Shown here: positions 1 to 64,000 of the stretch, piece by piece
Layout of the letters: the number at the start of each line of letters is the position of its first letter
Numbering within the stretch: position 1 is the first letter of the stretch
Assembly: GCA_905182565.1 (NCBI GenBank)
Contig: CAJJCB010000027.1
Coordinates: 186,001-250,000, forward strand
Length of the DNA: 64,000 nucleotides
Reading direction: 5' to 3'
From: Acidimicrobiaceae bacterium
GTDB lineage: Bacteria > Actinomycetota > Acidimicrobiia > Acidimicrobiales > Poriferisodalaceae
Position numbers and translations under genes: made by a program
Notes under the pieces: generated by a model
What the model was told of the DNA's origin: nothing
Database searches by the model: none
Seen by the model: only the letters and a program-made list of their open reading frames with translations

Positions 1-170
1 ACACAAAGAATCGTGAGTTTTGATTCATTGGGATTATTATCAAGAAAATGCCAAGTACGTAAAACTCCATCAGCATCAGGCGATTCGAGTAGTCGTGACC
101 ATTCAGATTTAAGACCTGGCAGACCTGCAGGGGGTCGATTCGCGGTATTGCTTTTAGAGTTATCTACCAC
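1..170 (-). CDS. oleB: OleB-like alpha/beta hydrolase, N-terminal fragment (runs off the left edge)
   Basis: A reading frame opens with GTG at 170, overlapping the end of the oleA-like gene by 7 nt, and stays open to the window edge (56 codons). It reads GLPGLKSEWSRLLE, then DADGVLRTWHFLDN, then LTILC. This matches the N-terminus I know for OleB or OleBC-fusion hydrolases, where a WSRLV..PDADG..RTWHVLDNG stretch precedes the first beta strand and an HGNPTWS motif. OleB (a haloalkane-dehalogenase-fold beta-lactone decarboxylase) acts late in long-chain olefin biosynthesis. The catalytic residues lie outside the window, so the call rests on the N-terminal similarity and on its place directly after oleA. 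Whether it is fused to OleC cannot be seen. Confidence 0.6.
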   Translation of the reverse strand, partial: MVDNSKSNTANRPPAGLPGLKSEWSRLLESPDADGVLRTWHFLDNNPNESKLTILC

Positions 171-1186
171 TGCAGTTCAAGTAGGGCCGTGTTTAATCCA
201 GATCCAATTCCCAGACAAAGCAAAGTATCTCCAGTATTCAGATTCGCTTGCTCATTTGCCAAAGTAATTGGTATTGCAGCCGGTCCTATATTTCCATAAT
301 AGGGAAAGGTCATAGGAACTTTATCGGATGGAAGACCTAGGACATCAATCATAGATTTAGTATGCACAAGTGATACTTGATGGAGAATGTACAAGTCTTT
401 CTCTAACCATTCTCTCTTGGGGCCGCCGGCTTCCCATGCTTGTTTCGCAACTTCTGTACCTGCTTTTAGCAATGCACTTGTATCGGTTCGCATAGATTGA
501 AGAGACCCAACACACAAGTCGTGATGTTCAGTTGCTGCGTGGAAAAATCCACCCAGAATAGGGTGACTACCAGGATTCTCGGATTGTCGACCTATCACCA
601 TCGCTGCTGATCCTGAACCCAGGGTTAACGAAGCAAAATTTAAGAAAAGGTCATCGAACGTTGCCCCTTTTTTTAATAAACCTTGAATCGTATTTTCGCT
701 GATTTCTCGTGTTCCCTCACCATCAACAATTAGGGCATAGTCTATTTGTTTTGATTCGAGCATTGCCCCAGCCATATGCATGCCATTAACAAAGCCCAGG
801 CAAGCGTTACTAAGATCAAAATTTATGCAAGTACTTGGCATACCTAATTTGTGGTGCACTGTTACGGCGCTCGATGGTTCTAAACGTTCTCTGCAGACAC
901 TTGTATCGATAATTAAACCAATTTTTTCACGGTTTATTCCTGAGCTGATAATAGCTTTTTCCCCTGCCAACACCGCTGCATCCATAAATGAAATATCTGC
1001 CGGCCATTGACGTCGTTCTTCAATACCTACGAGCGAAGAAAGCAATCCCGGAGGAGTACCAATTCGTTCATAGAAAGGAGCGAGACGTTCATCAATTTGA
1101 GCAGAAGTGACCACAATCGGCGGCTCACATGCTTCTACGGCAATAATGGCGACATCGTTAAAGTGGAATTTGGCGTTCCCTGGCAT
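164..1186 (-). CDS. oleA: OleA-like thiolase-fold synthase (head-to-head acyl-CoA condensation)
   Basis: A 340-aa FabH/thiolase-fold protein. The nucleophile is Cys129 in SNACLGFVNG, with His269 (ILHQ) and Asn299 (YYGNIG) as the other thiolase residues. Glu103 (RLEPSSA) sits 26 residues before the Cys, the same spacing as Glu117/Cys143 in Xanthomonas OleA as I recall it, and the His-Asn spacing of 30 also matches. Such enzymes join two fatty acyl-CoAs into a beta-keto acid for long-chain olefins or ketones. Length is normal for OleA (about 340 aa), and the next gene starts like oleB. A generic 3-oxoacyl-ACP synthase III is the alternative, but the glutamate and the neighbour favour OleA. Confidence 0.75.
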   Translation of the reverse strand: MPGNAKFHFNDVAIIAVEACEPPIVVTSAQIDERLAPFYERIGTPPGLLSSLVGIEERRQWPADISFMDAAVLAGEKAIISSGINREKIGLIIDTSVCRERLEPSSAVTVHHKLGMPSTCINFDLSNACLGFVNGMHMAGAMLESKQIDYALIVDGEGTREISENTIQGLLKKGATFDDLFLNFASLTLGSGSAAMVIGRQSENPGSHPILGGFFHAATEHHDLCVGSLQSMRTDTSALLKAGTEVAKQAWEAGGPKREWLEKDLYILHQVSLVHTKSMIDVLGLPSDKVPMTFPYYGNIGPAAIPITLANEQANLNTGDTLLCLGIGSGLNTALLELQW

Positions 1187-1440
1187 TCAGGTTTCCTCAA
1201 TCTCCACAGTGATCATTAGTCTGACCTATTTTATGAGCTTCGACGGCTAATACCTCAAAGTGCCTCGATATGAATAATTATCTGATTGTCTAATTGGTTT
1301 TGTGTGACCTATAGAACAATATCATTGGGAACAAGGGTGAATAACTGAGTTTTTAATCTGGGAATCTCGGTTTAGGTACTTCTAGGCTTGTAACTATTGG
1401 TTTATCAAAGCCAGTATTTGAAGTTTGGATAGAAAATATA

Positions 1441-1947
1441 ATGCCGTTTCAATCAAGGTTGCCGACGCCGGAAGTACCTCAAGATGGGCAAGAGTCCGTA
1501 TGGGAGTATCCCCGTCCGCCAATAGTTCGAGCGTCAAACGTTTCCGTCAAAGTTCAGCTAGCGGGGTTTGTTATTGCTGAGTCAAATAAGTCCGTTCGAG
1601 TTCTGGAGACATCTCACCCGCCGACCTACTATTTGCCACCTGCTGACGTGAATCAGAGCTATTTCACAAAGATGGACAGGTCCAGTTTTTGTGAATGGAA
1701 GGGGAATGCGACGTACTGGGATATAAGTGTAAAAGAAAGTGAAGTTCGGGCAGGTTCTTGGTCATATGACCAACCATCAAGTGCTTTTAAACAGTTAGCA
1801 GGCTATTTTTCTTTTTATCCAGCAAGCTTCGAATGTTTTGTTGATAACAAATTAGTAATTCCTCAACCTGGTCAATTCTATGGAGGTTGGGTAACCGAGG
1901 ATGTTGTTGGACCTTTCAAAGGAGTTACTGGCTCTCAATGGTGGTAG
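1441..1947 (+). CDS. DUF427 domain protein
   Basis: A 168-aa protein carrying the whole DUF427 pattern: VWEYPRPP near the N-terminus (residues about 21-28), then VRVLETSHPPTYYLPPADV, CEWKGNATYW and, near the C-terminus, PGQFYGGWVTEDVVGPFKG. These small soluble beta-barrel proteins are common in actinobacteria and their biochemical role is not established. The gene stands alone, with 254 bp before it and a separate gene 70 bp after it. I see no strong Shine-Dalgarno sequence before the ATG, so initiation may be leaderless; a slightly different start is possible. Confidence 0.85.
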   Translation: MPFQSRLPTPEVPQDGQESVWEYPRPPIVRASNVSVKVQLAGFVIAESNKSVRVLETSHPPTYYLPPADVNQSYFTKMDRSSFCEWKGNATYWDISVKESEVRAGSWSYDQPSSAFKQLAGYFSFYPASFECFVDNKLVIPQPGQFYGGWVTEDVVGPFKGVTGSQWW

Positions 1948-2017
1948 ATGGCTTGGCCTGAGTCCAATGATTTAGGTTAACAACGTGATTAAAATCTTAA
2001 AACGCTAATATTGCAGC

Positions 2018-2671
2018 GTGAATAATGAGAATGCGACAAGTTCAGAAGTACGAGAATTAGTAGTTGAAGCGGTGGCAAGCTCAGCAGAACTGATGGCTAA
2101 CCCGGCTGTCCGTGACCGGTGGGAGACCAACTCTGCTCTAGATGGTATGAGTGTTGGTGCGTTGGCTGCTCATCTAGTTAGAGCTGCTGGAGCTACTATT
2201 GCTTATTTGGATCGAACTCCCGAAAACGTTGTGCCTGATAAGCCCTTGCTTACACCCGTTACCTATTTCCATGCAGCAGTAGATTCTCCGATACATGATG
2301 AAATCAAAAAAGTATCGCTAGCTGAATCTTCGATAGGTCATGAAGCCACAGTAGAAAAATGTCTCGCGTTGGTAGTGGAATTAAAAGACAGGTTTTCTAC
2401 TGAACCAGAAAGTCGCCTGGTTGGCGCTTTAGGTGGACGCTTACTAACACTGGATGATTTTTGCCGAACAAGACTAATCGAGGTGTTGTTTCATCTTGAT
2501 GATCTTGCAAACAGCGTTGATGCTCCTACTCCTGATACGAATCCTCTCGGAAGATCAATCGTTATCGAAGTACTTATAGGGATTGGCCGGAATAATTACG
2601 GTGATTGGGCGGTATTACATGGCCTAGCCAGAGCAGAACGCTCTAAAACCAAAGTTTTCCCAATTTTTTAG
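2018..2671 (+). CDS. DinB / mycothiol-dependent maleylpyruvate isomerase-fold protein
   Basis: A 217-aa protein of the MDMPI_N/DinB four-helix family. An LAAHLVRAAG segment around residues 49-58 supplies the first metal-binding histidine, and RLIEVLFHLDDLA around residues 152-164 carries the E...H..D pattern seen in the second half of the metal site. Members use a divalent metal and often mycothiol for isomerisation or thiol transfer; the substrate here is unknown. It starts with GTG. It shares a strand with the DUF427 gene 70 bp upstream and may be co-transcribed. The end is followed by an imperfect hairpin (about 2695-2715) that may end transcription. Confidence 0.7.
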   Translation: MNNENATSSEVRELVVEAVASSAELMANPAVRDRWETNSALDGMSVGALAAHLVRAAGATIAYLDRTPENVVPDKPLLTPVTYFHAAVDSPIHDEIKKVSLAESSIGHEATVEKCLALVVELKDRFSTEPESRLVGALGGRLLTLDDFCRTRLIEVLFHLDDLANSVDAPTPDTNPLGRSIVIEVLIGIGRNNYGDWAVLHGLARAERSKTKVFPIF

Positions 2672-2856
2672 AGGTAGAGGGTAAAAAAGAGAAAGTCGCC
2701 GCAAATGCGACGACAAAAACAATACTAGCACAGCTAAATTTTCATTTCAAGTGTATCCAGCTGTTTAATCATGTTTATAAAATTAAATAGCTGAAAAGTT
2801 TAAAATATTATATATCCAGCAAGGATTACTGAACAAAATACTGGCCAAAGAAAGGC

Positions 2857-3720
2857 TTATCGCGAGGTCACATCAACCTTATGCAGGTCGTCACCGAGTT
2901 CGATAGTGCCATCGAAGTGTCTAGCTGCGAGTGCACGCCATTCATCTTCGGTGCCGCCCATGGGTATAGGTGGCACATAGTGAGTCAGAACCAACGTGCT
3001 GAGGTTAGCCTTAGCGGCTGTTTGCGCAGCCTCTTCGGGTGACGAGTGGTAGTCGAGCGTATCTTGCATCCGTTGCATGGGGAGGTTGGCGATCATGTCC
3101 TTACGAATGACAGTGTGGACCAGAGCGTCGGCACCAGTACACAACTTATCTAGGCCACTGCAAGGCAAAGTATCACCCGCCACGACCACACTCGCTCTAT
3201 CGAAATCGAACCGGTAAGCCACACTTGGCTCGACAGGCTTGTGATCGGTCTGTCCGCAAGTTATCGACACTGCACCACCCTGACCGTCTGACAACTCTAC
3301 GACGCCTTCGGTCACTTCGATCACCGTGACCGAAGGCCGGTGATCAAGATCTTGATGGTGAGCAATGCGATATTTGATGTCAGGTTCAAGTGATGCGAGT
3401 AGGTGATTAACCACCAATTGCGTCCCGACTGGCCCAACGATAGTTAGTGGGGTTTCTACAAAAGTCATTACCCAGCGCGTAGTGATCACGTCATTAAGGT
3501 CGGTGATGTGGTCGCTGTGTAGATGAGTGATCAGCAGTGCTGTGAGGTTGGGAGCGCCGAGGCCAGCAGCAGCCAATCTCATCAGCACCCCGCGGCCAGC
3601 ATCGACCATATAGTGCTCAATTGACTCGCCCTCACCCGCTGAAATCAGCGTGGCGGGACCAGCTCGATCGGGAGATGGAATCGGCGATCCGGTACCCAAC
3701 AACGTGATAGATAGGGTCAT
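2857..3720 (-). CDS. MBL-fold metallo-hydrolase (RNase Z / AtsA-type branch)
   Basis: A 287-aa metallo-beta-lactamase-fold enzyme. The N-terminus LLGTGSPIPSPDR is the RNase Z-like opening. The zinc motif is THLHSDH (His66, His68, Asp70, His71), with VVVAGDT and a late LTHYVPP supplying further ligands. This branch includes RNase Z-like phosphodiesterases and zinc-dependent alkylsulfatase/arylsulfatase AtsA-type enzymes. It lies directly downstream of the large arylsulfatase on the same strand (75 bp gap), so it may act on a sulfate or phosphate ester linked to that enzyme's substrate (inference). A Shine-Dalgarno GAAGGAC precedes the ATG. Third positions look richer in G+C than in nearby genes. 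Confidence 0.75.
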   Translation of the reverse strand: MTLSITLLGTGSPIPSPDRAGPATLISAGEGESIEHYMVDAGRGVLMRLAAAGLGAPNLTALLITHLHSDHITDLNDVITTRWVMTFVETPLTIVGPVGTQLVVNHLLASLEPDIKYRIAHHQDLDHRPSVTVIEVTEGVVELSDGQGGAVSITCGQTDHKPVEPSVAYRFDFDRASVVVAGDTLPCSGLDKLCTGADALVHTVIRKDMIANLPMQRMQDTLDYHSSPEEAAQTAAKANLSTLVLTHYVPPIPMGGTEDEWRALAARHFDGTIELGDDLHKVDVTSR

Positions 3721-3795
3721 ATGTCCTTCTTCCGATGAATTATTTGAACCTCGATAAGTCTGCGAGACAACGTTGCGTATTTTCGTGGGGAGAGG

Positions 3796-6072
3796 TCATT
3801 GGCGGCTCATCTCCGACGCAGCTTCAACATCTTGTGACTCGGCGTCTTGGCGACTCAATAACTGAATCTCGACCCTGTGAAGCTTGCCTGAGAATGGGAA
3901 TGGAGCGGTGTATCTCATCGAGACGGCTGAGCCGTGGTCATAAGCAACACTCGGGCCGACGGAGGACATCATCCGCATGAATAGTGGAAGCTTGATTGAG
4001 CCGGCAGCGACGCCATTCACCATCAAAGACATCTCTCCGGTTGTCCCTTCTCGACGTCGGAGTTTAGCAACTAATGTTGCTTCTCCTTCTGGGATTTTAA
4101 TGTTGGATTCGAGGATCGTGTGTTTGTCAAAAGCGTTGTAATCGATGATGAGTAGGTCACTCTGAACAAAGATTGACAAGCCTGAGTTCTCGGTTCCAGT
4201 TGCGTAGATGACGCCGTTGTCTCCCTGTTTTCTCGTCACTGTTGCGGTGAGGTCGAATGACTTGCCGCCGATTGCAGCGGAGGCCTGTCCAGGCATAGGC
4301 GACATTGGTGGTCGGTAAAGGTAGCGCAAGTTAGACGGGTGAGGTGAGTTGTCACGGAAGCGAGCACCGAAGAGCTCAATCAGACGGTCGTCGAGAGGTA
4401 ACACGCCGTGACGTTCGGCCTCGCTCCACCAAAGATCAATCAGCTGAGTTAGCTTTTCGGGTTCAGTCCGTGCGAGGTCGTTACACTCTGACCAGTCATC
4501 GCTGAGGCAATATAGCTCCCATGATTCAGTCTTGTAGTCGGCACGTGACGTGTGTTTACACACGGCCTTCCATGTGACGTCGTTCAGTGCACAAATGAGG
4601 GCTCTACTTCCACTCATCTCGAAGTATTGCAGTGTGTTCGTAGCTGACGCTGAAGCGTCTTTTAACACGGAGGAAAACGGGTTACCGGTTATTGGTAATT
4701 GATCTACACCGTGGTGAGTATCCGGGGCGTTAACACCCACGAGGTCGTAGATTGTAGGGACGATATCGGCGACGTTTATGAACTGATTCCGGAGCTCGCC
4801 GGCGTGTTTACTTGCGATGTGACCTGGTGCACGGATAATCATTGGTACGTGAACGCCTCCTTCATGGGTGTTCTGCTTGTACCACTTGAATGGTGAGTTA
4901 CCGCACTGCGCCCATCCCCATGGATAGTTAGTGTGGCTGTGTGGTCCGCCGATGTCATCAATCTGGTTGATCATTGCGTCGCCGTCTTCAAAGATGCCAT
5001 TGAAGAACTTCATCTCGTGCATTACACCGAAGGGCCCTCCCTCTTGTGATGCACCGTTATCGGCAAGTACGACAAATATAGTGTTATCGAGTTCGTTCAT
5101 GTTCCGAAGCCCTTCGACAAGTCGTCCGATTTGGTCATCAGTGTGGTCAAGAAACGCTGCGAACGCTTCTTGTAATCGGGCGCCTACTTTCTGTTGGTTC
5201 TTCGATAGGTCTGCCCATGCATTTACTCCGGGATTAAGGGGTGCAAGTTTTGTGTTCTTAGGAATCACCCCCATTTCAAGTTGATTTTTAAACCACCGTT
5301 CGCGTACGACGTCCCATCCATCGTCGAATTTGCCGCGGTACTTATCAAGGTATTGTCGTGGTGCCTGATGTGGTGCGTGCGTTGCTCCGAATGGGACGTA
5401 GGCGAAGAAAGGCCGATCCGGTCGCACTCCTTTGCTATCACTGATCATTTTTAGTAGCTGGTCAACCAGGTCTTCACTTACGTGGTAACCATCTTCAGGT
5501 TTGCCTGGAGCTGGGATCGGATGGTTATCACATACAAGAGTTGGGTTGAATTGGTCGGTCTCTCCCTCCAGGAAGCCGTAGAAACGGTCAAAGCCGCGAG
5601 CAAGTGGCCACTGGTCAAACGGACCCGCAGCCGAGCACTGTTCCATCGGGGCGAGGTGCCATTTCCCTACGCAAAAAGTGCCGTATCCCGAGGCTTTGAG
5701 CACCTCTGCCACGGTTGCGGCATGGTTACTAATGTGGCCAAGCTGGTTCGGGAAACCAGTTCGAAAGTTTGAGACGGACCTCATACCAACCGCATGTTGT
5801 GAACGACCGGTGAGCAGCGAGGCGCGTGTCGGCGAGCACAGCGGTGTCACATGAAAATTAGTGAACTGCAAACCTTCTGCAGCGAGTGCATCAAGATTGG
5901 ACGTGTCGATATCTGATCCGTAGCAACCAATCTGAGCGAAGCCCGTGTCATCTAGTAACACCATTACTATGTTGGGAGCGTCGGATCCGGGGTGTGGTGG
6001 GTCATCGAACCAGGGTGTGGAATCGCTAACTGTGCGCCCAATTTTTCCTTCAAATCGTGATGGTCTGCTCAT
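3796..6072 (-). CDS. Arylsulfatase, S1 (formylglycine-dependent) family
   Basis: A 758-aa sulfatase. The N-terminal metal site VMVLLDDTG (Asp41, Asp42) is followed by CSPTR at residues 79-83; Cys79 is the residue oxidised to formylglycine. VLADNGASQEGG around residues 335-346 gives the second Asp-Asn metal pair. The C-terminal 150 or so residues form an extra beta-rich region. Length resembles the AtsA branch of mycobacteria and pseudomonads. No clear signal peptide is visible, so it is probably cytoplasmic. It hydrolyses a sulfate ester; the substrate is unknown. No formylglycine-generating enzyme lies in the window. It likely forms an operon with the MBL hydrolase downstream. Confidence 0.9.
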   Translation of the reverse strand: MSRPSRFEGKIGRTVSDSTPWFDDPPHPGSDAPNIVMVLLDDTGFAQIGCYGSDIDTSNLDALAAEGLQFTNFHVTPLCSPTRASLLTGRSQHAVGMRSVSNFRTGFPNQLGHISNHAATVAEVLKASGYGTFCVGKWHLAPMEQCSAAGPFDQWPLARGFDRFYGFLEGETDQFNPTLVCDNHPIPAPGKPEDGYHVSEDLVDQLLKMISDSKGVRPDRPFFAYVPFGATHAPHQAPRQYLDKYRGKFDDGWDVVRERWFKNQLEMGVIPKNTKLAPLNPGVNAWADLSKNQQKVGARLQEAFAAFLDHTDDQIGRLVEGLRNMNELDNTIFVVLADNGASQEGGPFGVMHEMKFFNGIFEDGDAMINQIDDIGGPHSHTNYPWGWAQCGNSPFKWYKQNTHEGGVHVPMIIRAPGHIASKHAGELRNQFINVADIVPTIYDLVGVNAPDTHHGVDQLPITGNPFSSVLKDASASATNTLQYFEMSGSRALICALNDVTWKAVCKHTSRADYKTESWELYCLSDDWSECNDLARTEPEKLTQLIDLWWSEAERHGVLPLDDRLIELFGARFRDNSPHPSNLRYLYRPPMSPMPGQASAAIGGKSFDLTATVTRKQGDNGVIYATGTENSGLSIFVQSDLLIIDYNAFDKHTILESNIKIPEGEATLVAKLRRREGTTGEMSLMVNGVAAGSIKLPLFMRMMSSVGPSVAYDHGSAVSMRYTAPFPFSGKLHRVEIQLLSRQDAESQDVEAASEMSRQ

Positions 6073-6149
6073 ATTTGCTGCTCCGTGTCGGGAACTCCCT
6101 CAGTGAAGAGTGAGTTGAATCCGCTAATCAGTAATGATTAATATTTCTG

Positions 6150-6890
6150 TTAAGTGGCTGAAATCCCGCCATCCACTACAAATTCGCTGCCAGTGCAATA
6201 ACTACTTTCGTTTGATGCCAGCCATAGGACTAGTTCAGCTACCTCCTCGGCGCTGGCGGTTCTACCCATTGGCACTTGAACCGTGGCCGCATTGAATCCT
6301 TCATCCTTGAACTGATCAAGCATGGCCGTATCGATAAGCCCTGGGTGAACTGAATTCACTCGAATGTTATGGCGCGCAAGTTCGTGAGCAGCCGATTTGG
6401 TCATACCCCTTACTGCCCATTTACTTACTGAGTAGGAGAATTGAAATCCGACACCTTGTAGTCCAGCAACTGAGGAAATATTCACTATGGATCCCGAGTT
6501 CTGGTTTTTCATAGCATCAGAGACAGCTTGCATACCAAGAAATACTCCGGTGCAATTTACGTCCATTACTCGTTCGAATTCTTCTTGTGAAGTCCTGGTC
6601 AGTCGGTCAAATACTAAAATGCCGGCATTATTAACCAGTACATCAATAGTGCCTCTTAGGGCTAGTACCTCTCTAGTTAGTTCTAACCATGCCTCTTGGT
6701 TCGTTACATCAAGATGTTTATAAATTGCTGAACTGCCTATCTCGGTTGCTAACTCTTCACCTTCGCGATCGAGCAGATCAGCAATAACGACGAATGCACC
6801 TTCTTCTGCGAAACGTCTTGCTTCAGCTGCGCCTTGACCGCGTGAACCGCCTGTGATGATGGCTGTTTGACCTTTTAATCTAATCCCCAT
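6150..6890 (-). CDS. SDR-family oxidoreductase
   Basis: A 246-aa classical short-chain dehydrogenase/reductase. It has the TGGSRGQG nucleotide-binding motif (residues 13-20), NNAG (87-90) and the catalytic Ser140, Tyr153 and Lys157 (YSVSK). The C-terminal GSEFVVDGG is typical. The GGSRGQG variant is common among actinobacterial hydroxysteroid- or hydroxyacyl-type SDRs, but the substrate cannot be assigned. It reads leftward with 77 bp before the sulfatase and 148 bp after the nitroreductase to its right. The Shine-Dalgarno (AGAGAA) is weak. Confidence 0.85.
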   Translation of the reverse strand: MGIRLKGQTAIITGGSRGQGAAEARRFAEEGAFVVIADLLDREGEELATEIGSSAIYKHLDVTNQEAWLELTREVLALRGTIDVLVNNAGILVFDRLTRTSQEEFERVMDVNCTGVFLGMQAVSDAMKNQNSGSIVNISSVAGLQGVGFQFSYSVSKWAVRGMTKSAAHELARHNIRVNSVHPGLIDTAMLDQFKDEGFNAATVQVPMGRTASAEEVAELVLWLASNESSYCTGSEFVVDGGISAT

Positions 6891-7038
6891 TTCTCTATTA
6901 TCGGTCTAGAATCCGGCTGCGTCACTTTTTATGGCAGCATTAGAGGGATCGAGTTCAGTTCGTTCTGTTTTCTCGTGGTTGATGACTGATAATTCGTATT
7001 TAGAATTATTCACTTTATTGATAGGTCTTTGTTCTCAA

Positions 7039-7716
7039 TCAGGGTCTAGTTAGTGCTTGGCCGCTGGTGTGGTTAATAAAAGTAAATTCTTCGACAGGTT
7101 TTCTCGATAATTTTGTGATCTGTTTGACAGGTTTTCCAATGGTGAGCATTGCTGCTACTGCGTCATGGGTTTCTAAGCCTAAAAGTTTTTGGACTTTTGG
7201 TTCTGCGGAGGCAACCAGAGTAGTCAGAGCGCCACCTAGACCTTCATTTCGTGCACTTAGTAACACACTCCAAGCAAAAGGATAAATAGAAGCTCCGGAC
7301 ACAACACCAATTCGATCAAGATGCATGTCCATTGAAGCTACAACTCTTAAATCAACGGTGATTATGCAGACGACGGGGACTTCACCTAAATTTTTAAACA
7401 TAGGGATCGCAATTGGAAGTGATTCATCATCAGCAGCGGACTTGATATCTACTGAAGTTGGTTCGACTGATTGCCAATAGGTTTCACCTGCTTTCATTTG
7501 AGCAGCTGCTATTCGCATTGCTGGCCAGCAGAGTTCTCCAAGCTGCTTTTTTACTTGGGTGTCTCGAACAATAATTACTTTCCATCCCTGTCGATTACCC
7601 CCACTTGGCGCAAAACGGGCATTATCGAGAATCGTGTATAGCTGATCATCTGAGATATGTTCATCTGTAAAATCGCGAGCAGCGAACGTTGTACTCATTA
7701 CTTCTGAAAATTCCAT
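7039..7716 (-). CDS. Nitroreductase-family flavoprotein (sister of 11477-12151)
   Basis: A 225-aa FMN-dependent nitroreductase-family protein. FAARDFTDEHISDD is the first flavin-contact segment, ARFAPSGGNRQGWKV (about residues 33-47) the second, and ARNEGLGGALTTL the glycine-rich C-terminal part. It is clearly homologous, nearly end to end, to the protein at 11477-12151, sharing LDNARFAPSGGNRQG and SARNEGLGG-type blocks. It starts 15 bp after the CoA-transferase with AAGGATACGG before the ATG, so the two are probably one operon. The family reduces nitro groups, enones, quinones or halogenated aromatics with NAD(P)H; here a reductive step on a CoA-linked intermediate is plausible (inference). 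Confidence 0.85.
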   Translation of the reverse strand: MEFSEVMSTTFAARDFTDEHISDDQLYTILDNARFAPSGGNRQGWKVIIVRDTQVKKQLGELCWPAMRIAAAQMKAGETYWQSVEPTSVDIKSAADDESLPIAIPMFKNLGEVPVVCIITVDLRVVASMDMHLDRIGVVSGASIYPFAWSVLLSARNEGLGGALTTLVASAEPKVQKLLGLETHDAVAAMLTIGKPVKQITKLSRKPVEEFTFINHTSGQALTRP

Positions 7717-7731
7717 TTAGTTTCCGTATCC

Positions 7732-8916
7732 TTAAACCACGCGATTTGCATGTAATTGTGTTATCTCTGATTCTGAATAACCTAACTCCAACAAAATCTC
7801 ATCCGTGTGTTCGCCCAGCTCAGGGGCTCTATGGCGTATAACTCCCGGACTTGCTGTCATCGATACTGGGAAGCTGCTAATAGGTATGTCTTTAATGGCT
7901 GTTGGGTATTCAATATTTTCGAGAAAACCTAAGGCTTTGACATGCGGATGGTCAATAGCTTGTTGCGGAGATAGTACTGGGGCTCCAGGAATTTTTAGGT
8001 CTGACAGCGCTACCAAGATGTCATCAGTTTTTTTGCTGGAACACCAGTCAGCCATTACCCCACAGATCTCGTTGCGATGGTTACCTCGTGACTCATCATT
8101 ATGGAATCTGGGGTCATCACTTAATTCCGGTCGGCCGACGAGTTTCGCCCAACGTGCAAACTGAAAATTTCCAATGACGGAGACCAAAATCATTCCGTCG
8201 GCGCTATCAAAAGTATCCGAGGGAGCTGCTGTTTGCGCTCTGTTATGTGAGGCAACGCGATCTAAATTCAGTTGGTCTTGTTCAATTAGCGTTGAATTAG
8301 CAATTGTAATTGCTGTTTTAAGTAGGGCGCCTTCTAGCTCTTGTCCTTCTCCGGTCAAATCACGATGTCTCAGTGCAGCTAGCGTTGCCATGCTTAACAA
8401 GGAACCGGTGCAAAAATCTACGTAAGGACTAGAGTTTCGAGTCGGTTGTCCTTCAGGACCAGTCATGTACATGGCGCCTGACATAGCCTGAGCTAATCCG
8501 TCGAAGCCGACTCGATCACTAAATGGACCACCTGAACCAAAGCAGGTGACTGTGGACACAATTAAGTTAGCTTTTATTGCTTTTAGAGTTGGGTAATCAA
8601 GTCCCATTTGTTTGCGGGTTTCAGGCGGAAGGTTCGCAATAACAATGTCTGCTGTTTTAATTAAGTTATTCATTATTTCGCGCCCTTTATCCTTCATTGG
8701 ATTTAAAGTAACGCTCTTTTTGTTACGCCCAACTTGGAGGAACAAGGCCCCTTGGCCATCTGTTGTAACTGGAACAGTCCAACGATCTTCACCACCGTCA
8801 ATTCGTTCAATACGAATGACATCAGCCCCTAGATCGCCGAGAATTGTCGCCGCGAAAGGCCCGGCGATGAATCGCCCGAAATCAAGTACACGTATGCCAT
8901 CAAGAACACCGGCCAT
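7732..8916 (-). CDS. CaiB/BaiF-family (class III) CoA-transferase
   Basis: A 394-aa class III CoA-transferase. The N-terminus GIRVLDFGRFIAGPFAATIL is the family signature, and NKKSVTLNP follows around residues 65-73. The catalytic aspartate is Asp167 in YVDFCTG, matching Asp169 of formyl-CoA transferase. It moves CoA between carboxylic acids, a common entry step in catabolism of acids such as carnitine, oxalate or aromatic and terpenoid acids. A strong Shine-Dalgarno (AAGGGGA) precedes the ATG. It diverges from the aminotransferase gene across a 89-bp gap and is followed closely by the nitroreductase. Confidence 0.9.
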   Translation of the reverse strand: MAGVLDGIRVLDFGRFIAGPFAATILGDLGADVIRIERIDGGEDRWTVPVTTDGQGALFLQVGRNKKSVTLNPMKDKGREIMNNLIKTADIVIANLPPETRKQMGLDYPTLKAIKANLIVSTVTCFGSGGPFSDRVGFDGLAQAMSGAMYMTGPEGQPTRNSSPYVDFCTGSLLSMATLAALRHRDLTGEGQELEGALLKTAITIANSTLIEQDQLNLDRVASHNRAQTAAPSDTFDSADGMILVSVIGNFQFARWAKLVGRPELSDDPRFHNDESRGNHRNEICGVMADWCSSKKTDDILVALSDLKIPGAPVLSPQQAIDHPHVKALGFLENIEYPTAIKDIPISSFPVSMTASPGVIRHRAPELGEHTDEILLELGYSESEITQLHANRVV

Positions 8917-9005
8917 ATAGTCCCCTTAAGTTAAACAATTACCATTCTGCCCTGAGTTACCCATCTTGTGCAGGCGAACATGCTGAACTATAAAAAGGAG
9001 GAAAA

Positions 9006-10256
9006 ATGTTTGACGATGAAACTCTGCGCGAGATTCGTGATCGATTCCATTACGCCGATGCGTGTCCATACCAGGGAGAGCGCGTTTTTTTTGAAAACGC
9101 AGGCGGTTCCTTAACACTAAAATCAGTCGTCGAGCGAACTGCTGAATTGCTCGCCATCCCAGATAACCAGGGACGAGCCAATGTCGCATCTGTTGAGATA
9201 GCCAAGATCATTGAATCTGGCAAAAATGATATGAAAACGTTTTTCAGAGCATCTTCGGGAACGGTTTTTATTGGAGAAACCGGCACTGAGCTTTTAGGAA
9301 GATTAATTCGGAGCGCAATTTTGGTAACAGATGGGACAAATATAGTTGGAAGTACTTTGGAACATCCAGCTACTTACAGCGCATGTGAGAGGTGGGTTGA
9401 AGTGGTGGGGAAAGAGTATCGGCGTGTCCCATTTGATGTTGAGACTTCTGTAGTAACTGCTGAGCATTACAGTAACTATCTGGATGTGAGCACTGGAGTA
9501 GCAACAATTATTCATGCAAGCCCGGTGACTGGGATGCATGTCGATGTGGCGTCGATTGCTCAAAAGATCAGAGAAGTTGCTCCGGAAACTTACATAATTG
9601 TTGATGGTATTCAATTTGCTGCACATGGCGAAATCGACATAGATAGTTATGACATCGATGCCTATGTAGTTTCTGGGTACAAAATGTTTTCGCGACATAA
9701 CTATGGAGTTGCTTGGCTTTCTGAACGAATGGCGAGAATCAAGCATGATCAACTAAAAGGCGCTCCTGAAGATGCATGGGAGTTAGGGACCCGAGATATC
9801 TCGGCCTACGGAGCTTGTTCAGAAGTTCTTAAATATTTGGTTTGGCTTGGGGAAAAATCGGGCGCTTCGCAGAGCGCTGACGTTCGATCCGTTTTAGAGC
9901 AAACAACAAAGGTAATAAAAGAACACGAACGAGGTCTTGTCGATGTGATGCTTCATGGAACTGATTCCCTAAGAGGGCTAGCTCACATAGAACAAGTAAA
10001 GGTAATTGGACCGGTTTCTAGTGAGCATCGTTCTGGGATGGTGTCTTTTCAAATAAGTGGTATGCCTGCTGCAGATGTAGTGGAAGCATTGAATAAAAAA
10101 AGAATAAGGACGCATGCTCGTAAGAGAGACCACTACTCATCGACAATATTGGAACCATTGGGGGTAATCGACTGTGTCCGTGCTTCGGTGTGTCACTACA
10201 ACTCTGTGAAAGAAATTGAACTGTTCTTAGAAGCGGTTCTTGACATATCAAGCTGA
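9006..10256 (+). CDS. Class V aminotransferase / cysteine desulfurase-like PLP enzyme
   Basis: A 416-aa fold-type I PLP enzyme of the class V (NifS/CsdA-like) group. The Schiff-base lysine is Lys226 in VVSGYKMF, preceded by IIVDGIQFAAH (Asp200 binds the pyridine nitrogen) and LEHPATYS (His119 stacks on the ring). FFENAGGS near residue 30 resembles the usual YLNNAA opening. A very strong Shine-Dalgarno (AAAAAGGAGGAAAA) precedes the ATG. No obvious catalytic cysteine loop supports a desulfurase role, so a lyase or aminotransferase on an unknown amino compound is as likely. It is divergent from the CoA-transferase and heads a rightward run with the next two genes. Confidence 0.8.
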   Translation: MFDDETLREIRDRFHYADACPYQGERVFFENAGGSLTLKSVVERTAELLAIPDNQGRANVASVEIAKIIESGKNDMKTFFRASSGTVFIGETGTELLGRLIRSAILVTDGTNIVGSTLEHPATYSACERWVEVVGKEYRRVPFDVETSVVTAEHYSNYLDVSTGVATIIHASPVTGMHVDVASIAQKIREVAPETYIIVDGIQFAAHGEIDIDSYDIDAYVVSGYKMFSRHNYGVAWLSERMARIKHDQLKGAPEDAWELGTRDISAYGACSEVLKYLVWLGEKSGASQSADVRSVLEQTTKVIKEHERGLVDVMLHGTDSLRGLAHIEQVKVIGPVSSEHRSGMVSFQISGMPAADVVEALNKKRIRTHARKRDHYSSTILEPLGVIDCVRASVCHYNSVKEIELFLEAVLDISS

Positions 10257-10321
10257 GGGTAACGTCTGAACCCAAAGATATATAAATTTGAGCTTCTAGT
10301 GCTTCTAGTTAAGGGCGACCA

Positions 10322-11449
10322 TTGCTTACTTCTTTCGATGAATTTTTTATTCACCAAACAACACATCCATTAACGAAAACTTATTCAGATGAGCCAAACA
10401 GGTATGACCGTTCTTTTTTTAATGGCTACAGCGGTAATGGACGTACATTTTTTGGAGCAGCAATTGGGAGATATCCAAATATAGGGATTCAGGATTGTTC
10501 GTTCACATTTGCACGCGATGATATTCAGCATTCATTTTTTGCTTCAAAGCGAATGTCTGATGATCCGGCAGACATGTCAGTTGGGCCGTTCCGAATCGAA
10601 ATTATTGAACCAATGATGAAGTTTTGTCTACATATAGATGAAAACGAGACCGGAATAAGTGCGAATTTAGAGTGGCACCCACGTACAGCAAATTTTCTTG
10701 AAGATCATCAGAACCTTGGACCATCTGAGATAGGCGTTTCCATGGAAACAACTAGATTCAATCAGTTTGGCAAATGGACTGGGAGTATTACGGTTGCTGG
10801 AGAATTAATCGTGATAGATACGGATCCTTTCTGGGGAACTAAAGATCGTTCTTGGGGTATCAGACCAATAGGTGAACCGGTAGCGCGAAAATCTTCTGAC
10901 CCGCTAAAGGGACTGAAGTTTTTTTGGGCACCTATCCATTGGGAAAATCATGCTACTCATATGAGTGTTTTCGAAGGAGATGCAGGTCAACGTTGGCATT
11001 GGGACGGATTTCGGTTGCCGGCCTATTCCACTCCTGAAGAAATACCGGGTATCGAAGATGTCGATGGCATACAACGTGCCTTATCTGTTGATCATGATTT
11101 CAGATGGCGTCAGGGCACCCGAAGAGTGTCGGGCGGAACAATATCTATGAATATTTCAGATTCTGATCCTTTAGTAATGGAGATTAAACCGTTACTTACA
11201 GTGCAAATGAAAGGTTTAGGCTACGGTCATCCGAAATGGGGTCACGGCAGGTGGCATGGCGAATTTGTTTGCGACGCTGAAACGTGGTCATTGAAGGACA
11301 TAGATCCTTTGGCTAAAGAAAATATCCACGTGCAAGAGGTTATTAGTGTGCGATGCGGAGACCAAAGAGGGATAGGAGTTCTTGAGCAGCTGGTTTTTGG
11401 GCCGTACCCGAAGTATGACTTCAGTAACTTTTTGGATGCTGCAACATAG
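10322..11449 (+). CDS. Unrecognised 375-aa beta-rich protein (possibly DUF7064/7065, CrtC/AttH-like)
   Basis: I cannot name this gene with confidence. The protein is rich in Trp, Gly and His with blocks such as FWGTKDRSWGIRP (about residues 180-192), FWAPIHWEN and GYGHPKWGHGRWHGE. These resemble paired lipocalin-like proteins annotated as DUF7064/DUF7065 or hydroxyneurosporene-synthase (CrtC)/AttH-like, often found in actinobacterial steroid or lipid catabolic clusters. No signal peptide or membrane segment is visible. The start is TTG at 10322: an in-frame stop at 10310-10312 blocks extension, the next in-frame ATG is far downstream, and AAGGG sits six bases before the TTG. It lies between the aminotransferase and the second nitroreductase. 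Confidence 0.6.
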   Translation: MLTSFDEFFIHQTTHPLTKTYSDEPNRYDRSFFNGYSGNGRTFFGAAIGRYPNIGIQDCSFTFARDDIQHSFFASKRMSDDPADMSVGPFRIEIIEPMMKFCLHIDENETGISANLEWHPRTANFLEDHQNLGPSEIGVSMETTRFNQFGKWTGSITVAGELIVIDTDPFWGTKDRSWGIRPIGEPVARKSSDPLKGLKFFWAPIHWENHATHMSVFEGDAGQRWHWDGFRLPAYSTPEEIPGIEDVDGIQRALSVDHDFRWRQGTRRVSGGTISMNISDSDPLVMEIKPLLTVQMKGLGYGHPKWGHGRWHGEFVCDAETWSLKDIDPLAKENIHVQEVISVRCGDQRGIGVLEQLVFGPYPKYDFSNFLDAAT

Positions 11450-11476
11450 AGCTGTCATACATGGAATAGTTGTTAT

Positions 11477-12151
11477 ATGGAAACTTATGATGTTATGCGT
11501 ACCACTTTTGCTGCTCGGGATTTCACTGATGATGAAGTCTCAGATGAAGTTGTTTATCGCATACTCGATAACGCTCGATTTGCTCCAAGTGGAGGCAATC
11601 GACAAGGCGGTCGGGTCATCATAATTAAAAACCCGGATATTAAACGCCAGCTTGGTCATTTGTGTTTGCCGGGGCTTCGGGTTTATCGAGAGCAGATAAG
11701 AGCTGGCGAAAGTCCATGGCAGAGCGTAACTAAGACAGTTGTGGACGTTGAAGCCGTAGCGGCTGATGTTTCGATCCCAACAATCATTCCGATGTTCGAT
11801 AATTTGCAGGAAATTCCGCTGGTGATGGTTGTGGCAGTTGACCTTAATTTCGTAGCATCCATGGATCAAAATTTGGATCGAATTGGAGTGATAAGCGGAG
11901 GATCGATTTATCCCCTCGCTTGGAACATTTTGCTTGGTGCTCGAAACGAAGGGCTTGGAGGCACTCTTACAACTTTGATTGCTACTGCTGAACCGGCAGC
12001 GCAGGAGCTATTGGGATTAAAATCTCATGAGGCAGTAGCTGCCTTGCTGACAATAGGTAAACCAAAGAAACAGTTAACAAAGCTGACTCGAAAGTCAGTC
12101 GAAGAATTTGTTACCATTGATCGCGCTGACGGGCAGGCCTTTACTGGATAG
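11477..12151 (+). CDS. Nitroreductase-family flavoprotein (sister of 7039-7716)
   Basis: A 224-aa FMN-dependent nitroreductase-family protein with FAARDFTDDEVSDE, ARFAPSGGNRQGGRV and ARNEGLGGTLTTL. It is an evident paralogue of the protein at 7039-7716, with the same length, block order and insertions, so one likely arose from the other by duplication. The two now flank the CoA-transferase, aminotransferase and 375-aa protein and point away from each other. It starts 27 bp after the 375-aa gene. The substrate is unknown. One residue after the flavin segment differs (GG here, GW in the sister), which may alter substrate access (inference). Confidence 0.85.
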   Translation: METYDVMRTTFAARDFTDDEVSDEVVYRILDNARFAPSGGNRQGGRVIIIKNPDIKRQLGHLCLPGLRVYREQIRAGESPWQSVTKTVVDVEAVAADVSIPTIIPMFDNLQEIPLVMVVAVDLNFVASMDQNLDRIGVISGGSIYPLAWNILLGARNEGLGGTLTTLIATAEPAAQELLGLKSHEAVAALLTIGKPKKQLTKLTRKSVEEFVTIDRADGQAFTG

Positions 12152-12451
12152 GGATTAGACGCTAGGGACCGCTCGTTGGGCTATTCCGGCTAGATCACAG
12201 TCTGTTGGAAGCGTCCCAGGTTGCGAACCATGGTCTCCCCCTAAGAGGGAACGTAAATAAGCATCGGTTAAAAATTGGTCATTTATCCTTGCTTAAGAAA
12301 CTAAAACTAACAATATTTTTTTAAGAGACATATATAAGAATTATGTTCTACCTAATCTAGTTTTAAGCTAAATCTTCTTTGATGGCTTTTAGTAGGCATT
12401 TACTGGCTAAAGGCACTACCGTCAGAAGGGTAACTCTGGGAGGGTTTATTT
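12152..12451. other. Non-coding gap before the molybdoenzyme operon
   Basis: This 300-base gap has no convincing gene. It is AT-rich toward the right, as expected for a promoter region feeding the molybdoenzyme operon, and ends with a good ribosome-binding site (GGGAGGG at 12437-12443) before the GTG start. I see no tRNA, riboswitch fold or clear terminator. Confidence 0.5.
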
Positions 12452-13324
12452 GTGAAGTACGCATCACCATCTTCAGTCGAAGAAGCAACCGGTGTGCTTG
12501 CGGGAGCGTTATCTGCGCAAGTTTTTGCTGGGGCTACGGATGTAGTTCCTCAAATTCGAGCAGGTCGCAAGCAGCCGGAAATATTAGTTGATTTAAAAGG
12601 AATTAAAGAGCTACTGAACGTGTCAAATGAAGCCACGCATTGGCGAGTGGGAGCAGCTACTCCAACAGCTCGTTTGACAGAGAATAGTGATTTTAGTTCT
12701 GAATTCCCTGGTTTGTCTGAAGCTGCTGGACTTATTGGTTCTGACCAAATACAAAATCGATCAAGCCTTGGCGGAAATTTGTGTAACGGTTCGCCGGCTG
12801 CAGATTCAGTTCCTGCAATGGTAGTGAACGGCGTACGAGCCGTAGTTGCTGGTGGCAGCGGATCCCGGACTGTACCGGTTTCAGAAATCGTGACTGGTCC
12901 TGGTAAAACTTCATTGGCAGATGACGAGTTCATAGTTGAATTCGAAATTGATCATATGCCTGCTCATACCGGGGACGCGTATTTGCGATTAATACCTAGA
13001 ACCGAAATGGATATAGCCGTTGTTGGAGTCGGAGTCAGAGTGACACTTGACGACGTTGGCATGGTTAGTGCTGCAGATATAGTTCTCGGAGCAGTTGCCC
13101 CGACGGTTGTCAGAGTTCCAGAAGCCGAGGCAGCATTAGTAGGTAATCAAATCAATGATGAAATTCTCGCTACCGTGTCGGCTGCTGCTAGCGAAGCATG
13201 TAACCCGATTGATGACAAACGAGGGACAATTGCCTACCGCAAACAGGTAGCTGGAGTTCTCGCAAAAAGAGCTGTGCTACTTGCCGCTGAGCGGGCAGCC
13301 GAAAGAAATGGAGACGCAAAATGA
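12452..13324 (+). CDS. Xanthine/CO-dehydrogenase-type FAD-binding subunit (CoxM/CutM-like)
   Basis: A 290-aa medium subunit of a molybdenum hydroxylase. It has the FAD-binding pattern VFAGATDVVPQIRAG (about residues 29-43) and LGGNLCNGSPAADSVP (about 107-122), with the CO_deh_flav_C domain after residue 170. It passes electrons from the Fe-S subunit to FAD. GTG is the start, with GGGAGGG nine bases upstream. It is the first gene of a four-gene set in medium-small-large order, followed by a MoaD-like gene; its last codons overlap the next start by 4 nt (ATGA). Confidence 0.9.
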   Translation: MKYASPSSVEEATGVLAGALSAQVFAGATDVVPQIRAGRKQPEILVDLKGIKELLNVSNEATHWRVGAATPTARLTENSDFSSEFPGLSEAAGLIGSDQIQNRSSLGGNLCNGSPAADSVPAMVVNGVRAVVAGGSGSRTVPVSEIVTGPGKTSLADDEFIVEFEIDHMPAHTGDAYLRLIPRTEMDIAVVGVGVRVTLDDVGMVSAADIVLGAVAPTVVRVPEAEAALVGNQINDEILATVSAAASEACNPIDDKRGTIAYRKQVAGVLAKRAVLLAAERAAERNGDAK

Positions 13325-13797
13325 GTCGTAGACACATTACAGCGACAATTAATGGTGACGAGGTAGATTTTCTTGCTGAAGAAGGTTCTTCTTTATTAAA
13401 CGCCCTGCGCGATGAAGTTGGATTAACTGGAGTTAAAGAAGGCTGCGGCACTGGCGATTGCGGTTCCTGTTCAGTTTTGTTGAATGATTACTTAACCTGC
13501 GCTTGTTTAGTTTTCGCTCCAGAGGTTGAAGGCGGGACCATAGTAACCGTTGAAGGTTTAGCTAATGGTGGTGAGCTTCATCCACTTCAACAGTGTTTTT
13601 TAGAGGGAGCAGCCCTCCAATGCGGAATATGCACGCCAGGATTTTTAATGGCCGCAAAAGCGTTACTTGATCGAAATCCTAACCCAACAGAAACTGAAAT
13701 CCGTTATGCACTCGCAGGCAACCTTTGTCGTTGTACTGGGTATGACAAAATCGTTAGAGCAGTTCAAGAAGCAGCATCACAAATAAGGGAGGCATGA
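13321..13797 (+). CDS. Xanthine/CO-dehydrogenase-type [2Fe-2S] subunit (CoxS/CutS-like)
   Basis: A 158-aa small subunit with two [2Fe-2S] clusters. The plant-ferredoxin-type domain has GCGTGDCGSCSVLLN and a further Cys in the LTCACL segment; the C-terminal all-helical domain has QCGICTPG and LCRCTGYDKIV. These eight Cys match the family exactly. It shuttles electrons from the molybdenum site to the FAD subunit. It overlaps the upstream gene by 4 nt and the large-subunit gene by 4 nt, so translation is probably coupled. Confidence 0.93.
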   Translation: MSRRHITATINGDEVDFLAEEGSSLLNALRDEVGLTGVKEGCGTGDCGSCSVLLNDYLTCACLVFAPEVEGGTIVTVEGLANGGELHPLQQCFLEGAALQCGICTPGFLMAAKALLDRNPNPTETEIRYALAGNLCRCTGYDKIVRAVQEAASQIREA

Positions 13798-16049
13798 TGG
13801 CAGTCATCGAAGAAAACCCTGGGTACAAATGGGTTGGCACCAGACCAATTCGTCCCGATGGTCTTGAAAAAATAACAGGGAAAGCCCAATTTGGTGCGGA
13901 CTCTATTCTACCGGGGATGCTCTACGGCAGTGTTGTCCGATCGCCTCACGCTCACGCCCGTATTCTGTCGATTGATATGTCTGTAGCTAAGTCAATGCCG
14001 GGCGTAAAAGCTGTAATTACTTCTGCTGATTTCCCTGACTTGGCACTGAATGGGGGTTCTGCTGGCGATATTGATATGTCAAACAACGTAATGGCACGCG
14101 CCAAAGTTCTCTATGAGGGGCATGTCGTTGCAGCAGTAGCAGCTAACACCCGGGAGCAAGCAAAGGCCGCAGCCGACGCTGTAATAGTTAATTATGAGGT
14201 ATTGCCTCATGTTCTAACAGTAGATGAAGCAATGGCTGATAATGCTCCGTTGCTTCATGATGGAATGTACACCAAGGGAATAGATCCAAAACCTGAGAAG
14301 CCATCGAATGTGGCTAGTCGTGTAGTCCATGAACGTGGTGACCTCGATAAAGGATTCGCCGAGGCCGATCTAGTTATCGAACGCGAGTACACAACTAAGC
14401 CTGTACACCAAGGATATATTGAACCTCATGCTGCGGTAGCTGATGCTAATTCAGATGGTCGAGCTCACATTTGGTGTTCTTCTCAAGGGCATTTTCAGAT
14501 GCGTGCACACACGGCAACAGTGCTTGGTGTGTCGCCCGGCACTATTAAGGTAACTGCTGCTGAAATAGGTGGCGGATTTGGCGGCAAGACCGTTGTGTAT
14601 TTGGAACCCCTAGCGGTTCGCTTATCTCAACGAGCGGGACGTCCCGTGAAACTAGTTATGGATCGTGACGAAGTTTTTCGTGCGTCAGGCCCAACTTCGG
14701 GAACTCGAATAAAAGTAAAAATGGGTGTAACTAATGAAGGTCAATTGACCGCAGCCGATGTTTGGATGGGATATGAAGCCGGTGCTTTCTCAGGTTCTCC
14801 TGTAGGAGCTGCAGGTATGACAGTTATTGCCTGCTATGACATTCCAAATTTCTTTGTAGAAGGATTTGATGTTGTAGTTAATAAGCCAAGAGTTGCTGCT
14901 TACCGAGCTCCAGGTGCTCCAATGGCAGCGTTTGCTGTTGAAACTGTTATGGATGAATTGGCTCGCGGGATTAATATAGACCCGATTGATTTACGTCTTC
15001 AAAATGCGGTCGTAGAAGGAACTCAAGCTTCATATGGTCCGAAGTTTCCTCGAATAGGGTTCGTTGAAACCCTTGAAGCAATCAAAAATCATCCTCAATA
15101 CACTGCAGAGCTAGGGCCTAATCAAGGACGAGGCGTAGCTGCGGGATTTTGGTTTAACGCAGGAATGAATTCAAGCGCAACCGTTCATATTAATGAGAAT
15201 GGCACTGCTACCGTGGTGGTCGGTTCTCCTGATATTGGCGGTAGCCGGCAATCAATGGCGTTGATGGCGGCAGAAGAGCTTGGTATATCGTACGAAAATA
15301 TTAAACCAGTGGTTGCGGATACTGAAACTGTCGGGTTTAACGATGTAACCGGTGGTAGCCGTGTGACTCTAGCCACGGGAGCGGCAGTAGTGGATGCATG
15401 TCGTGTTATCACCGCAGATCTTCGAGCCAGGGCAGCAAAAACTTGGGATGTTGAGATTGACGATGTTGAATGGGTAGACGGCCAAGCCCAGCACGTAGAT
15501 GGTTCCCAACCCCCGCTTTCCTTAGCTGATTTAGCAGGGAAGTCCGGACGAACTGGCGGACCCATTTCAGCTACAGCTTCATTAAACGCGAGAGGAGTCG
15601 GAGCAGCTTTCTCAACGCAATTGTGTGATGTTGAAGTTGATCCGGAAACCGGTATCACGAGAGTAATCCGGTACGTCTCAGCACAAGATGCAGGACGTGC
15701 AATTAGTCCTGCATACGTCGAAGGACAGATGCAAGGTGGTGTAGCACAAGGAATCGGATGGGCTTTGAACGAAGAATATATTCATAACAGCTCTGGAGTT
15801 ATGGAAAACGCTAGCTTTTTAGACTACCGAATTCCCGTGGCGTCAGACCTACCTATGATTGATACTGTTATTGTTGAGGTTCCTAACCCAGCGCATCCTT
15901 ATGGAGTTCGAGGAGTCGGTGAAGTTGGAATTGTTCCGCCGATGGCTGCTGTGGCAAATGCAATCAGTGATGCAGCTGGTGTTCGAATGAAGGACCTTCC
16001 AATGAGTCCGGTAAAACTGTTGGAAGCCCTGAACGAAAAAGGTAAATAA
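13794..16049 (+). CDS. Xanthine/CO-dehydrogenase-type molybdopterin-binding subunit (CoxL-like, not a CO dehydrogenase)
   Basis: A 751-aa large subunit. EIGGGFGGKT and GSPDIGGSRQS are cofactor-contact segments, and GVGEVGIVPP carries the catalytic glutamate near residue 710. The active-site loop reads AYRAPGAP. Form I CO dehydrogenase has AYRCSFR there, so this is not a CO oxidiser; it belongs with the broad aldehyde / N-heterocycle / hydroxybenzoyl-CoA-type hydroxylases. Normal length. The molybdenum cofactor would be the pyranopterin cytosine dinucleotide type by family. It is probably co-expressed with the FAD and Fe-S subunits and the MoaD-like protein. The substrate is not identifiable. 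Confidence 0.9.
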   Translation: MMAVIEENPGYKWVGTRPIRPDGLEKITGKAQFGADSILPGMLYGSVVRSPHAHARILSIDMSVAKSMPGVKAVITSADFPDLALNGGSAGDIDMSNNVMARAKVLYEGHVVAAVAANTREQAKAAADAVIVNYEVLPHVLTVDEAMADNAPLLHDGMYTKGIDPKPEKPSNVASRVVHERGDLDKGFAEADLVIEREYTTKPVHQGYIEPHAAVADANSDGRAHIWCSSQGHFQMRAHTATVLGVSPGTIKVTAAEIGGGFGGKTVVYLEPLAVRLSQRAGRPVKLVMDRDEVFRASGPTSGTRIKVKMGVTNEGQLTAADVWMGYEAGAFSGSPVGAAGMTVIACYDIPNFFVEGFDVVVNKPRVAAYRAPGAPMAAFAVETVMDELARGINIDPIDLRLQNAVVEGTQASYGPKFPRIGFVETLEAIKNHPQYTAELGPNQGRGVAAGFWFNAGMNSSATVHINENGTATVVVGSPDIGGSRQSMALMAAEELGISYENIKPVVADTETVGFNDVTGGSRVTLATGAAVVDACRVITADLRARAAKTWDVEIDDVEWVDGQAQHVDGSQPPLSLADLAGKSGRTGGPISATASLNARGVGAAFSTQLCDVEVDPETGITRVIRYVSAQDAGRAISPAYVEGQMQGGVAQGIGWALNEEYIHNSSGVMENASFLDYRIPVASDLPMIDTVIVEVPNPAHPYGVRGVGEVGIVPPMAAVANAISDAAGVRMKDLPMSPVKLLEALNEKGK

Positions 16050-16054
16050 GAGCT

Positions 16055-16300
16055 ATGGCGAGAGTTCACCTCTCGGCAGGTCTTCGTGATCTGACCGGGG
16101 GGGTCGCCAATATTGAGATAGAAGCCTCCACGGTTGGAAGACTCATTAAATCGTTAGATCAAATGTTCCCAGGTATAGGTAGCCGACTCTCAGAAGGCAG
16201 TTCGGTAGCTATAAATGGAGAGATATTGACGGATGCAGAGTACGAAAAAATTCCAGCCTCTGCAGAAATCCATTTTTTAGACATCTTGCAAGGTGGATAG
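16055..16300 (+). CDS. MoaD/ThiS-like ubiquitin-fold sulfur carrier
   Basis: An 81-aa beta-grasp protein ending in Gly-Gly (LDILQGG), the C-terminal tail that is adenylated and thiocarboxylated in MoaD and ThiS. MoaD supplies sulfur to molybdopterin. The start lies 5 bp after the large molybdoenzyme subunit, placing this carrier in the structural operon, a sensible supply gene for the cofactor. Other moa genes are not in the window. A dedicated carrier for another thiolated product cannot be excluded. Confidence 0.8.
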   Translation: MARVHLSAGLRDLTGGVANIEIEASTVGRLIKSLDQMFPGIGSRLSEGSSVAINGEILTDAEYEKIPASAEIHFLDILQGG

Positions 16301-16313
16301 TTGATTTCAAGGG

Positions 16314-17531
16314 TCAGTTGTTTGTCCGCTCTGGAAATAGAGATATCAGTGCTGCGATAGCAGATGTAACAATAACAACAGAGATTGCTGCTTCGTAGTT
16401 CACAGCATCGATGACAAAACCGAGCACAGCGGGACCAGCTAAAGCACCTATTCCCAGACCCGTGTAAAACATACCTAACGTTCCAGCTAAGTTTTCCACC
16501 CCGAACCATTGCGCTAAAATTGTGGGCGTAGCCGTAACAAATATTGCCCAACCGGCTCCATGCAGGAGAGCACTAAGGGCGAATAAAGCGTAAGAACTCC
16601 CGGCCACTAGCCAAGTGGTTAAACCAAAAACGATTAAAACCTGGCCCAACTGGTATTGACGCATTCCATTAAAGCGGTTTCCGAATGATCCGGCGAAAAG
16701 TTGGGCTACTACTTTTGAACCGCCGATTAGTCCAACGAGAAGGGCCGCGTAGTGAGAGCTGATGCCGGCTTTCGTGGCGTGGTCATTATAAAACGCGAGC
16801 GGCGCATAGAAGCCTGGGCCTAAGAGAACCACAGCAGCGTAAAGTAATCGGAATTTGGGGGAACTGATGATTTGGCGGAGCGGTAACTGAACGCTTTGTG
16901 CACCGGTGCTAGGAGTAGAGCAAACAAAAACACAACACGTAAGAATTATTCCGCCAATAACGGCGTAGGTGCCTAACGCAACTTGCCAATCCCATCTATC
17001 AATTAACAGACGTGAAATAACTGGTACGAAAAGAGTCCCAACTCCGACCCCAGTGAGTACCAAACTTATCGCAAAGGTTCTTTCCTTCTTAAACCATAGA
17101 CCGACTGTTCCAATCATAGGTGGGTAGCAACACCCGACAGCTCCGCCAACAAGTGGAGCAAAAAAAACATATAGGTGCCAAAGCGAGGTCGCTTGTGAAC
17201 TAATAAATAGACCTGTAGTCAACATGATTGTGCCGGCAGCGACTACCGGGCGAAGACCAACCCGGTCGCTAATTCTGCCGCCGATCACTCCGAACAAATA
17301 ATAAAAACAAATCGCTGCTGAAAATAACGGAGCGACAGGACCAGAGCTTGTTCCAAACGTGTCCGCAATTGGTGTCAAAAACACCCCGAATGAAAAAAGA
17401 ATTCCGAATGTTACAAAATTCGCAATTGCTGCTGCTCCGGTTACGTACCAACCTTTTCGTTGGTCTAGTTGATCTTGAGACGGTGATAGTCCAACTTCAA
17501 CACTTGAGCGATCGAAGCTAGTTGGTTTCAC
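16314..17531 (-). CDS. MFS transporter, 12 membrane segments
   Basis: A 405-aa major facilitator protein. About twelve hydrophobic segments are visible, with GGRISDRVGLRPVV between segments 2 and 3 matching the MFS A-motif (G.l.DR.G.r). The overall look fits the monocarboxylate/oxalate-formate antiporter-like groups, so it may carry an organic acid (inference). GTG is the likely start. It is the last of a leftward run F420-oxidoreductase, SDR, MFS, and converges on the molybdoenzyme operon with a 13-bp gap. Confidence 0.88.
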   Translation of the reverse strand: MKPTSFDRSSVEVGLSPSQDQLDQRKGWYVTGAAAIANFVTFGILFSFGVFLTPIADTFGTSSGPVAPLFSAAICFYYLFGVIGGRISDRVGLRPVVAAGTIMLTTGLFISSQATSLWHLYVFFAPLVGGAVGCCYPPMIGTVGLWFKKERTFAISLVLTGVGVGTLFVPVISRLLIDRWDWQVALGTYAVIGGIILTCCVFVCSTPSTGAQSVQLPLRQIISSPKFRLLYAAVVLLGPGFYAPLAFYNDHATKAGISSHYAALLVGLIGGSKVVAQLFAGSFGNRFNGMRQYQLGQVLIVFGLTTWLVAGSSYALFALSALLHGAGWAIFVTATPTILAQWFGVENLAGTLGMFYTGLGIGALAGPAVLGFVIDAVNYEAAISVVIVTSAIAALISLFPERTNN

Positions 17532-17541
17532 AACGAATTCT

Positions 17542-18297
17542 TTAACACATTGTCAGTCCACCTGAGACCGACAATGTCTGACCAGTAACGAACCCTGCCT
17601 CTTCCGAACAAAAGTAAATAACTCCGGAAGCTACTTCTTGTGGTTGACCGACACGTTTCATAGGTACAGCTCGCGCCATTGCTCCAATGACTTTGTCTCC
17701 GTTGTCACTTGCTGCAACAATTCCGTCTAATAGCGGCGTGGCGGTAGGCCCAGGACAAATAACGTTGGCAGTAATGCTATTGCGAGCCATTTCACGAGCG
17801 ATGGTTTTTGTGAATGCAATTATTCCCCCTTTTGCACCAGAATAAACGGCTTCCAAAGATGACCCAACACGCCCCGCATCTGAGCCAATATTGACTATTC
17901 GACCAAATCCATTTTCTATCATTGATGGCAGACAATGATGAACGGTACGTAAAACACCTTTGAAATTAATATCGATTATTTTGTCCCAGAAATCCTCATC
18001 GGTATCGAGGAAAGGCATTAAATCATCCCAGCCTGCGCAGTTCACCAAAATTTCGATTGGGCCAAATTCATCAACTGCTTGAAACATTCCGTCAGCCACA
18101 CTATTGGTGTCAGCAACGTCCATTGGTATGGAACAGGCGATTCCTCCTGCCGCATTAATTATTTTTACGGTTTCATCTGCTCCGGTTTTGTTTAGATCAG
18201 CTGCGGCTACTTTGTTACCTGCCAGTGCAAGACCCAGACAAATTTCGCGACCTATCCCGCTGCCTCCACCTGTCACTAAAGCGACTCTATTTACCAT
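17542..18297 (-). CDS. SDR-family oxidoreductase
   Basis: A 251-aa classical short-chain dehydrogenase. It shows TGGGSGIG (residues 9-16), NCAG in place of the usual NNAG (86-89), and Tyr152/Lys156 (YSGAK), with GQTLSVSGG at the C-terminus. Similar proteins act as 3-hydroxyacyl-CoA, 2-hydroxycyclohexanecarboxyl-CoA or hydroxysteroid dehydrogenases. The ATG follows the stop of the F420-dependent gene directly, and the Shine-Dalgarno AGGAG lies inside that gene, so the pair is translationally linked. Confidence 0.87.
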   Translation of the reverse strand: MVNRVALVTGGGSGIGREICLGLALAGNKVAAADLNKTGADETVKIINAAGGIACSIPMDVADTNSVADGMFQAVDEFGPIEILVNCAGWDDLMPFLDTDEDFWDKIIDINFKGVLRTVHHCLPSMIENGFGRIVNIGSDAGRVGSSLEAVYSGAKGGIIAFTKTIAREMARNSITANVICPGPTATPLLDGIVAASDNGDKVIGAMARAVPMKRVGQPQEVASGVIYFCSEEAGFVTGQTLSVSGGLTMC

Positions 18298-19329
18298 TTA
18301 TGTTCTCCTTGTAGAACGGGCTACAGCGCCCCACTTTTCAATCGATTCAGGATCTTTTTTCATTTGCTCTTCGGTTAAGTACATCACTACTCGAGAGGCT
18401 GTAGATGAGTAGCGGGCTTTTAGGGCATCAGCCATCTCATCCCACTTTGCAACCAACGCAAAATGTTGAACCATATCGTCAGTGATAATGTCAGCCATAC
18501 CCTGTAGATCTCCCTGTTTCATCTTCGCACCTAATGCGCCAGTGACGCCTTCGTATCCAAGATCTTCGAATTGAAACGCATAGTTAGGAGTAGAGCCATA
18601 GAAGGCGATTTGCGTTTTAGCTCGATGTAGATAGGGAGCCCGCTCCTCAGGAGTATCTCCTGCAATAGCGAAAACAGGAACTATCAAATCAATATCTGAG
18701 TTGCTGCGGCCGGACCGATGCGCTCCTTCGTCTATTTCTGGTAGGAGTCGTTTGTTGATGTAGTTCATTGAATGCATAGGGTGAACGTGAACGCCATCAG
18801 CGACTTCGCCAGCGACCTTGTTCATCATTGGGCCTACGGATGAAATATCTATTTTTACATCTCCATACGGGTGATGTCTTGGAGTCCATTGATCTGGCAG
18901 CAATGATAAATTGTAAAAATCACCTTCATGTTTCAATTTTTCTTGGCCATTAAAAGCTCTGATGCAGGCTTTGACTGCAAGAACGTAGTCTCTCAATCGT
19001 TTTGCTGGCTGTGAAAATTCTGAGGAGTAGCGCCTAACAATGTGGCCTTTCACTTGGCTTCCTAAGCCGAGTCGAAATTTCCCTTGTGTTTCTCCTGCCA
19101 ATTCCCATGCAACTTGAGCGGAAACCATAGGACTTCGGGGAAAGGCCACAGCTATCCCAGTGCTGAAAGTAAGGCTGGGGGCAGCTATTGCTGCTGCCGT
19201 TATCTGCATCCAAGGTACTTGGCCAGTCTCGGTATAGAGCATTCCGGAGAAGCCCTGTTCCTCTAATGTTTTAGCAAGTGTTGTAGCACCGCTCCATGTA
19301 GATGAGCCAGTCATTAAATCGAATTCCAT
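18298..19329 (-). CDS. LLM-class F420-dependent oxidoreductase (TIGR03617-like)
   Basis: A 343-aa luciferase-like (beta/alpha)8 protein. GTGIAVAFPRSPMVSAQVAW, LGLGSQVKGHIVRRYS and the RLRDYVLAVKACIRAF segment are the pattern of the actinobacterial F420-dependent family TIGR03617 (MSMEG_2256-like). It would use reduced or oxidised F420 for hydride transfer on an unknown substrate. A strong Shine-Dalgarno (GGGGAG) precedes the ATG. It heads the leftward F420-oxidoreductase/SDR/MFS run and is divergent from the acyl-CoA ligase (104-bp shared promoter region). Confidence 0.85.
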   Translation of the reverse strand: MEFDLMTGSSTWSGATTLAKTLEEQGFSGMLYTETGQVPWMQITAAAIAAPSLTFSTGIAVAFPRSPMVSAQVAWELAGETQGKFRLGLGSQVKGHIVRRYSSEFSQPAKRLRDYVLAVKACIRAFNGQEKLKHEGDFYNLSLLPDQWTPRHHPYGDVKIDISSVGPMMNKVAGEVADGVHVHPMHSMNYINKRLLPEIDEGAHRSGRSNSDIDLIVPVFAIAGDTPEERAPYLHRAKTQIAFYGSTPNYAFQFEDLGYEGVTGALGAKMKQGDLQGMADIITDDMVQHFALVAKWDEMADALKARYSSTASRVVMYLTEEQMKKDPESIEKWGAVARSTRRT

Positions 19330-19433
19330 TGTGTTCTCCCCTTTCGCGAACAGTTCAACTGTCCGATATATCAGTAGAGCTCAATTTAGAAGATTCATCC
19401 AACTGAAGCTCGTGGGATCTAACGTATTGGGTT

Positions 19434-21017
19434 ATGGACAGAGATTGGTTATTACTTGGTGATGTTATTGACAGGGCAGCTCGTTTGTGGGGCGATCGGT
19501 GTGGTCTTATCTTTGGCGACCAAAGGTATAGCTATAACGAATTGTCAGAAAAAGTTGACGAGGTAGCCAAAGGCTTAATCTCTCTTGGTGTTAAGAAAGG
19601 CGATCACGTCGCAGTCTGGATGACAAATCGCCCAGAGTGGCTTTATTTGATGTATGCCGTTCCAAAAATTGGTGGGTGTTTAGTGCCCTTAAACACTCGG
19701 TATAGGACAGATGATGTTTCTTACACTGTTATCCAATCTGAAAGCCAGTTTTTGATAGCAGTAGACCAATCCGGGCCAATTAATTACGGTGACATGATCA
19801 AAGAGGCAAGCGAAACAATTTTCGAGGCCGGATATTTACGCGAAATTGTCATGCTTGGAACAACTATTGATGGTGCAACTGCTTGGGACGAACTTTTGAG
19901 TGGTGGTAATTCTGTCAGTGATCTAACACTTCGTGAACGAGCCAGCGAGGTTCTAGTTACTGATCGAATGATGCTCGCGTATACATCTGGTACGACAGGA
20001 CATCCGAAGGGTGTAATCCATTGCCACAAGCCGGTTAAGAACACCTATGAGCGGGCCATGTTGCTTGGCCACACAATGAACGATATTCATTTAAGTTATC
20101 TGCCACTTTTTCATGCTTATGGGTTCAGCGAGGTTGCGTTAATGGCAGGCCTCTCCGGAGGATGTCAAGTTTTATTCGAAACGTTCGAACCTAGCGAAAT
20201 TTTAGATGCTGTAGAGAAAGAAAAAGGAACGGTCCTTCATGGATTTGATACCCATTGGGCGGATCTGTTGCGAGCTCAAAGCGAGAAAGAACGAGATGTT
20301 TCCAGTCTTCGGGTGGGAACTCTTCCTGCAGGGATGAAATCTTCAGTACCTGTGGCCCAGGCTGCCCAAGAAGTTTTCTGCCCTACGACTAGCGGTTTTG
20401 GTATGAGCGAAAGTTGGGCATTCGTTGCTTCCAGTCATGTTAGTGACTCGCTTGAACAGCGAATCGAAGCTTCTGGTTACCCCATGCATGGAATTGAATT
20501 TGAAATCAGAGACTTAGATACTGGGGAAAGTGTTGCTTCTAATCTCGAAGGCGGACTTTTCGTTCGCGGTTACACAGTCACTGAGGGGTACTGGAGAAAG
20601 CCAGAGGCCACTGCTGAAGTGCTGTCTCTTGATGGCTGGCTAGATACAGGGGACATAGCTAAAATCCGTGCAGACGGCCACGTGGTGTTTGTGGGGCGTC
20701 ACAAAGACATGCTTAAGGTGGGTGGTGAAAATGTTTCTCCTGCTGAGGTAGAAGGCTATCTACTGGGAATTGAGGGCGTAGAAGAAGTAGCTGTTGTTTC
20801 CTATCCCGATGATCGCTTAGTTCAAGTACCTGTTGCGTTCGTTGTGCGATCAAATGATATTGCTGGTGATGCTGTAATAAACGCGTGCAGAGGACGCATA
20901 GCGAGTTTCAAGATTCCTCGGCACATAATTTTTGTTGAATCTATGCCAACGACACCATCTGGCAAAATACGAAAAGTTGAACTCAGAGAGTGGGCGCTAA
21001 GTATGGTGGTTCAGTAG
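19434..21017 (+). CDS. Acyl-CoA synthetase / AMP-dependent ligase (FadD-like)
   Basis: A 527-aa ANL-superfamily ligase. It has the phosphate loop YTSGTTGHPKGVIH (about residues 182-195), the GWLDTGDIAK hinge region, GRHKDMLKVGGENVSPAEVE and the C-terminal catalytic lysine in TPSGKIRK. It activates a carboxylic acid as the CoA thioester through an acyl-adenylate. In context it could prime the substrate of the surrounding catabolic genes. The Shine-Dalgarno is weak. A perfect palindromic hairpin follows the stop codon. Confidence 0.92.
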   Translation: MDRDWLLLGDVIDRAARLWGDRCGLIFGDQRYSYNELSEKVDEVAKGLISLGVKKGDHVAVWMTNRPEWLYLMYAVPKIGGCLVPLNTRYRTDDVSYTVIQSESQFLIAVDQSGPINYGDMIKEASETIFEAGYLREIVMLGTTIDGATAWDELLSGGNSVSDLTLRERASEVLVTDRMMLAYTSGTTGHPKGVIHCHKPVKNTYERAMLLGHTMNDIHLSYLPLFHAYGFSEVALMAGLSGGCQVLFETFEPSEILDAVEKEKGTVLHGFDTHWADLLRAQSEKERDVSSLRVGTLPAGMKSSVPVAQAAQEVFCPTTSGFGMSESWAFVASSHVSDSLEQRIEASGYPMHGIEFEIRDLDTGESVASNLEGGLFVRGYTVTEGYWRKPEATAEVLSLDGWLDTGDIAKIRADGHVVFVGRHKDMLKVGGENVSPAEVEGYLLGIEGVEEVAVVSYPDDRLVQVPVAFVVRSNDIAGDAVINACRGRIASFKIPRHIIFVESMPTTPSGKIRKVELREWALSMVVQ

Positions 21018-21038
21018 ATAAAAATAAGTGAAAAACTA

Positions 21039-21070
21039 TTTGGGGTCTCATCAATTGATGAGACCCCAAA
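21039..21070. terminator. Perfect 32-bp palindrome between convergent genes (bidirectional terminator)
   Basis: The sequence TTTGGGGTCTCATCAA is followed at once by its exact complement, giving a 16-bp stem with no unpaired loop in the ideal fold. It lies in the 81-bp gap between the convergent acyl-CoA ligase and acyl-CoA dehydrogenase genes and could stop transcription from both sides. No long T-tract follows on either strand, so efficiency is uncertain. Confidence 0.7.
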
Positions 21071-21098
21071 ATGTATAACTATTTCTTCTTGTTGTTAC

Positions 21099-22418
21099 TT
21101 AGGCACCAGTAAATGTTGGGCCACCAAGTGTGTGAGAGGTAGCTAGACCCTGAGCTTTCTCACCTTCACGCGTTTTAGCTTCCGCGCGTGCAACAACATT
21201 GTGATGTACTTCATCGGGTCCATCGGCCAGGCGCAACGTTCTTTGCGAATGCCACATATCAGTCAATGGGAACCATTGAGACACTCCGGCTGCACCGTGC
21301 ATTTGAATAGCATCATTGATGATATCGCAGCACTTTTCTGGGACCATAGCTTTCACTGCGCTAACCCAAACACGAGCTTCGGAGTTACCTAATGTGTCCA
21401 TTGCTTGAGCAGCTCGAAGGACCATGAGCCTCATTGCCTCGACATCAATTCGTGCTCGGGAAATAATTTCCATGTTTTTTCCGAGATTTATCAGCTTCTT
21501 GCCGAAGGCTTCTCTTGAAAGTCCACGATCTACCATCATCTCGATGGCTTTTTCTGCGCTTCCTATAGATCTCATACAGTGATGAATTCTGCCCGGGCCT
21601 AGACGTAGCTGTGAAATTTCAAAGCCGCGACCCTCTCCGAGCAGAATATTTTCATAAGGAACACGTACATCTTCGAATTTGATGTGCATATGGCCATGAG
21701 GAGCATCATCGCTACCAAAAACATGCATTGGTCCAAGAATGTGCACGCCGGGTGCATCAACAGGAACTAAGATTTGAGACTGTTGTTTGTAGGTATCAGC
21801 ATCAGGGTTCGTACGAACCATGGTGATCATGATTTTACAGCGTGGGTCGCCTGCTCCCGAAATATAAAATTTTTCGCCGTTGATTACCCATTCGTCGCCA
21901 TCACGTATAGCGCTTGTTTCGATTTGTTTCGCATCAGAGCTCATAATTTTTGGCTCAGTCATGGCGTATGCGGAACGAATTTCGCCACGCAGCAGTGGCT
22001 CTAACCACATTGCTTTTTGCTCGGGAGTACCGACTCGTTCAATAACCTCCATATTGCCGGTATCAGGAGCTGAACAATTGAGACATTCTGAAGCGAGTCT
22101 GTTCTTACCTAGCTCATTAGCAATATAGGAATAATCCAGATTCGATAGCCCTTGACCGGTTTCTGCATCAGGAAGGAAAAAATTCCATAGGCCCAGTTCT
22201 CGGGCTTTAGCTTTTGCCCCTTCAAGCAACTCAAGTTGGCCTTCGCCGTAGCCCCAATGTTCTGCGCGACCTTCACCGAGGCGGTAATACTCTTCGGTAA
22301 TAGGGTCTACTTCTTCTCTAATAAATTTTTTAACTGCTTCGTATAAAGGACGAACGCCTTCGGACATCCGAAGATCTAAATCATCCATGCTTGCTGACTT
22401 CAATGCTCCGCCAACCAC
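21099..22418 (-). CDS. Acyl-CoA dehydrogenase (ACAD10/11-like)
   Basis: A 439-aa flavin-dependent acyl-CoA dehydrogenase. AYAMTEPKIMSSDAKQI is the FAD/substrate segment, and LADGPDEVHHNVVARAE replaces the usual YEGT block, as in the ACAD10/11-like branch, where the Asp of DGPDE is the catalytic base. I place the start at the GTG at 22418 because AAAGGAG lies seven bases upstream; a longer frame opens at 22469 and an internal ATG lies at 22388. It introduces a double bond into an acyl-CoA, and could follow the acyl-CoA ligase it converges with. Confidence 0.9.
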   Translation of the reverse strand: MVGGALKSASMDDLDLRMSEGVRPLYEAVKKFIREEVDPITEEYYRLGEGRAEHWGYGEGQLELLEGAKAKARELGLWNFFLPDAETGQGLSNLDYSYIANELGKNRLASECLNCSAPDTGNMEVIERVGTPEQKAMWLEPLLRGEIRSAYAMTEPKIMSSDAKQIETSAIRDGDEWVINGEKFYISGAGDPRCKIMITMVRTNPDADTYKQQSQILVPVDAPGVHILGPMHVFGSDDAPHGHMHIKFEDVRVPYENILLGEGRGFEISQLRLGPGRIHHCMRSIGSAEKAIEMMVDRGLSREAFGKKLINLGKNMEIISRARIDVEAMRLMVLRAAQAMDTLGNSEARVWVSAVKAMVPEKCCDIINDAIQMHGAAGVSQWFPLTDMWHSQRTLRLADGPDEVHHNVVARAEAKTREGEKAQGLATSHTLGGPTFTGA

Positions 22419-22637
22419 AATGACACTCCTTTTATATAGGTAACAGGAGGGCCGGTTGTCGTGGCCCACTCCGCAGGATCAATTAGCACTTTATCGGCTA
22501 CATGCAGTGAGTTCATTTTCGTTTTGTTTCTAATCAAATTTAGTTTTGACTTAGTTGTCGTTTGTAAGCTCAGAACGCTACTTCTAAAGGCTTTGGTAGC
22601 GATAGCTGGCGATGTGCCTGAAGAAAGATTTTTTGTA

Positions 22638-23375
22638 ATGAAAAGTATCCGCGTTGTTGGAGACGGCAAACTTGGTGGTGCATTGTGTAATGCGCTTGCA
22701 AAAATGTCGTGGAGAATTGAACGACCCTTGGGGCGAACTGACGATCTACAGAGCGCTGCATACGGTGTTGATGTCTTGGCAATTACTACCCCCGATGCAG
22801 CTATAGCGACTGTCGCTAGACAGATAGAACCGTCAGAGGAGACTTTAGTAGTTCATTTGTCTGGAGCTTTGACCTTGGGAGTGCTTAGCCCCCACCCTCG
22901 TCGAGCCTCAATGCATCCGCTTGCATCAATTCCGAACCGTGACCTTGGAGCTCGTAGGCTTTTAGACAAATGTTCGATGGCGGTCGCTGGTGATCGCGGT
23001 GTGCTGAAAATTGTTGAAGCGCTTAGAGCTAACTGGTTTGAAATTGACGAAGATAATCGTGCTCTATATCACGCTACTGCGTGCGTCGCAGCGAATCATG
23101 TAACCCTGATTGCTAGTCAGATTGAACGCCTATCTGAACTATGTGGGGTTCCTAAAGCTGCATACTTAAATATGGCGAAAGAAAGCATTGATAATGTACT
23201 TGAGATGGGAGCGGTCCAGGCATTGACAGGTCCTGCTTCACGTGGTGATTTTGAAACAATAAGCATGCACATTGATGTTTTGCCGATCGAGGAAAAAGAG
23301 TTGTACGAGACACTGGCTAAAGCGACTGCAGAACTTGCTGGTCGTAGATATGAAAGCAAAAACAAATGCGACTGA
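22638..23375 (+). CDS. Rossmann-fold DUF2520 protein of the pantothenate operon
   Basis: A 245-aa protein from the ATG at 22638; the frame is open from 22461 but the earlier part does not resemble the family. SIRVVGDGKLGGALCNAL is an NAD(P)-binding Rossmann start, and the C-terminal half from about residue 130 (ALYHATACVAANHVTLI) is DUF2520. Relatives resemble ketopantoate reductase or 6-phosphogluconate dehydrogenase, and in mycobacteria the homologue Rv3603c also sits next to panC. A role in making pantoate is therefore possible (inference). Its end overlaps the panC start by 10 nt. Confidence 0.8.
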   Translation: MKSIRVVGDGKLGGALCNALAKMSWRIERPLGRTDDLQSAAYGVDVLAITTPDAAIATVARQIEPSEETLVVHLSGALTLGVLSPHPRRASMHPLASIPNRDLGARRLLDKCSMAVAGDRGVLKIVEALRANWFEIDEDNRALYHATACVAANHVTLIASQIERLSELCGVPKAAYLNMAKESIDNVLEMGAVQALTGPASRGDFETISMHIDVLPIEEKELYETLAKATAELAGRRYESKNKCD

Positions 23376-24217
23376 TTTCTTCAATCGAAGCGGTTCGTCG
23401 AGAAACTTTGTTAATGGCGTTGGAGCGTAAACAAGTTGGCTTTGTGCCAACTATGGGGTCGTTACATGATGGTCATGCATCATTATTAGAACGGGCGGCA
23501 AAAGACAACCATTTTGTTATTGCAAGTGTTTTTGTAAATCCGCTTCAGTTTGGTGATGGCGAAGACCTTGACTCGTATCCCAGAAGTATAGAAAAAGATA
23601 AACAAATTGCTGAAAGCGCTGGCGTCGATATTCTATTCGTACCGGCAGTAAAGGACATGTACCCAAGTGAGATAGGGACCAAGGTTGTTGTGTCGAAGCT
23701 CTCGCAGCTTTGGGAAGGTGCATCTCGAGAAGGACATTTTGACGGGGTAGCTACGGTCGTGACAAAACTCTTTGGGATCGTTGGTCCTTGTAAAGCATAT
23801 TTTGGGGAAAAAGATTTTCAACAACTTCAGATAATTCGCCAAATGGTAGTTGATCTAAATCTGCCAGTGAAGGTTGTTGGGTCTCCGACAGTAAGAGAAG
23901 CTGACAGTCTTGCAATGTCGAGCCGGAACGTTTATCTCTCTTCAGAAGAACGTCTTGCCGCTCCAATATTGCGCGTTGCACTGGATGAAGGTCTAAATCT
24001 GGTGAGGCGTGGCGAGCGTGACCCGTTAGTTGTGATGGCCTTAATGAAACAAATAGTTGAGACAGAACCCTTAGCAATTCTTGATTATGTGGCCGCTGTG
24101 AACGCCCACAATTTACAGATACCTAAAATATTGCATGCTGAAATCCGATTGCTAGCTGCAGCGCATATAGGTAAAACAAGATTACTTGATAATGACGGTT
24201 TGACATTGACGGAATAA
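23366..24217 (+). CDS. panC: Pantothenate synthetase PanC
   Basis: A 283-aa enzyme that condenses pantoate with beta-alanine using ATP to form pantothenate. Diagnostic parts are VPTMGSLHDGHASLLERA near residues 27-44 (HIGH-like ATP site), VFVNPLQFG, YFGEKDFQQLQIIRQMV, and the SMSSRNVYLS segment (read as AMSSRNVYLS here). Length is normal. The ATG lies inside the end of the DUF2520 gene, so the two are coupled; panB follows after 67 bp. No panD (beta-alanine supply) is present in the window. Confidence 0.96.
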   Translation: MRLISSIEAVRRETLLMALERKQVGFVPTMGSLHDGHASLLERAAKDNHFVIASVFVNPLQFGDGEDLDSYPRSIEKDKQIAESAGVDILFVPAVKDMYPSEIGTKVVVSKLSQLWEGASREGHFDGVATVVTKLFGIVGPCKAYFGEKDFQQLQIIRQMVVDLNLPVKVVGSPTVREADSLAMSSRNVYLSSEERLAAPILRVALDEGLNLVRRGERDPLVVMALMKQIVETEPLAILDYVAAVNAHNLQIPKILHAEIRLLAAAHIGKTRLLDNDGLTLTE

Positions 24218-24284
24218 GGCTTCATTATTCATCTAGTGAACCCCAAGCCGGTAGCCAATTTGGCGCTGGACCGAAAGGAACACG

Positions 24285-25142
24285 GTGACGAAACTCACTG
24301 CTCCCGAAATACGTGCATATCGTGTAAAAGATGGCAAACCACCTCTTGTGATGGTTACGGCTTATGACGCGCCATCGGCACGGATAGCTGAGGATGCCGG
24401 GGTCGATCTGTTATTAGTTGGAGATTCTCTCGCGATGGTCATCCTCGGTTATGAGGACACTCTCCAAGTCACAGTCGAAGACATTGCCCATCACACTGCA
24501 GCCGTGGCTCGAACTCGTCCAAGCTCATTAGTCATAGCGGATTTACCTTGGATGAGTTACCACATCTCTACTTCTGAAACCCTGAGGAACGCTGCGAAAT
24601 TGATTCGAGCTGGGGCTCAAGCAGTTAAATTAGAAGGGGGGCGTAAGAGACTAGAGATGATTGATGCTTTGGTATCAGCTGAGATTCCCGTTATGGGTCA
24701 CATAGGTCTTACTCCTCAATCTGTCAACGCGATCGGCGGATTTAGAGTGCAAGCTAAGAATCTCGAAGATGCTGCTGTTTTGATAGAAGATGCTCAGCTA
24801 TTAGAGAAAGCTGGCGTGTTCGCTATAGTCCTTGAAGGTATTCCTGACGTGGCAGCAAAGCTTGTGACTGAGTCGATTAACGTACCTACGATTGGAATTG
24901 GCGCTGGTCCACACACAGATGGGCAAGTGCTTGTATTTCATGACCTTGTTGGTTTAGAAAATGGGGTTCGTCCAAAATTTGTGAGACGGTATGCAGAGCT
25001 TGCTGAAGATGCGACTAAGGCAGTTAGTGCCTACGCCTCGGATGTTCGGTCCGGTTTGTTCCCGAATCAGTCAGAGACATATCATGCGTCTTCAGCGGTT
25101 GCGGAGGAAATCTCAATCTACGGAAGCAAACTAAATTCTTAA
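24285..25142 (+). CDS. panB: 3-methyl-2-oxobutanoate hydroxymethyltransferase PanB
   Basis: A 285-aa TIM-barrel enzyme that makes ketopantoate from alpha-ketoisovalerate and methylenetetrahydrofolate. MVTAYDAPSARIAEDAGVD, LLVGDSLAMVILGYEDT, AVKLEGG and MGHIGLTPQSVN are the PanB signatures, with TIGIGAGPHTDGQVLV binding substrate. GTG is the start, with AAAGGAA just before it. It is the last gene of the DUF2520-panC-panB run. Confidence 0.96.
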   Translation: MTKLTAPEIRAYRVKDGKPPLVMVTAYDAPSARIAEDAGVDLLLVGDSLAMVILGYEDTLQVTVEDIAHHTAAVARTRPSSLVIADLPWMSYHISTSETLRNAAKLIRAGAQAVKLEGGRKRLEMIDALVSAEIPVMGHIGLTPQSVNAIGGFRVQAKNLEDAAVLIEDAQLLEKAGVFAIVLEGIPDVAAKLVTESINVPTIGIGAGPHTDGQVLVFHDLVGLENGVRPKFVRRYAELAEDATKAVSAYASDVRSGLFPNQSETYHASSAVAEEISIYGSKLNS

Positions 25143-25160
25143 AGTTCAGGAGCTGTCGGA

Positions 25161-25185
25161 GGCACCCAGTCCCTACTTCTCTTTC
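25161..25185. repeat. Left copy of a 25-bp direct repeat flanking the Rieske gene
   Basis: This 25-nt stretch starts GGCAC and continues CCAGTCCCTACTTCTCTTTC. It matches 26458-26482 at 24 of 25 positions in the same orientation. It sits just after panB; the other copy abuts the start codon of the Rieske gene, so the pair brackets that gene. Confidence 0.85.
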
Positions 25186-25284
25186 ATTACGCCCCTTTGT
25201 TTTAATTCTTTAGCGTGTGCCTTTGAAGTTGTTGATGACCATAAGAACGACTATCAGTCCCTGAGTTTGCTCATCTCGACAGCA

Positions 25285-26457
25285 TTACCCGCCGTGGTTA
25301 GCAACGAGTTGATCGACCGAGGCCATGTGCTCGATGAGTAGCTCTTCATTTGCGCCGATGAGTAGTTCCTCGGTGACGCCAACCTCGATGTTACGTTGAA
25401 CATGTTCTGCAGCAGCGAAGTCTTCATTTATGACCTCAAGCACGCTCGCAAATGTGCGGTTCCATAGGTCAGTCTGGTCTGCGTGTTCGGCAGGCACAGC
25501 GAGCCAAAGCCGCACCAATGTTTGCCCTGGATGTTTGGGGTTGGGACGTAAGGAGAACACTTCGAGGTGACCGGCATCCCAATTAATTACGGTTCCGGGC
25601 AAAAGGACTACCGGTATTACGGTGCCGTCGTAGACGCGCCACTCTTCGCGAGACTCATCAGCGAGATCCTTGAGTAAACCTTCTTTGGGGATGGCGTTGC
25701 CGAGGTGTTCACCGAAACGGAGAGGTCGGGACATGTTGGCGGCCAAGTACGAAGCCACTGTATTGCGATGCAGATATTTGAAGTGGTACAGCTCTAGAAA
25801 GCCATCTGTTAGGAGCTTCCAGTTGGCGTTTACGTCAATGATCGTGGCGGCGTGTAACACCATTGACTCGAGCTTCAGTGAGGTAAGCAGGTTGTCGAGC
25901 TTGTCTCCCAGCCAGTCGCCTACTTTGATCGGTGCAGCGGCGTGGTCTGCGGTGACCCAGATGATTCCGTGCCGCTCTTCGCAGTGGACAGGAGTGAGGC
26001 CTTCTCGGGTGCATGGTGTTGATGAGAATGCCGAGGCGTCGCTGACAGCCCTGAGTTCACCATCGAGGTGGTACGACCACCCATGAAAGGGACACGAGAG
26101 AACTCGTTCCGAGCCGGCATCGCGTGTTTCAACGGTTGCTCCACGATGAGCGCAGATGTTATGCATCGCATGAACATTGTTATCTTGGCCACGCGTGACT
26201 ATTAGAGGTATACCCGCGACCTCGACGGTTACGAAATCGCCTGGTTCGGCAACTTCACCCGAGTGGGCAGCAGCCGTCGGCCGAGTGGAGATAGCGGACA
26301 GCTCTTTGGTGTGACGGTCGGTGGATACGTACACGTCGGTACGTAGTGGCCGTGCCGACTTTTGGGCTGGAGCCGGACCCGCATCGGCCAGATCTAGAAA
26401 TTCGTCACCAAGTTCCAACTCCGAACCGTGGGAAGGAGGAAGAAGACCGTCTTTCAT
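25285..26457 (-). CDS. Rieske non-heme iron oxygenase, alpha subunit
   Basis: A 390-aa aromatic-ring-hydroxylating-dioxygenase-type large subunit. The Rieske [2Fe-2S] site is Cys102-x-His104 (ICAHRG) and Cys122-x2-His125 (SCPFHGWSY). The mononuclear iron site is in TDGFLELYHFKYLH, with Asp218, His225 and His230. It would hydroxylate or demethylate a ring or quaternary amine with electrons from a reductase not encoded here. Third positions are richer in G+C than in panB or the nuclease gene on either side. The gene is bracketed by 25-bp direct repeats, the right copy ending at the ATG, which suggests it was inserted (inference). Confidence 0.88.
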   Translation of the reverse strand: MKDGLLPPSHGSELELGDEFLDLADAGPAPAQKSARPLRTDVYVSTDRHTKELSAISTRPTAAAHSGEVAEPGDFVTVEVAGIPLIVTRGQDNNVHAMHNICAHRGATVETRDAGSERVLSCPFHGWSYHLDGELRAVSDASAFSSTPCTREGLTPVHCEERHGIIWVTADHAAAPIKVGDWLGDKLDNLLTSLKLESMVLHAATIIDVNANWKLLTDGFLELYHFKYLHRNTVASYLAANMSRPLRFGEHLGNAIPKEGLLKDLADESREEWRVYDGTVIPVVLLPGTVINWDAGHLEVFSLRPNPKHPGQTLVRLWLAVPAEHADQTDLWNRTFASVLEVINEDFAAAEHVQRNIEVGVTEELLIGANEELLIEHMASVDQLVANHGG

Positions 26458-26482
26458 GGCAACCAGTCCCTACTTCTCTTTC
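26458..26482. repeat. Right copy of the 25-bp direct repeat, abutting the Rieske start codon
   Basis: It starts GGCAA and continues CCAGTCCCTACTTCTCTTTC, with a single difference from 25161-25185. Because it lies directly before the ATG on the minus strand, it also forms the 5-prime leader of the Rieske gene; a weak GTAGGGA could serve for ribosome binding there. Confidence 0.85.
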
Positions 26483-26589
26483 TGGCTCTTTGTCTCGCTC
26501 GCTTAAAGTCACCCATGTTTTAAGCCTAGTTCATTGGCCTTTTTGGGGTGTAGTTGTTGGGTCTGAGATGCGGGACTCTTAGTCATACG

Positions 26590-26640
26590 ATGACTGAACT
26601 AAACCCTCTTGAACAAAAAGTTACTGCTGATGCAGGTTGA
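26590..26640 (+). CDS. Possible 16-residue leader peptide or gene remnant
   Basis: ATG at 26590 opens a frame reading MTELNPLEQKVTADAG and stops at 26640, three bases before the ATG of the nuclease gene. No Shine-Dalgarno is visible. The placement would let its translation affect initiation of the next gene, but it may equally be chance or a broken N-terminal exon-like remnant of an earlier longer gene. Confidence 0.25.
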   Translation: MTELNPLEQKVTADAG

Positions 26641-26643
26641 TAT

Positions 26644-28998
26644 ATGGGGAGTATGACAGAGACTCTCTCGTACTCTGGAGCAACCAAAAGAAGCGTTCTT
26701 CAACAGTTAGCTTCTGATTTCCCTGACGCTGGTTTCTCTGAACTGCAAGCACGCCTGCAACGAATAGTTGGCGATACTGTAACTGCTGGCTGGGCACGTA
26801 ATAAGCGTGTTTTAGGCCTGAAAGAGTACCAAAGACGTGTCAACATTGATGCTGTGTCCTCTTCGCCTAACGCCGTCAACATAATATTTGATGACTACTC
26901 ATATAACCAGAACGAAAACACCATAGATATCTCCGGTTTACGCCTCGGTGGCTATGACGCCAAAATTGTTTCTAAGAAGAAATGCCCTACAGAGCTGGCT
27001 TTCAACCACATACCTGACATCGCTGCTGAATTAGTTGAGCATTCAGAGTTCACACAAAGCCTTTTTTCTGAAGGTAACCATTTCGAAGATGCGTTAATGG
27101 ATCAGATCAACGCTTCGGCCCCTCGGGGCAAGAGCGGCGAGTTCAACTGTCCAATAGGTGCTGTAGCAACCAAAAAAGATCAAGCAGAGTTCAAAGCTGC
27201 GCTTCGTTCAATGCGTACTGGTGTGCGAGTAGTCACCTTGATAGGTGAAGAGGACCGTGATCAGGTAGCAGCTGGCGAAATAACCTACGAACAGTCATCT
27301 CGTGCGGCTAGAGAGTTCGCAACTAAGGAACTTCTTAGAAACCCAGGCGATATCAAAGTTTTGATGAACCCACGTTTGCCTTCACCTGCAGATAACTCCC
27401 GTGTAGGAGAACCTGACTTCACCCTTCGTAGCGAAACTGACCTCCCGAACAACAAACCAGCGTGGCTTGGCGTAGATGCGAAAATGCATGGTGCCATAGA
27501 TTTCAACAAGAAATCAGGCAAAGGCTCCGGACGGGTCCTCGATGCAAACGGCTCCAAAGTCGAATACGTAATGGAGTATGTGACTCTCGCCGATATGGGT
27601 TTGGGACGTAACGTTTCAGGAACTCTTCGCCAAGGTGGCAGAGCGAAAATGGAAGACGCGTTACAGCTTTCTCATTACCGTGACATGCTCGCCGCTGGTG
27701 GTTTCGGTAGGGCTGATGAGCAATACGGTTACGTAATCGGTAAAGCTTTAGCTGGTTTATCTTTTGTTGCTGTGCGCATGGACCTCACAGCTCTTGTGTA
27801 TTCAGCTGCTGATGGCACCGTCAACGCAGAATCTGCTGAAGGAGCGTACAAACGAGGATTCGTTGAAGCTGCACAAATCGTACGTAATGCTAAAGACCAC
27901 GGTATTTACCCTCGCCCAATGGTGAACGCGTTATGTGGCGAGTGCACATACAAGCCAACATGTACCCAAATCTGGGAAGACAATGACGAAGTAACCCGTA
28001 TAGCTGGTGTCACTCCTAAAATCGCTGAAACTAAGCTCGCAGCCCTAAACATCACTACTGTTTCTGAATTAGCGAACTTAGAACTTGGTACCGACAAACT
28101 CGATAAGCACATCGACTTCGCTCGCGTATATGACGCCGCTCGAAAGTCAGGTAAAGTTTATGCGTACCGTCGCCGTGGGCTTCCATCAGTAGAGATCGAT
28201 AGCCGTCCTGTTGCGTTGTTTGTTGACATGGAAAACTCAGTAAGCCTTCAAGATGAACTGTTTGATCCCAAAGCATCCCAGATTGTTTACCAATGGGGAA
28301 TGCACCTTGTTAACTACCAGGTTGACGCAGATAACAAAGTCGTTGGTGAGAAGTACAACGACGTTGCGTCAGTTAGAGCCAAGCACTTGCAGTTCGACGA
28401 TTTCTCGCACACAGACGAAGGTGAGCTAAAGGTTTTCCTTCAAATGTGGGAAACAGCTCAAAAAGCTCGTGCCTCTGCGATCCGTAAGTACAAAACTCCT
28501 GAAGCTTTCGGTTTCTATGTATGGTCCGCCGCTGAAACACGGATCATGCGTCACCTTGTTAGCAAGCACCTCGGCGCTTCTGGTTTACCTACTTTGACTG
28601 AACTTGAGACATTCATTGAAGCTCACGTCATTGACCAGCTGGCGATCATGAGAGACATGCTTATTGTTCCAACAGCGTCCTACTCCATAAAAGACGTAGC
28701 GAAAATGATCCTCAGCAAAGACGGAACGCCTTTCAGTTGGCCAATGGCTGATGCTGGCGGGGCTGCTTCAACGCAATGGTATGCAAAAGCTGTTGATGGC
28801 GACATGGAACAAATGGCAAAAGTACGTGAGTACAACAAAGCTGACACTGAGATCCAAGTACAAATCTGGAATCAGTTGATTCGAGTTGCACGCTCGTTGA
28901 AAGATTCCGGTTTCAAACCAGTTGAACGTTTAGACAAGTTCTACAACGGCGAAGCAACTATCGAAGACGTTGATTTCGAAGCCGAAATGAGTAAATAG
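26644..28998 (+). CDS. Fe-S RecB/Cas4-like nuclease - HhH - RNase H-like (YprB-type) exonuclease
   Basis: A 784-aa multidomain nuclease, nearest to the TM0106-family RecB-like putative nucleases (from memory). The PD-(D/E)XK domain has KKCPTELAFNH (Cys114), EGNHFED (Glu148), GEPDF (Asp258), GVDAK (Asp278, Lys280) and QLSHY (Gln341, Tyr345). CGECTYKPTC gives Cys431, Cys434 and Cys440. One distant plus three clustered cysteines is the [4Fe-4S] pattern of Cas4, AddB and Dna2. IAGVTPKIAETKLAALNI (453-470) looks like a helix-hairpin-helix. From 522 a DEDD-type RNase H-like domain follows (FVDMEN Asp528/Glu530; YSIKDVA; YNKADT Asp734). No helicase is attached or adjacent. Many codons end in C, unlike neighbouring genes. 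ATG 26644 is preferred; 26653 is possible. Confidence 0.8.
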   Translation: MGSMTETLSYSGATKRSVLQQLASDFPDAGFSELQARLQRIVGDTVTAGWARNKRVLGLKEYQRRVNIDAVSSSPNAVNIIFDDYSYNQNENTIDISGLRLGGYDAKIVSKKKCPTELAFNHIPDIAAELVEHSEFTQSLFSEGNHFEDALMDQINASAPRGKSGEFNCPIGAVATKKDQAEFKAALRSMRTGVRVVTLIGEEDRDQVAAGEITYEQSSRAAREFATKELLRNPGDIKVLMNPRLPSPADNSRVGEPDFTLRSETDLPNNKPAWLGVDAKMHGAIDFNKKSGKGSGRVLDANGSKVEYVMEYVTLADMGLGRNVSGTLRQGGRAKMEDALQLSHYRDMLAAGGFGRADEQYGYVIGKALAGLSFVAVRMDLTALVYSAADGTVNAESAEGAYKRGFVEAAQIVRNAKDHGIYPRPMVNALCGECTYKPTCTQIWEDNDEVTRIAGVTPKIAETKLAALNITTVSELANLELGTDKLDKHIDFARVYDAARKSGKVYAYRRRGLPSVEIDSRPVALFVDMENSVSLQDELFDPKASQIVYQWGMHLVNYQVDADNKVVGEKYNDVASVRAKHLQFDDFSHTDEGELKVFLQMWETAQKARASAIRKYKTPEAFGFYVWSAAETRIMRHLVSKHLGASGLPTLTELETFIEAHVIDQLAIMRDMLIVPTASYSIKDVAKMILSKDGTPFSWPMADAGGAASTQWYAKAVDGDMEQMAKVREYNKADTEIQVQIWNQLIRVARSLKDSGFKPVERLDKFYNGEATIEDVDFEAEMSK

Positions 28999-29097
28999 CT
29001 AAGCAAACCGGTTAGCGCCCGAGCCCAGCAGGTGGGCCTTCAACGAGGAGGGTTTACTTAGGTAGATGGAGTTCAACCAGTCCAGATTCTCTGCATC

Positions 29098-29643
29098 TCA
29101 TGCAACCCCAGGTACGATCCCCCAGCGGATTCGGGCCCAAGAGCGTTCGTGGAAGAAATAGAGTGCCACCTTCGTGAAAACCTCGAAGCCACCTATCGAG
29201 ATCGCTGTCGCAAGACTGCCAGTGAAGATGAACCCGAGCAGCATGGTATCTAAACTTGCCAAGATCCGATATGTCGCCGTCTTGGTGACCGAGCGCCGTC
29301 GACCGTCCCGGTAGTGTCCTTCCGCGTCCAGGTCTCGGTCCCACTGCAACCGCGACCAGAACCGTTCATGCAAAAAATATAGTGTCAGCTTCGTAGCCAC
29401 CTCAGTTAGAGCAATATATACAGCAGTTTTTGCTCTAACACTGCTGCTTACCTCCTCAAGGCCGAAGAACGGACCTAGAAAACTCAGAATGACAAAGGAT
29501 AGGACCAACGTGTCAAGGGTCCCTAACACCCGCCAAGAGATCGCTTTGAGAATCGAACGAGCCGGCCGGATCTCCGGTGGATTTGGGGGGTTAAGGCGCG
29601 GATCCTCAGGACCGAAGATCGGGCGTTCAGGCTGCTCCTTCAT
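29098..29643 (-). CDS. Tandem DUF2061 membrane protein
   Basis: A 181-aa protein with two DUF2061 copies. Each has a K..(S/T)(W/Y)R(V/I)L...DT entry helix (AISWRVLGTLDTLVLSF and TATYRILASLDTMLLGF), a second hydrophobic helix, and ends in LYFLHERFW or LYFFHERSW. About four membrane segments. The family's role is not established. I place the start at the ATG at 29643, which shares one base with the stop codon of the upstream small gene (TAATG), typical of coupled translation; the longer frame to 29724 would overlap that gene. Confidence 0.75.
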   Translation of the reverse strand: MKEQPERPIFGPEDPRLNPPNPPEIRPARSILKAISWRVLGTLDTLVLSFVILSFLGPFFGLEEVSSSVRAKTAVYIALTEVATKLTLYFLHERFWSRLQWDRDLDAEGHYRDGRRRSVTKTATYRILASLDTMLLGFIFTGSLATAISIGGFEVFTKVALYFFHERSWARIRWGIVPGVA

Positions 29644-29837
29644 TATTCGTTCGTATCCCGGATAAGGGTGACGCTGTAGCCGAACAAAGAGTTGTGTGAA
29701 ATGTTGAACTTGTGCAAAGTCCAACCTTGGTCGGTGCCTTCTTTCAGGTACTCATCAAGAAAATTTTGAAGATTGTCAGTTGTCCTTCGCGTCAGAAAGG
29801 ATCCGTCGACGTTTCGGACCATTGATTTGTAGGTCAT
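29643..29837 (-). CDS. Small DUF4177-like protein
   Basis: A 64-aa protein starting at the ATG at 29837, with GGAG nine bases upstream. The core LDEYLKEGTDQGWTLHKF followed by GYSVTLIRDTNE resembles the DUF4177 fold, in which a helix ending in GW.L is followed by a beta strand ending in an Arg. No function is known. It overlaps the DUF2061 gene by one base and is probably co-expressed with it. The call is tentative because the protein is short. Confidence 0.5.
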   Translation of the reverse strand: MTYKSMVRNVDGSFLTRRTTDNLQNFLDEYLKEGTDQGWTLHKFNISHNSLFGYSVTLIRDTNE

Positions 29838-30247
29838 TAATGGGTTCTCCGCTCCTCTTATTGATAGTGAGCCAGATACTAGATCTTCAGAAGCCCTAAC
29901 GAGGGCCGACATGCAAGATCAGTGTCCCTTTAGCCAGGTTCTGAGACAACAACCCAAATTTGCTAAGGAGTGGACTGCAAAAGAAACGTTCGAGATAGGG
30001 ATTGTGCAAGAATTTGCCGATGAGTCGACCGTGATCAGGAAGGCGATACAAAGGGCTCATAGTTTGGCCCATCTGGTCGAACGGCGTGAGATATTTGGTT
30101 GGACTAAAGAATAAATTTAGGGAGAACTCGCAGCCATCAATGGGTAAAACGGGCCTACTCGCATGCTTCCGAACATGCATGAATACCCGAGCGCTCCCGG
30201 TCTCATTTCTTGATTGTTGATGTTGTCTCGGAGCATCTGATAACACA
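29838..30247. other. Gap without a convincing gene
   Basis: Open frames exist on both strands here (for example 29911-30114 plus and 29896-30372 minus), but neither shows a recognisable domain or a good ribosome-binding site, and the minus one runs into the hydantoinase gene in another frame. The gap probably holds the promoter for the DUF4177-like/DUF2061 pair and the end of the hydantoinase transcript. Confidence 0.45.
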
Positions 30248-31759
30248 CTATTTAAGAGGACCGACGACACGAGCTCGAACACGCCGAGCGTCGCCAGGTA
30301 GATAAGCAATGGGTAGGTCTTCCACCTCGATGACCTCAACCAGTGACGGGTCAGCTCCCGAAGCCACGGCATCTTCAGTCGCTATTTGAATAGCTTCGGC
30401 GACAGCGGCATCATGCCCCATACCTTGGAAAACTCGATCAACACCACCACTGACTTCAGCCAAAGCAGCCCCAATTGCGTTCGCAGTGTCGCCGTAGCGA
30501 GGTCGAACCACCTCAGTTATACCCTGCATAGTGTCCGACACTGCAAAAGCTCCGCCACCAACTGCTATTAAGGGAACTTCGTTGGACGAAAGTTTCATCC
30601 GGTCAGCGCCGCCTGCGATTATCGTTGCTGCGTGAGCAAGAATTTCGTCAGCATTCGGTAGATCTGGTCGTGATGTCCCGTCGATTTTCAATATCCCTGC
30701 TGCTATCGCGGCGTCCGTAAGTGTTTGGACAGAACCGCCGAAGGCAAGTGCCTCTGTAGTTAGCCGCTGCCCGACGCTATTTGGGCCGAGCCTTAGGGGG
30801 TTCAGATGAATTTGGCTTCCGCCACCTAGCCCAATAGAAAGCACGTCGGGGAGTTGAAATAAAGTGCGCACCCCACCCACTTCCACTGCGGCGTTGGCTT
30901 GTCGGGGGTAACCCGACACAATTGCCCCGAAGTCCGCTGTAGTTCCACCAACATCAACAACAAGTCCATCAGTTACACCCCCGAGGGCAGCTGCGCCTCT
31001 CATGGAGTTGGTGGGGCCCGACGCGAAGGTGAGGACCGGATACTTGGCTGCCTCTTCCACTTGAAGAAGGGTGCCGTTGTTTTGGGTCAAAAATAAACGG
31101 GTGCCGGAACCGAAACCAATCTGGTCAATCGCTGATGCAAAAGCTGAGATGACTGATCCAGCGAGTTCTAATAAGCAAGCGTTCAAACCTGCTGCATTTT
31201 CTCGTTCCAACAGCCCAAGTTGGCCAAGGCGGTGAGATACCGTGATTTGGGCCTTTGGGTGGTATTCCGCAATGATTTCGGCGGCTCGATCTTCTTGACG
31301 CGTGTCTATAGGTGAGAAGCTGCCTGCGATCACTATGGCGTTGATGCCCAGGTCAGCGAACTGGTGAGCAGCCTCAATCACAGCTGATTCGTCTAGTTCT
31401 TCGAAGGGGCGTCCATCGTATTCGATGCCGCCTCTTACCATAAACGTTTTGCCCCGGACCACTTCAGCGAGATCGGGGGGCCAGCCAACGAGTGGGGGCA
31501 ATGAACGGCCAGCTGGTAACCCAATCCGCAAGAATCCCACCTGGTTTAACTGGCTTCGTTGGACAACTGCGTTAGTGAACTGGGTTGTGCCAATTACTAC
31601 GGCCCCGATGTCATGGTGAGAAAGACCTTCGAGAACTTTTTGGATGCCACTTAACACATCATTGGTTGTTGGTGTCTTGATGGTCTCGACTACTTCGACG
31701 CCATCAAGTAGTGCCCCGTCAGTGTTAGTGCCTCCAACGTCAATACCGATACGTCTCAT
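30248..31759 (-). CDS. Hydantoinase/oxoprolinase family protein, HyuA-type
   Basis: A 503-aa HyuA-type protein. RRIGIDVGGTNTDGALLDG is the ASKHA-type ATP-binding start of the Hydant_A_N domain, and VDVGGTTADFGAI plus SIGLGGGSQIHL mark the hydantoinase A core. These enzymes open hydantoin or 5-oxoproline-like rings, using ATP in the oxoprolinase branch. It is shorter than typical HyuA (about 690 aa), as in the group paired with DUF917. ATGA overlap with the DUF917 gene shows a three-gene operon AroM-DUF917-HyuA. The exact substrate is unknown. Confidence 0.85.
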   Translation of the reverse strand: MRRIGIDVGGTNTDGALLDGVEVVETIKTPTTNDVLSGIQKVLEGLSHHDIGAVVIGTTQFTNAVVQRSQLNQVGFLRIGLPAGRSLPPLVGWPPDLAEVVRGKTFMVRGGIEYDGRPFEELDESAVIEAAHQFADLGINAIVIAGSFSPIDTRQEDRAAEIIAEYHPKAQITVSHRLGQLGLLERENAAGLNACLLELAGSVISAFASAIDQIGFGSGTRLFLTQNNGTLLQVEEAAKYPVLTFASGPTNSMRGAAALGGVTDGLVVDVGGTTADFGAIVSGYPRQANAAVEVGGVRTLFQLPDVLSIGLGGGSQIHLNPLRLGPNSVGQRLTTEALAFGGSVQTLTDAAIAAGILKIDGTSRPDLPNADEILAHAATIIAGGADRMKLSSNEVPLIAVGGGAFAVSDTMQGITEVVRPRYGDTANAIGAALAEVSGGVDRVFQGMGHDAAVAEAIQIATEDAVASGADPSLVEVIEVEDLPIAYLPGDARRVRARVVGPLK

Positions 31760-32832
31760 GGACAGGGGTCCACGGGTTCAAGATCGTATCCCATCGCACG
31801 GGGCCCAACATAATTGAGACCTGCCGGACTCAAGAACAGAGGCGGCGCGGTAATGCCCATGAGAGCTACCCGTTGACCGTAACGGGCTGTCTCTGTGCCG
31901 ATCGCCTCACCTGAAGTTGCGTCGAGTAAACAAATGAGGTGAGGCACGGTTGCGATGACCCGGTCCCCAAGACGCGCCACCAACCATTCGTTCTGAAAGT
32001 CAAGTTCGACGTGGTATCCGGAATATTCGTCCAACCCATCGAGTTTGGCTGTGCCGCGGAGAAAGCCACCCGTTGTGCGTCGATCAACATCGATAATTTT
32101 GCCAGTGAAAATCAGTTCGCCCTCAGCAGCGACGCAGATAGCTGCTACCGGGTCCTCATGAGCGGCGCGTGCTTCACGGACTCTGGCCCCAAGTTGGATC
32201 GCGAAACTCATTGAATTCGCTACACCCCAGCGTTTGACCTCGGCTCCACTTCTCGGAGCCTTACAAGTTGCGGCCATCGAACCCGTTTCGATAGTGAGCG
32301 CACGACTAGTTCGTTCCATCCACTTCCACGTGGGGACGTTCGTAATAACAGCCTCGACCCCCCGCGGGTCCACGAGAGCCAACGGCCAGGGTTGTAGACC
32401 ACCGATAGCGAAACTCGTCATTTGTGCTTCCGGGTAAGCCCTCCCCATGGCATCTGCGTCGACGATTGGTAAACCAAGGTGAGCTGCCGCCATTAAGGGT
32501 TGAAAGGCATTTGAACCGCCAATTTCAGTTGCCATTACCGCGTCGAACGATGACCCTAAGTACTCGCCCATTATCTCCACTACTCGGGCTACATCGCGTG
32601 CATCTTGGAGACGTTCCTGCATCACAAGTGGCGCCCCCATTGTGGATACCACCGCAACCTGAGCATCGTCATCTAGTTCTTGAGGGTCAATTAACTCAAA
32701 CTGTGTGCCTGTGGCAGCTATTTGTTGCACGTTAAGGTGGTTGAGGTAGGGGTTTCCTCCCCCTCCGGTCCCGAGAATCCAGGCACCAACAGCGAGATCG
32801 TCGACGTCTGTCGCGTCCAAGCTACGGGTCAT
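31756..32832 (-). CDS. DUF917 family protein (S-methyl-thiohydantoin desulfurase-like)
   Basis: A 358-aa DUF917 protein. TDVDDLAVGAWILGTGGGGNPY opens the first domain, followed by VVSTMGAPLVMQERL, ATEIGGSNAFQPL and PIVDADAMGRAYPE, all characteristic of the family, which I recall being renamed S-Me-THD after a thiohydantoin-acting member. I place the start at the ATG at 32832, which overlaps the AroM stop by 4 nt (ATGA); an upstream start at 32865 would lie inside aroM. It probably works with the HyuA-type enzyme on a hydantoin-like or related cyclic amide (inference). Confidence 0.85.
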   Translation of the reverse strand: MTRSLDATDVDDLAVGAWILGTGGGGNPYLNHLNVQQIAATGTQFELIDPQELDDDAQVAVVSTMGAPLVMQERLQDARDVARVVEIMGEYLGSSFDAVMATEIGGSNAFQPLMAAAHLGLPIVDADAMGRAYPEAQMTSFAIGGLQPWPLALVDPRGVEAVITNVPTWKWMERTSRALTIETGSMAATCKAPRSGAEVKRWGVANSMSFAIQLGARVREARAAHEDPVAAICVAAEGELIFTGKIIDVDRRTTGGFLRGTAKLDGLDEYSGYHVELDFQNEWLVARLGDRVIATVPHLICLLDATSGEAIGTETARYGQRVALMGITAPPLFLSPAGLNYVGPRAMGYDLEPVDPCP

Positions 32833-33479
32833 CCAAGAAGCTCTGAGGCGATGTGTGCGGTGCATCGAACGGCTGATAGAACCGGCACTCCAGTTGTTTC
32901 GCGAACTTGGTTCAATAATGACGTCTCGTATCCGAAACAGTCGAGTACGACAAGGTCCACTGCAGCACCAGCCAGTATGGCTGCTGCCGCTCGGGGGTCT
33001 TCGCCTGGCTTTACGGCAGCAACTACTACTGCTCTATTAGATCGTTGCCATTGTTGAGCTAACGACTCGACCTGCTCCGTTAAGGGCACTAACACTCCCA
33101 AAGTGCACTCGGCAGGAGCGACAGCATCCACAATGCCTTCAAGAATCGTTGAAGGGAACAACACGTTCGGGTAGTCCGGGAGTCCGGTGAATTTACCTGT
33201 GCAGGCAACTAAAACTGGGCGACCCTCCCGTTCTATAAGTAGTTTTTCTAGACGAATGGTGGCGGCCTGCTTCGAGATCATCACATCGGCGCCGTTAGCG
33301 AGACGAGTGTGAAAGGTGTCAGATGCATTCTTAGGGGCAAGGTGTGCGATCTCGTCAGTAGATAACCCGTCGAGTGCGCCACGGACCTCGATAGGTCTCG
33401 CTCCCAATACTTGGAGGAGTTCTTTTTTGATGTCATCTCGAGGCGCTTGGCCAATAGTTAGAACAAGCAGCGGCTCCAC
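32829..33479 (-). CDS. AroM family protein
   Basis: A 216-aa AroM-like protein with LTIGQAPRDDI near the N-terminus and VALVPL/CFGYE-type blocks (VLVPLTEQ, LDCFGYETSLL), as in AroM and Asp/Glu-racemase-like proteins. The biochemical role of AroM is not known; its Cys residues in LVACTGKF and LDCFGY sit where racemases carry theirs, so a racemase-like function on hydantoin-derived amino acids is possible (inference). GTG start. It is the first gene of the operon with DUF917 and HyuA, and the operon is richer in G+C than its surroundings. Confidence 0.75.
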   Translation of the reverse strand: MEPLLVLTIGQAPRDDIKKELLQVLGARPIEVRGALDGLSTDEIAHLAPKNASDTFHTRLANGADVMISKQAATIRLEKLLIEREGRPVLVACTGKFTGLPDYPNVLFPSTILEGIVDAVAPAECTLGVLVPLTEQVESLAQQWQRSNRAVVVAAVKPGEDPRAAAAILAGAAVDLVVLDCFGYETSLLNQVRETTGVPVLSAVRCTAHIASELLG

Positions 33480-33684
33480 AGCAGAAAGTTAACACACATA
33501 ATGCATTAGCGACGCCTCGGAAATTATCGAAACAAGCGCCCGCCATATGCGCCAATAAGCAAGAACGAACACCCTTTTTAAGCGATCCAGGATTCTTATC
33601 TATAAGAGGACCGTTATCAACTTATCAATTCTCAATAGTTGGAGCATCCACAGAACTGTTAAAGTCTGAGGCTATTTTTGGTCT

Positions 33685-34152
33685 ATGACTTGTTGTGCCC
33701 GAAGTACATGTGGAGCTTCCGCAGTTTTAAACCTTTGGTACAATTCGAAAAATCGTTCAGTTTGGATCACTGAAATGGATGCTGAATCCGGTGATGCTTT
33801 GGCTGTGTGTCAAAAACACGTCGATAGTCTTAGGGTCCCAATCGGTTGGAGTATGCATGATGAACGTGATGGAACGGCCAGATTGTGGACTGGTGATGTC
33901 CAGAAGAGACAAAGAGCTAATGTTCCGAAAAACCAGGTAGTTCGAAAGCAAAGAACAGAAAGCGGAAAAATTGTCGAAATTGAAGAATTACAATTATTTC
34001 CGACATCAGAAACACTCGACGAGGTACCAACCCAGAGAGCTGTGCTTACATCGCAGCTAATTCCTGGGGCCGTTGTTTATGTGGATAGCAAACCGAATTG
34101 GTTAGGGAAGAGTAGTCCTCTTTTAGAGAGAGCTTTTCGCTCTTCAACTTGA
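33685..34152 (+). CDS. DUF3499 family protein
   Basis: A 155-aa DUF3499 protein, an actinobacterial family. The N-terminal TCCARSTCGASAVLNLWY and AVCQKHVDSLRVPIGW carry Cys and His residues spaced like a zinc-ribbon, and the middle is basic and low complexity (about residues 73-95). No function is established. It stands alone with a 205-bp upstream gap and converges on the two small genes to its right. Confidence 0.85.
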   Translation: MTCCARSTCGASAVLNLWYNSKNRSVWITEMDAESGDALAVCQKHVDSLRVPIGWSMHDERDGTARLWTGDVQKRQRANVPKNQVVRKQRTESGKIVEIEELQLFPTSETLDEVPTQRAVLTSQLIPGAVVYVDSKPNWLGKSSPLLERAFRSST

Positions 34153-34167
34153 CCCAGTGAAAATATT

Positions 34168-34428
34168 TTAAAGAAGCTCGGTGGGGCGCTGGTCTGTCAA
34201 TACCAAACGACCTTTAAAGTTAAATGTTGCTCGGAATCTAATTGAATTATTGTCCACAAGAACTAATTCGACCCCGTCGTTACCGATTGATAGCTCGCAG
34301 TTCAACTCATTTTGTAAAGCAGGAATTATTCCTTCTAGAAGATCACGAATTTTTTGACGTCGGTCTGCCTCGATTAAATCTAAGTCGAATTCAACAAAAT
34401 CTCCGGGCTCTGTGCCTATAGCCCTCAT
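34168..34428 (-). CDS. Hypothetical 86-aa protein
   Basis: I do not recognise this acidic protein. It begins with an extended segment FVEFDLDLIEAD, then a helix RRQKIRDLLEGIIPALQNEL and a beta-rich end. It overlaps the stop of the HATPase-type gene upstream by 4 nt (ATGA), so it is probably a partner of that regulator. It is too long for a typical anti-anti-sigma remnant motif and no STAS signature is evident. Confidence 0.5.
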   Translation of the reverse strand: MRAIGTEPGDFVEFDLDLIEADRRQKIRDLLEGIIPALQNELNCELSIGNDGVELVLVDNNSIRFRATFNFKGRLVLTDQRPTELL

Positions 34429-34799
34429 TTATTCAATCTTTTGGCTTGTTTATAAATACCAGTTAAAACTGAGTTCCCTTTTGGATCGATTTGAAGAGAA
34501 AATGAATCAAGCAAAGCCTCTACGATCGCTAACCCGTTGCCGCTCTCTTTCAGAGATGTGCATTGTGGTGCGATATCAAATGGTGGGTTATTTGAGATAA
34601 TAGTAAATTTTACTCCATTTTCAATGTGATGGATTTGAATTATCTGTGGGCCGAATCCATGGATCATCCCATTAGTTAAAAGCTCTGTGACGACGAGTTC
34701 AAGATCTGTAGTGCACGCAGGATGCTGTTTCAGCCAAGTACGCGCTCGTAATAGGTCTAGAGGATTCTCCTCACAGACAAAATAAGTACTTGGGAACAT
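34425..34799 (-). CDS. RsbW-like ATP-binding regulatory protein (anti-sigma / HATPase_c_2)
   Basis: A 124-aa single-domain GHKL-type ATPase. LELVVTELLTNGMIHGF supplies the N-box (E..TN...H), and ESGNGLAIVEALLDSF the G2 glycine region. Such small proteins act as anti-sigma factors or serine kinases in stress and developmental switches, with an antagonist and a phosphatase. Here the only partner candidate is the 86-aa gene that follows with an ATGA overlap. No sigma factor gene is adjacent. Confidence 0.7.
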   Translation of the reverse strand: MFPSTYFVCEENPLDLLRARTWLKQHPACTTDLELVVTELLTNGMIHGFGPQIIQIHHIENGVKFTIISNNPPFDIAPQCTSLKESGNGLAIVEALLDSFSLQIDPKGNSVLTGIYKQAKRLNK

Positions 34800-34931
34800 T
34801 ATTATCCAGATTGACAGAATTGGTTGCGGCAGTTGAACAATTTGATGGATCTTATAAGTTACACCTGTAATTCGTTTAGGGTTGATTTGTCTTCTAGCTA
34901 GAGCAGAGATTTTAGATAAAAATCTAAGACA

Positions 34932-35240
34932 TTGGATTTACCGAGCGTTGGTGTACTCGGTTCAAGGTACCGTTTGGGTGTGGATATCGTAATTCCGGTT
35001 TTAGGTTCCTTGGTTTTTGTCTATGTCATCTATTCAATGGGGCTGCGTATGATGGCCAGCTTTTCGCGTGAAGTTCCTCCGCCTCCGCCGTCTGGAGAAC
35101 TCCGACGGGTGAAGCTGACTTACCGGTGCACTCTTTGTGGGACGGAAATACGGATGACTCGTTCCCCCAACCAAGTGCCCGAAGGGCCGCGTTGTTGTAT
35201 GGAGGAAATGGAACTTGTCAAAAATCATGATGATGACTAG
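34932..35240 (+). CDS. Small membrane-anchored zinc-ribbon protein
   Basis: A 102-aa protein. Residues about 18-38 form one membrane helix (IVIPVLGSLVFVYVIYSMGL), then a proline-rich linker PPPPPSGE, then YRCTLCGTEIRM and RCCMEEMELV, which look like a two-Cys plus two-Cys zinc ribbon facing the cytoplasm. I recall similar unnamed proteins in Acidimicrobiia. TTG at 34932 is the longest start; GTG at 34980 is a plausible alternative that still keeps most of the helix. Confidence 0.6.
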   Translation: MDLPSVGVLGSRYRLGVDIVIPVLGSLVFVYVIYSMGLRMMASFSREVPPPPPSGELRRVKLTYRCTLCGTEIRMTRSPNQVPEGPRCCMEEMELVKNHDDD

Positions 35241-35325
35241 CTTGTAAAATTAAATCCACAACTTATACACATCTTGGGGATTAATTACATAATTGTAGTT
35301 AGAACACTTAGCGTGGCATTTATTC

Positions 35326-35589
35326 TTAGCGCCACCGGGTGGCTGTAAGAAGACCAGCGAGCACGAAACCGAGACCTCCAAGAATCCATCTGCTACTTGG
35401 ACTGCCGGGTAACCAACTCATATAGTTTGAAAAAATAATGCCTACCCCAAATATCATTAATGCAAGAATTATCCAGCCAAACCACGCAGGGCTTGGCAAC
35501 TCTCCATCAGCGATTTGTGCTTCTGGGTTTAGAGTCCCTGCGGGACGAGTGCCTTTAGGAGTTAGTCGACTTTTTGTGGGCCTTGCCAT
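35326..35589 (-). CDS. crgA: Cell division protein CrgA
   Basis: An 87-aa protein with a basic N-terminus, SPAWFGWIILALMIFGVGIIF as helix one and a second helix (WILGGLGFVLAGLLTATRWR) ending in the CrgA-like WR. CrgA is an actinobacterial division protein that binds FtsZ and PBPs at the septum. In mycobacteria it also lies next to pknB. Only 60 bp separate it from the pknB stop; it is on the same strand and may belong to the same long transcript. Confidence 0.85.
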   Translation of the reverse strand: MARPTKSRLTPKGTRPAGTLNPEAQIADGELPSPAWFGWIILALMIFGVGIIFSNYMSWLPGSPSSRWILGGLGFVLAGLLTATRWR

Positions 35590-35649
35590 GAATATCTATC
35601 ATAGAGGGCGAAAAGCGGACGTTAAGTTATCACAGTGAGTTACTGGAAT

Positions 35650-37770
35650 TTAATTGCTTGGTTCCACTGTTATAAAGCCATTATCTGTGTTTGGGTTAAC
35701 TGGGTTTTCGGTGTTTGGATTTTCAGTATTTGGATTAGATGGTAGCGAAGCAGATTGTGAATCAGCAACTATCAAGATCACGTCAGAACCAAGAAGTAAA
35801 CTTGTTCCAGGCGCCGGTTCAATCCCAATGACGTGACCGATTCGGGGATCGTCTATAGGTACTTCCCGTAACACTCTGATGACTGCATATCCAAGATTTT
35901 TTATTGCTGATTCAACTGAATTAGCATCTGTGATACCTAAAATTTCAAGGTTTGGGACTAACCCACTTTCGGGTCCAGCTGAAATAATTAACTTAATAAC
36001 GCTTCCGCGCTCAATCCTCTCATTAGCTAATGGTTCGGTACGGATTACATGATTTATAGGGAATTGAAGCGAAAACTCTTGCAAAATTTCATCTAACAGC
36101 CCTTTTCTTGCAAGAGAAACCCTTGCATCCTCTAATTTTTGTCCTTCGACTTGAGGTACTACTACCTCTCCCTTCCCAACGGAAACTATTAAAGTTATAA
36201 GCGATCCTTGGGGACGTTTTTGTGTGCTGGGGACGTCCTGGCTAATCACGATTCCGATATCAAACTCATCGGTTTCTGTATCGATCCTGTTAACAGAAAA
36301 ACCTGCAGCAAGTAAAAGCTGCTCGGCTTCATCGTAGTTAAGTCTTTCAACCGAAGGAACAGAGATAACATTCAATCCCTTTGATACAAAAAGTCTGATT
36401 GGGTTATCGGGATCGTTGGGATCTGCGAGTAATAACCCAGAACGAGGATCTTGTTGAAAGACTTGATTTTCAGGGGTGTCTTGGCGTTCTTGGAATTCAA
36501 TTATTATGTTTTCAAATCCTGATTCGTCTAGTAATGCTTCCGCATCCTCCCAATCCAAGCCAAGTAATTCTGGGACACGGAGTTTCAACTCACTGGGGTT
36601 CTCTATCCCGAGACCATTTTGGTTGTTATTTGATGAGCGATCAATTAATAGAAAAAGGAGGCCACCAATGATTATGAGGGAGATAACGAGGAGAGTTATC
36701 CATATTGGCGCGCCTGTTTGTTGATTTTTGCCGGTCGAAGGTATAGTCGGTCGATTGGTGTTAGTACTTCTGGGGGGAAGTTTGTTTCCGCTAGTTGGTA
36801 CTGGCTGCTTTTTTAATTTACTTTTTTGATGCTTCGGATCGAGAGCAGCGGTGCTGTTCGCACCAAGATCTATAGGCTGTTTCGTGGTTGGATCATCACT
36901 CTTTGATGGACGATAAGAAGTAGCCAAAACATGCTGACCTTCTCGAAAGCGTCTGAGATCACCTCTTAGATCTTCGGCCGAGGCATATCGCTCTGATGGT
37001 TCTTTGACAAGACCGCGAAGGCAAATAGCTTCGAGGGGGTCTGGTATATCAATGTTTAGCTGTGAGGGTGGTTGCGGTACTTCCTGCACATGCTTATAAG
37101 CGATGGATACAGGCGTATCCCCAGTAAATGGCGGCCTTGTAGTTAGCATTTCGTATAGGACTACTGAAAGTGAATACACATCACTTCGTGGGTCTGCAGG
37201 CTGGCCTTGCGCTTGCTCTGGCGACAAATATGTTGCCGTCCCCATTACAGAGCCAGTTTGAGTCAAATTGTCATCAGTGTTGCCCGTCAATGCTCGTGCA
37301 ATACCGAAGTCAGTTACTTTAACTTGACCAGTAGCTGTGATTAAGACATTGCCTGGTTTTATATCTCGGTGTACTACCCCGTTACGGTGAGCAAACGTTA
37401 ACGCCGAGGAAATATCGATTGCTATGTCAGCTGCTCTGTCAGGGTGCAAGGGTCCTTCAGCTCGAATAATTTCAGCGAGACTTCGACCTTCGACATATTC
37501 CATAACTATGTAGTAGGTGCTATTTTCTTGGCCCCAGTCATAGACACCAACCACATTAGGTTGGTTAAGATTTGCAGCGGCCTGGGCTTCACGCCGAAAA
37601 CGTTTAACAAATGATGGGTCAGTAGCGAACTCCGGAAATAGGACCTTCACTGCTACAAGGCGGTCTAAAAGCTGGTCTCGACCGAGAAACACTTCGGCCA
37701 TACCGCCTCTAGCGATTCTTCGATACAGCTCGTATCTGCCGCCTAATATTGGTCGTTCGGTATTGGACAT
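35650..37770 (-). CDS. pknB: Serine/threonine protein kinase PknB with PASTA repeats
   Basis: A 706-aa membrane kinase. The cytoplasmic kinase domain (about residues 11-280) has Lys42 (VAVKVL), HRDIKPGN (Asp136), DFG (Asp154) and TYLSPEQ. A basic linker precedes one membrane helix at about 356-376, and four PASTA repeats fill about 393-672, reading peptidoglycan or muropeptides outside the cell. The tail repeats NPNTEN several times, visible as a small DNA repeat. It is the last kinase of the fhaA-to-pknB operon; no pknA homologue is present beside it. PASTA kinases control cell-wall growth and division. Confidence 0.95.
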   Translation of the reverse strand: MSNTERPILGGRYELYRRIARGGMAEVFLGRDQLLDRLVAVKVLFPEFATDPSFVKRFRREAQAAANLNQPNVVGVYDWGQENSTYYIVMEYVEGRSLAEIIRAEGPLHPDRAADIAIDISSALTFAHRNGVVHRDIKPGNVLITATGQVKVTDFGIARALTGNTDDNLTQTGSVMGTATYLSPEQAQGQPADPRSDVYSLSVVLYEMLTTRPPFTGDTPVSIAYKHVQEVPQPPSQLNIDIPDPLEAICLRGLVKEPSERYASAEDLRGDLRRFREGQHVLATSYRPSKSDDPTTKQPIDLGANSTAALDPKHQKSKLKKQPVPTSGNKLPPRSTNTNRPTIPSTGKNQQTGAPIWITLLVISLIIIGGLLFLLIDRSSNNNQNGLGIENPSELKLRVPELLGLDWEDAEALLDESGFENIIIEFQERQDTPENQVFQQDPRSGLLLADPNDPDNPIRLFVSKGLNVISVPSVERLNYDEAEQLLLAAGFSVNRIDTETDEFDIGIVISQDVPSTQKRPQGSLITLIVSVGKGEVVVPQVEGQKLEDARVSLARKGLLDEILQEFSLQFPINHVIRTEPLANERIERGSVIKLIISAGPESGLVPNLEILGITDANSVESAIKNLGYAVIRVLREVPIDDPRIGHVIGIEPAPGTSLLLGSDVILIVADSQSASLPSNPNTENPNTENPVNPNTDNGFITVEPSN

Positions 37771-37817
37771 CAGCTACTGGGTGGTCCTTAGAGGGAAAGG
37801 ATTAATATTAATAAGTT

Positions 37818-39296
37818 CTAGGGTTCGTTAACGGTAGAGGTTGGAAGACGCAAAGACGCTTCAATGACGGCGCGGGCAATTGGTCCCGCATCGGTTCCTT
37901 GGGTGTAAACACCTTCAGAACCTCCTTCCTCTACAAATACAGCAACAGCGACCTCGGGGTTGGTTACTGGAGCAAAAGCTATGACCCAATTATGAGTTGC
38001 AGTGCTATTTTTGACCCGCACGATTCCTATTTTGGCTCCTACCTTGACTCCTTCAGTTTGAACTGATTGCCCGGTGCCACGTTCAACTGACTTTAAAAGT
38101 ATGGCTTTTAATTCTTCTGAAACGCTCTTTGTAATAGGTCTACCTAAAATTTGAGGTTGATAATTTTTGAGAACTTCACCATCGTTGGTTGTGATTTTAT
38201 TTATAATTCTCGGCGAAAAAAAAATACCATCGTTTGCAATTGCTGACGCAACTGATGCCATTTGGAGAGGGGTAGCTGATACGCCCCCTTCACCTATTCC
38301 AGATTGAGCTAAAAGTGAGAGGTTTGGCTCGTAGAACTCGGGTTGGTGGATAAATGATTCGGTGATATCGGGCAGACCGATAGCCAATTCTGAGTTGAAG
38401 CCGAACGCCTCTGCCTGTTCCACTAGAATAGTTGGTCCCAATGAAATAGCCATTTGAGCAAACCCTGTGTTGCATGATTCTTCAAGCATTTCGCTAATTA
38501 CTCCACCGCATGTTTTACCGCCTACGTTGGTAATGGGTGACCTTGTTTGTGGAGCGACGTAATAACCGACTTGCGGATAGATTGGCCTATCTTTGGCAAG
38601 GATGTTGCTAGATAAGCCAGCAGAAGCAGTGATAATGCTAAATATTGGACCAGGTGGGTAGCTTTCTTGATAGGCCTTTGACCGAATTGGGTTTTGATTA
38701 TCACTGAGTAAGTCGTCGCGAAAATTATCCACTCGGTTCAAGTCATGTGATGAAAAATTATTGGGATCGTAAGAAGGATTTGACCATAGAGCTAAAATGG
38801 CTCCGTCCTTCGGATTGATCGCAACAACTGCGCCTGAACGAGTACCAAGTGCTGCTCGTGCAACAAGTTGCACATCATGTCTAAGAGTCAGCTCCAAATT
38901 CGCAGTGCGGTTTCGATTGAGAAATAAGTCAGACGCGTTTTGAACTCTGACTCCTATTTCAGTGCCAGATAAGTGACTGTTGTAGTGGCGTTCCAACCCG
39001 CTTGCTCCGTATTCAAAAGATATGAATCCGGTTATATGTGCATAGAGATTGCCAAAAGGATATTGTCTCAATCGCTTCAGATCTCCGGGAGTGCTGATTG
39101 TTTCAGCGATAACTTCGCCGTCGACTGTTCTCATTAGACCTCGTGGTTCGGTAAAGGTCATTGAGATAGAACGAGTGTTACTAGGATTTGATTTGTATTC
39201 GTTTGCTCGAATCAGTTGAGTCAAATTTAATTGACTAAATAAAATGAGAAAAATCGTCATGAATACGATTGTCAGTTTGGCTATTTGGCGATTCAT
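37818..39296 (-). CDS. pbpA: PbpA-like class B penicillin-binding protein lacking the catalytic serine
   Basis: A 492-aa PBP: N-terminal membrane helix (about 7-27), then a transpeptidase-like domain. The place of SxxK reads PPGPIFSII (214-222); in active homologues it is PPGSTFK. Pro217 thus stands where the nucleophile Ser should be and Ser220 where Lys should be. SxN is kept (Ser274-Cys275-Asn276), but KTG is KIG (422-424). I checked the codons on the minus strand and they agree. It is full length, in frame and in its conserved operon place, overlapping ftsW/rodA by ATGA, so it is likely expressed but inactive as a transpeptidase (inference). The M. tuberculosis PbpA positions, as recalled, match closely. 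Confidence 0.9.
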   Translation of the reverse strand: MNRQIAKLTIVFMTIFLILFSQLNLTQLIRANEYKSNPSNTRSISMTFTEPRGLMRTVDGEVIAETISTPGDLKRLRQYPFGNLYAHITGFISFEYGASGLERHYNSHLSGTEIGVRVQNASDLFLNRNRTANLELTLRHDVQLVARAALGTRSGAVVAINPKDGAILALWSNPSYDPNNFSSHDLNRVDNFRDDLLSDNQNPIRSKAYQESYPPGPIFSIITASAGLSSNILAKDRPIYPQVGYYVAPQTRSPITNVGGKTCGGVISEMLEESCNTGFAQMAISLGPTILVEQAEAFGFNSELAIGLPDITESFIHQPEFYEPNLSLLAQSGIGEGGVSATPLQMASVASAIANDGIFFSPRIINKITTNDGEVLKNYQPQILGRPITKSVSEELKAILLKSVERGTGQSVQTEGVKVGAKIGIVRVKNSTATHNWVIAFAPVTNPEVAVAVFVEEGGSEGVYTQGTDAGPIARAVIEASLRLPTSTVNEP

Positions 39297-40603
39297 ACTG
39301 ATCTTGTGCCATTGGTTATTGATGAATAATGGGGGTCGATTGGCGGTGTGCTTTGTGAGATTCTAAGCAATATCCCAATAATTATATAATTGGATACCAA
39401 ACTGGAAGGGCCATAGGCCATGAAAGGAATCTGCAGCTCAGTTAATGGGGACAGTCTTAAAACACCGGCAATAACTATCGCTGCCTGCGCTCCTATGGCA
39501 GTAGTTAGACCTGCGGCAAGTAATGTTTCGAATGCAGTATGAGCTCTTATCGCGATTCTGTAACCAAGCCCAACTATCAATAGGTACGAGATAAGAATAG
39601 CTGTGGCTCCCATTAGACCTAATTCTTCGCCAAGGACAGCAAAAATAAAGTCAGTTTCAGCTTCTGGAATTCTTTGTGGGCTTCCTATTCCAGGTCCTGT
39701 TCCTGTTAGCCCACCACTCGCAAGGGCAAAAGTTGACTGCAATATTTGGTACCCGGCATCGGCTGTGTTATCCCACGGATCCAGCCAAACACTTATCTTG
39801 TCTTGAAGAGAGTCAAAAATACTAAAACATGCGAGCGCTCCAACAGTGTAAAATAGTGTCCCGAAACCTAGGTAAATAAGTCGATCAGTAGCTACCCAAA
39901 GCAAGACGGTAGATATGAAGAAAAAAATTAGCGAAAACCCAGGGTCTTGGTACACAATTAATATCAATAAGCTAATAAGGGAGCCGATTCCTAAAGGCCT
40001 AATATGTCGAATTTCTGGGAGAGTAAAGGTACTGAAACCTTTTCCTCCAAGAGTCAATAGCTCTCGGTTCTCTATTAGGTAGGACGCAAAAAAAATAGGT
40101 AATAGTACTTTGGCCAGTTCAGCTGGTTGGATCGAAAATTCTCCTAGTTGAACCCATAATTTTGTCTTTCCCGAGCCGCTATCGATGTAGGGAAGAAGTG
40201 GGAGTAACAGCAGACTTAGCCCGATAAACCCGAATAAAATTTTGTGGCGTTTCAATGAAAGGGCGTTGCGGACACAAAAAATTGTCAATACAAAGGCAGA
40301 CATTGCGATGGCAGTCCATATTGCTTGGTTACTGGCAAGTCCAGAATCCAGTCGAACTATGAAAACGTATCCGATGCCATTCAGTAGGCCAGCAATTGGG
40401 AACAGAATGCCGTCAGCTGTGGGAACAAGAAAATGGATAGCGGCATGGCCAATAGCTAATAATGCTAAAATAATTAGTAAGAATGGCAGGATATTTGCTG
40501 GAATCGAACTTCGGTTCCCGTGGGCAGATAATGCATAGAGTGAGCAAATAATTAAACTAACCAAAAAAAGTAGAGTCAGCTCGATGACTCTTTGTCTAGG
40601 CAC
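39293..40603 (-). CDS. FtsW/RodA/SpoVE family peptidoglycan polymerase
   Basis: A 436-aa SEDS-family protein with about ten membrane helices. FSIQPAELAKVLLPIF, VYQDPGFSLIFFF and EAETDFIFAVLGEELGL are the SEDS signatures, and TELQIPFMAYGPSSLVSNY is the C-terminal block. It polymerises glycan strands from lipid II and works with a class B PBP. In this operon position it corresponds to mycobacterial RodA. GTG start one base after pstP; 4-nt overlap with pbpA. Its expected partner PBP here looks catalytically dead, which makes the pairing unusual. Confidence 0.93.
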   Translation of the reverse strand: MPRQRVIELTLLFLVSLIICSLYALSAHGNRSSIPANILPFLLIILALLAIGHAAIHFLVPTADGILFPIAGLLNGIGYVFIVRLDSGLASNQAIWTAIAMSAFVLTIFCVRNALSLKRHKILFGFIGLSLLLLPLLPYIDSGSGKTKLWVQLGEFSIQPAELAKVLLPIFFASYLIENRELLTLGGKGFSTFTLPEIRHIRPLGIGSLISLLILIVYQDPGFSLIFFFISTVLLWVATDRLIYLGFGTLFYTVGALACFSIFDSLQDKISVWLDPWDNTADAGYQILQSTFALASGGLTGTGPGIGSPQRIPEAETDFIFAVLGEELGLMGATAILISYLLIVGLGYRIAIRAHTAFETLLAAGLTTAIGAQAAIVIAGVLRLSPLTELQIPFMAYGPSSLVSNYIIIGILLRISQSTPPIDPHYSSITNGTRSV

Positions 40604-40604
40604 G

Positions 40605-41507
40605 TTAAATTTCCTCTGAATTATTTACATCACTCGGGTCTAAACCCTTGGTTCTCTTTAGACGAAGAAATAATTTGCTAATTAATCTGGTCTGTTTGTT
40701 ATCAGGGATTAGAGAATTTGATTGCTTCTCATTAATTTGTGGGGCCTCATCAGACTCGTTTGTTTCAATATTTTCGATGTTGACATTTATCACTACAACA
40801 GTGGTGTTATCTCGACCTCCATGGATGTTTGCTGCTCGTACCAGAGCTTTAGCAGCGTTACTTGCTAGTGGATTTTGAATGAGATGTTTGATGAGTTCCA
40901 TATCTGAAAGCTCATTTGTTAACCCATCGCTGCAAAGGATAAAACGGTCGCCCTCTTTTGGGGTCAGGCGCCAACTATCAACTTGAACTTCGCTGTGCAC
41001 GCCGATAGCTCGGGTCAACATGTTGCGATAGGGGTGTGCGGCAGCGTCAGCCTCAGTTATTTCTTCCCGTCGAACTAATTCGGCTACATAACTGTGATCC
41101 AGGGTCAGTTGTTCAAACTCTTCACCATTGAATCGATAGATCCGGGAATCGCCGACATTAGCTATGGCAAAGTGACGCGAATCAGTGGCACCTAAAACCG
41201 CTATTGCTGTGAGCGTTGTTCCCATTCCATGAAGATTGGGCTTAGTTAGAGCTGTTTGATGCACAACTCGATTTGCCTCAACAAATGCTGACTCAAAATT
41301 TTCGAGAGAGTCATGTTTAGCACTAGATAATGTTCGCACTGCAATATTTGCAGCTACTTCTCCGCCTTGGTGACCACCCATTCCGTCAGCTACGGCGAAC
41401 AGACCGGAATCTGTGTGCATTGCATCTTGATTAGTAGTTCTTACGCGACCTTGATCGGTGGCGGCGCCCCAACTGAGGTTGAGGCGCCGTTTCCCTGATT
41501 CGTTCAA
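40605..41507 (-). CDS. pstP: PP2C-type protein phosphatase PstP
   Basis: A 300-aa PPM phosphatase. TNQDA, LFAVADGMGGHQGGEVA, GMGTTLTAIAVLG, ANVGDSRIYRFN, MLTRAIGV, ILCSDGLTNELSD and GGRDNTTVVVINV are the family motifs with metal-binding Asp residues. It reverses PknB-type phosphorylation. It is much shorter than M. tuberculosis PstP (about 514 aa): the membrane helix and extracellular part are missing, leaving a short basic tail, so it is probably cytosolic. TTG start overlaps the fhaB stop by 4 nt (TTGA). Confidence 0.93.
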   Translation of the reverse strand: MNESGKRRLNLSWGAATDQGRVRTTNQDAMHTDSGLFAVADGMGGHQGGEVAANIAVRTLSSAKHDSLENFESAFVEANRVVHQTALTKPNLHGMGTTLTAIAVLGATDSRHFAIANVGDSRIYRFNGEEFEQLTLDHSYVAELVRREEITEADAAAHPYRNMLTRAIGVHSEVQVDSWRLTPKEGDRFILCSDGLTNELSDMELIKHLIQNPLASNAAKALVRAANIHGGRDNTTVVVINVNIENIETNESDEAPQINEKQSNSLIPDNKQTRLISKLFLRLKRTKGLDPSDVNNSEEI

Positions 41508-41944
41508 GACATCACCTCAAATACCGTTGAACCAACTTGAATCTGGTCACCTAGTTTCAAGGCGATAACTGTGTTTACTTTTTGGCGATTTAAGTACGTG
41601 CCATTAGTTGAACCTAGGTCTTCGATAAGAAGACGCTCTTCTTGACGAAAAATTCGCGCGTGAAGTTGTGAGGCATATGAATCATCAATAGTTAGATGAC
41701 ATCCGGCTGCCCTCCCGATAGTTAATTCTTCATCGAGCTGATGGCGTGTTCCTCTTTGAGTTTCTGGTGTTCTAACTATTAAGGCTTTGGGGGTTTTGGG
41801 TTGTTTAGAATTAAAAAGTTTTTTGTGCTTTAGCTCTGAAGATGGTCGTACTCCTTCCCAAATAGCTCTCAAGACCCTATAAATAAATAAATAAATGAGA
41901 AGTAGTAAACAAATAGTTAGGAGCTGTATTAGTTGAGGAGACAT
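41504..41944 (-). CDS. fhaB: FHA-domain protein FhaB (FipA-like)
   Basis: A 146-aa protein with an N-terminal membrane helix (about residues 5-25) and a C-terminal FHA domain. The phosphothreonine-binding elements are TIGRAAGCHLTIDD, SQLHARIF and LGSTNGTYLN. It reads PknB-type phosphorylation marks at the membrane and links kinase signalling to cell-wall growth and division. Position fhaA-fhaB-pstP is as in mycobacteria; it is separated from fhaA by 4 bp. Confidence 0.92.
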   Translation of the reverse strand: MSPQLIQLLTICLLLLIYLFIYRVLRAIWEGVRPSSELKHKKLFNSKQPKTPKALIVRTPETQRGTRHQLDEELTIGRAAGCHLTIDDSYASQLHARIFRQEERLLIEDLGSTNGTYLNRQKVNTVIALKLGDQIQVGSTVFEVMS

Positions 41945-41948
41945 ATAT

Positions 41949-42602
41949 TCAACTCACTTCAAGACGGAGTTGATGTTCACCAATCATTATGATGTCACCA
42001 TCAATTAAACGTTGGTTGTCGATTGCAGTTCCATTAAGAAAAGTTCCATTAGTAGAGCCAAGATCGACTAAAAATAGACCTTGCTCGTCCAAACGTATTT
42101 CTGCATGGTGCCGGCTGACGTTTGATCCGTGAAGAACAATTCCACATTCATCTGCGCGCCCCAATAGCTGAGGCACTTTAATTTTTATCCTCGTTCCCTC
42201 TGCAGCGATTAGATAACCTTTTTCTGCTGATGATCTTTGTCGGTACTCGCCTGACATTTCGAATTTACCTAAACGAAAGTTAGGATTTGTAGCGAAAGCA
42301 ACTGAGACAGGACCGGCAAATCCGTAGTTGTTTGTTTTTGCGTGATCTCGCATTACTTCGATAATTTCTCTTCGAAGTGTTTCTTCTATGGGAGTAAATC
42401 TATTCCGATCTTCATGAGCAAGAGCGTAAGTGAGATGATTGGGCACAATCGTATGTCCTCGTGTATCGACTGTTCTGCCCTCATCGAGAAGTTGACCGAC
42501 TCGGCGCCCTAATTCCACAGGTCGCAAATTTGACCTAAAGAAGTGAGCAAAAATTTTGCCGGCGATATGCTCTAGCCGACGAAAAAAAGGTCTTACTCTC
42601 AT
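41949..42602 (-). CDS. fhaA: FhaA: DUF3662 + FHA domain protein
   Basis: A 217-aa protein. Residues about 1-115 form the FhaA N-terminal (DUF3662) domain, with LEHIAGKIFAHFFRSNLRPVE and IVPNHLTYALAHED. The C-terminal FHA domain has LLGRADECGIVLHG, SRHHAEI and LGSTNGTFLNG. It lacks the long proline/glutamine-rich linker that makes mycobacterial FhaA about 527 aa. It is the first gene of the operon and faces away from tRNA-Leu, with a 118-bp gap holding the promoter. Confidence 0.92.
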   Translation of the reverse strand: MRVRPFFRRLEHIAGKIFAHFFRSNLRPVELGRRVGQLLDEGRTVDTRGHTIVPNHLTYALAHEDRNRFTPIEETLRREIIEVMRDHAKTNNYGFAGPVSVAFATNPNFRLGKFEMSGEYRQRSSAEKGYLIAAEGTRIKIKVPQLLGRADECGIVLHGSNVSRHHAEIRLDEQGLFLVDLGSTNGTFLNGTAIDNQRLIDGDIIMIGEHQLRLEVS

Positions 42603-42720
42603 CGTGTCACTAAGTCTACGGCTAGTGGTCTCTGTGTGTCGTTGAGCAGTGGAAAGAGTAGTAAGAATATGAACGTTGCGGAACCTGTTAAATGTGCAGT
42701 TAACCTAACTGAACTTACTA

Positions 42721-42807
42721 GCGCGAGTGGCGGAATTGGCAGACGCGCAGGCTTCAGGTGCCTGTGCCCGTAAGGGTGTGAGGGTTCAAGTCCCTCCTCG
42801 CGCACCA
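42721..42807 (+). tRNA. tRNA-Leu (anticodon CAG)
   Basis: The acceptor stem GCGCGAG (42721-42727) pairs with CTCGCGC (42797-42803), followed by discriminator A and an encoded CCA. The anticodon loop GCTTCAGGT gives CAG. The long variable arm (CCCGTAAGGGTGT region) and T-arm GGTTCAAGTCC mark a class II leucine tRNA. It diverges from fhaA; I recall the same tRNA beside fhaA in M. tuberculosis. Confidence 0.95.
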
Positions 42808-42848
42808 GAAATAGATCAGAAGCGCACCAGAGGGTAGGTATAACTTTC

Positions 42849-43211
42849 ATGGCTCGAAATGAACGCAAAGCTAAAACCCCCACTTTTTCAAATGAAGAAT
42901 TGGCATCGGCATTATCTCAATTTAACCAGGGTGTTTCAGATACCCGCGAACATGAACGGTCGAGAAAGGCGATTGCAAAAGCGGAAAGAATTCGCAACGA
43001 TGCTGCTACAGAAGTAAAACGCCTCCTTGATATGGATCTACCGGCCCAAGAACGAGAAGCTGCAGAAAATAGTTATCGAGAGGCTCTTCAAGCTTTACAG
43101 AGATTAACTAACCCGGGTGAGGCATTATCAATTGACGCAGTTGGTGAAGTTACCGATGCTGAAGAGGATAAGAATCTGAACGATACGCCTGAGGCAATTG
43201 AAGAAAACTAG
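42849..43211 (+). CDS. Hypothetical charged helical protein
   Basis: A 120-aa protein I do not recognise. It is highly charged and helical, with a likely coiled coil from about residue 36 to 90 (EHERSRKAIAKAERIRNDAA) and an acidic tail DAEEDKNLNDTPEAIEEN. No membrane segment, Cys cluster or known motif. It starts 41 bp after the tRNA-Leu and ends overlapping the MGMT gene of the other strand by 4 nt. Coding is supported by length, a basic start and a frame free of shadows. Confidence 0.65.
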   Translation: MARNERKAKTPTFSNEELASALSQFNQGVSDTREHERSRKAIAKAERIRNDAATEVKRLLDMDLPAQEREAAENSYREALQALQRLTNPGEALSIDAVGEVTDAEEDKNLNDTPEAIEEN

Positions 43212-43720
43212 GTAAGGGGAAGAGTTTGTTCTCCCCAGGCACCCTCTAATTGTAATAAAAATTGCTTAGTAGCAATACCTGCTGCGAAACCTGTTAGCGA
43301 GCCATTAGCTCCAATGACCCGATGACAAGGCAAAACTATGGAAATAGGATTCCGGCCGTTGGCGGATCCTACTGCTCTGGTAGCAGTAGGACGATTAATG
43401 GAATCTGCTTGTTGCTGGTACGTAATAGTTTTTCCATAAGGAATATTTGCTAATGACAACCATGTCTCAAGCTGGAACTCTGTCCCTCGTAGGTCTAGCG
43501 GAACGTCAAATTCTTTTCTTTCACCCTGGAAATATTGCGTTATTTGTTCAGAAGTAGTTTTCAGAATCGGATGGTCATTACTAATTTCACAATTAGCTGG
43601 AAGCTTTACGCGATTAGTATCATTAGGCCAGAGAACGGCTCGGAGACCAGTCTTGCTGGCTATTAGCCGAAGCTGACCAACAGGGCTTTCTAAACAGAGC
43701 TGGTAATGCTGTTCGTTCAT
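43208..43720 (-). CDS. ogt: Methylated-DNA-protein cysteine methyltransferase (Ogt-like)
   Basis: A 170-aa suicide repair protein. The acceptor is Cys132 in IVLPCHRVIG, the invariant PCHR motif, preceded by the helix-turn-helix region with PTATRAVGSANGRNP and followed by LTGFAAGIATKQFLLQLEG. It moves O6-alkyl groups from guanine to itself. Length fits Ogt rather than the two-domain Ada. Confidence 0.95.
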   Translation of the reverse strand: MNEQHYQLCLESPVGQLRLIASKTGLRAVLWPNDTNRVKLPANCEISNDHPILKTTSEQITQYFQGERKEFDVPLDLRGTEFQLETWLSLANIPYGKTITYQQQADSINRPTATRAVGSANGRNPISIVLPCHRVIGANGSLTGFAAGIATKQFLLQLEGAWGEQTLPLT

Positions 43721-43786
43721 AGATTATCCAAAATAATCGTAGAGGACGAGGGTGATCTTATTTTAGCTGCTTAAGTTTTTGAGTGG

Positions 43787-44437
43787 CTATAGCAAAGAGT
43801 GTTTCCATTGATTTAAGTATGTTATCTCACTCGCTTTTTTGCGTGGAGCGGGGCTGAAACTATCTCCTTTATAAAAGGCCACTGGTAACAAAGCACATTG
43901 CGTAACTGAGCTTGGTATTCCAAGGAGCTCGGCGATGGCATCTTCATGAGCAAGATGAAAAGTTGTCCAAGCAGAGCCTAACCCTCTAGCTCTTGCTGCT
44001 AATTGAAAGCTCCATACGCTAGGAAGAACCGACCCGAAATATCCAGCAACCGACCCAGCATCATCTTCTCCGACTGGGGGCCTATCGAGCCTTAGTGGGA
44101 TAACCATAGCAGGCACTTTGTGCATGTTCTCTATGAGGTAGATAGAAGAATCAATTACTTTCGCAGTCCGCGAATCAGAGCGTGCTCCTCCGCTTGCCTG
44201 CAAGTATGGCAGACCGACAGACCTATATGTTTTGGCTATTTCATTCTTTAACTCTGGGTCTGTGACGATAATCCATCTGTTTCTTTCTAAGTTGCCCCCG
44301 ACTGGTGCGTGACCGGCAATTTCTATGCATTCCAGTAAAAGCTCATTTGGTACTGATCGCTCCAAGTTAAGTCTTTTACGAACTTGTTTTGTTGTTGTCA
44401 GCAACCGGTTAATTTCGTTAAGATCAAAATCGGTCAT
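43787..44437 (-). CDS. Nitroreductase-family protein
   Basis: A 216-aa FMN-dependent nitroreductase-family protein with RKRLNLERSVP, the segment IAGHAPVGGNLERNRWIIV and the C-terminal LAARARGLGSAWTTFHLAHE. It belongs to a different branch from the 7039/11477 pair (APVGGN in place of APSGGN). It overlaps the stop of the acyl-CoA dehydrogenase gene by 4 nt (ATGA), so the two are coupled and a reductive step on an acyl-CoA pathway is likely. No substrate can be assigned. Confidence 0.83.
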   Translation of the reverse strand: MTDFDLNEINRLLTTTKQVRKRLNLERSVPNELLLECIEIAGHAPVGGNLERNRWIIVTDPELKNEIAKTYRSVGLPYLQASGGARSDSRTAKVIDSSIYLIENMHKVPAMVIPLRLDRPPVGEDDAGSVAGYFGSVLPSVWSFQLAARARGLGSAWTTFHLAHEDAIAELLGIPSSVTQCALLPVAFYKGDSFSPAPRKKASEITYLNQWKHSLL

Positions 44438-45594
44438 TTGAACGAAGGTATCCCAGTGATTTCCTGGCCGAGGATAAGCCCATGGATCTCTTCGGTGCCT
44501 TCATAAGTCATTACTGATTCCATGTTGTTTGCGTGACGCATAGGAGAATATTCAGTGCTGACTCCATTAGCACCCATCATTGCTCGTGCTGTACGAGCTG
44601 CGTCGATAGCTACCCGGCAGTTATGTCGCTTGGCCATGGAGATATGGAATGGGCGAAGAGTATTAGCTTCTTTTAATTGACCTAGGCGATTAGCTTGCAG
44701 ATTTGCGTTAGTCATTTGAGTGAGCATGTCGGCGAACTTAATTTGATTGATCTGGAAACTTGCGAGAGGTTTCCCGAACTGTGGCCTATCTAGCTGGTAT
44801 TCAAGAGCTGCTTTGTAACAGCTTCGAGCGACTCCGACTGCTCCAAAAGCGATCCCATATCTAGCTTCGCTTAAACAACTGAGAGGAGCACCGATACTGA
44901 TTGCGTCTGGCAATCTCATAGTTTCCGGAACTTCAACGTCGGTCATATAAAATTCTCCGGTTATTGATGCCCGAAGTGAAAGTTTATTTTCTATTTTTCT
45001 GGCTTCGAATCCTGGTGAGTCAGTTGGGACCAGAAATCCTCTGAAACCCTCGTCAGTGTTTGCCCAAACAATTGCTAACTGAGCGATGCCGGCATTGGTA
45101 ATCCAACGCTTAGCGCCATTGAGAACCCATTTATCTCCAACCTTGACTGCTCTTGTAGTCATCGACGAGGGGTCTGACCCATGATCGGGTTCGGTGAGTC
45201 CAAAGCATCCAATTATTTCCCCAGTTGCCATACGTGGGAGCCATTGTTGTTTCTGTTCTTCTGAGCCGTACTTCCATATTGGGAACATGCAGAGGGAACC
45301 CTGGACTGATACAAAGCTTCGAAGGCCACTATCGCCTGATTCAAGCTCTCGGCAAGCAATACCATAAGCAGAAGCAGAAGCACCAGCGCAACCGTAACCA
45401 TCTAGATGCATCCCGAGCAAACCCATATCAGCGATGGTTGGGACTAGTTCCATAGGAAAAGTGCCAGCTTCGAAGTGTTCTGCGACAATGGGGTTAAATT
45501 CATTTTCAACAAAACGTGAAACAGTATCTCGAATCATTATCTCGTCATCGCCGAGTGTTGAATCGAGGTCATAGAAATCAGAAATATCAGCCAT
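44434..45594 (-). CDS. Acyl-CoA dehydrogenase, glutaryl-CoA dehydrogenase-like
   Basis: A 386-aa flavin dehydrogenase. CFGLTEPDHGSDPSSM is the FAD-binding block, WITNAGIAQLAIVWA follows, and the C-terminal TYEGTEEIHGLILGQEITG carries the catalytic Glu and the GCDH-like HALILGRAITG pattern. It likely oxidises glutaryl-CoA or a similar short dicarboxyl or branched acyl-CoA. It is coupled with the nitroreductase downstream. Confidence 0.9.
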   Translation of the reverse strand: MADISDFYDLDSTLGDDEIMIRDTVSRFVENEFNPIVAEHFEAGTFPMELVPTIADMGLLGMHLDGYGCAGASASAYGIACRELESGDSGLRSFVSVQGSLCMFPIWKYGSEEQKQQWLPRMATGEIIGCFGLTEPDHGSDPSSMTTRAVKVGDKWVLNGAKRWITNAGIAQLAIVWANTDEGFRGFLVPTDSPGFEARKIENKLSLRASITGEFYMTDVEVPETMRLPDAISIGAPLSCLSEARYGIAFGAVGVARSCYKAALEYQLDRPQFGKPLASFQINQIKFADMLTQMTNANLQANRLGQLKEANTLRPFHISMAKRHNCRVAIDAARTARAMMGANGVSTEYSPMRHANNMESVMTYEGTEEIHGLILGQEITGIPSFK

Positions 45595-45661
45595 GTAGTA
45601 AGTATTCCAAGTATCTGGGTGTGATCAAAGGTGACTGTGTAGAACCTTTGAATTAGGGCTA

Positions 45662-46495
45662 CTATTTTGTCGCAATTGGTCGCTGTTCATCACGACTCCA
45701 TTGAGACCAAGAACCTGCATACAGTCGAGCTTTTCCTAGACCAGCGTATTCAATCGCTAAGAGGTTGTTGCAGGCACTTATACCGGACCCGCAATAGACA
45801 ACGGTGCTATTTTGATCTGAGACCCCGAGTTCTGTGAAACGAGAATAAAGCTCTGCTGGCAAAAAAAACTTTCCGTCATCACTCGTATTATCGCCAAACG
45901 GTGCATTGACAGCCCCTGGTATATGACCTGCTTTGGGATCTACAGGTTCATTTTCTCCAAAAAATCTATCTGATGCTCTCGAGTCAACGAGAACATCGAC
46001 CTTGTTTGAACCGGCCGCACCTGCATCATCGGCTGTCGCCAAAAACTCGGGCGGCCATTCTATGATTGGTCGAAAAACTGAAAGGCGACGAAAATTGCCG
46101 GTCTCTAACTGATGCGGGTATTTCTTAATACCGCCGTCTAGTAGCGCTGCATCACACCCTAGAATTCGAAGCATCCAGACAAGTCGTCCTGCTGACATCC
46201 CATTTGTGTCGTCGTAAGCAACTACGGTGTCTGACTCCTTAATCCCGAGCGAGCCCATGCTGAGAGCAAACGATGCAGCTGCTGGCATTGGATGTCTTCC
46301 GCCGCTGATTGTCGGTAATGTCGCTAAATGTTCATCAAGGTCAACGTAAATAGCGCCAGGTATATGACCGCTAAAGTAAGCATCGCGTCCGGGAGTTCTG
46401 TCTAAGTACCATCGGACATCGCACAAAATAATGTCTGGGCGGTCTATTAGAACTTCGGCTCCGATGACGGGAGGAAGCATAGAGTGACTAGTCAT
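45662..46495 (-). CDS. Two-domain rhodanese-type sulfurtransferase (SseA-like)
   Basis: A 277-aa protein with two rhodanese domains; the C-terminal one carries the persulfide Cys235 in VVYCGSGISA, a loop close to CGSGVTA of 3-mercaptopyruvate sulfurtransferases. The start is the ATG at 46495, which overlaps the MBL stop by 4 nt (ATGA); a frame to 46516 exists but lies inside the MBL gene. Together with the upstream MBL hydrolase it suggests handling of persulfides or thiosulfate (inference). Confidence 0.88.
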   Translation of the reverse strand: MTSHSMLPPVIGAEVLIDRPDIILCDVRWYLDRTPGRDAYFSGHIPGAIYVDLDEHLATLPTISGGRHPMPAAASFALSMGSLGIKESDTVVAYDDTNGMSAGRLVWMLRILGCDAALLDGGIKKYPHQLETGNFRRLSVFRPIIEWPPEFLATADDAGAAGSNKVDVLVDSRASDRFFGENEPVDPKAGHIPGAVNAPFGDNTSDDGKFFLPAELYSRFTELGVSDQNSTVVYCGSGISACNNLLAIEYAGLGKARLYAGSWSQWSRDEQRPIATK

Positions 46496-47208
46496 TGGCC
46501 GAACATTGTCATCCATTGTTGCTCAGAACTTGGCTTAAACACATAGTTAAGTTCTCGAGTCATGCCCATTGTTGCCGAAGAATGGAATGAATATCGATGA
46601 CCTGGAAAAAGAACTGTGTCATCGGGAACTTTAGAGAGTGTGTGGTGAAGGGAATGGAACATGGCTGAAGGGTCGCTTCCTGGCAGATCTGTCCGGCCGC
46701 AGCCTTCTAAAAAAAGTGTATCCCCAGCTACTAGAGTCCCTTCGACTAAAAAACATTGGCTACCTGGAGTGTGACCTGGCGTGTGAATTAAATCGATTGG
46801 AATCTCTCCGACCATTATGCGGTCACCAGGGTCATGAATCATAAGGTCAGTATCACTCACTTCAGTTACTTTTTTTATTAGCTGTGCCTCAGCTGCTTGA
46901 ACGTGAATTTTCACGCCTTGTAGTTCTAGCAGTTCCCGAATGCCTTCAATAGAATGACCCATCATTGACCCGCCAACATGGTCGGGGTGGTAATGAGTAG
47001 CTAGAACACCAGATAATCTCATGTCATCGTCGGCGAGGATATCGAGCAGGTCTGCAACACCGTAAGCCGGATCTACAGCCACTGCATCTCCAGTCTCACG
47101 ATCTCCTATTAGATAAACAAAGTTCGCCATTTGTTCTGCAAGTTGGTTACCGACAGCGAAATCGCGTCCAGATAGTAGCTGACGAAAGTAAAAACGGTCG
47201 GTTGACAT
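46492..47208 (-). CDS. MBL-fold hydrolase, glyoxalase II / persulfide dioxygenase-like
   Basis: A 238-aa metallo-beta-lactamase-fold protein with THYHPDHVGG (His72, His74, Asp76, His77), HTPGHTPGSQCFL, VAGDTLFLEGCGRTDL and LFPGHRYS. The GCGRTDL and PGH blocks match glyoxalase II-like and persulfide dioxygenase (ETHE1/Blh)-like enzymes. Close pairing with the rhodanese gene favours sulfur oxidation. The window does not resolve which thiol, such as mycothiol, is used. Confidence 0.82.
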   Translation of the reverse strand: MSTDRFYFRQLLSGRDFAVGNQLAEQMANFVYLIGDRETGDAVAVDPAYGVADLLDILADDDMRLSGVLATHYHPDHVGGSMMGHSIEGIRELLELQGVKIHVQAAEAQLIKKVTEVSDTDLMIHDPGDRIMVGEIPIDLIHTPGHTPGSQCFLVEGTLVAGDTLFLEGCGRTDLPGSDPSAMFHSLHHTLSKVPDDTVLFPGHRYSFHSSATMGMTRELNYVFKPSSEQQWMTMFGQ

Positions 47209-47314
47209 ACATGTAAGAATACCGTTGGTTCGGAAACTCGTCGTCTTGAATGAGACTCTTTCTTGATTGAGAAGGCATCATAGGAGTAATGAACTTTTTC
47301 GAAGGTGAGCAGAT

Positions 47315-48985
47315 GTGAGGAATCGGATTCTTCGTTTCGCAACATATGCAGCTGTTGGCGCTATAACTGGGGCGATTATTTCGGTTGTCACCTTGGTGGC
47401 CGAAAAATTTTTATTAAAAGATATTTTAGAACGTGATCTGTGGCAGAAAGCGGCGGCTCCAGCAGTCGGTTTGTGGATAGCGATTTTGGTTTTACGTTGG
47501 GCAGATAGAGGCTCTCCTCTTTCGCCATCAACTTCTGAAGAATATATTCGCAGCTACCATTCGAAGTCTCAGGTTTTGCGTCTCATCCATCTCCCATTTC
47601 GGATGTTGGCTGGAATCGCAACTGTTGGGATGGGAGGAGCTGTTGGTTTGGAAGGCCCGTCTATATATGCAGGGGCCACTGTTGGATCCGGGATCCAACG
47701 AAAATTTAGCTGGTTGTTTGGAGATAAGGGAGGTCAGGCCCTACTTGTTGCTGGGGCTGCTGCTGGTGTGAGTGCAATTTTCCAGGCACCCGCAACGGGA
47801 GTTCTTTTTGCTCTTGAATCCCCCTATAAAGGTGATCTTGGGCGGAGAGCCTTGCTACCTTCGCTTTTGTCTAGTGCATCAAGTTATGTCACATTTATAT
47901 TAATAACTGGCTTAGATAATGAGTTGCCCTTTGACGTGAGAACAGATCTTGTGAGAGTGGGATTTGGAGGTCGAGAACTCTTGGGAGCAGTACTTGTTGG
48001 TGCTCTTTGTGGCTTAGTTGCAGTTGGGTTTAGTCGTGTTCTTGAAAAGGCCAAAGAAATTCAAAAGGTAAGACCTTGGTGGGTTCTTGGTTTATTTGGG
48101 GGAGCGATAGCAGCTGCTTTAGTAGTCCTGTGTGACTTAGTTTTTGCTGCTCCTTTGTCACTTGGTCCAACGGCTGAAGGACGTTTGTTGAGTTGGGTCC
48201 TGAACCCAAACGAGTCATTATGGTTGCTGGGCTTGCTGCTTGTTGTTCGAGTGTGTGCAACTTCCACGGTAATTGCTGCAGGTGGGGTGGGTGGGGTATT
48301 TATTCCCCTTGCGGTTTTTGGGCTGATTATTGGACGAATAGTTGGAGGATGGATTGACGTTGGAGCTGAGTCTCTCGCATTTTTCCCATTTATTGGAGTA
48401 GCGGCTTTTCTGGCGGCCGGATACCGAACCCCTTTGACGGCTGTAATGTTTGTCGCTGAGTCGACTGGAGCACCTTCGTTTGTGGTCCCAGGGCTTATTG
48501 CCGTAGCAGTGAGTCAGGTTGTTGTAGGGAATTCCTCGGTTTCGGGGTATCAACGTGATACTCGAACTGGTCATCTTGAGCGAAGATTCTTAATGCCTGT
48601 GACTTCAGTTATGCAATCTAAATTTAATTTGGTAGGGCCAGATGAGTCTGTCTCCGAGTTCGTGTGGGGTGTTGCTTTCCCGGGAAAGCAACTTGAAGCA
48701 TTAGTTGCTGGTGAAGATAGAAAGTTTTTAGGGATTATCAGAGTTGCTGATGCTGGTGAAGTAGACCGAGATCAATGGTCTTCGCTAAAGTGTGCTGACT
48801 TAATGATCAAAGATCTCGAACCTGCGAGACTTTCGTGGACTGTGCGTGAAGTTAGTGCAGCCATGGAAAAATCTCATTTGGATATATACCCCGTTGTTGA
48901 TACTGGGGGACGCATTATTGGTCTAGTTACGGAGCAAGCAATTGTAAACGTTGTCGAACTTTTAGATGAAACAAAAGGGAATTAA
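47315..48985 (+). CDS. ClC-family chloride channel/antiporter with CBS domains
   Basis: A 556-aa ClC protein. GAVGLEGPSIYAGATVGSG is the G(K/R)EGP-type anion-site block (GLEGP here, keeping the Glu), GVSAIFQAPATGVLFALE follows, and GGVGGVFIPLAVFG is the GxFxP block. About ten membrane helices precede two CBS motifs at about 425-556 (PVTSVMQSKFNLV and ADLMIKDLEPARLSW). GTG start with AAGGTGA upstream. It probably exchanges chloride for protons or passes chloride, regulated by adenine nucleotides through the CBS pair. Confidence 0.93.
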   Translation: MRNRILRFATYAAVGAITGAIISVVTLVAEKFLLKDILERDLWQKAAAPAVGLWIAILVLRWADRGSPLSPSTSEEYIRSYHSKSQVLRLIHLPFRMLAGIATVGMGGAVGLEGPSIYAGATVGSGIQRKFSWLFGDKGGQALLVAGAAAGVSAIFQAPATGVLFALESPYKGDLGRRALLPSLLSSASSYVTFILITGLDNELPFDVRTDLVRVGFGGRELLGAVLVGALCGLVAVGFSRVLEKAKEIQKVRPWWVLGLFGGAIAAALVVLCDLVFAAPLSLGPTAEGRLLSWVLNPNESLWLLGLLLVVRVCATSTVIAAGGVGGVFIPLAVFGLIIGRIVGGWIDVGAESLAFFPFIGVAAFLAAGYRTPLTAVMFVAESTGAPSFVVPGLIAVAVSQVVVGNSSVSGYQRDTRTGHLERRFLMPVTSVMQSKFNLVGPDESVSEFVWGVAFPGKQLEALVAGEDRKFLGIIRVADAGEVDRDQWSSLKCADLMIKDLEPARLSWTVREVSAAMEKSHLDIYPVVDTGGRIIGLVTEQAIVNVVELLDETKGN

Positions 48986-49703
48986 ATTGTCTGAACTGTC
49001 GCTGTTGGAAGGTCTAGCAACTACGAGGGCTATTCGCCGTTATAAACCTGAGCCGATACCTGAAAAAGATTTGAATACAATTCTCTGGCATGCCGGGAGG
49101 GCTCCATCGGGATCGAATCGTCAAAAGTTCAGATTTGTTGTCTTACGTGATGGACCAAAAGCAAAACTTGCTAAAGCAATGTTAGGGGCCTCTTTTAGGG
49201 CTGGCTGGGAAACAAAAAAAGTAAATGATGGGTACCAATCCGGCTCAGGTGTTGATACCAATTCATCTAAAGCTCGAATGGCTCGAACAATGCAACATTT
49301 TGTTGACCATTTTGAGCAAACACCCGTTATTATTTTGGCTTGTTTGATTAGGTATCGGCCAGAAAATTATGCTGAAGGCTCGTCCGTATTTCCTGCGGTG
49401 CAAAATTTGATGTTAGCGGCGAGAGCTCTGGGCTATGGAGGTGTAATAACGGGATGGCATGTTGAAGTAGAAGCAGAACTTCGTGAATTATTGGCAATTC
49501 CGGATGGTGTTGCTATCCACGCTACTATTCCAATGGGTAAGCCATTAGGTAACCACGGACCCGTAAGAAGACGTCCAATTAGTGAAGTTGTGTTCGATGA
49601 TGAGTGGGGTCTTGAAGCTGATTGGGTCAGCGATCCTGATGGAACTAAATTTACATCGGCGGGTCCGCCTAAAGGTACTTCAGCCGCAGGCGGGCGTCCT
49701 TAA
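48966..49703 (+). CDS. Nitroreductase-family protein
   Basis: A 245-aa FMN-dependent nitroreductase-family protein with TTRAIRRYKPEPIPE at the first flavin segment, HAGRAPSGSNRQKFRFVVL, and AARALGYGGVITGWH. The extra C-terminal GPPKGTSAAGGRP tail is disordered. Its frame begins with an ATG inside the end of the ClC gene (20-bp overlap); TTG at 48987, with AAAGGGA six bases upstream, is an equally good start. It is the fourth nitroreductase-type gene in the window and belongs to a separate branch. Confidence 0.82.
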   Translation: MKQKGIKLSELSLLEGLATTRAIRRYKPEPIPEKDLNTILWHAGRAPSGSNRQKFRFVVLRDGPKAKLAKAMLGASFRAGWETKKVNDGYQSGSGVDTNSSKARMARTMQHFVDHFEQTPVIILACLIRYRPENYAEGSSVFPAVQNLMLAARALGYGGVITGWHVEVEAELRELLAIPDGVAIHATIPMGKPLGNHGPVRRRPISEVVFDDEWGLEADWVSDPDGTKFTSAGPPKGTSAAGGRP

Positions 49704-50881
49704 GCTAGCTGATTTGCTGCTAATTGTTCAGCTTGCCTGGCAACATCTATTGGAGAAAGTCCGAGTATCTCTGCTACAGCTATAACCTGTTCAAATTCGG
49801 CTTTGATTCTATTTGCGCTTATTTTTACGTCGATAGTTTGTCCGTCAATTTGAATCTGAATTACTCGTCTTTCTTGGGTGATGCGGTACACCTCTGATTT
49901 TCGTATTCCCAAAGTACCAGTGAGCTCAAAAAGAATATTTGTCAGAGCGTGGGCATCAGAGGTTTTGGCCAAAATACTCAAGGTGTTCGCCAGTCTGCTT
50001 TTCTTCATGATGATTGGTGTAAGCCAGACATCTAGGGCACCAGCATCTTTAAGTTTAGTCATTGCGTGTGCGAGGTATTCGCTAGTTACATCATCTATGT
50101 TTGTGGTTAACTCAGACAAAATTTCTGCAGAGTTAGTGCTTGAGCTCTTGTCGGAAGTTGCTATTCCGATAATGACCTGGGTGGTGTTAGATCGCTCCGG
50201 AAAATTTTTAGTTCCTGCACCGTACCCAGATCCGGTAATTGTCATTGAAGGCATCGGGCCGGAACTAATTGCAAGAGCGCTAACAATTGCTGCTCCAGTT
50301 GGGGTTGTTAACTCAACATTAAGATCAACGCCAATTGTTAGAAAGTCCTTCAAGAGATGAATGACTGCTGGCGGCGGATTTGGAAGTACACCGTGGGCTG
50401 CTGTAATAGTGCCGATCCCCATAGCGATAGGGCCAACATGTACTTCCGTGACTGCTAACGATTCTAGAGCGGCGCAGGAACCTACGATATCGATTAAGGC
50501 ATCAAGGGCACCGACTTCGTGAAAATGAACTTCATCAAAAGGTATGCCATGTACAGCCCCTTCTGATTTTGCAAGCGCTTCGAAAATCGCAAGGGCGCGA
50601 ATTTTTACTCTTTCGGGTATTTCAGCTGATTGGAGAACTTGTTGTATATCTTTCCAACGGCGATGATGGTGTTCTTCGTAAGTAGTAACTACAGCGCGTG
50701 TTGCTGTGAGACCATTTCGGTCTACGATTTCTGCTTTTAGATCCCAGTTATCGAGATTTAAATTATTTAAAATATTTATTACGAAATTAAGGTCAGCTCC
50801 AGCATCGAGTAGTGAACCTAACGTCATGTCACCGGCAATGCCTGAAAAAGGATTAAACCAGGCAACGATACGTTCGGTCAT
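49700..50881 (-). CDS. larC: Nickel-pincer cofactor protein LarC
   Basis: A 393-aa LarC protein as a single frame. WFNPFSGIAGDMTLGSLLDAG is the N-terminal signature, and HFHEVGALDALIDIVG, ELTTPTGAAIVSAL and ANIDDVTSEYL-type (TNIDDVTSEYLAHAM) blocks follow. LarC inserts nickel into the pyridinium-dithiocarboxylate cofactor made by LarB and LarE. It overlaps the larB stop by 4 nt. LarE and LarA are not in the window, so the cofactor user is not visible. Confidence 0.94.
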   Translation of the reverse strand: MTERIVAWFNPFSGIAGDMTLGSLLDAGADLNFVINILNNLNLDNWDLKAEIVDRNGLTATRAVVTTYEEHHHRRWKDIQQVLQSAEIPERVKIRALAIFEALAKSEGAVHGIPFDEVHFHEVGALDALIDIVGSCAALESLAVTEVHVGPIAMGIGTITAAHGVLPNPPPAVIHLLKDFLTIGVDLNVELTTPTGAAIVSALAISSGPMPSMTITGSGYGAGTKNFPERSNTTQVIIGIATSDKSSSTNSAEILSELTTNIDDVTSEYLAHAMTKLKDAGALDVWLTPIIMKKSRLANTLSILAKTSDAHALTNILFELTGTLGIRKSEVYRITQERRVIQIQIDGQTIDVKISANRIKAEFEQVIAVAEILGLSPIDVARQAEQLAANQLA

Positions 50882-51627
50882 TTATTACGCCTCATATCAA
50901 GAATTCTGATTGTTGCCATTGCAGCTCCAAAACCATTATCTATGCCGACAACCGTTATTCCTGCAGCGCAGGCGGCGTGCATCGCTAGCAATGCTGTCAC
51001 GCCATTAAGACTCGCTCCATAACCAACACTAGTCGGGACAGCTATAACAGGAGCAGCGGTAACACCTCCGACAGCAGTTGCTAGAGCTCCTTCCATCCCA
51101 GCAATGGTAATTACAATGTCGGCATCAATGAGGTTGTCTAATTCCGCAAGGAATCGATGCAACCCAGCTACACCAATGTCAGATACATGAATTGGTTGAA
51201 TGCCGTAGGCCCGCAAGATAGCAGCAGATTCTAGAGCTACTGGAAGGTCTGCTGTACCTGCTGACGCGATAACAATTTTTTCATGTCTGTATTCTGCTGG
51301 TCGCCAAATAACACTTGAAGCTTCTACTAGCGCTCCTTCATGGGCAAGAGTAACTGCTTCTATCTGATCGGGAGTAGGACGGCTGAGAACAACTGGCCCT
51401 GACCCATTTTCGAGTAGCTCTCTGACAATAGATACGCATTGATTGATAGTTTTACCGGGACCATAAATAGCTTCAGGTTGACCTGTTCTTAGTTGTCTAT
51501 GATGGTCAATTTTTGCTTGCCCGATGTCAGCGAAAGGTAAGCGCCTGAGCACACGGACCGCATCGTTCGGGTTCATCGAGCCATTGCGAATTTCTTCAAG
51601 CATCTCAAGGAGTTGATTTTCGTCCAT
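50878..51627 (-). CDS. larB: Nickel-pincer cofactor carboxylase LarB
   Basis: A 249-aa LarB (AIR-carboxylase-like). The start is the ATG at 51627 with GAAGGGAGA before it; an earlier frame to 51669 would run into the pheA upstream region. DENQLLEMLEEIRNGSM opens the N-terminal part; IVIASAGTADLPVALESA and TIAGMEGALATAVGGVTAAPVI carry the PurE-like core. It carboxylates nicotinic acid adenine dinucleotide and cleaves it. It forms an operon with larC and diverges from pheA across a 55-bp gap. Confidence 0.93.
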   Translation of the reverse strand: MDENQLLEMLEEIRNGSMNPNDAVRVLRRLPFADIGQAKIDHHRQLRTGQPEAIYGPGKTINQCVSIVRELLENGSGPVVLSRPTPDQIEAVTLAHEGALVEASSVIWRPAEYRHEKIVIASAGTADLPVALESAAILRAYGIQPIHVSDIGVAGLHRFLAELDNLIDADIVITIAGMEGALATAVGGVTAAPVIAVPTSVGYGASLNGVTALLAMHAACAAGITVVGIDNGFGAAMATIRILDMRRNK

Positions 51628-51682
51628 GATTCTCCCTTCTATAGGCGTATCCTGCCAGGCTGTGAGCACTAATCAGCGAATC

Positions 51683-52627
51683 ATGAGATATGAATCTTTG
51701 TTACCTGAAACCCAAATCGGATTTTTAGGTCCAAAGGGAACCTTCGCGGAACAAGCTTTATTAAGCGAAGCGGACCTTGCAGCGACCCAGGTCCGACCGT
51801 ATGACTCAATACCTGATGTGCTCAACGCTCTTGTAACAGAAGAAGTTGATCTGGGTTTTGTTCCTATTGAAAACGCAATTGAAGGTGCAGTAAATGTTAC
51901 GCAAGATTCGATTGCGTTTGACTTAGATTTAAAAATCCATCGAGAGGTTGTGTTGGATGTCCAGCTCGATCTCTTAGCGCTTCCTGGCACGAAAATTGTT
52001 GATATCGATACTGTCCTATCTTTTCCGGTAGCCATAGCTCAGTGTCGAGCTTTTCTGAGAGAACGTCTTCCTACTGCAAAAGTTGTTGCGGCAACATCAA
52101 CAGCTGAGGCTGCTCGGCAAGTAGGTGAGCAGCATATGGAAGGTGTTGCAACAATTTCTAATTCTCGGGCAGGAGAAATTTATGGTCTCGATGTTGTTGA
52201 ACAGGCGATAGAAGATCATGCTGGTAATCAAACTAGATTTTTACTTCTTGGGAGAAATGGTATTCCTGCGCCTACTGGAAATGACAAGTCGAGCGTGGTG
52301 GTTTTTCAGCAAGCCAATCAGCCAGGAAGTCTCTTAGCTATCCTTCACGAATTCGCTGCTCGAAATATTGACATAACACGACTTGAATCGCGCCCTACCC
52401 GCAGAGAGCTAGGAGATTATTGTTTCCTGCTTGACTTTGAGGGGCACATTTCTGACGAGGTTGTTGCCGATTGTTTGAGAGAGCTAAAAATGAAACAAGG
52501 GAATGTTAAGTTTTTGGGTTCCTACCCTGCATATGGTTTAGCTGGTTCTCAAACTGTTAGGGATGCCAATGCAGATTGGACTCAAGCTCAAGAGTGGATT
52601 GAGGCGTTACGGAACCAAATGGAGTAA
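51683..52627 (+). CDS. pheA: Prephenate dehydratase PheA
   Basis: A 314-aa enzyme that turns prephenate into phenylpyruvate for phenylalanine synthesis. QIGFLGPKGTFAEQALL opens the catalytic domain, NQTRFLLLGR holds the TRF motif, and the ACT domain has NIDITRLESRPTRRELGDY. ATG at 51683 is preferred; GTG at 51662 is possible. Its last 14 codons plus the following bases recur at 54220, next to the intact tRNA-Ser. Confidence 0.93.
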   Translation: MRYESLLPETQIGFLGPKGTFAEQALLSEADLAATQVRPYDSIPDVLNALVTEEVDLGFVPIENAIEGAVNVTQDSIAFDLDLKIHREVVLDVQLDLLALPGTKIVDIDTVLSFPVAIAQCRAFLRERLPTAKVVAATSTAEAARQVGEQHMEGVATISNSRAGEIYGLDVVEQAIEDHAGNQTRFLLLGRNGIPAPTGNDKSSVVVFQQANQPGSLLAILHEFAARNIDITRLESRPTRRELGDYCFLLDFEGHISDEVVADCLRELKMKQGNVKFLGSYPAYGLAGSQTVRDANADWTQAQEWIEALRNQME

Positions 52628-52732
52628 GGCTTGTTAGCGCGAAGGGTGGATCCGATCCTGCGGATGCTTGAGCATCAACGTTTTTAAAGGCCGACCCACT
52701 GGCGCTTTCTGCGATCACTCCGCCTTTTACGC
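52584..52732. repeat. Left copy of a pheA-tail / tRNA-Ser duplication
   Basis: The first 57 bases (52584-52640), the end of pheA plus a few more, match 54220-54276 at 55 of 57 positions. From 52641 on the match weakens to roughly two thirds with a 3-nt gap, and continues through the whole tRNA-Ser to about 52732 (54371 in the other copy). The pheA part is intact here while the tRNA part is eroded. Confidence 0.85.
52640..52721 (-). pseudogene. Degenerate tRNA-Ser (UGA-type) copy
   Basis: This minus-strand stretch aligns along its whole length with the intact tRNA-Ser(UGA) at 54276-54360. The variable-arm region GGATGCTTGAGCATC is almost unchanged (one difference in 15), but the acceptor stem (GAAGGGT versus GGAGGGG), the T-loop and the anticodon stem are broken. 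It cannot fold as a normal tRNA and is best seen as a decayed copy. Confidence 0.7.
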
Positions 52733-53035
52733 AGCTATAGCTAAGCGGCTATTAGCAGCGGAAGATAACTATTGTAGGACCCAAGATAAGAGCTATCAGA
52801 AGTTAAGTAGAACTGAGCTCTATCCTCCGTCGATACCTTTTACTAATTCAGTTAATGAGCTCCACGCTTTTGTGAATTACTGACGCTTAGATACGGGTCT
52901 GTGAGTATGGCTGGAATATTTGTTGGCTCTGGCAAATTTATTGACGCGGCGATACTTAATTTTCGGTTCGTGCTCTCGTATCCGTGCTTATATATCCTAT
53001 TAAACGTTTGTTAACTATTGAGAAGGTGGAGTTTT
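52722..53035. other. Gap before the methyltransferase gene
   Basis: A 314-base stretch. A 71-codon frame (52668-52883) crosses it but overlaps the degenerate tRNA and shows no known motif, so I do not call it. AT-rich sequence near 52985-53010 (TATATA) may hold the methyltransferase promoter; AAGGTGG lies just before its ATG. Confidence 0.45.
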
Positions 53036-54094
53036 ATGTCAGATGAAATAGACATGCAAGGTGTTGAGGCTTATGCGGGGGCACTATTTGGCCACGCGGT
53101 TGGAGCTGTGACTATAGCCTGCTCAGAGATGGCTAGGCGCCTAGGTTTTTATGAGCATTTGTCTGGTAGTCCAGGCATGACTTCAGATGAACTTGCGTCA
53201 GCTGCTGAAACACATCCGCGTTTGACTCGTGAGCTTCTAGACCAACAAGCGTCAGTGCAAATGGTTACATATGACGCAGACAAAGACACGTACGCGTTAA
53301 GCCCAGAAGGCGCGATGGTAGTTGCAAATAAACATTCACCAGCTTGGATGATGGGTGCCGTGCAAGCGATTGGTGCCATGTTTATGGGGCATGATCAAGT
53401 TGAAGCCGCTTTCCGCGGAGATGGTGGCGTTGCATGGGGTGATCAGCATCCATGTTTGTTTGAAGGTACTGCTGAATTTTTTCGCCCATGCTACGAGCAT
53501 TCATTGATTCAGAGTTTTATCCCCTCATTAGCAGGAGGAATTGACCGTATAGCGAGTGGAGCTGTGGTAGCTGATGTTGGTTGTGGCGGCGGCTTGTCTA
53601 CTCTTGTTCTGGCCGAGGCGTATCCAGACAGTACCTTTGTCGGTATTGACTTTCACGAACCTTCGATCGAGATGGCTCGATCAGAAGCCGAAAAACGCGG
53701 CATAACAAATGCTCGATTCGAAGTAGCAAGTGGCACAACATTTGAAGGATCGTATGATTTAGTTTGCTTTTATGACTGTATGCATGACATGGGGGATCCG
53801 GTAGGGATTGCCTCACATGCAAAAACTCAATTAGCAGATGGTGGTTCGGTAATGTTGATTGAACCATTTGCGTTCGACACAAGAGTTGAAAATCATGGTG
53901 GGCTTGGTGCGGCATTCTATGGATTCTCAAGTTTTTTCTGTACACCTTGTTCATTGTCACAAGAAGTGGGCAGAGGGTTAGGGGCGCAAGCCGGTGAGCC
54001 TGGAATGAGACTTGTGTTTGAAGAAGCTGGCTATGGTGATTTCAAGCGGGTAGCCGAATCTGCGACAAATATTGTTTACGAGGCTTTTGCATAA
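53036..54094 (+). CDS. Class I SAM-dependent methyltransferase (Rv2258c-like)
   Basis: A 352-aa protein. The N-terminal half is winged-helix-like (EHLSGSPGMTSDELASAA), as in O-methyltransferases and in the mycobacterial Rv2258c-type proteins. Motif I is VVADVGCGGGLSTLVLAEAY (Gly-rich loop about residues 179-186), followed by FVGIDFHEPSIEMA and CFYDCMHDMGDPVG. ATG at 53036 is chosen because AAGGTGG lies six bases upstream. It is the only gene between the two copies of the pheA-tail/tRNA-Ser duplication, so it may have come in with that rearrangement. The substrate is unknown. Confidence 0.82.
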   Translation: MSDEIDMQGVEAYAGALFGHAVGAVTIACSEMARRLGFYEHLSGSPGMTSDELASAAETHPRLTRELLDQQASVQMVTYDADKDTYALSPEGAMVVANKHSPAWMMGAVQAIGAMFMGHDQVEAAFRGDGGVAWGDQHPCLFEGTAEFFRPCYEHSLIQSFIPSLAGGIDRIASGAVVADVGCGGGLSTLVLAEAYPDSTFVGIDFHEPSIEMARSEAEKRGITNARFEVASGTTFEGSYDLVCFYDCMHDMGDPVGIASHAKTQLADGGSVMLIEPFAFDTRVENHGGLGAAFYGFSSFFCTPCSLSQEVGRGLGAQAGEPGMRLVFEEAGYGDFKRVAESATNIVYEAFA

Positions 54095-54219
54095 AGTTAA
54101 ATATGGTTCAAAATCTTATTTATTAGCTGATTCACAAAGCGTTATGTATGAGACATGAACCTACCGGTACCAAAAAATTGACCTAGAAAAACATCGCTAG
54201 CTCTTCCGCGCCCAACATT

Positions 54220-54371
54220 AAGCTCAAGAGTGGATTGAGGCGTTACGCAACCAATTGGAGTAAGGCTTGTTAGCGCGGAGGGGGGGGGATTCGAACCCCC
54301 GGATGCTTGCGCATCACTGGTTTTCAAGACCAGCGCATTAGTCCGCTCTGCCACCCCTCCGCCTTGCACGC
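54220..54371. repeat. Right copy of the pheA-tail / tRNA-Ser duplication
   Basis: The first 57 bases repeat the end of pheA (54220-54276; 55 of 57 the same as 52584-52640), but here there is no pheA gene before them, so this is a non-coding remnant. It runs directly into the intact tRNA-Ser and stays alignable to about 54371. Confidence 0.85.
54276..54360 (-). tRNA. tRNA-Ser (anticodon TGA)
   Basis: On the minus strand the acceptor stem GGAGGGG (54360-54354) pairs with CCCCTCC (54283-54277), with discriminator G at 54276. The anticodon loop GTCTTGAAAAC gives TGA (UGA), the variable arm is long (GATGCGCAAGCATC), and the T-arm reads GGGGGTTCGAATCCCC. CCA is not encoded. The 3-prime end touches a displaced copy of the pheA tail. 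Confidence 0.93.
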
Positions 54372-54787
54372 TAGCGGCCGTTAAGGCTAACCCGGTGGTC
54401 AGATAGCTGTGTTTTGCATGTGGAACTGCGAATAAGACTTTGACTCCGCTTACCCGTCATCTTGCTCTATGAATAAGTGGTTGTGATTCAAAGGAAATTT
54501 ATCTGTTGAGATTAGTTGAGGCGATTGATTTGGCTACTCGTTAGGAGCTCTGGGCGTTCATCCAGGGGTGTTTGTGGACCGCCGAATATTTTAGTTTTCT
54601 TCGGCTTCAGAGATGTGCATCATGACGTTGTATGTGACTATGCTTCCATCGTGCGAAGAGTTGAATGGTTAGCAATTGTTAGCCAACGAGAGAGTTAGGT
54701 GGGGTCCAGGCCTTTAGGGGCTTAAACTAGCCAAGGGTTTCCTTTTTGTAAGTGTTCGGGAAACTTTCATTGCGAATGAATATCGAT
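54361..54787. other. Gap between two serine tRNAs
   Basis: About 430 bases without a convincing gene. One 60-codon plus-strand frame (54516-54698) has no motif and no ribosome-binding site. I see no repeat, integrase fragment or clear terminator. The right part may hold the promoter for the two plus-strand tRNAs. Confidence 0.5.
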
Positions 54788-54881
54788 GGAGAGGTGCCAG
54801 AGTCCGGTTGAATGGGCTTCCCTGCTAAGGAAGTGATGGGTTTATACCTATCCGTGGGTTCGAATCCCACCCTCTCCGCCA
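54788..54881 (+). tRNA. tRNA-Ser (anticodon GCT)
   Basis: Acceptor stem GGAGAGG (54788-54794) pairs with CCTCTCC (54871-54877), then discriminator G and an encoded CCA. The anticodon loop CCCTGCTAAGG gives GCT. The long variable arm (GATGGGTTTATACCTATC) and GGGTTCGAATCCC T-arm are normal for serine tRNA. Confidence 0.95.
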
Positions 54882-54919
54882 AATTAAAGCAATCTATATC
54901 TGTAATAAAAGTAAATCTA

Positions 54920-54993
54920 GGGTTAGTAGCTCAACTGGATAGAGCATCGGTTTACGGAACCGAAGGTTCGGGGTTCGAATCCCTGCTAGCCCG
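54920..54993 (+). tRNA. tRNA-Arg (anticodon ACG)
   Basis: Acceptor stem GGGTTAG (54920-54926) pairs with CTAGCCC (54986-54992), discriminator G, no encoded CCA. The anticodon stem TCGGT/ACCGA encloses TTACGGA, giving ACG, which is read as inosine-CG. T-arm GGGGTTCGAATCCC is standard. It lies 38 bp after tRNA-Ser(GCT), and the two may be one transcript. Confidence 0.94.
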
Positions 54994-55066
54994 CTTAAAT
55001 AGTTTCTGGATTCGTTAGCTCGTGAGAAAGTCTTTTTTAGAAACGGTTTAATTTCTTTGACATGAT

Positions 55067-55453
55067 CTATCGATACGGTCGCTGTTCGTTGGATTCGGTG
55101 GAGTTCCCATTGTTTCGTGGTTTGGGACTGCCATATTGATTTGGCTCTGTTGTCGAGGGCAGGCATAGTAGGACTACTAGCCAAATCCAACCAATGACGA
55201 GCAGTAAGAGCAAGAACAGCCATTTACCACTTCTACCTGAATCGTGAAGTCGTCTAGTTGCCGCTGCGAGCCCTGGTATTAGTAAAAATAAACCGATAAA
55301 CGCGTTAACTATTGGGATTAACGAAAACAGACTATCGATCAGAGCTGTTGACAAAAACCAAAGCCAATATTGTCTGCGCGAGTCTCGGCCATAAAAAGTG
55401 GCGTATTTACTAGTTAAATTAACTTTTAGAATACTTATGACTTCGTTCATCAA
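55067..55453 (-). CDS. DUF805 family membrane protein
   Basis: A 128-aa protein with the DUF805 pattern: YATFYGRDSRRQYWLWFL, IPGLAAATRRLHDSGRSG and four hydrophobic helices, then a polar tail. The RLHD.GRSG loop is the family signature. Function is unknown. Two adjacent ATGs start it. It converges on the tRNA-Arg to its left. Confidence 0.88.
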   Translation of the reverse strand: MMNEVISILKVNLTSKYATFYGRDSRRQYWLWFLSTALIDSLFSLIPIVNAFIGLFLLIPGLAAATRRLHDSGRSGKWLFLLLLLVIGWIWLVVLLCLPSTTEPNQYGSPKPRNNGNSTESNEQRPYR

Positions 55454-55884
55454 GTTACCGCTTCCGCAGGTTCAGGTCCTGGAGTTCATTATGGCAAAAA
55501 TAACTAGACCCGAAGCGAGTGGGGGCAAGCTTCGGGTCTGTTAATGGGAATGTCTCAACTACTTGGAAAGGGGGTTACCAGCTGGTTGAGAGCTTTTCCA
55601 CGCTTTTATTTGTGTATAACTCTTCATGAATAAGTATGTCAGAGGTAAGCCCCATTTATGCACCAAAACAGCGTGACATTTGTCACACCTTGTCGTAGCT
55701 AACTAGATAGGTACGGGAGGGCTTAATCGTTTCAGCAAAGATATTTCAGTTAATATTATTTTTGTAAAGTCTAGATTAATTATTAATAAGATATTAAACA
55801 TAATAAACTATTATTATTAATTTAATAATTAATCACTCAGATGGATATAATTCATACCTATATACGCTTAAGACTAAATGATTC
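55454..55884. other. AT-rich gap with one hairpin
   Basis: About 430 bases without a convincing gene. It contains the hairpin at 55506-55539, then a very AT-rich run (about 55735-55860, TTATTAATTTAATAATTAATC-type sequence). The AT-rich part could be a promoter or bent region; I see no gene in it. Confidence 0.5.
55506..55539 (-). terminator. 11-bp stem hairpin followed by T-rich sequence on the minus strand
   Basis: AGACCCGAAGC (55506-55516) pairs exactly with GCTTCGGGTCT (55529-55539) around a 12-base loop. Read on the minus strand the stem is followed within a few bases by ATTTTT, so it could end transcripts coming from the minus-strand genes to the right, although the nearest stop codon is about 345 bases away. 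Confidence 0.55.
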
Positions 55885-56217
55885 TTACGGTCTCGGCCCC
55901 CAAGGAGCTGATTGCAATAGCTGGATTTCTTGACGGATCAGCAAGGGACGGAGTTGTGCCGCGAATGCCATAAAGGTTTCGTCAGCAAACAAGTTTGCCC
56001 AAAACTCACGACGTTGGGCGTCACTGTCGAATCGCCACATGTGGATAAGTTGATGAAGAGGACCGGTATCCGAAACAAAATAACCGACAAGATGACGTGA
56101 ATGATTTCCAGCCTCAAGAGCTGGCCAGCCTTCGCTCGAATAGAGCTTGAGGACCTGGGACATTTCTCCGACCGCAACGTCGTAAGTGCGGCGTTCATAG
56201 AGTTCTAAACTGCTCAT
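55885..56217 (-). CDS. NIPSNAP family protein
   Basis: A 110-aa ferredoxin-like-fold protein of the NIPSNAP group. The N-terminus ELYERRTYDV and the core GYFVSDTGPLHQLIHMWRFD, ending with WANLFADE, are the family pattern. Small NIPSNAP proteins in bacteria often sit near catabolic genes, but no mechanism is agreed. It stands alone, with 61 bp to the next minus-strand gene upstream. Confidence 0.82.
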   Translation of the reverse strand: MSSLELYERRTYDVAVGEMSQVLKLYSSEGWPALEAGNHSRHLVGYFVSDTGPLHQLIHMWRFDSDAQRREFWANLFADETFMAFAAQLRPLLIRQEIQLLQSAPWGPRP

Positions 56218-56278
56218 ATCCTGAAGCTAGTGCATCTGACGGCGGCTCGTCGCCTGCGCTTATGGGTGTATTTGAGAG

Positions 56279-56635
56279 TTACTTATTTGAAACGCCTGGA
56301 AATAGTTCCTCTAATTCGCTGATAATCCAAGAACTTACCGCCGCAACTTGATCAAAAAAAGGCAGATGAACGCTCATCATTTCGGTGAAGTAGAGGCCGC
56401 TTACTAACAGTTTGGCGTCTTGCCTTGACAGTGGGATACCTTGATCTTTCCCCTTGAGAACAACCCACTCTTGTTCGCTCCAAGGGATTTGAAGTCGGGC
56501 GTCGAGTTCCTGAACTCGATTGTTCCCGCTTGCGAAATCATGATCCATCAAAATCCCCAAAATTTGCCGCAGGGCAGCTGCTCCATCTATGGGAAGTGTA
56601 AGGATTCGAGCCATCTCATTCTTATGTTCTGCCAC
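56279..56635 (-). CDS. Hypothetical 118-aa protein
   Basis: I do not recognise this protein. It is mostly helical, with no membrane segment or Cys cluster. The central WSEQEWVVLKGKDQGIPLSRQDAKL (residues about 52-76) and the C-terminal aromatic FFDQVAAVSSWIISELEELF look like ordered globular sequence. It lies 61 bp upstream of the NIPSNAP gene on the same strand, so they may be co-transcribed. Confidence 0.55.
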   Translation of the reverse strand: MAEHKNEMARILTLPIDGAAALRQILGILMDHDFASGNNRVQELDARLQIPWSEQEWVVLKGKDQGIPLSRQDAKLLVSGLYFTEMMSVHLPFFDQVAAVSSWIISELEELFPGVSNK

Positions 56636-56847
56636 ACTTTAAATTTAGGCTGGGATCAACTTTTTTAGACTTTTAAAGCCCTGTAATTTCAGGCGATCAT
56701 TGTCATTGGGCGTTTAAATAATTTTGATGAAACTTCTTTCTTGAAGTGTGTAAGCCGAATGCGCTCGTTGTTATCTCTGGAGTATTTAAGGCTGGTTTGG
56801 CATTGTAAGTTAAACTACGAAAGTGGTGCTACAGACCGGAGAGAAAC

Positions 56848-57678
56848 GTGCTTTCTAAAACCTGGACATTGGCAAAATCATCTTGGGCGGTAATAAAACT
56901 TGATAGGGAACTCCTAGTTTTGCCGATTCTAAACGCAATAAGTTCTTTGGTCTTCTTCGGCTTCGTTTGGGTTCTAGCAAACAGCGCTGGGGTGGATTTT
57001 ACTAACCAAAATAGCGAAGGATCGGGCCCGGCAATACTACTTGGAGTTCTTGCGCTCTTTGGATTGAGCATTATAAGTGTTTATTTCCAAGGGGCGTTGG
57101 TCTATGGGGCGCACGAAAGATTTATGGGTGGTGATCCAACGATTAGTTCCGCTCTCAAGGGAGCAGCTTCTAAACTGCACCGGTTAATACCTTGGGCGAT
57201 ACTGACTGCAACTGTGGGTATGATTCTTCGAGCCTTCCAAAATCGACAAGGCATGATGGGACGCATAGTTGCGTCCCTTTTAGACACAGCATGGAAAGTG
57301 TTGACCTTTTTGGTTGTCCCTGCAGTCATGTTCGAAGATTTAGGACCCATCGAAGGTGTTAAGCGCTCGAGCTCGTTATTTAAGAAAACATGGGGCGAAA
57401 ACCTTACAGCTAGAGTCGGTTTTGGTTTGCTTGGCTTGATAGCTGCGATACCAGCAATAGCCTTGATAGCAGTTGGAGTGTCAAGCGGCTTCTGGTTGCT
57501 AATTGTGTTAGGTGTTCTGCTAATCATTGCTCTTGTTGTGGTCCTCACTGCCCTTACAGCAGTATTCCAAACAGCTTTGTATTTGTATGCGGTCAATGGC
57601 GTAGCTCCGCAGGGTTTTGAAATAGCGGAAATAACTACATCATTTGGACATAAAGGAAACCCGACGATTATCCGCTAG
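56848..57678 (+). CDS. DUF6159-like multi-pass membrane protein
   Basis: A 276-aa membrane protein with about six hydrophobic helices. WTLAKSSWAVIKLDRELLVLP, VYGAHERFMGGDPTISSALKGA and VPAVMFEDLGPIEGVKRSSSLFKKTWG are the pattern I associate with DUF6159 and related glycerophosphoryl-diester-phosphodiesterase-membrane-like proteins. Function is unknown. GTG start, with CCGGAGAG upstream. Confidence 0.75.
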   Translation: MLSKTWTLAKSSWAVIKLDRELLVLPILNAISSLVFFGFVWVLANSAGVDFTNQNSEGSGPAILLGVLALFGLSIISVYFQGALVYGAHERFMGGDPTISSALKGAASKLHRLIPWAILTATVGMILRAFQNRQGMMGRIVASLLDTAWKVLTFLVVPAVMFEDLGPIEGVKRSSSLFKKTWGENLTARVGFGLLGLIAAIPAIALIAVGVSSGFWLLIVLGVLLIIALVVVLTALTAVFQTALYLYAVNGVAPQGFEIAEITTSFGHKGNPTIIR

Positions 57679-57746
57679 CTCTTGATAATTAGAGGTGCCT
57701 TAAGCTCTAAGTTAACAAAAGCGGAATTCAAACCGATCGGACATAT

Positions 57747-58127
57747 GTGGATCACAATGCTGAAGTTCTCAAGGTAAATAGCAATTTTTATAAAGCATTT
57801 GAGGAGCGTAATCTACAAGCATTATCGGATACCTGGGCCCATGTGCAGGAGGTTTGGTGTACCCATCCTGGTTGGCCTGCCCTGCATGGTTGGGAAAGGG
57901 TGAAGGAATCTTTCAGAAATATTTTGAATGGAGCTGGCCCACCACAGTTTGTACTGTCAGAAATACGTGTAGAAACCACTGAAGATACTGCTTGGGTAAC
58001 CCTTGAAGAAAATTTACTTGGTCCGAATTTGTCGACTGTAACAACCGTAAACGTGTTTAAAAAAACAGATGGTCAATGGTTAATGTATGGGCATCATGCC
58101 AGCCCGGTTGTTGCGATATTTAGTTAA
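57747..58127 (+). CDS. NTF2-fold (SnoaL-like / DUF4440-type) protein
   Basis: A 126-aa protein with an NTF2-like cone fold: FYKAFEERNLQALSDTWA helix, then VWCTHPGWPALHGWERVKESF, then beta strands with VTTVNVFKKTDGQWLMYGHHAS. CTHP and GHHAS give conserved His residues in the pocket. Members can be isomerases, hydrolases or binding proteins; no substrate is evident. GTG start. Confidence 0.8.
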   Translation: MDHNAEVLKVNSNFYKAFEERNLQALSDTWAHVQEVWCTHPGWPALHGWERVKESFRNILNGAGPPQFVLSEIRVETTEDTAWVTLEENLLGPNLSTVTTVNVFKKTDGQWLMYGHHASPVVAIFS

Positions 58128-58192
58128 AAGCGTCGATCCAATATTTGAGTTGACGGTAGAAATTTCTGTTGTGTAGAAACATGAGATGGTGA

Positions 58193-58630
58193 ATGGTAAT
58201 AAAATTAATCAAGAAAAATATTGTGGCAGGTTTGATTGGATCTCTATTTGCTGCTGCAGGGGTGAGTCATTTCCTGTCGCCGAACTTTTTTGAGGCGATA
58301 GTTCCCAGATGGGTACCAAGCCCCTCGTTAGCCAACCAAATTTCTGGTGCTCTAGAAATTGCGCTGGGTTGTGCCCTTCTCGTGCCTGCAACAAGAAGAA
58401 AGGCAGCGTGGGGCCTGATTGTGCTATTAGCAATTGTGTTTCCCGCCAACATCGACATGTTTGTTAACAATGTCAAAGTATCTTCTGGCAATGGCGAAAA
58501 TATAAGAGTCGAAGGAGCGCCAGATGTTTGGGTGCGTAACCTTGCCAGGCTCCCGCTTCAATTTGTTCTTGCTTACTTGCTGTATCGACAGGCCCGGCCT
58601 AAAAGTAGTCGGTTGCCTGTTGGTCCTTAA
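58193..58630 (+). CDS. DoxX-family membrane protein
   Basis: A 145-aa protein with four membrane helices. GLIGSLFAAAGVSHFLSPNFFEAIVP and the ISGALEIALGCALLVPATR segment are the DoxX/DUF417-like pattern, and FPANIDMFVNN follows. DoxX proteins are linked to redox balance and thiosulfate or quinone metabolism in some bacteria, with no common biochemical activity proven. It converges on the fused CoA-transferase and overlaps its stop by 4 nt. Confidence 0.8.
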   Translation: MVIKLIKKNIVAGLIGSLFAAAGVSHFLSPNFFEAIVPRWVPSPSLANQISGALEIALGCALLVPATRRKAAWGLIVLLAIVFPANIDMFVNNVKVSSGNGENIRVEGAPDVWVRNLARLPLQFVLAYLLYRQARPKSSRLPVGP

Positions 58631-61053
58631 CCAAGAACTTCGGCAATCGCGAGATCAGCGATCCGATCTGGGTCATATCCGAGTTCTTCAGTCAAAATTT
58701 CCCAATTGTGTTCCCCCCAGGTGGGACCTCCGTAGGTAACGACAGCTGGAGTGCGCGACATGACGAACCGAGAGTTTTCGATCGTTGTTGTGCCATGAGT
58801 TGGATGGCCTACTTCGATGAAATGGTTTCGGTGTTTTAACTGCGGGTCAATGAGAGTGTGGCGACTGTTTTGAACCTGGTGAGCGGGAATCCCGGCAGCG
58901 ACACACTGTTCCATGACTTCGTTATTTGACCGCGAAGAGGTCCAGTTACTAATTAACTCTTCGAGTTCGTCTTGACGGGTTCTGCGCTGTTCAACGGTTA
59001 GGTCTTTCACGCCTGAAGTGCCCATCAGGTCACATAATGCTTGCCATTGATTGTCATCGCAGACAGCAATCGCGACCCATTCGTCATCGCCAGTCGATGG
59101 GAACACTCCATGGGGAGCGAAAACGTCGTCTCTGTTTCCACGCCGCTCCCACATACGTTCATTTACTGACCAATCAAGGAGCAATGGAGCGAGTTGCTGC
59201 ATCGACGCTTCTCCTTGACTGAAATCGAGATACTGACCTTGTCCAGTTGCTCTGTGATGCTCGACAGCTGCCATGACACATGCCACCAAGTAACGGCTTG
59301 ATATGTAGTCGGTGTAAGCACCAAATGGCCCTGATGGTCCACGGTCAGGCCAACCGGTGGGTTCGAAGAACCCTGAAATAGCAGCGGCCATTGTTCCGTA
59401 GCCAGCTAGCTCTGTGTAAGGGCCGGTTTGTCCCATGATGCAACTCGACGCCATCACTAGATCAGGTTTGATTTTGCGTAACGACTCGTAGCCAAGACCG
59501 AAGCCGCGCATACCTTTTGGTGAGAAAGATTCAAGTACGACATCGGCCCATTGCACTAAATCGTGAACCACTTCGATCGCTTCGGGTTTATTCAGATCAA
59601 GCGACAGTCCGCGTTTGTTCGCGTTCATATTGCTGTAGAGCGCTGAGTTATCTGGCAGTCCTTTATCATCATGAAATGGGCCCAAGGTTCTCGCCGTGTC
59701 CATTCGAGCTTCGGAATCTATTCGAACTATGTTCGCCCCGTAGTCAGCTAGAACACGACTCCCTGCAGGGCCAGCCATAACCCACATGAAATCGAGCACC
59801 TTTAAACCTTCGAGGGCTTTCCCTTGACGATCTGGGATTGCCGGAATCGAAACGCTCGGCTTTCTTGGCGGCTCGGAAAGAACTTGTGTCGTGTGTTCAC
59901 CAATTGATGGTGGGGGCGGCAGCGGAACTTGTGGCGTCTCGGAGAAAATGGCCATCCTGCCGGGGAATTTGACTTTTCGGCCCTCAACTACCAAGTCCTC
60001 CCATAAGTCGCGTGCCTGGAGGTGGGGGTTGTTGTACACATCTTCAGCAGTTGTGACTGGAGCTATAAGTAGCCGCTGTTTGAAAGCGGCGTCGAATAAC
60101 TCTTGCTTCGTTTTTGTCATGCAAAAGTCAGCAACGCATTGCTTGACTCTGTCGTACTCTTCGACTGGCTCGCTGCCAGAAAACAGTAAGTCGGCGTAGT
60201 TCAACCAGTCTTTGTTCAGAGTCTCTTCATCGCAAAAACCTTCTTCGTGAATCCATTCCATGAGTCGCCGGGTGTATGGACCTAGCGCTGTTCCAAATAG
60301 AACTGTTACTGATACGTGACCATCAGCGCATGGCCACATCAGTTGTATATAGATTCCTGCAGTGGTAATACCGCCAGCTTCTCGATTGGATTCCGGTGCG
60401 TTAATAGCTAGGGCGACCATGTAGGTCTGGCTTGCCTGCAATGTCGAAGCCTGAGCTGAAAGATCAATGTGTTGACCTAACCCTGAGTTGTTTTCTCTTT
60501 CATACAATGCGATCAACGCAGCGCTGGAGCACTCGGCGGCTGCATGAGCGTATGCCTGGGGTAGAGGAATCCGAAGCGGAGAACGGTCGGAGTCTCCGGT
60601 TAACACCATCTGCCCGCCCGACGCCATGATCGTCAGATCAGTTGCTGGCCACTTGGCTTTGGGGCCGGTGCCACCGAACGCAGAGATAGATAAATGGATC
60701 AGTGCAGGATTTCTCTGAGCCATCACGTCGTAGCCGAGCCCTAACTCATCTAATACTTCGGGTCCGAAGGCTTCGATAACAATGTCTGCGCCGTCGGTCA
60801 AACGAAGCAATTCGTCGCGTCCTTCAGATGTTTCAAGGTCAAGGACCACTGATTTCTTACCTCTGTTATATGACCAATACCACAGCGAAGTATTCGGCGA
60901 TACAACGTCTCCCGCGAATGGTCCAACCTGTCGTGAATGAGAACCACCGGGTGGTTCGACCGTAATCACGTCTGCACCCAACGAGGCCAGGACGCTTCCA
61001 GCAAGTTGGCCGCGTTCGTCTGCTAACTCAATTACCCGATAACTAGACAACAT
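58627..61053 (-). CDS. Fused double CaiB/BaiF CoA-transferase with one catalytic Asp
   Basis: An 808-aa protein made of two class III CoA-transferase halves (about 1-400 and 413-808) joined by a proline-rich linker. The second half has GLKVLDFMWVMAGPAGSRV and a catalytic aspartate, Asp582, in YTDYISS. In the first half the matching segment is PLPQAYAHAAAE, with Tyr168 in place of the aspartate, so probably only one active site works. Native family dimers interlock, so the fusion is likely an internal heterodimer (inference). Third positions are richer in G+C than nearby genes. It is followed by no close partner. Confidence 0.88.
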   Translation of the reverse strand: MLSSYRVIELADERGQLAGSVLASLGADVITVEPPGGSHSRQVGPFAGDVVSPNTSLWYWSYNRGKKSVVLDLETSEGRDELLRLTDGADIVIEAFGPEVLDELGLGYDVMAQRNPALIHLSISAFGGTGPKAKWPATDLTIMASGGQMVLTGDSDRSPLRIPLPQAYAHAAAECSSAALIALYERENNSGLGQHIDLSAQASTLQASQTYMVALAINAPESNREAGGITTAGIYIQLMWPCADGHVSVTVLFGTALGPYTRRLMEWIHEEGFCDEETLNKDWLNYADLLFSGSEPVEEYDRVKQCVADFCMTKTKQELFDAAFKQRLLIAPVTTAEDVYNNPHLQARDLWEDLVVEGRKVKFPGRMAIFSETPQVPLPPPPSIGEHTTQVLSEPPRKPSVSIPAIPDRQGKALEGLKVLDFMWVMAGPAGSRVLADYGANIVRIDSEARMDTARTLGPFHDDKGLPDNSALYSNMNANKRGLSLDLNKPEAIEVVHDLVQWADVVLESFSPKGMRGFGLGYESLRKIKPDLVMASSCIMGQTGPYTELAGYGTMAAAISGFFEPTGWPDRGPSGPFGAYTDYISSRYLVACVMAAVEHHRATGQGQYLDFSQGEASMQQLAPLLLDWSVNERMWERRGNRDDVFAPHGVFPSTGDDEWVAIAVCDDNQWQALCDLMGTSGVKDLTVEQRRTRQDELEELISNWTSSRSNNEVMEQCVAAGIPAHQVQNSRHTLIDPQLKHRNHFIEVGHPTHGTTTIENSRFVMSRTPAVVTYGGPTWGEHNWEILTEELGYDPDRIADLAIAEVLG

Positions 61054-61109
61054 GGCTTCCCCCTACAAAAACCTGCTGGAAACTAAATCAATTAGTGGTC
61101 ACTAACTTG

Positions 61110-61535
61110 TTATTCTGATTTGCGAACGATCCGAAAAACTGGAATGACTCGTGGAGCGGCGCGTTCAGCATATTTATGAAAAACAGGTAGCTGCTCAGCC
61201 TGTGCAGAATACAAGCGGGCACGCTCTATATCTTTGGTTTCGATCACCGTAGCTTCGTATTTGTCAATTCCTATTTCGATTGTTACATCCGGGTTAGTGA
61301 TAAAATTGTAGTACCAGTTCGGATTATTCGGAGCGCCCGCCATAGACGCAATGACCACAAGATCGTTGCCATCGGTCGTGTAGGCAAGAGGTGAGCATAA
61401 TTCTCGACCAGACTTAGCGCCTGTCATGGTTACGAGCACAATCGGGCTTCCTTCAAATGGCGGACCACATTGTCCCTCGTTTTCTCGAAATTCTTTGATT
61501 GCTTTCTCATTCATAGCCAAAAAATCTGCTGCCAT
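61110..61535 (-). CDS. F420-dependent Ddn-type reductase (deazaflavin nitroreductase family)
   Basis: A 141-aa split-beta-barrel protein of the Ddn/F420-H(2)-dependent reductase family. LVTMTGAKSGRELCSPLAYT holds the F420 phosphate loop region, VVIASMAGAPNNPNWYYNF and NPDVTIEIG follow, and the C-terminal PVFRIVRK is typical. It would reduce quinones, enones or nitro compounds with F420H2. It lies 56 bp upstream of the fused CoA-transferase on the same strand. Confidence 0.88.
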   Translation of the reverse strand: MAADFLAMNEKAIKEFRENEGQCGPPFEGSPIVLVTMTGAKSGRELCSPLAYTTDGNDLVVIASMAGAPNNPNWYYNFITNPDVTIEIGIDKYEATVIETKDIERARLYSAQAEQLPVFHKYAERAAPRVIPVFRIVRKSE

Positions 61536-62149
61536 TATAAATTCCCCTGATCAATGTCGTTTGCTTTTATCAACCTAAAATTTATGAGGTCTATAGTAAT
61601 CATAGGCTTGATTCCTTTAGCGGAGGTATCGATTACGGTCTACCAGTTCGCAGAGGAATTAAAACTATTTCGAAAACTGAACCAAAGTTGAGACAGCTTG
61701 GTCGAAAAATTCTCAAAGTAGTATTAAATTTTTTAGTTCTCCACAGAAATAGTTTGCTGAGGATTTCATCTGAATAAGCAGGCAAGCAACGATTATCAAA
61801 ATGGATGCCACCACATTCACACCCTTCGCAGATGCGTCGGTTTTGATTTGATCTAGGTTTATGATTACAAAACGCAAGATTTAAGGCGTTTCTGGAAATT
61901 TAGGTAGCTGAGTTTGAGCAAGGCCCCTATTGAATGAGTTGGGTGTTTTAGTGAATAGATTCGTGATGTTCGTCGTCTTGTTAGGGTTCGGCATTGGATT
62001 TGTTCTAATTTTTGGCTAATCCAATGCTTTAGTCTCACAAAACCTGCCGTTGTTTTTACCATTGCGAACCTGGGCGACTGAGCAGCCAACTTTCATTCAA
62101 TAATTGTGATTTGTCGTTGAGTCTCGCTCACGCAGGTACGGTTGACGGC
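61536..62149. other. Long gap before proC
   Basis: About 610 bases with no convincing gene of normal size. Frames here are short and lack motifs, apart from a 22-codon hydrophobic frame at 61951-62019 listed separately. It is likely to contain the divergent promoters of the Ddn-type gene and of proC. I see no tRNA or riboswitch fold. Confidence 0.5.
61951..62019 (+). CDS. Possible 22-residue hydrophobic peptide
   Basis: GTG at 61951 opens a frame reading MNRFVMFVVLLGFGIG then FVLIFG with a stop at 62017-62019. Composition is that of a single membrane helix with a basic N-terminus. No clear Shine-Dalgarno, and it could be chance in a 600-base gap. Confidence 0.2.
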   Translation: MNRFVMFVVLLGFGIGFVLIFG

Positions 62150-62932
62150 ATGGCTGATCTATTAATTGTTGGCGGTGGCAAGATGGGCGAAGCGTTACTT
62201 GGAGGCTTGTTAAATGCCGGCCATGAACGAAATAAGATCGTAGTCGTTGAGCCACTAGAAGAACGAAGAATAGAAATAAGCAAACGATACGGAATCGTGT
62301 GTTCGAGTGAAGTTGAGCCGTGTCACGGAGCAATTTTGGCAACGAAGCCAAATATTGTCCCTGAGGTTGCCTCATTATTGACCGAAACAGGTGTCAAACG
62401 AGTGCTTTCGATTGCAGCAGGAGTTACCACTTCAACAATTGATGATTCCACGGGAGGCAAAGTTCCAGTTATTAGAGCCATGCCGAATACACCAGCTTTA
62501 GTTGGTGAGGGCGCATCAGCTATTTGTGGCAACTCAGCGGCGACCGAAGACGACTTTGTGTGGGCAGAATCAATTCTTGGAGCAGTTGGTCTCGTGGTGA
62601 GAACTAATGAGGCACTCTTAAATTCAGTTACGGGACTCTCAGGCTCAGGACCTGCATATATTTTTTTAGTTGCTGAAGCGCTTATAGATGCAGGTGTCCT
62701 TGTCGGACTTCCTAGAAAAATATCAACTGACTTAACAATCCAAACATTGCTCGGTGCTGCAAAACTGCTTGCAGAGGGTAAACCAGCAGCAGAACTTCGC
62801 GCGGATGTGACATCACCTGGTGGAACCACCGCTGCTGGCCTTCATGAGCTAGAAAAAAACGGAATGCGAGTAGCTTTAGCCTCAGCAGTTAAAGCTGCTA
62901 CCCAACGATCAGAGGAATTAGGTCGGTCATAG
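62150..62932 (+). CDS. proC: Pyrroline-5-carboxylate reductase ProC
   Basis: A 260-aa enzyme for the last step of proline synthesis. LLIVGGGKMGEALLGGLLNAG is the NAD(P)-binding site, VIRAMPNTPALVGEGASAI the central block, and TGLSGSGPAYIF plus SPGGTTAAGLHELE the C-terminal signature. The ATG at 62150 is preferred over an upstream start at 62111. The next gene begins 2 bp after its stop. Confidence 0.96.
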   Translation: MADLLIVGGGKMGEALLGGLLNAGHERNKIVVVEPLEERRIEISKRYGIVCSSEVEPCHGAILATKPNIVPEVASLLTETGVKRVLSIAAGVTTSTIDDSTGGKVPVIRAMPNTPALVGEGASAICGNSAATEDDFVWAESILGAVGLVVRTNEALLNSVTGLSGSGPAYIFLVAEALIDAGVLVGLPRKISTDLTIQTLLGAAKLLAEGKPAAELRADVTSPGGTTAAGLHELEKNGMRVALASAVKAATQRSEELGRS

Positions 62933-62934
62933 AA

Positions 62935-63735
62935 ATGAACGAATATGACACCATTACGTGCCTTACAGATTTAGGAACATCCAACGAGTCTGTGGGTATT
63001 CTCCACTCTGTAATTCGTGAAATTACGCCAAAAACGCGAATTCTTGATCTCTGCCATGAAATAGCACCCGGAGATACTAAATCCGCCGCTTTGATGCTTG
63101 CTCGAAGTGTTCCCTATCTGCGACCGGGAATTGTTTTAGTTGCTATTGGACAACACTTAGAAAGACCGGCAATAGCGGTTGAAGTAGGTAATGGCCAATC
63201 GATATTAGTCGGACCTGACAATGGCACTTTAGGTGCTGCAGTCGCTGTTGTTGGCGGCGCTCAACACGCGATCCAGTTAGTAAAACCGGAACACCATATT
63301 GAATCACCTGGTGCTGTAGATCCGGGACGTGACGTCATCGCCCCGATAGCTGCAAAGTTGGCTGCGGGTTCGTCGCTGGACGAGCTAGGCAAAATGATTG
63401 ATCCAAATCTTTTGTTACCCTCATTAATGCCCGTTACGCGAACCGAGACTGACGGTGCTGTTTCCGCCGAGGTTCTTTGGGTAGATAGATTTGGCTCCGC
63501 CCAACTTAATTTAGATAAAGATCTTCTAACAGAGTTAGGAGATATTCTTGTTGTTGAATTTAACGATGAAAAAAGAGTGGTTCGCCTTCAAAAAGCACTT
63601 GATGTAGCTTCTGGCCAGATGGCTCTTGTTGAAGATATACATGGGCTTATATCGTTAGTCATTGGCCAAGGAGACGGCGTGGCCACACCAGGGCTTGCGG
63701 CTGGGTCGGCTGTAACAATCCGTCAGCCATCATGA
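62935..63735 (+). CDS. DUF62 (SAM hydroxide adenosyltransferase-type) protein lacking usual catalytic residues
   Basis: A 266-aa DUF62-family protein with TDLGTSNESVG at the N-terminus, LDLCHEIAPGDT and LVGPDNGTLGAAV. Active members usually carry VVDPGVG..RR and TFHGRD motifs supplying Asp, Arg and His. Here the first place reads LVAIGQHLERPAIAVE, two residues shorter with no Asp, and the second reads AVDPGRDVIAP with Pro130 in place of His. SAM hydrolysis is therefore doubtful; it may only bind a ligand. It follows proC by 2 bp and overlaps a 29-codon gene by 4 nt. Confidence 0.8.
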   Translation: MNEYDTITCLTDLGTSNESVGILHSVIREITPKTRILDLCHEIAPGDTKSAALMLARSVPYLRPGIVLVAIGQHLERPAIAVEVGNGQSILVGPDNGTLGAAVAVVGGAQHAIQLVKPEHHIESPGAVDPGRDVIAPIAAKLAAGSSLDELGKMIDPNLLLPSLMPVTRTETDGAVSAEVLWVDRFGSAQLNLDKDLLTELGDILVVEFNDEKRVVRLQKALDVASGQMALVEDIHGLISLVIGQGDGVATPGLAAGSAVTIRQPS

Positions 63736-63821
63736 GACTAGGAACTACGGTTGCAGTCGGGATACTTTTAACTTTGATAGTGGTCGCTGCAACCGTTCAA
63801 TTAATTGCACTCGCCCTATAA
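63732..63821 (+). CDS. Small single-helix membrane protein (29 aa)
   Basis: ATG at 63732 overlaps the DUF62 stop (ATGA), and the frame reads MRLGTTVAVGILLTLIVV then AATVQLIALAL, stopping at 63821. It is one membrane helix with a short basic start. The ATGA coupling, typical of real genes throughout this window, argues that it is translated. No family recognised. Confidence 0.5.
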   Translation: MRLGTTVAVGILLTLIVVAATVQLIALAL

Positions 63822-63869
63822 TCAAAGAGGATAGTTTGATTTAACGGTCGTTTTTTAACTTAAAAGTTG

Positions 63870-64000
63870 TTAAGTATCTAGTAGGTTGTAATTGCTAACT
63901 TTTTTATTAGCTAATGCTGCAGCAACAGAAGTTGCTGCAGCTTGATTAACTCTTATGGGACGGTTTCCCCTTGTCCATCGTGATCTTAGGTTTGAGTCAC
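63870..64000 (-). CDS. C-terminal fragment of an unrecognised gene (runs off the right edge)
   Basis: A minus-strand frame is open from the window edge to a TAA at 63872-63870. The visible 43 codons read ...LRSRWTRGNRPIRVNQ, then AAATSVAAALANKKVSNYNLLDT. It is basic, then alanine-rich. The palindromic GCTGCAGCAAC/GTTGCTGCAGC inside it is just the AAAT.VAAA coding run. I do not recognise the protein. It converges on the DUF62 genes with a 48-base gap. Confidence 0.45.
   Translation of the reverse strand, partial: DSNLRSRWTRGNRPIRVNQAAATSVAAALANKKVSNYNLLDT

Follow-up and report, generated by a model that had tools for sequence, protein, structure and literature searches.

Organization of the pheA–tRNA-Ser locus

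We analyzed a 64,000-nucleotide stretch (the window) of a 368-kb contig of an Acidimicrobiaceae genome (G000; 2.65 Mb in 27 contigs, 95.6% complete). In it, an intact pheA gene is followed by a dead tRNA-Ser(UGA) copy, a single methyltransferase gene, a pheA stub, and an intact tRNA-Ser(UGA) gene (Table 1). pheA and tRNA-Ser(UGA) are convergent with an 8-bp gap, and PheA is 94% identical to that of the congener G001.

Table 1. Features of the pheA–tRNA-Ser(UGA) locus, numbered from the first nucleotide of the window
Feature	Coordinates	Strand	Evidence
pheA, prephenate dehydratase with ACT domain, intact	51677-52627 (ORF start possibly 51626)	+	Pfam PDT and ACT; NCBIfam prephenate dehydratase above cut-off
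Near-identical core, left copy: final 44 bp of pheA plus spacer	52584-52641	+	56/58 identical to 54220-54277
tRNA-Ser(UGA) relic, dead	52636-52724, similarity on to ~52735	-	65/91 versus right copy and flank; no tRNA call; broken stems
Intergenic stretch upstream of methyltransferase, no detectable relative	52736-53035	.	No significant match found
Class I SAM methyltransferase with Rv2258c-like winged-helix N-terminal domain	53036-54094	+	Pfam PF13847 and PF21320
Probable decayed pheA remnant, from the methyltransferase stop codon	54093-54151 (to 54162), matching pheA 52503-52566 (to 52572)	+	41/58 identical
Near-identical core, right copy: pheA end plus spacer, putative gene-conversion tract	54220-54277	+	56/58; JC distance 0.035 versus 0.36-0.37 on either side
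pheA stub, coding part of right core	54220-54263
tRNA-Ser(UGA), intact	54275-54360	-	ARAGORN; Rfam RF00005 at 58.9 bits; identical in G001
tRNA-Ser(GCU) and tRNA-Arg(ACG), family-conserved neighbors	54788-54994	+

An earlier note, made from the sequence of the window alone, had described a unit of pheA tail and tRNA-Ser occurring twice, 1.64 kb apart. We found this direct repeat (52584-52735 versus 54220-54371, start-to-start 1636-1639 bp) to have a local alignment score of 102.5, against a maximum of 41.5 among 200 shuffles. The asymmetry seen by that reader, with intact pheA and a decayed tRNA on the left and an intact tRNA on the right, also agrees with the tRNA calls and with folding: neither ARAGORN nor Rfam calls a tRNA in the left copy, whose folding z is -0.18 relative to shuffles versus -2.83 for the intact right gene. 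As the note had it, the methyltransferase is the one gene between the repeats.

Empty site in related genera

We found the arrangement without an insert, pheA> <tRNA-Ser(UGA) tRNA-Ser(GCU)> tRNA-Arg(ACG)>, in the family genera g2, g6 and g7. In genus g4, tRNA-Ser(UGA) also adjoins pheA, and a TauD-like dioxygenase gene separates the two serine tRNAs. The empty pheA–tRNA-Ser site that the earlier note had proposed looking for is thus present in all four genera; therefore, the insert is a change in the present genus.

The g4 dioxygenase gene encodes 275 aa (L005:510-1337, also in L007) and has no flanking repeats of at least 20 nt. Together with the present insert, it indicates that single genes entered the tRNA cluster of this family more than once. 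Another genome, G015, carries a second tRNA-Ser(UGA)/Ser(GCU)/Arg(ACG) cluster of quite different sequence away from pheA (L102, contig C59), which may be contamination or a divergent copy.

Extent and uneven divergence of the repeat

The repeat covers the whole tRNA, ~11 bp past its 5' end, the spacer and the end of pheA, and its identity peaks outside the tRNA; farther out on the tRNA 5' side, there is no similarity between the copies. For the stretch upstream of the methyltransferase (52736-53035), no significant match turned up in the right flank, in the upstream regions of relatives or elsewhere in the genome, and the gap sequence 52636-53036 as a whole was absent elsewhere in G000 and from G001.

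The pheA match, previously given as 55/57, proved nearly identical as stated, with the block corrected to 56/58, of which 44 bp are pheA coding sequence and the rest is spacer. Identity does fall at the tRNA 3' end, to a value slightly higher than the two thirds first estimated (65/91 with 6 gap positions). What probably does not hold is the reduction of the right pheA copy to its last 57 bp, since decayed homology is likely to lie farther left, at 54093-54151.

This more distant alignment (54093-54162) is probably pheA homology reaching left to the methyltransferase stop codon. It has the same order and orientation as pheA, beats 99.85% of shuffles (p ~0.0015), and was recovered as well with the G001 pheA tail as query (0/1000 shuffles). 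Because unrelated pieces of the window reach its score ~1% of the time, we consider the remnant probable, not certain.

Across the decayed pheA stretch, the core and the tRNA, identity runs ~71%, 97% and 71%, corresponding to JC distances of 0.37, 0.035 and 0.36, where the left boundary of the high-identity tract depends on the moderately significant 54093-54162 alignment. Divergence in the core is roughly a tenth of that in the flanking parts, and the identity of the core differs from that of the relic with a Fisher p of 0.00025. This pattern fits the earlier suggestion of two events or gene conversion, and local gene conversion of the core is probable on these distances.

The enclosed methyltransferase is a family gene

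Relatives of the methyltransferase with solved structures include 5f8c (Rv2258c-like; E 3.6e-36) and 8g5s (TnmJ; E 2.7e-33), which resemble it in sequence over nearly the whole protein. Unlike these, the relatives of the present protein sit beside hydrolase, luciferase-like and Rieske oxygenase genes. We found copies with 64-73% identity in 11 family genomes (genera g4, g6 and g7), and at the loci read in these genera the gene lies in a native cluster with luciferase-like, alpha/beta hydrolase, Rieske oxygenase, SnoaL-like and MFS transporter genes.

The cluster is dispersed in G000, where contigs C3 and C13 each end in a piece of the hydrolase gene and C5 carries the Rieske gene. Around the methyltransferase here, there are no significant remains of the upstream or downstream flanks of the relatives. 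The branch leading to G000 measures 0.42 changes per site for the methyltransferase and 0.40 for pheA. Matching branches and a conserved home cluster in relatives are what vertical descent with relocation of a native family gene, and no foreign cargo, would give. Our search of viral contigs returned no related methyltransferase, phage records gave tRNA-Ser matches only, and the sole match of the genome contig scan was a 72% relative on JAAZYR010000012.1.

The two alpha/beta hydrolase pieces (residues 1-125 and 149-311, at the ends of G000:C3 and G000:C13; L124, L123) may be one assembly-split gene or two copies. Genome G002 (L129, contig C23) keeps the cluster around the hydrolase and the SnoaL/MFS genes, with no methyltransferase between the hydrolase and a 186-aa gene; the Rieske gene is absent there as well.

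Relative age of the duplication and the congener G001

At little-constrained sites, G000 and G001, the only congener compared, differ by a total JC distance of 0.18-0.29, or ~0.1 per lineage; of the four-fold sites in pheA, a fraction of 0.23 differs. From their functional partners, the relic lies 0.36 and the decayed pheA stretch 0.37 away; nearly all of this divergence falls on one lineage because those partners hardly change. As 0.36-0.37 exceeds ~0.1 per lineage, the duplication looks older than the G000/G001 split and the last exchange of the core (0.035) younger, on a dating that uses few sites and assumes neutral decay.

Eight tRNA sites distinguish the genus from the rest of the family; at these, the relic has the family base three times, the genus base twice and another base three times. 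All family-type bases are in the anticodon stem, and the genus-type bases are in the variable arm. Small as these numbers are, the pattern is in keeping with an old origin of the relic in the genus lineage.

In G001, the contig carrying intact pheA (end of C50) breaks off 15 bp after the stop codon, immediately ahead of the tRNA. Another contig (end of C11) starts inside pheA, continues through the tail and the intact tRNA, and extends beyond it. These contigs have exactly 119 bp in common, past which 12/102 sites differ. As 119 is among the default k-mer sizes of the MEGAHIT assembler, the overlap indicates an assembly-graph fork, which would reflect either two copies within one genome or two strains binned together. 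The G001 bin holds no relic, methyltransferase or insert, and a fragment that short could drop out of a bin. With its contigs ending in two distinct pheA tails, G001 may share the duplication.

By hand count, pheA tails differ at 2/58 sites within G000, 6/56 within G001 (where they may be strains, not paralogues) and 8-9 between the genomes. If the two G001 tails are paralogues, this closer resemblance within than between genomes is as expected from gene conversion. In a separate alignment of pheA tails, some family loci stood in reverse orientation, and our conclusions draw on the L011-L013 rows alone as outgroups.

Origin of the locus

We consider it fairly likely that an old, non-mobile duplication, relocation of a native gene, complementary loss and a later gene conversion of ~60 bp together made this locus. 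In an ancestor of the genus, a segment with the pheA end and the complete, convergent tRNA-Ser(UGA) gene would have been duplicated. The methyltransferase, which is clustered elsewhere in relatives, would have come between the copies at that time or afterward. Each copy would then have lost what the other supplied, with decay of the left tRNA and of the right pheA stub. More recently, gene conversion, or a double exchange with the same effect, would have homogenized a tract of ~60 bp (pheA end plus spacer) and left the tRNA parts unlike each other. The single-copy ancestral arrangement in g2, g4, g6 and g7 and the mutually exclusive decay of the copies fit reciprocal loss, which the earlier note had offered as 'tandem duplication with later loss'; the high-identity tract bounded by older divergence fits gene conversion.

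Tandem or dispersed duplication with reciprocal loss likewise gives two short-segment copies, complementary losses and an empty ancestral arrangement in relatives. Unlike the plain form, the present locus has a relocated native gene between its copies and a short tract that is near-identical. Short repeats that undergo gene conversion or concerted evolution share with it the sharp rise of identity between diverged flanks and, should the two G001 tails be paralogues, a within-genome similarity that exceeds the between-genome similarity; in contrast to the usual case, the tract is only ~60 bp, near the lower limit for homologous recombination, and is seen at one complete locus. Literature searches returned no precedent for the exact pheA/relic/methyltransferase/tRNA arrangement, so that the locus is new as an instance and ordinary as a kind of genome evolution. 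An apparent island flanked by tRNA copies can thus arise without a mobile element, by duplication, native gene relocation and complementary decay, a minor warning for island prediction based on broken tRNA copies.

Alternative origins

It is unlikely that the methyltransferase, pheA end and tRNA were imported as one block from a relative, whether strain or species, through homologous recombination in the end of pheA (a circle entering by a Campbell-type single exchange, or illegitimate joining at one end with homologous joining at the other). Such an import would explain both the methyltransferase lying outside its home cluster and a tRNA with a genus-type anticodon stem beside a relic with a family-type stem. 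However, the divergence of the methyltransferase fits vertical descent, no donor sequence was found, and the G001 bin has no methyltransferase gene.

Selection could have held the 58-bp core without any gene conversion, on the left as pheA coding sequence and on the right as the tRNA 3' trailer or terminator region, given that the convergent genes with their 8-bp gap place the downstream signals of the tRNA in the pheA end. We regard this as distinctly unlikely, since the right-hand core of G000 differs from that of G001 at 8/58 sites, hence is not strongly constrained, and the changes group by genome instead of by copy type.

The earlier note had also raised an old element integrated at the tRNA 3' end, in which case tRNA-Ser(UGA) would have served as the attachment site, the right tRNA would have been restored by element DNA, the left would be the displaced original, and the methyltransferase would be leftover cargo. 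tRNA genes are common integration sites, partial tRNA duplication through integration is documented in archaea (PMC9897764), and the intact tRNA at one end with a broken one at the other resembles the tRNA fragments that flank a segment in such cases. Unlike those fragments, the decayed copy here is a full-length gene, the repeat takes in the 5' flank and the end of the neighboring gene and is best conserved outside the tRNA, and the sole gene between the copies is no integrase but a family gene that looks vertically inherited and had no relative among the viral contigs. Nor did the locus show an attachment-site-like repeat, in which a short identical core would stop at the tRNA 3' end. This origin is consequently not supported, and we give it little credence.

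Even more doubtful is the idea that selection keeps two half-dead copies in exchange, such that the right pheA end would act as a tRNA processing or termination region, the left relic would act as a pheA terminator, and conversion would keep the shared core working in both. On the + strand, the variable arm of the relic (52663-52681) does fold into a hairpin of 5 bp with T5 behind it, resembling a weak terminator immediately downstream of pheA. With three such sites in the region versus two expected by chance from shuffles, we rejected the relic as a terminator, this being a consensus match at about the shuffle rate. A role of the relic as a UAA suppressor tRNA was dropped as well, its stems being broken.

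An assembly artefact is scarcely credible even in a metagenome-like genome of 27 contigs, because the copies differ by decay that misassembly cannot make; the locus also lies on a single contig, with the empty-site order of the relatives continuing on both sides.

Three tyrosine recombinases are encoded in the genome, all on other contigs. Two are Xer-sized (~311-314 aa) and have no tRNA in the flanks examined. The third (G000:C4:32-517; L134, L135) lies at a contig end ~1 kb from tRNA-Arg(UCG), and is likely part of a real integrated element.
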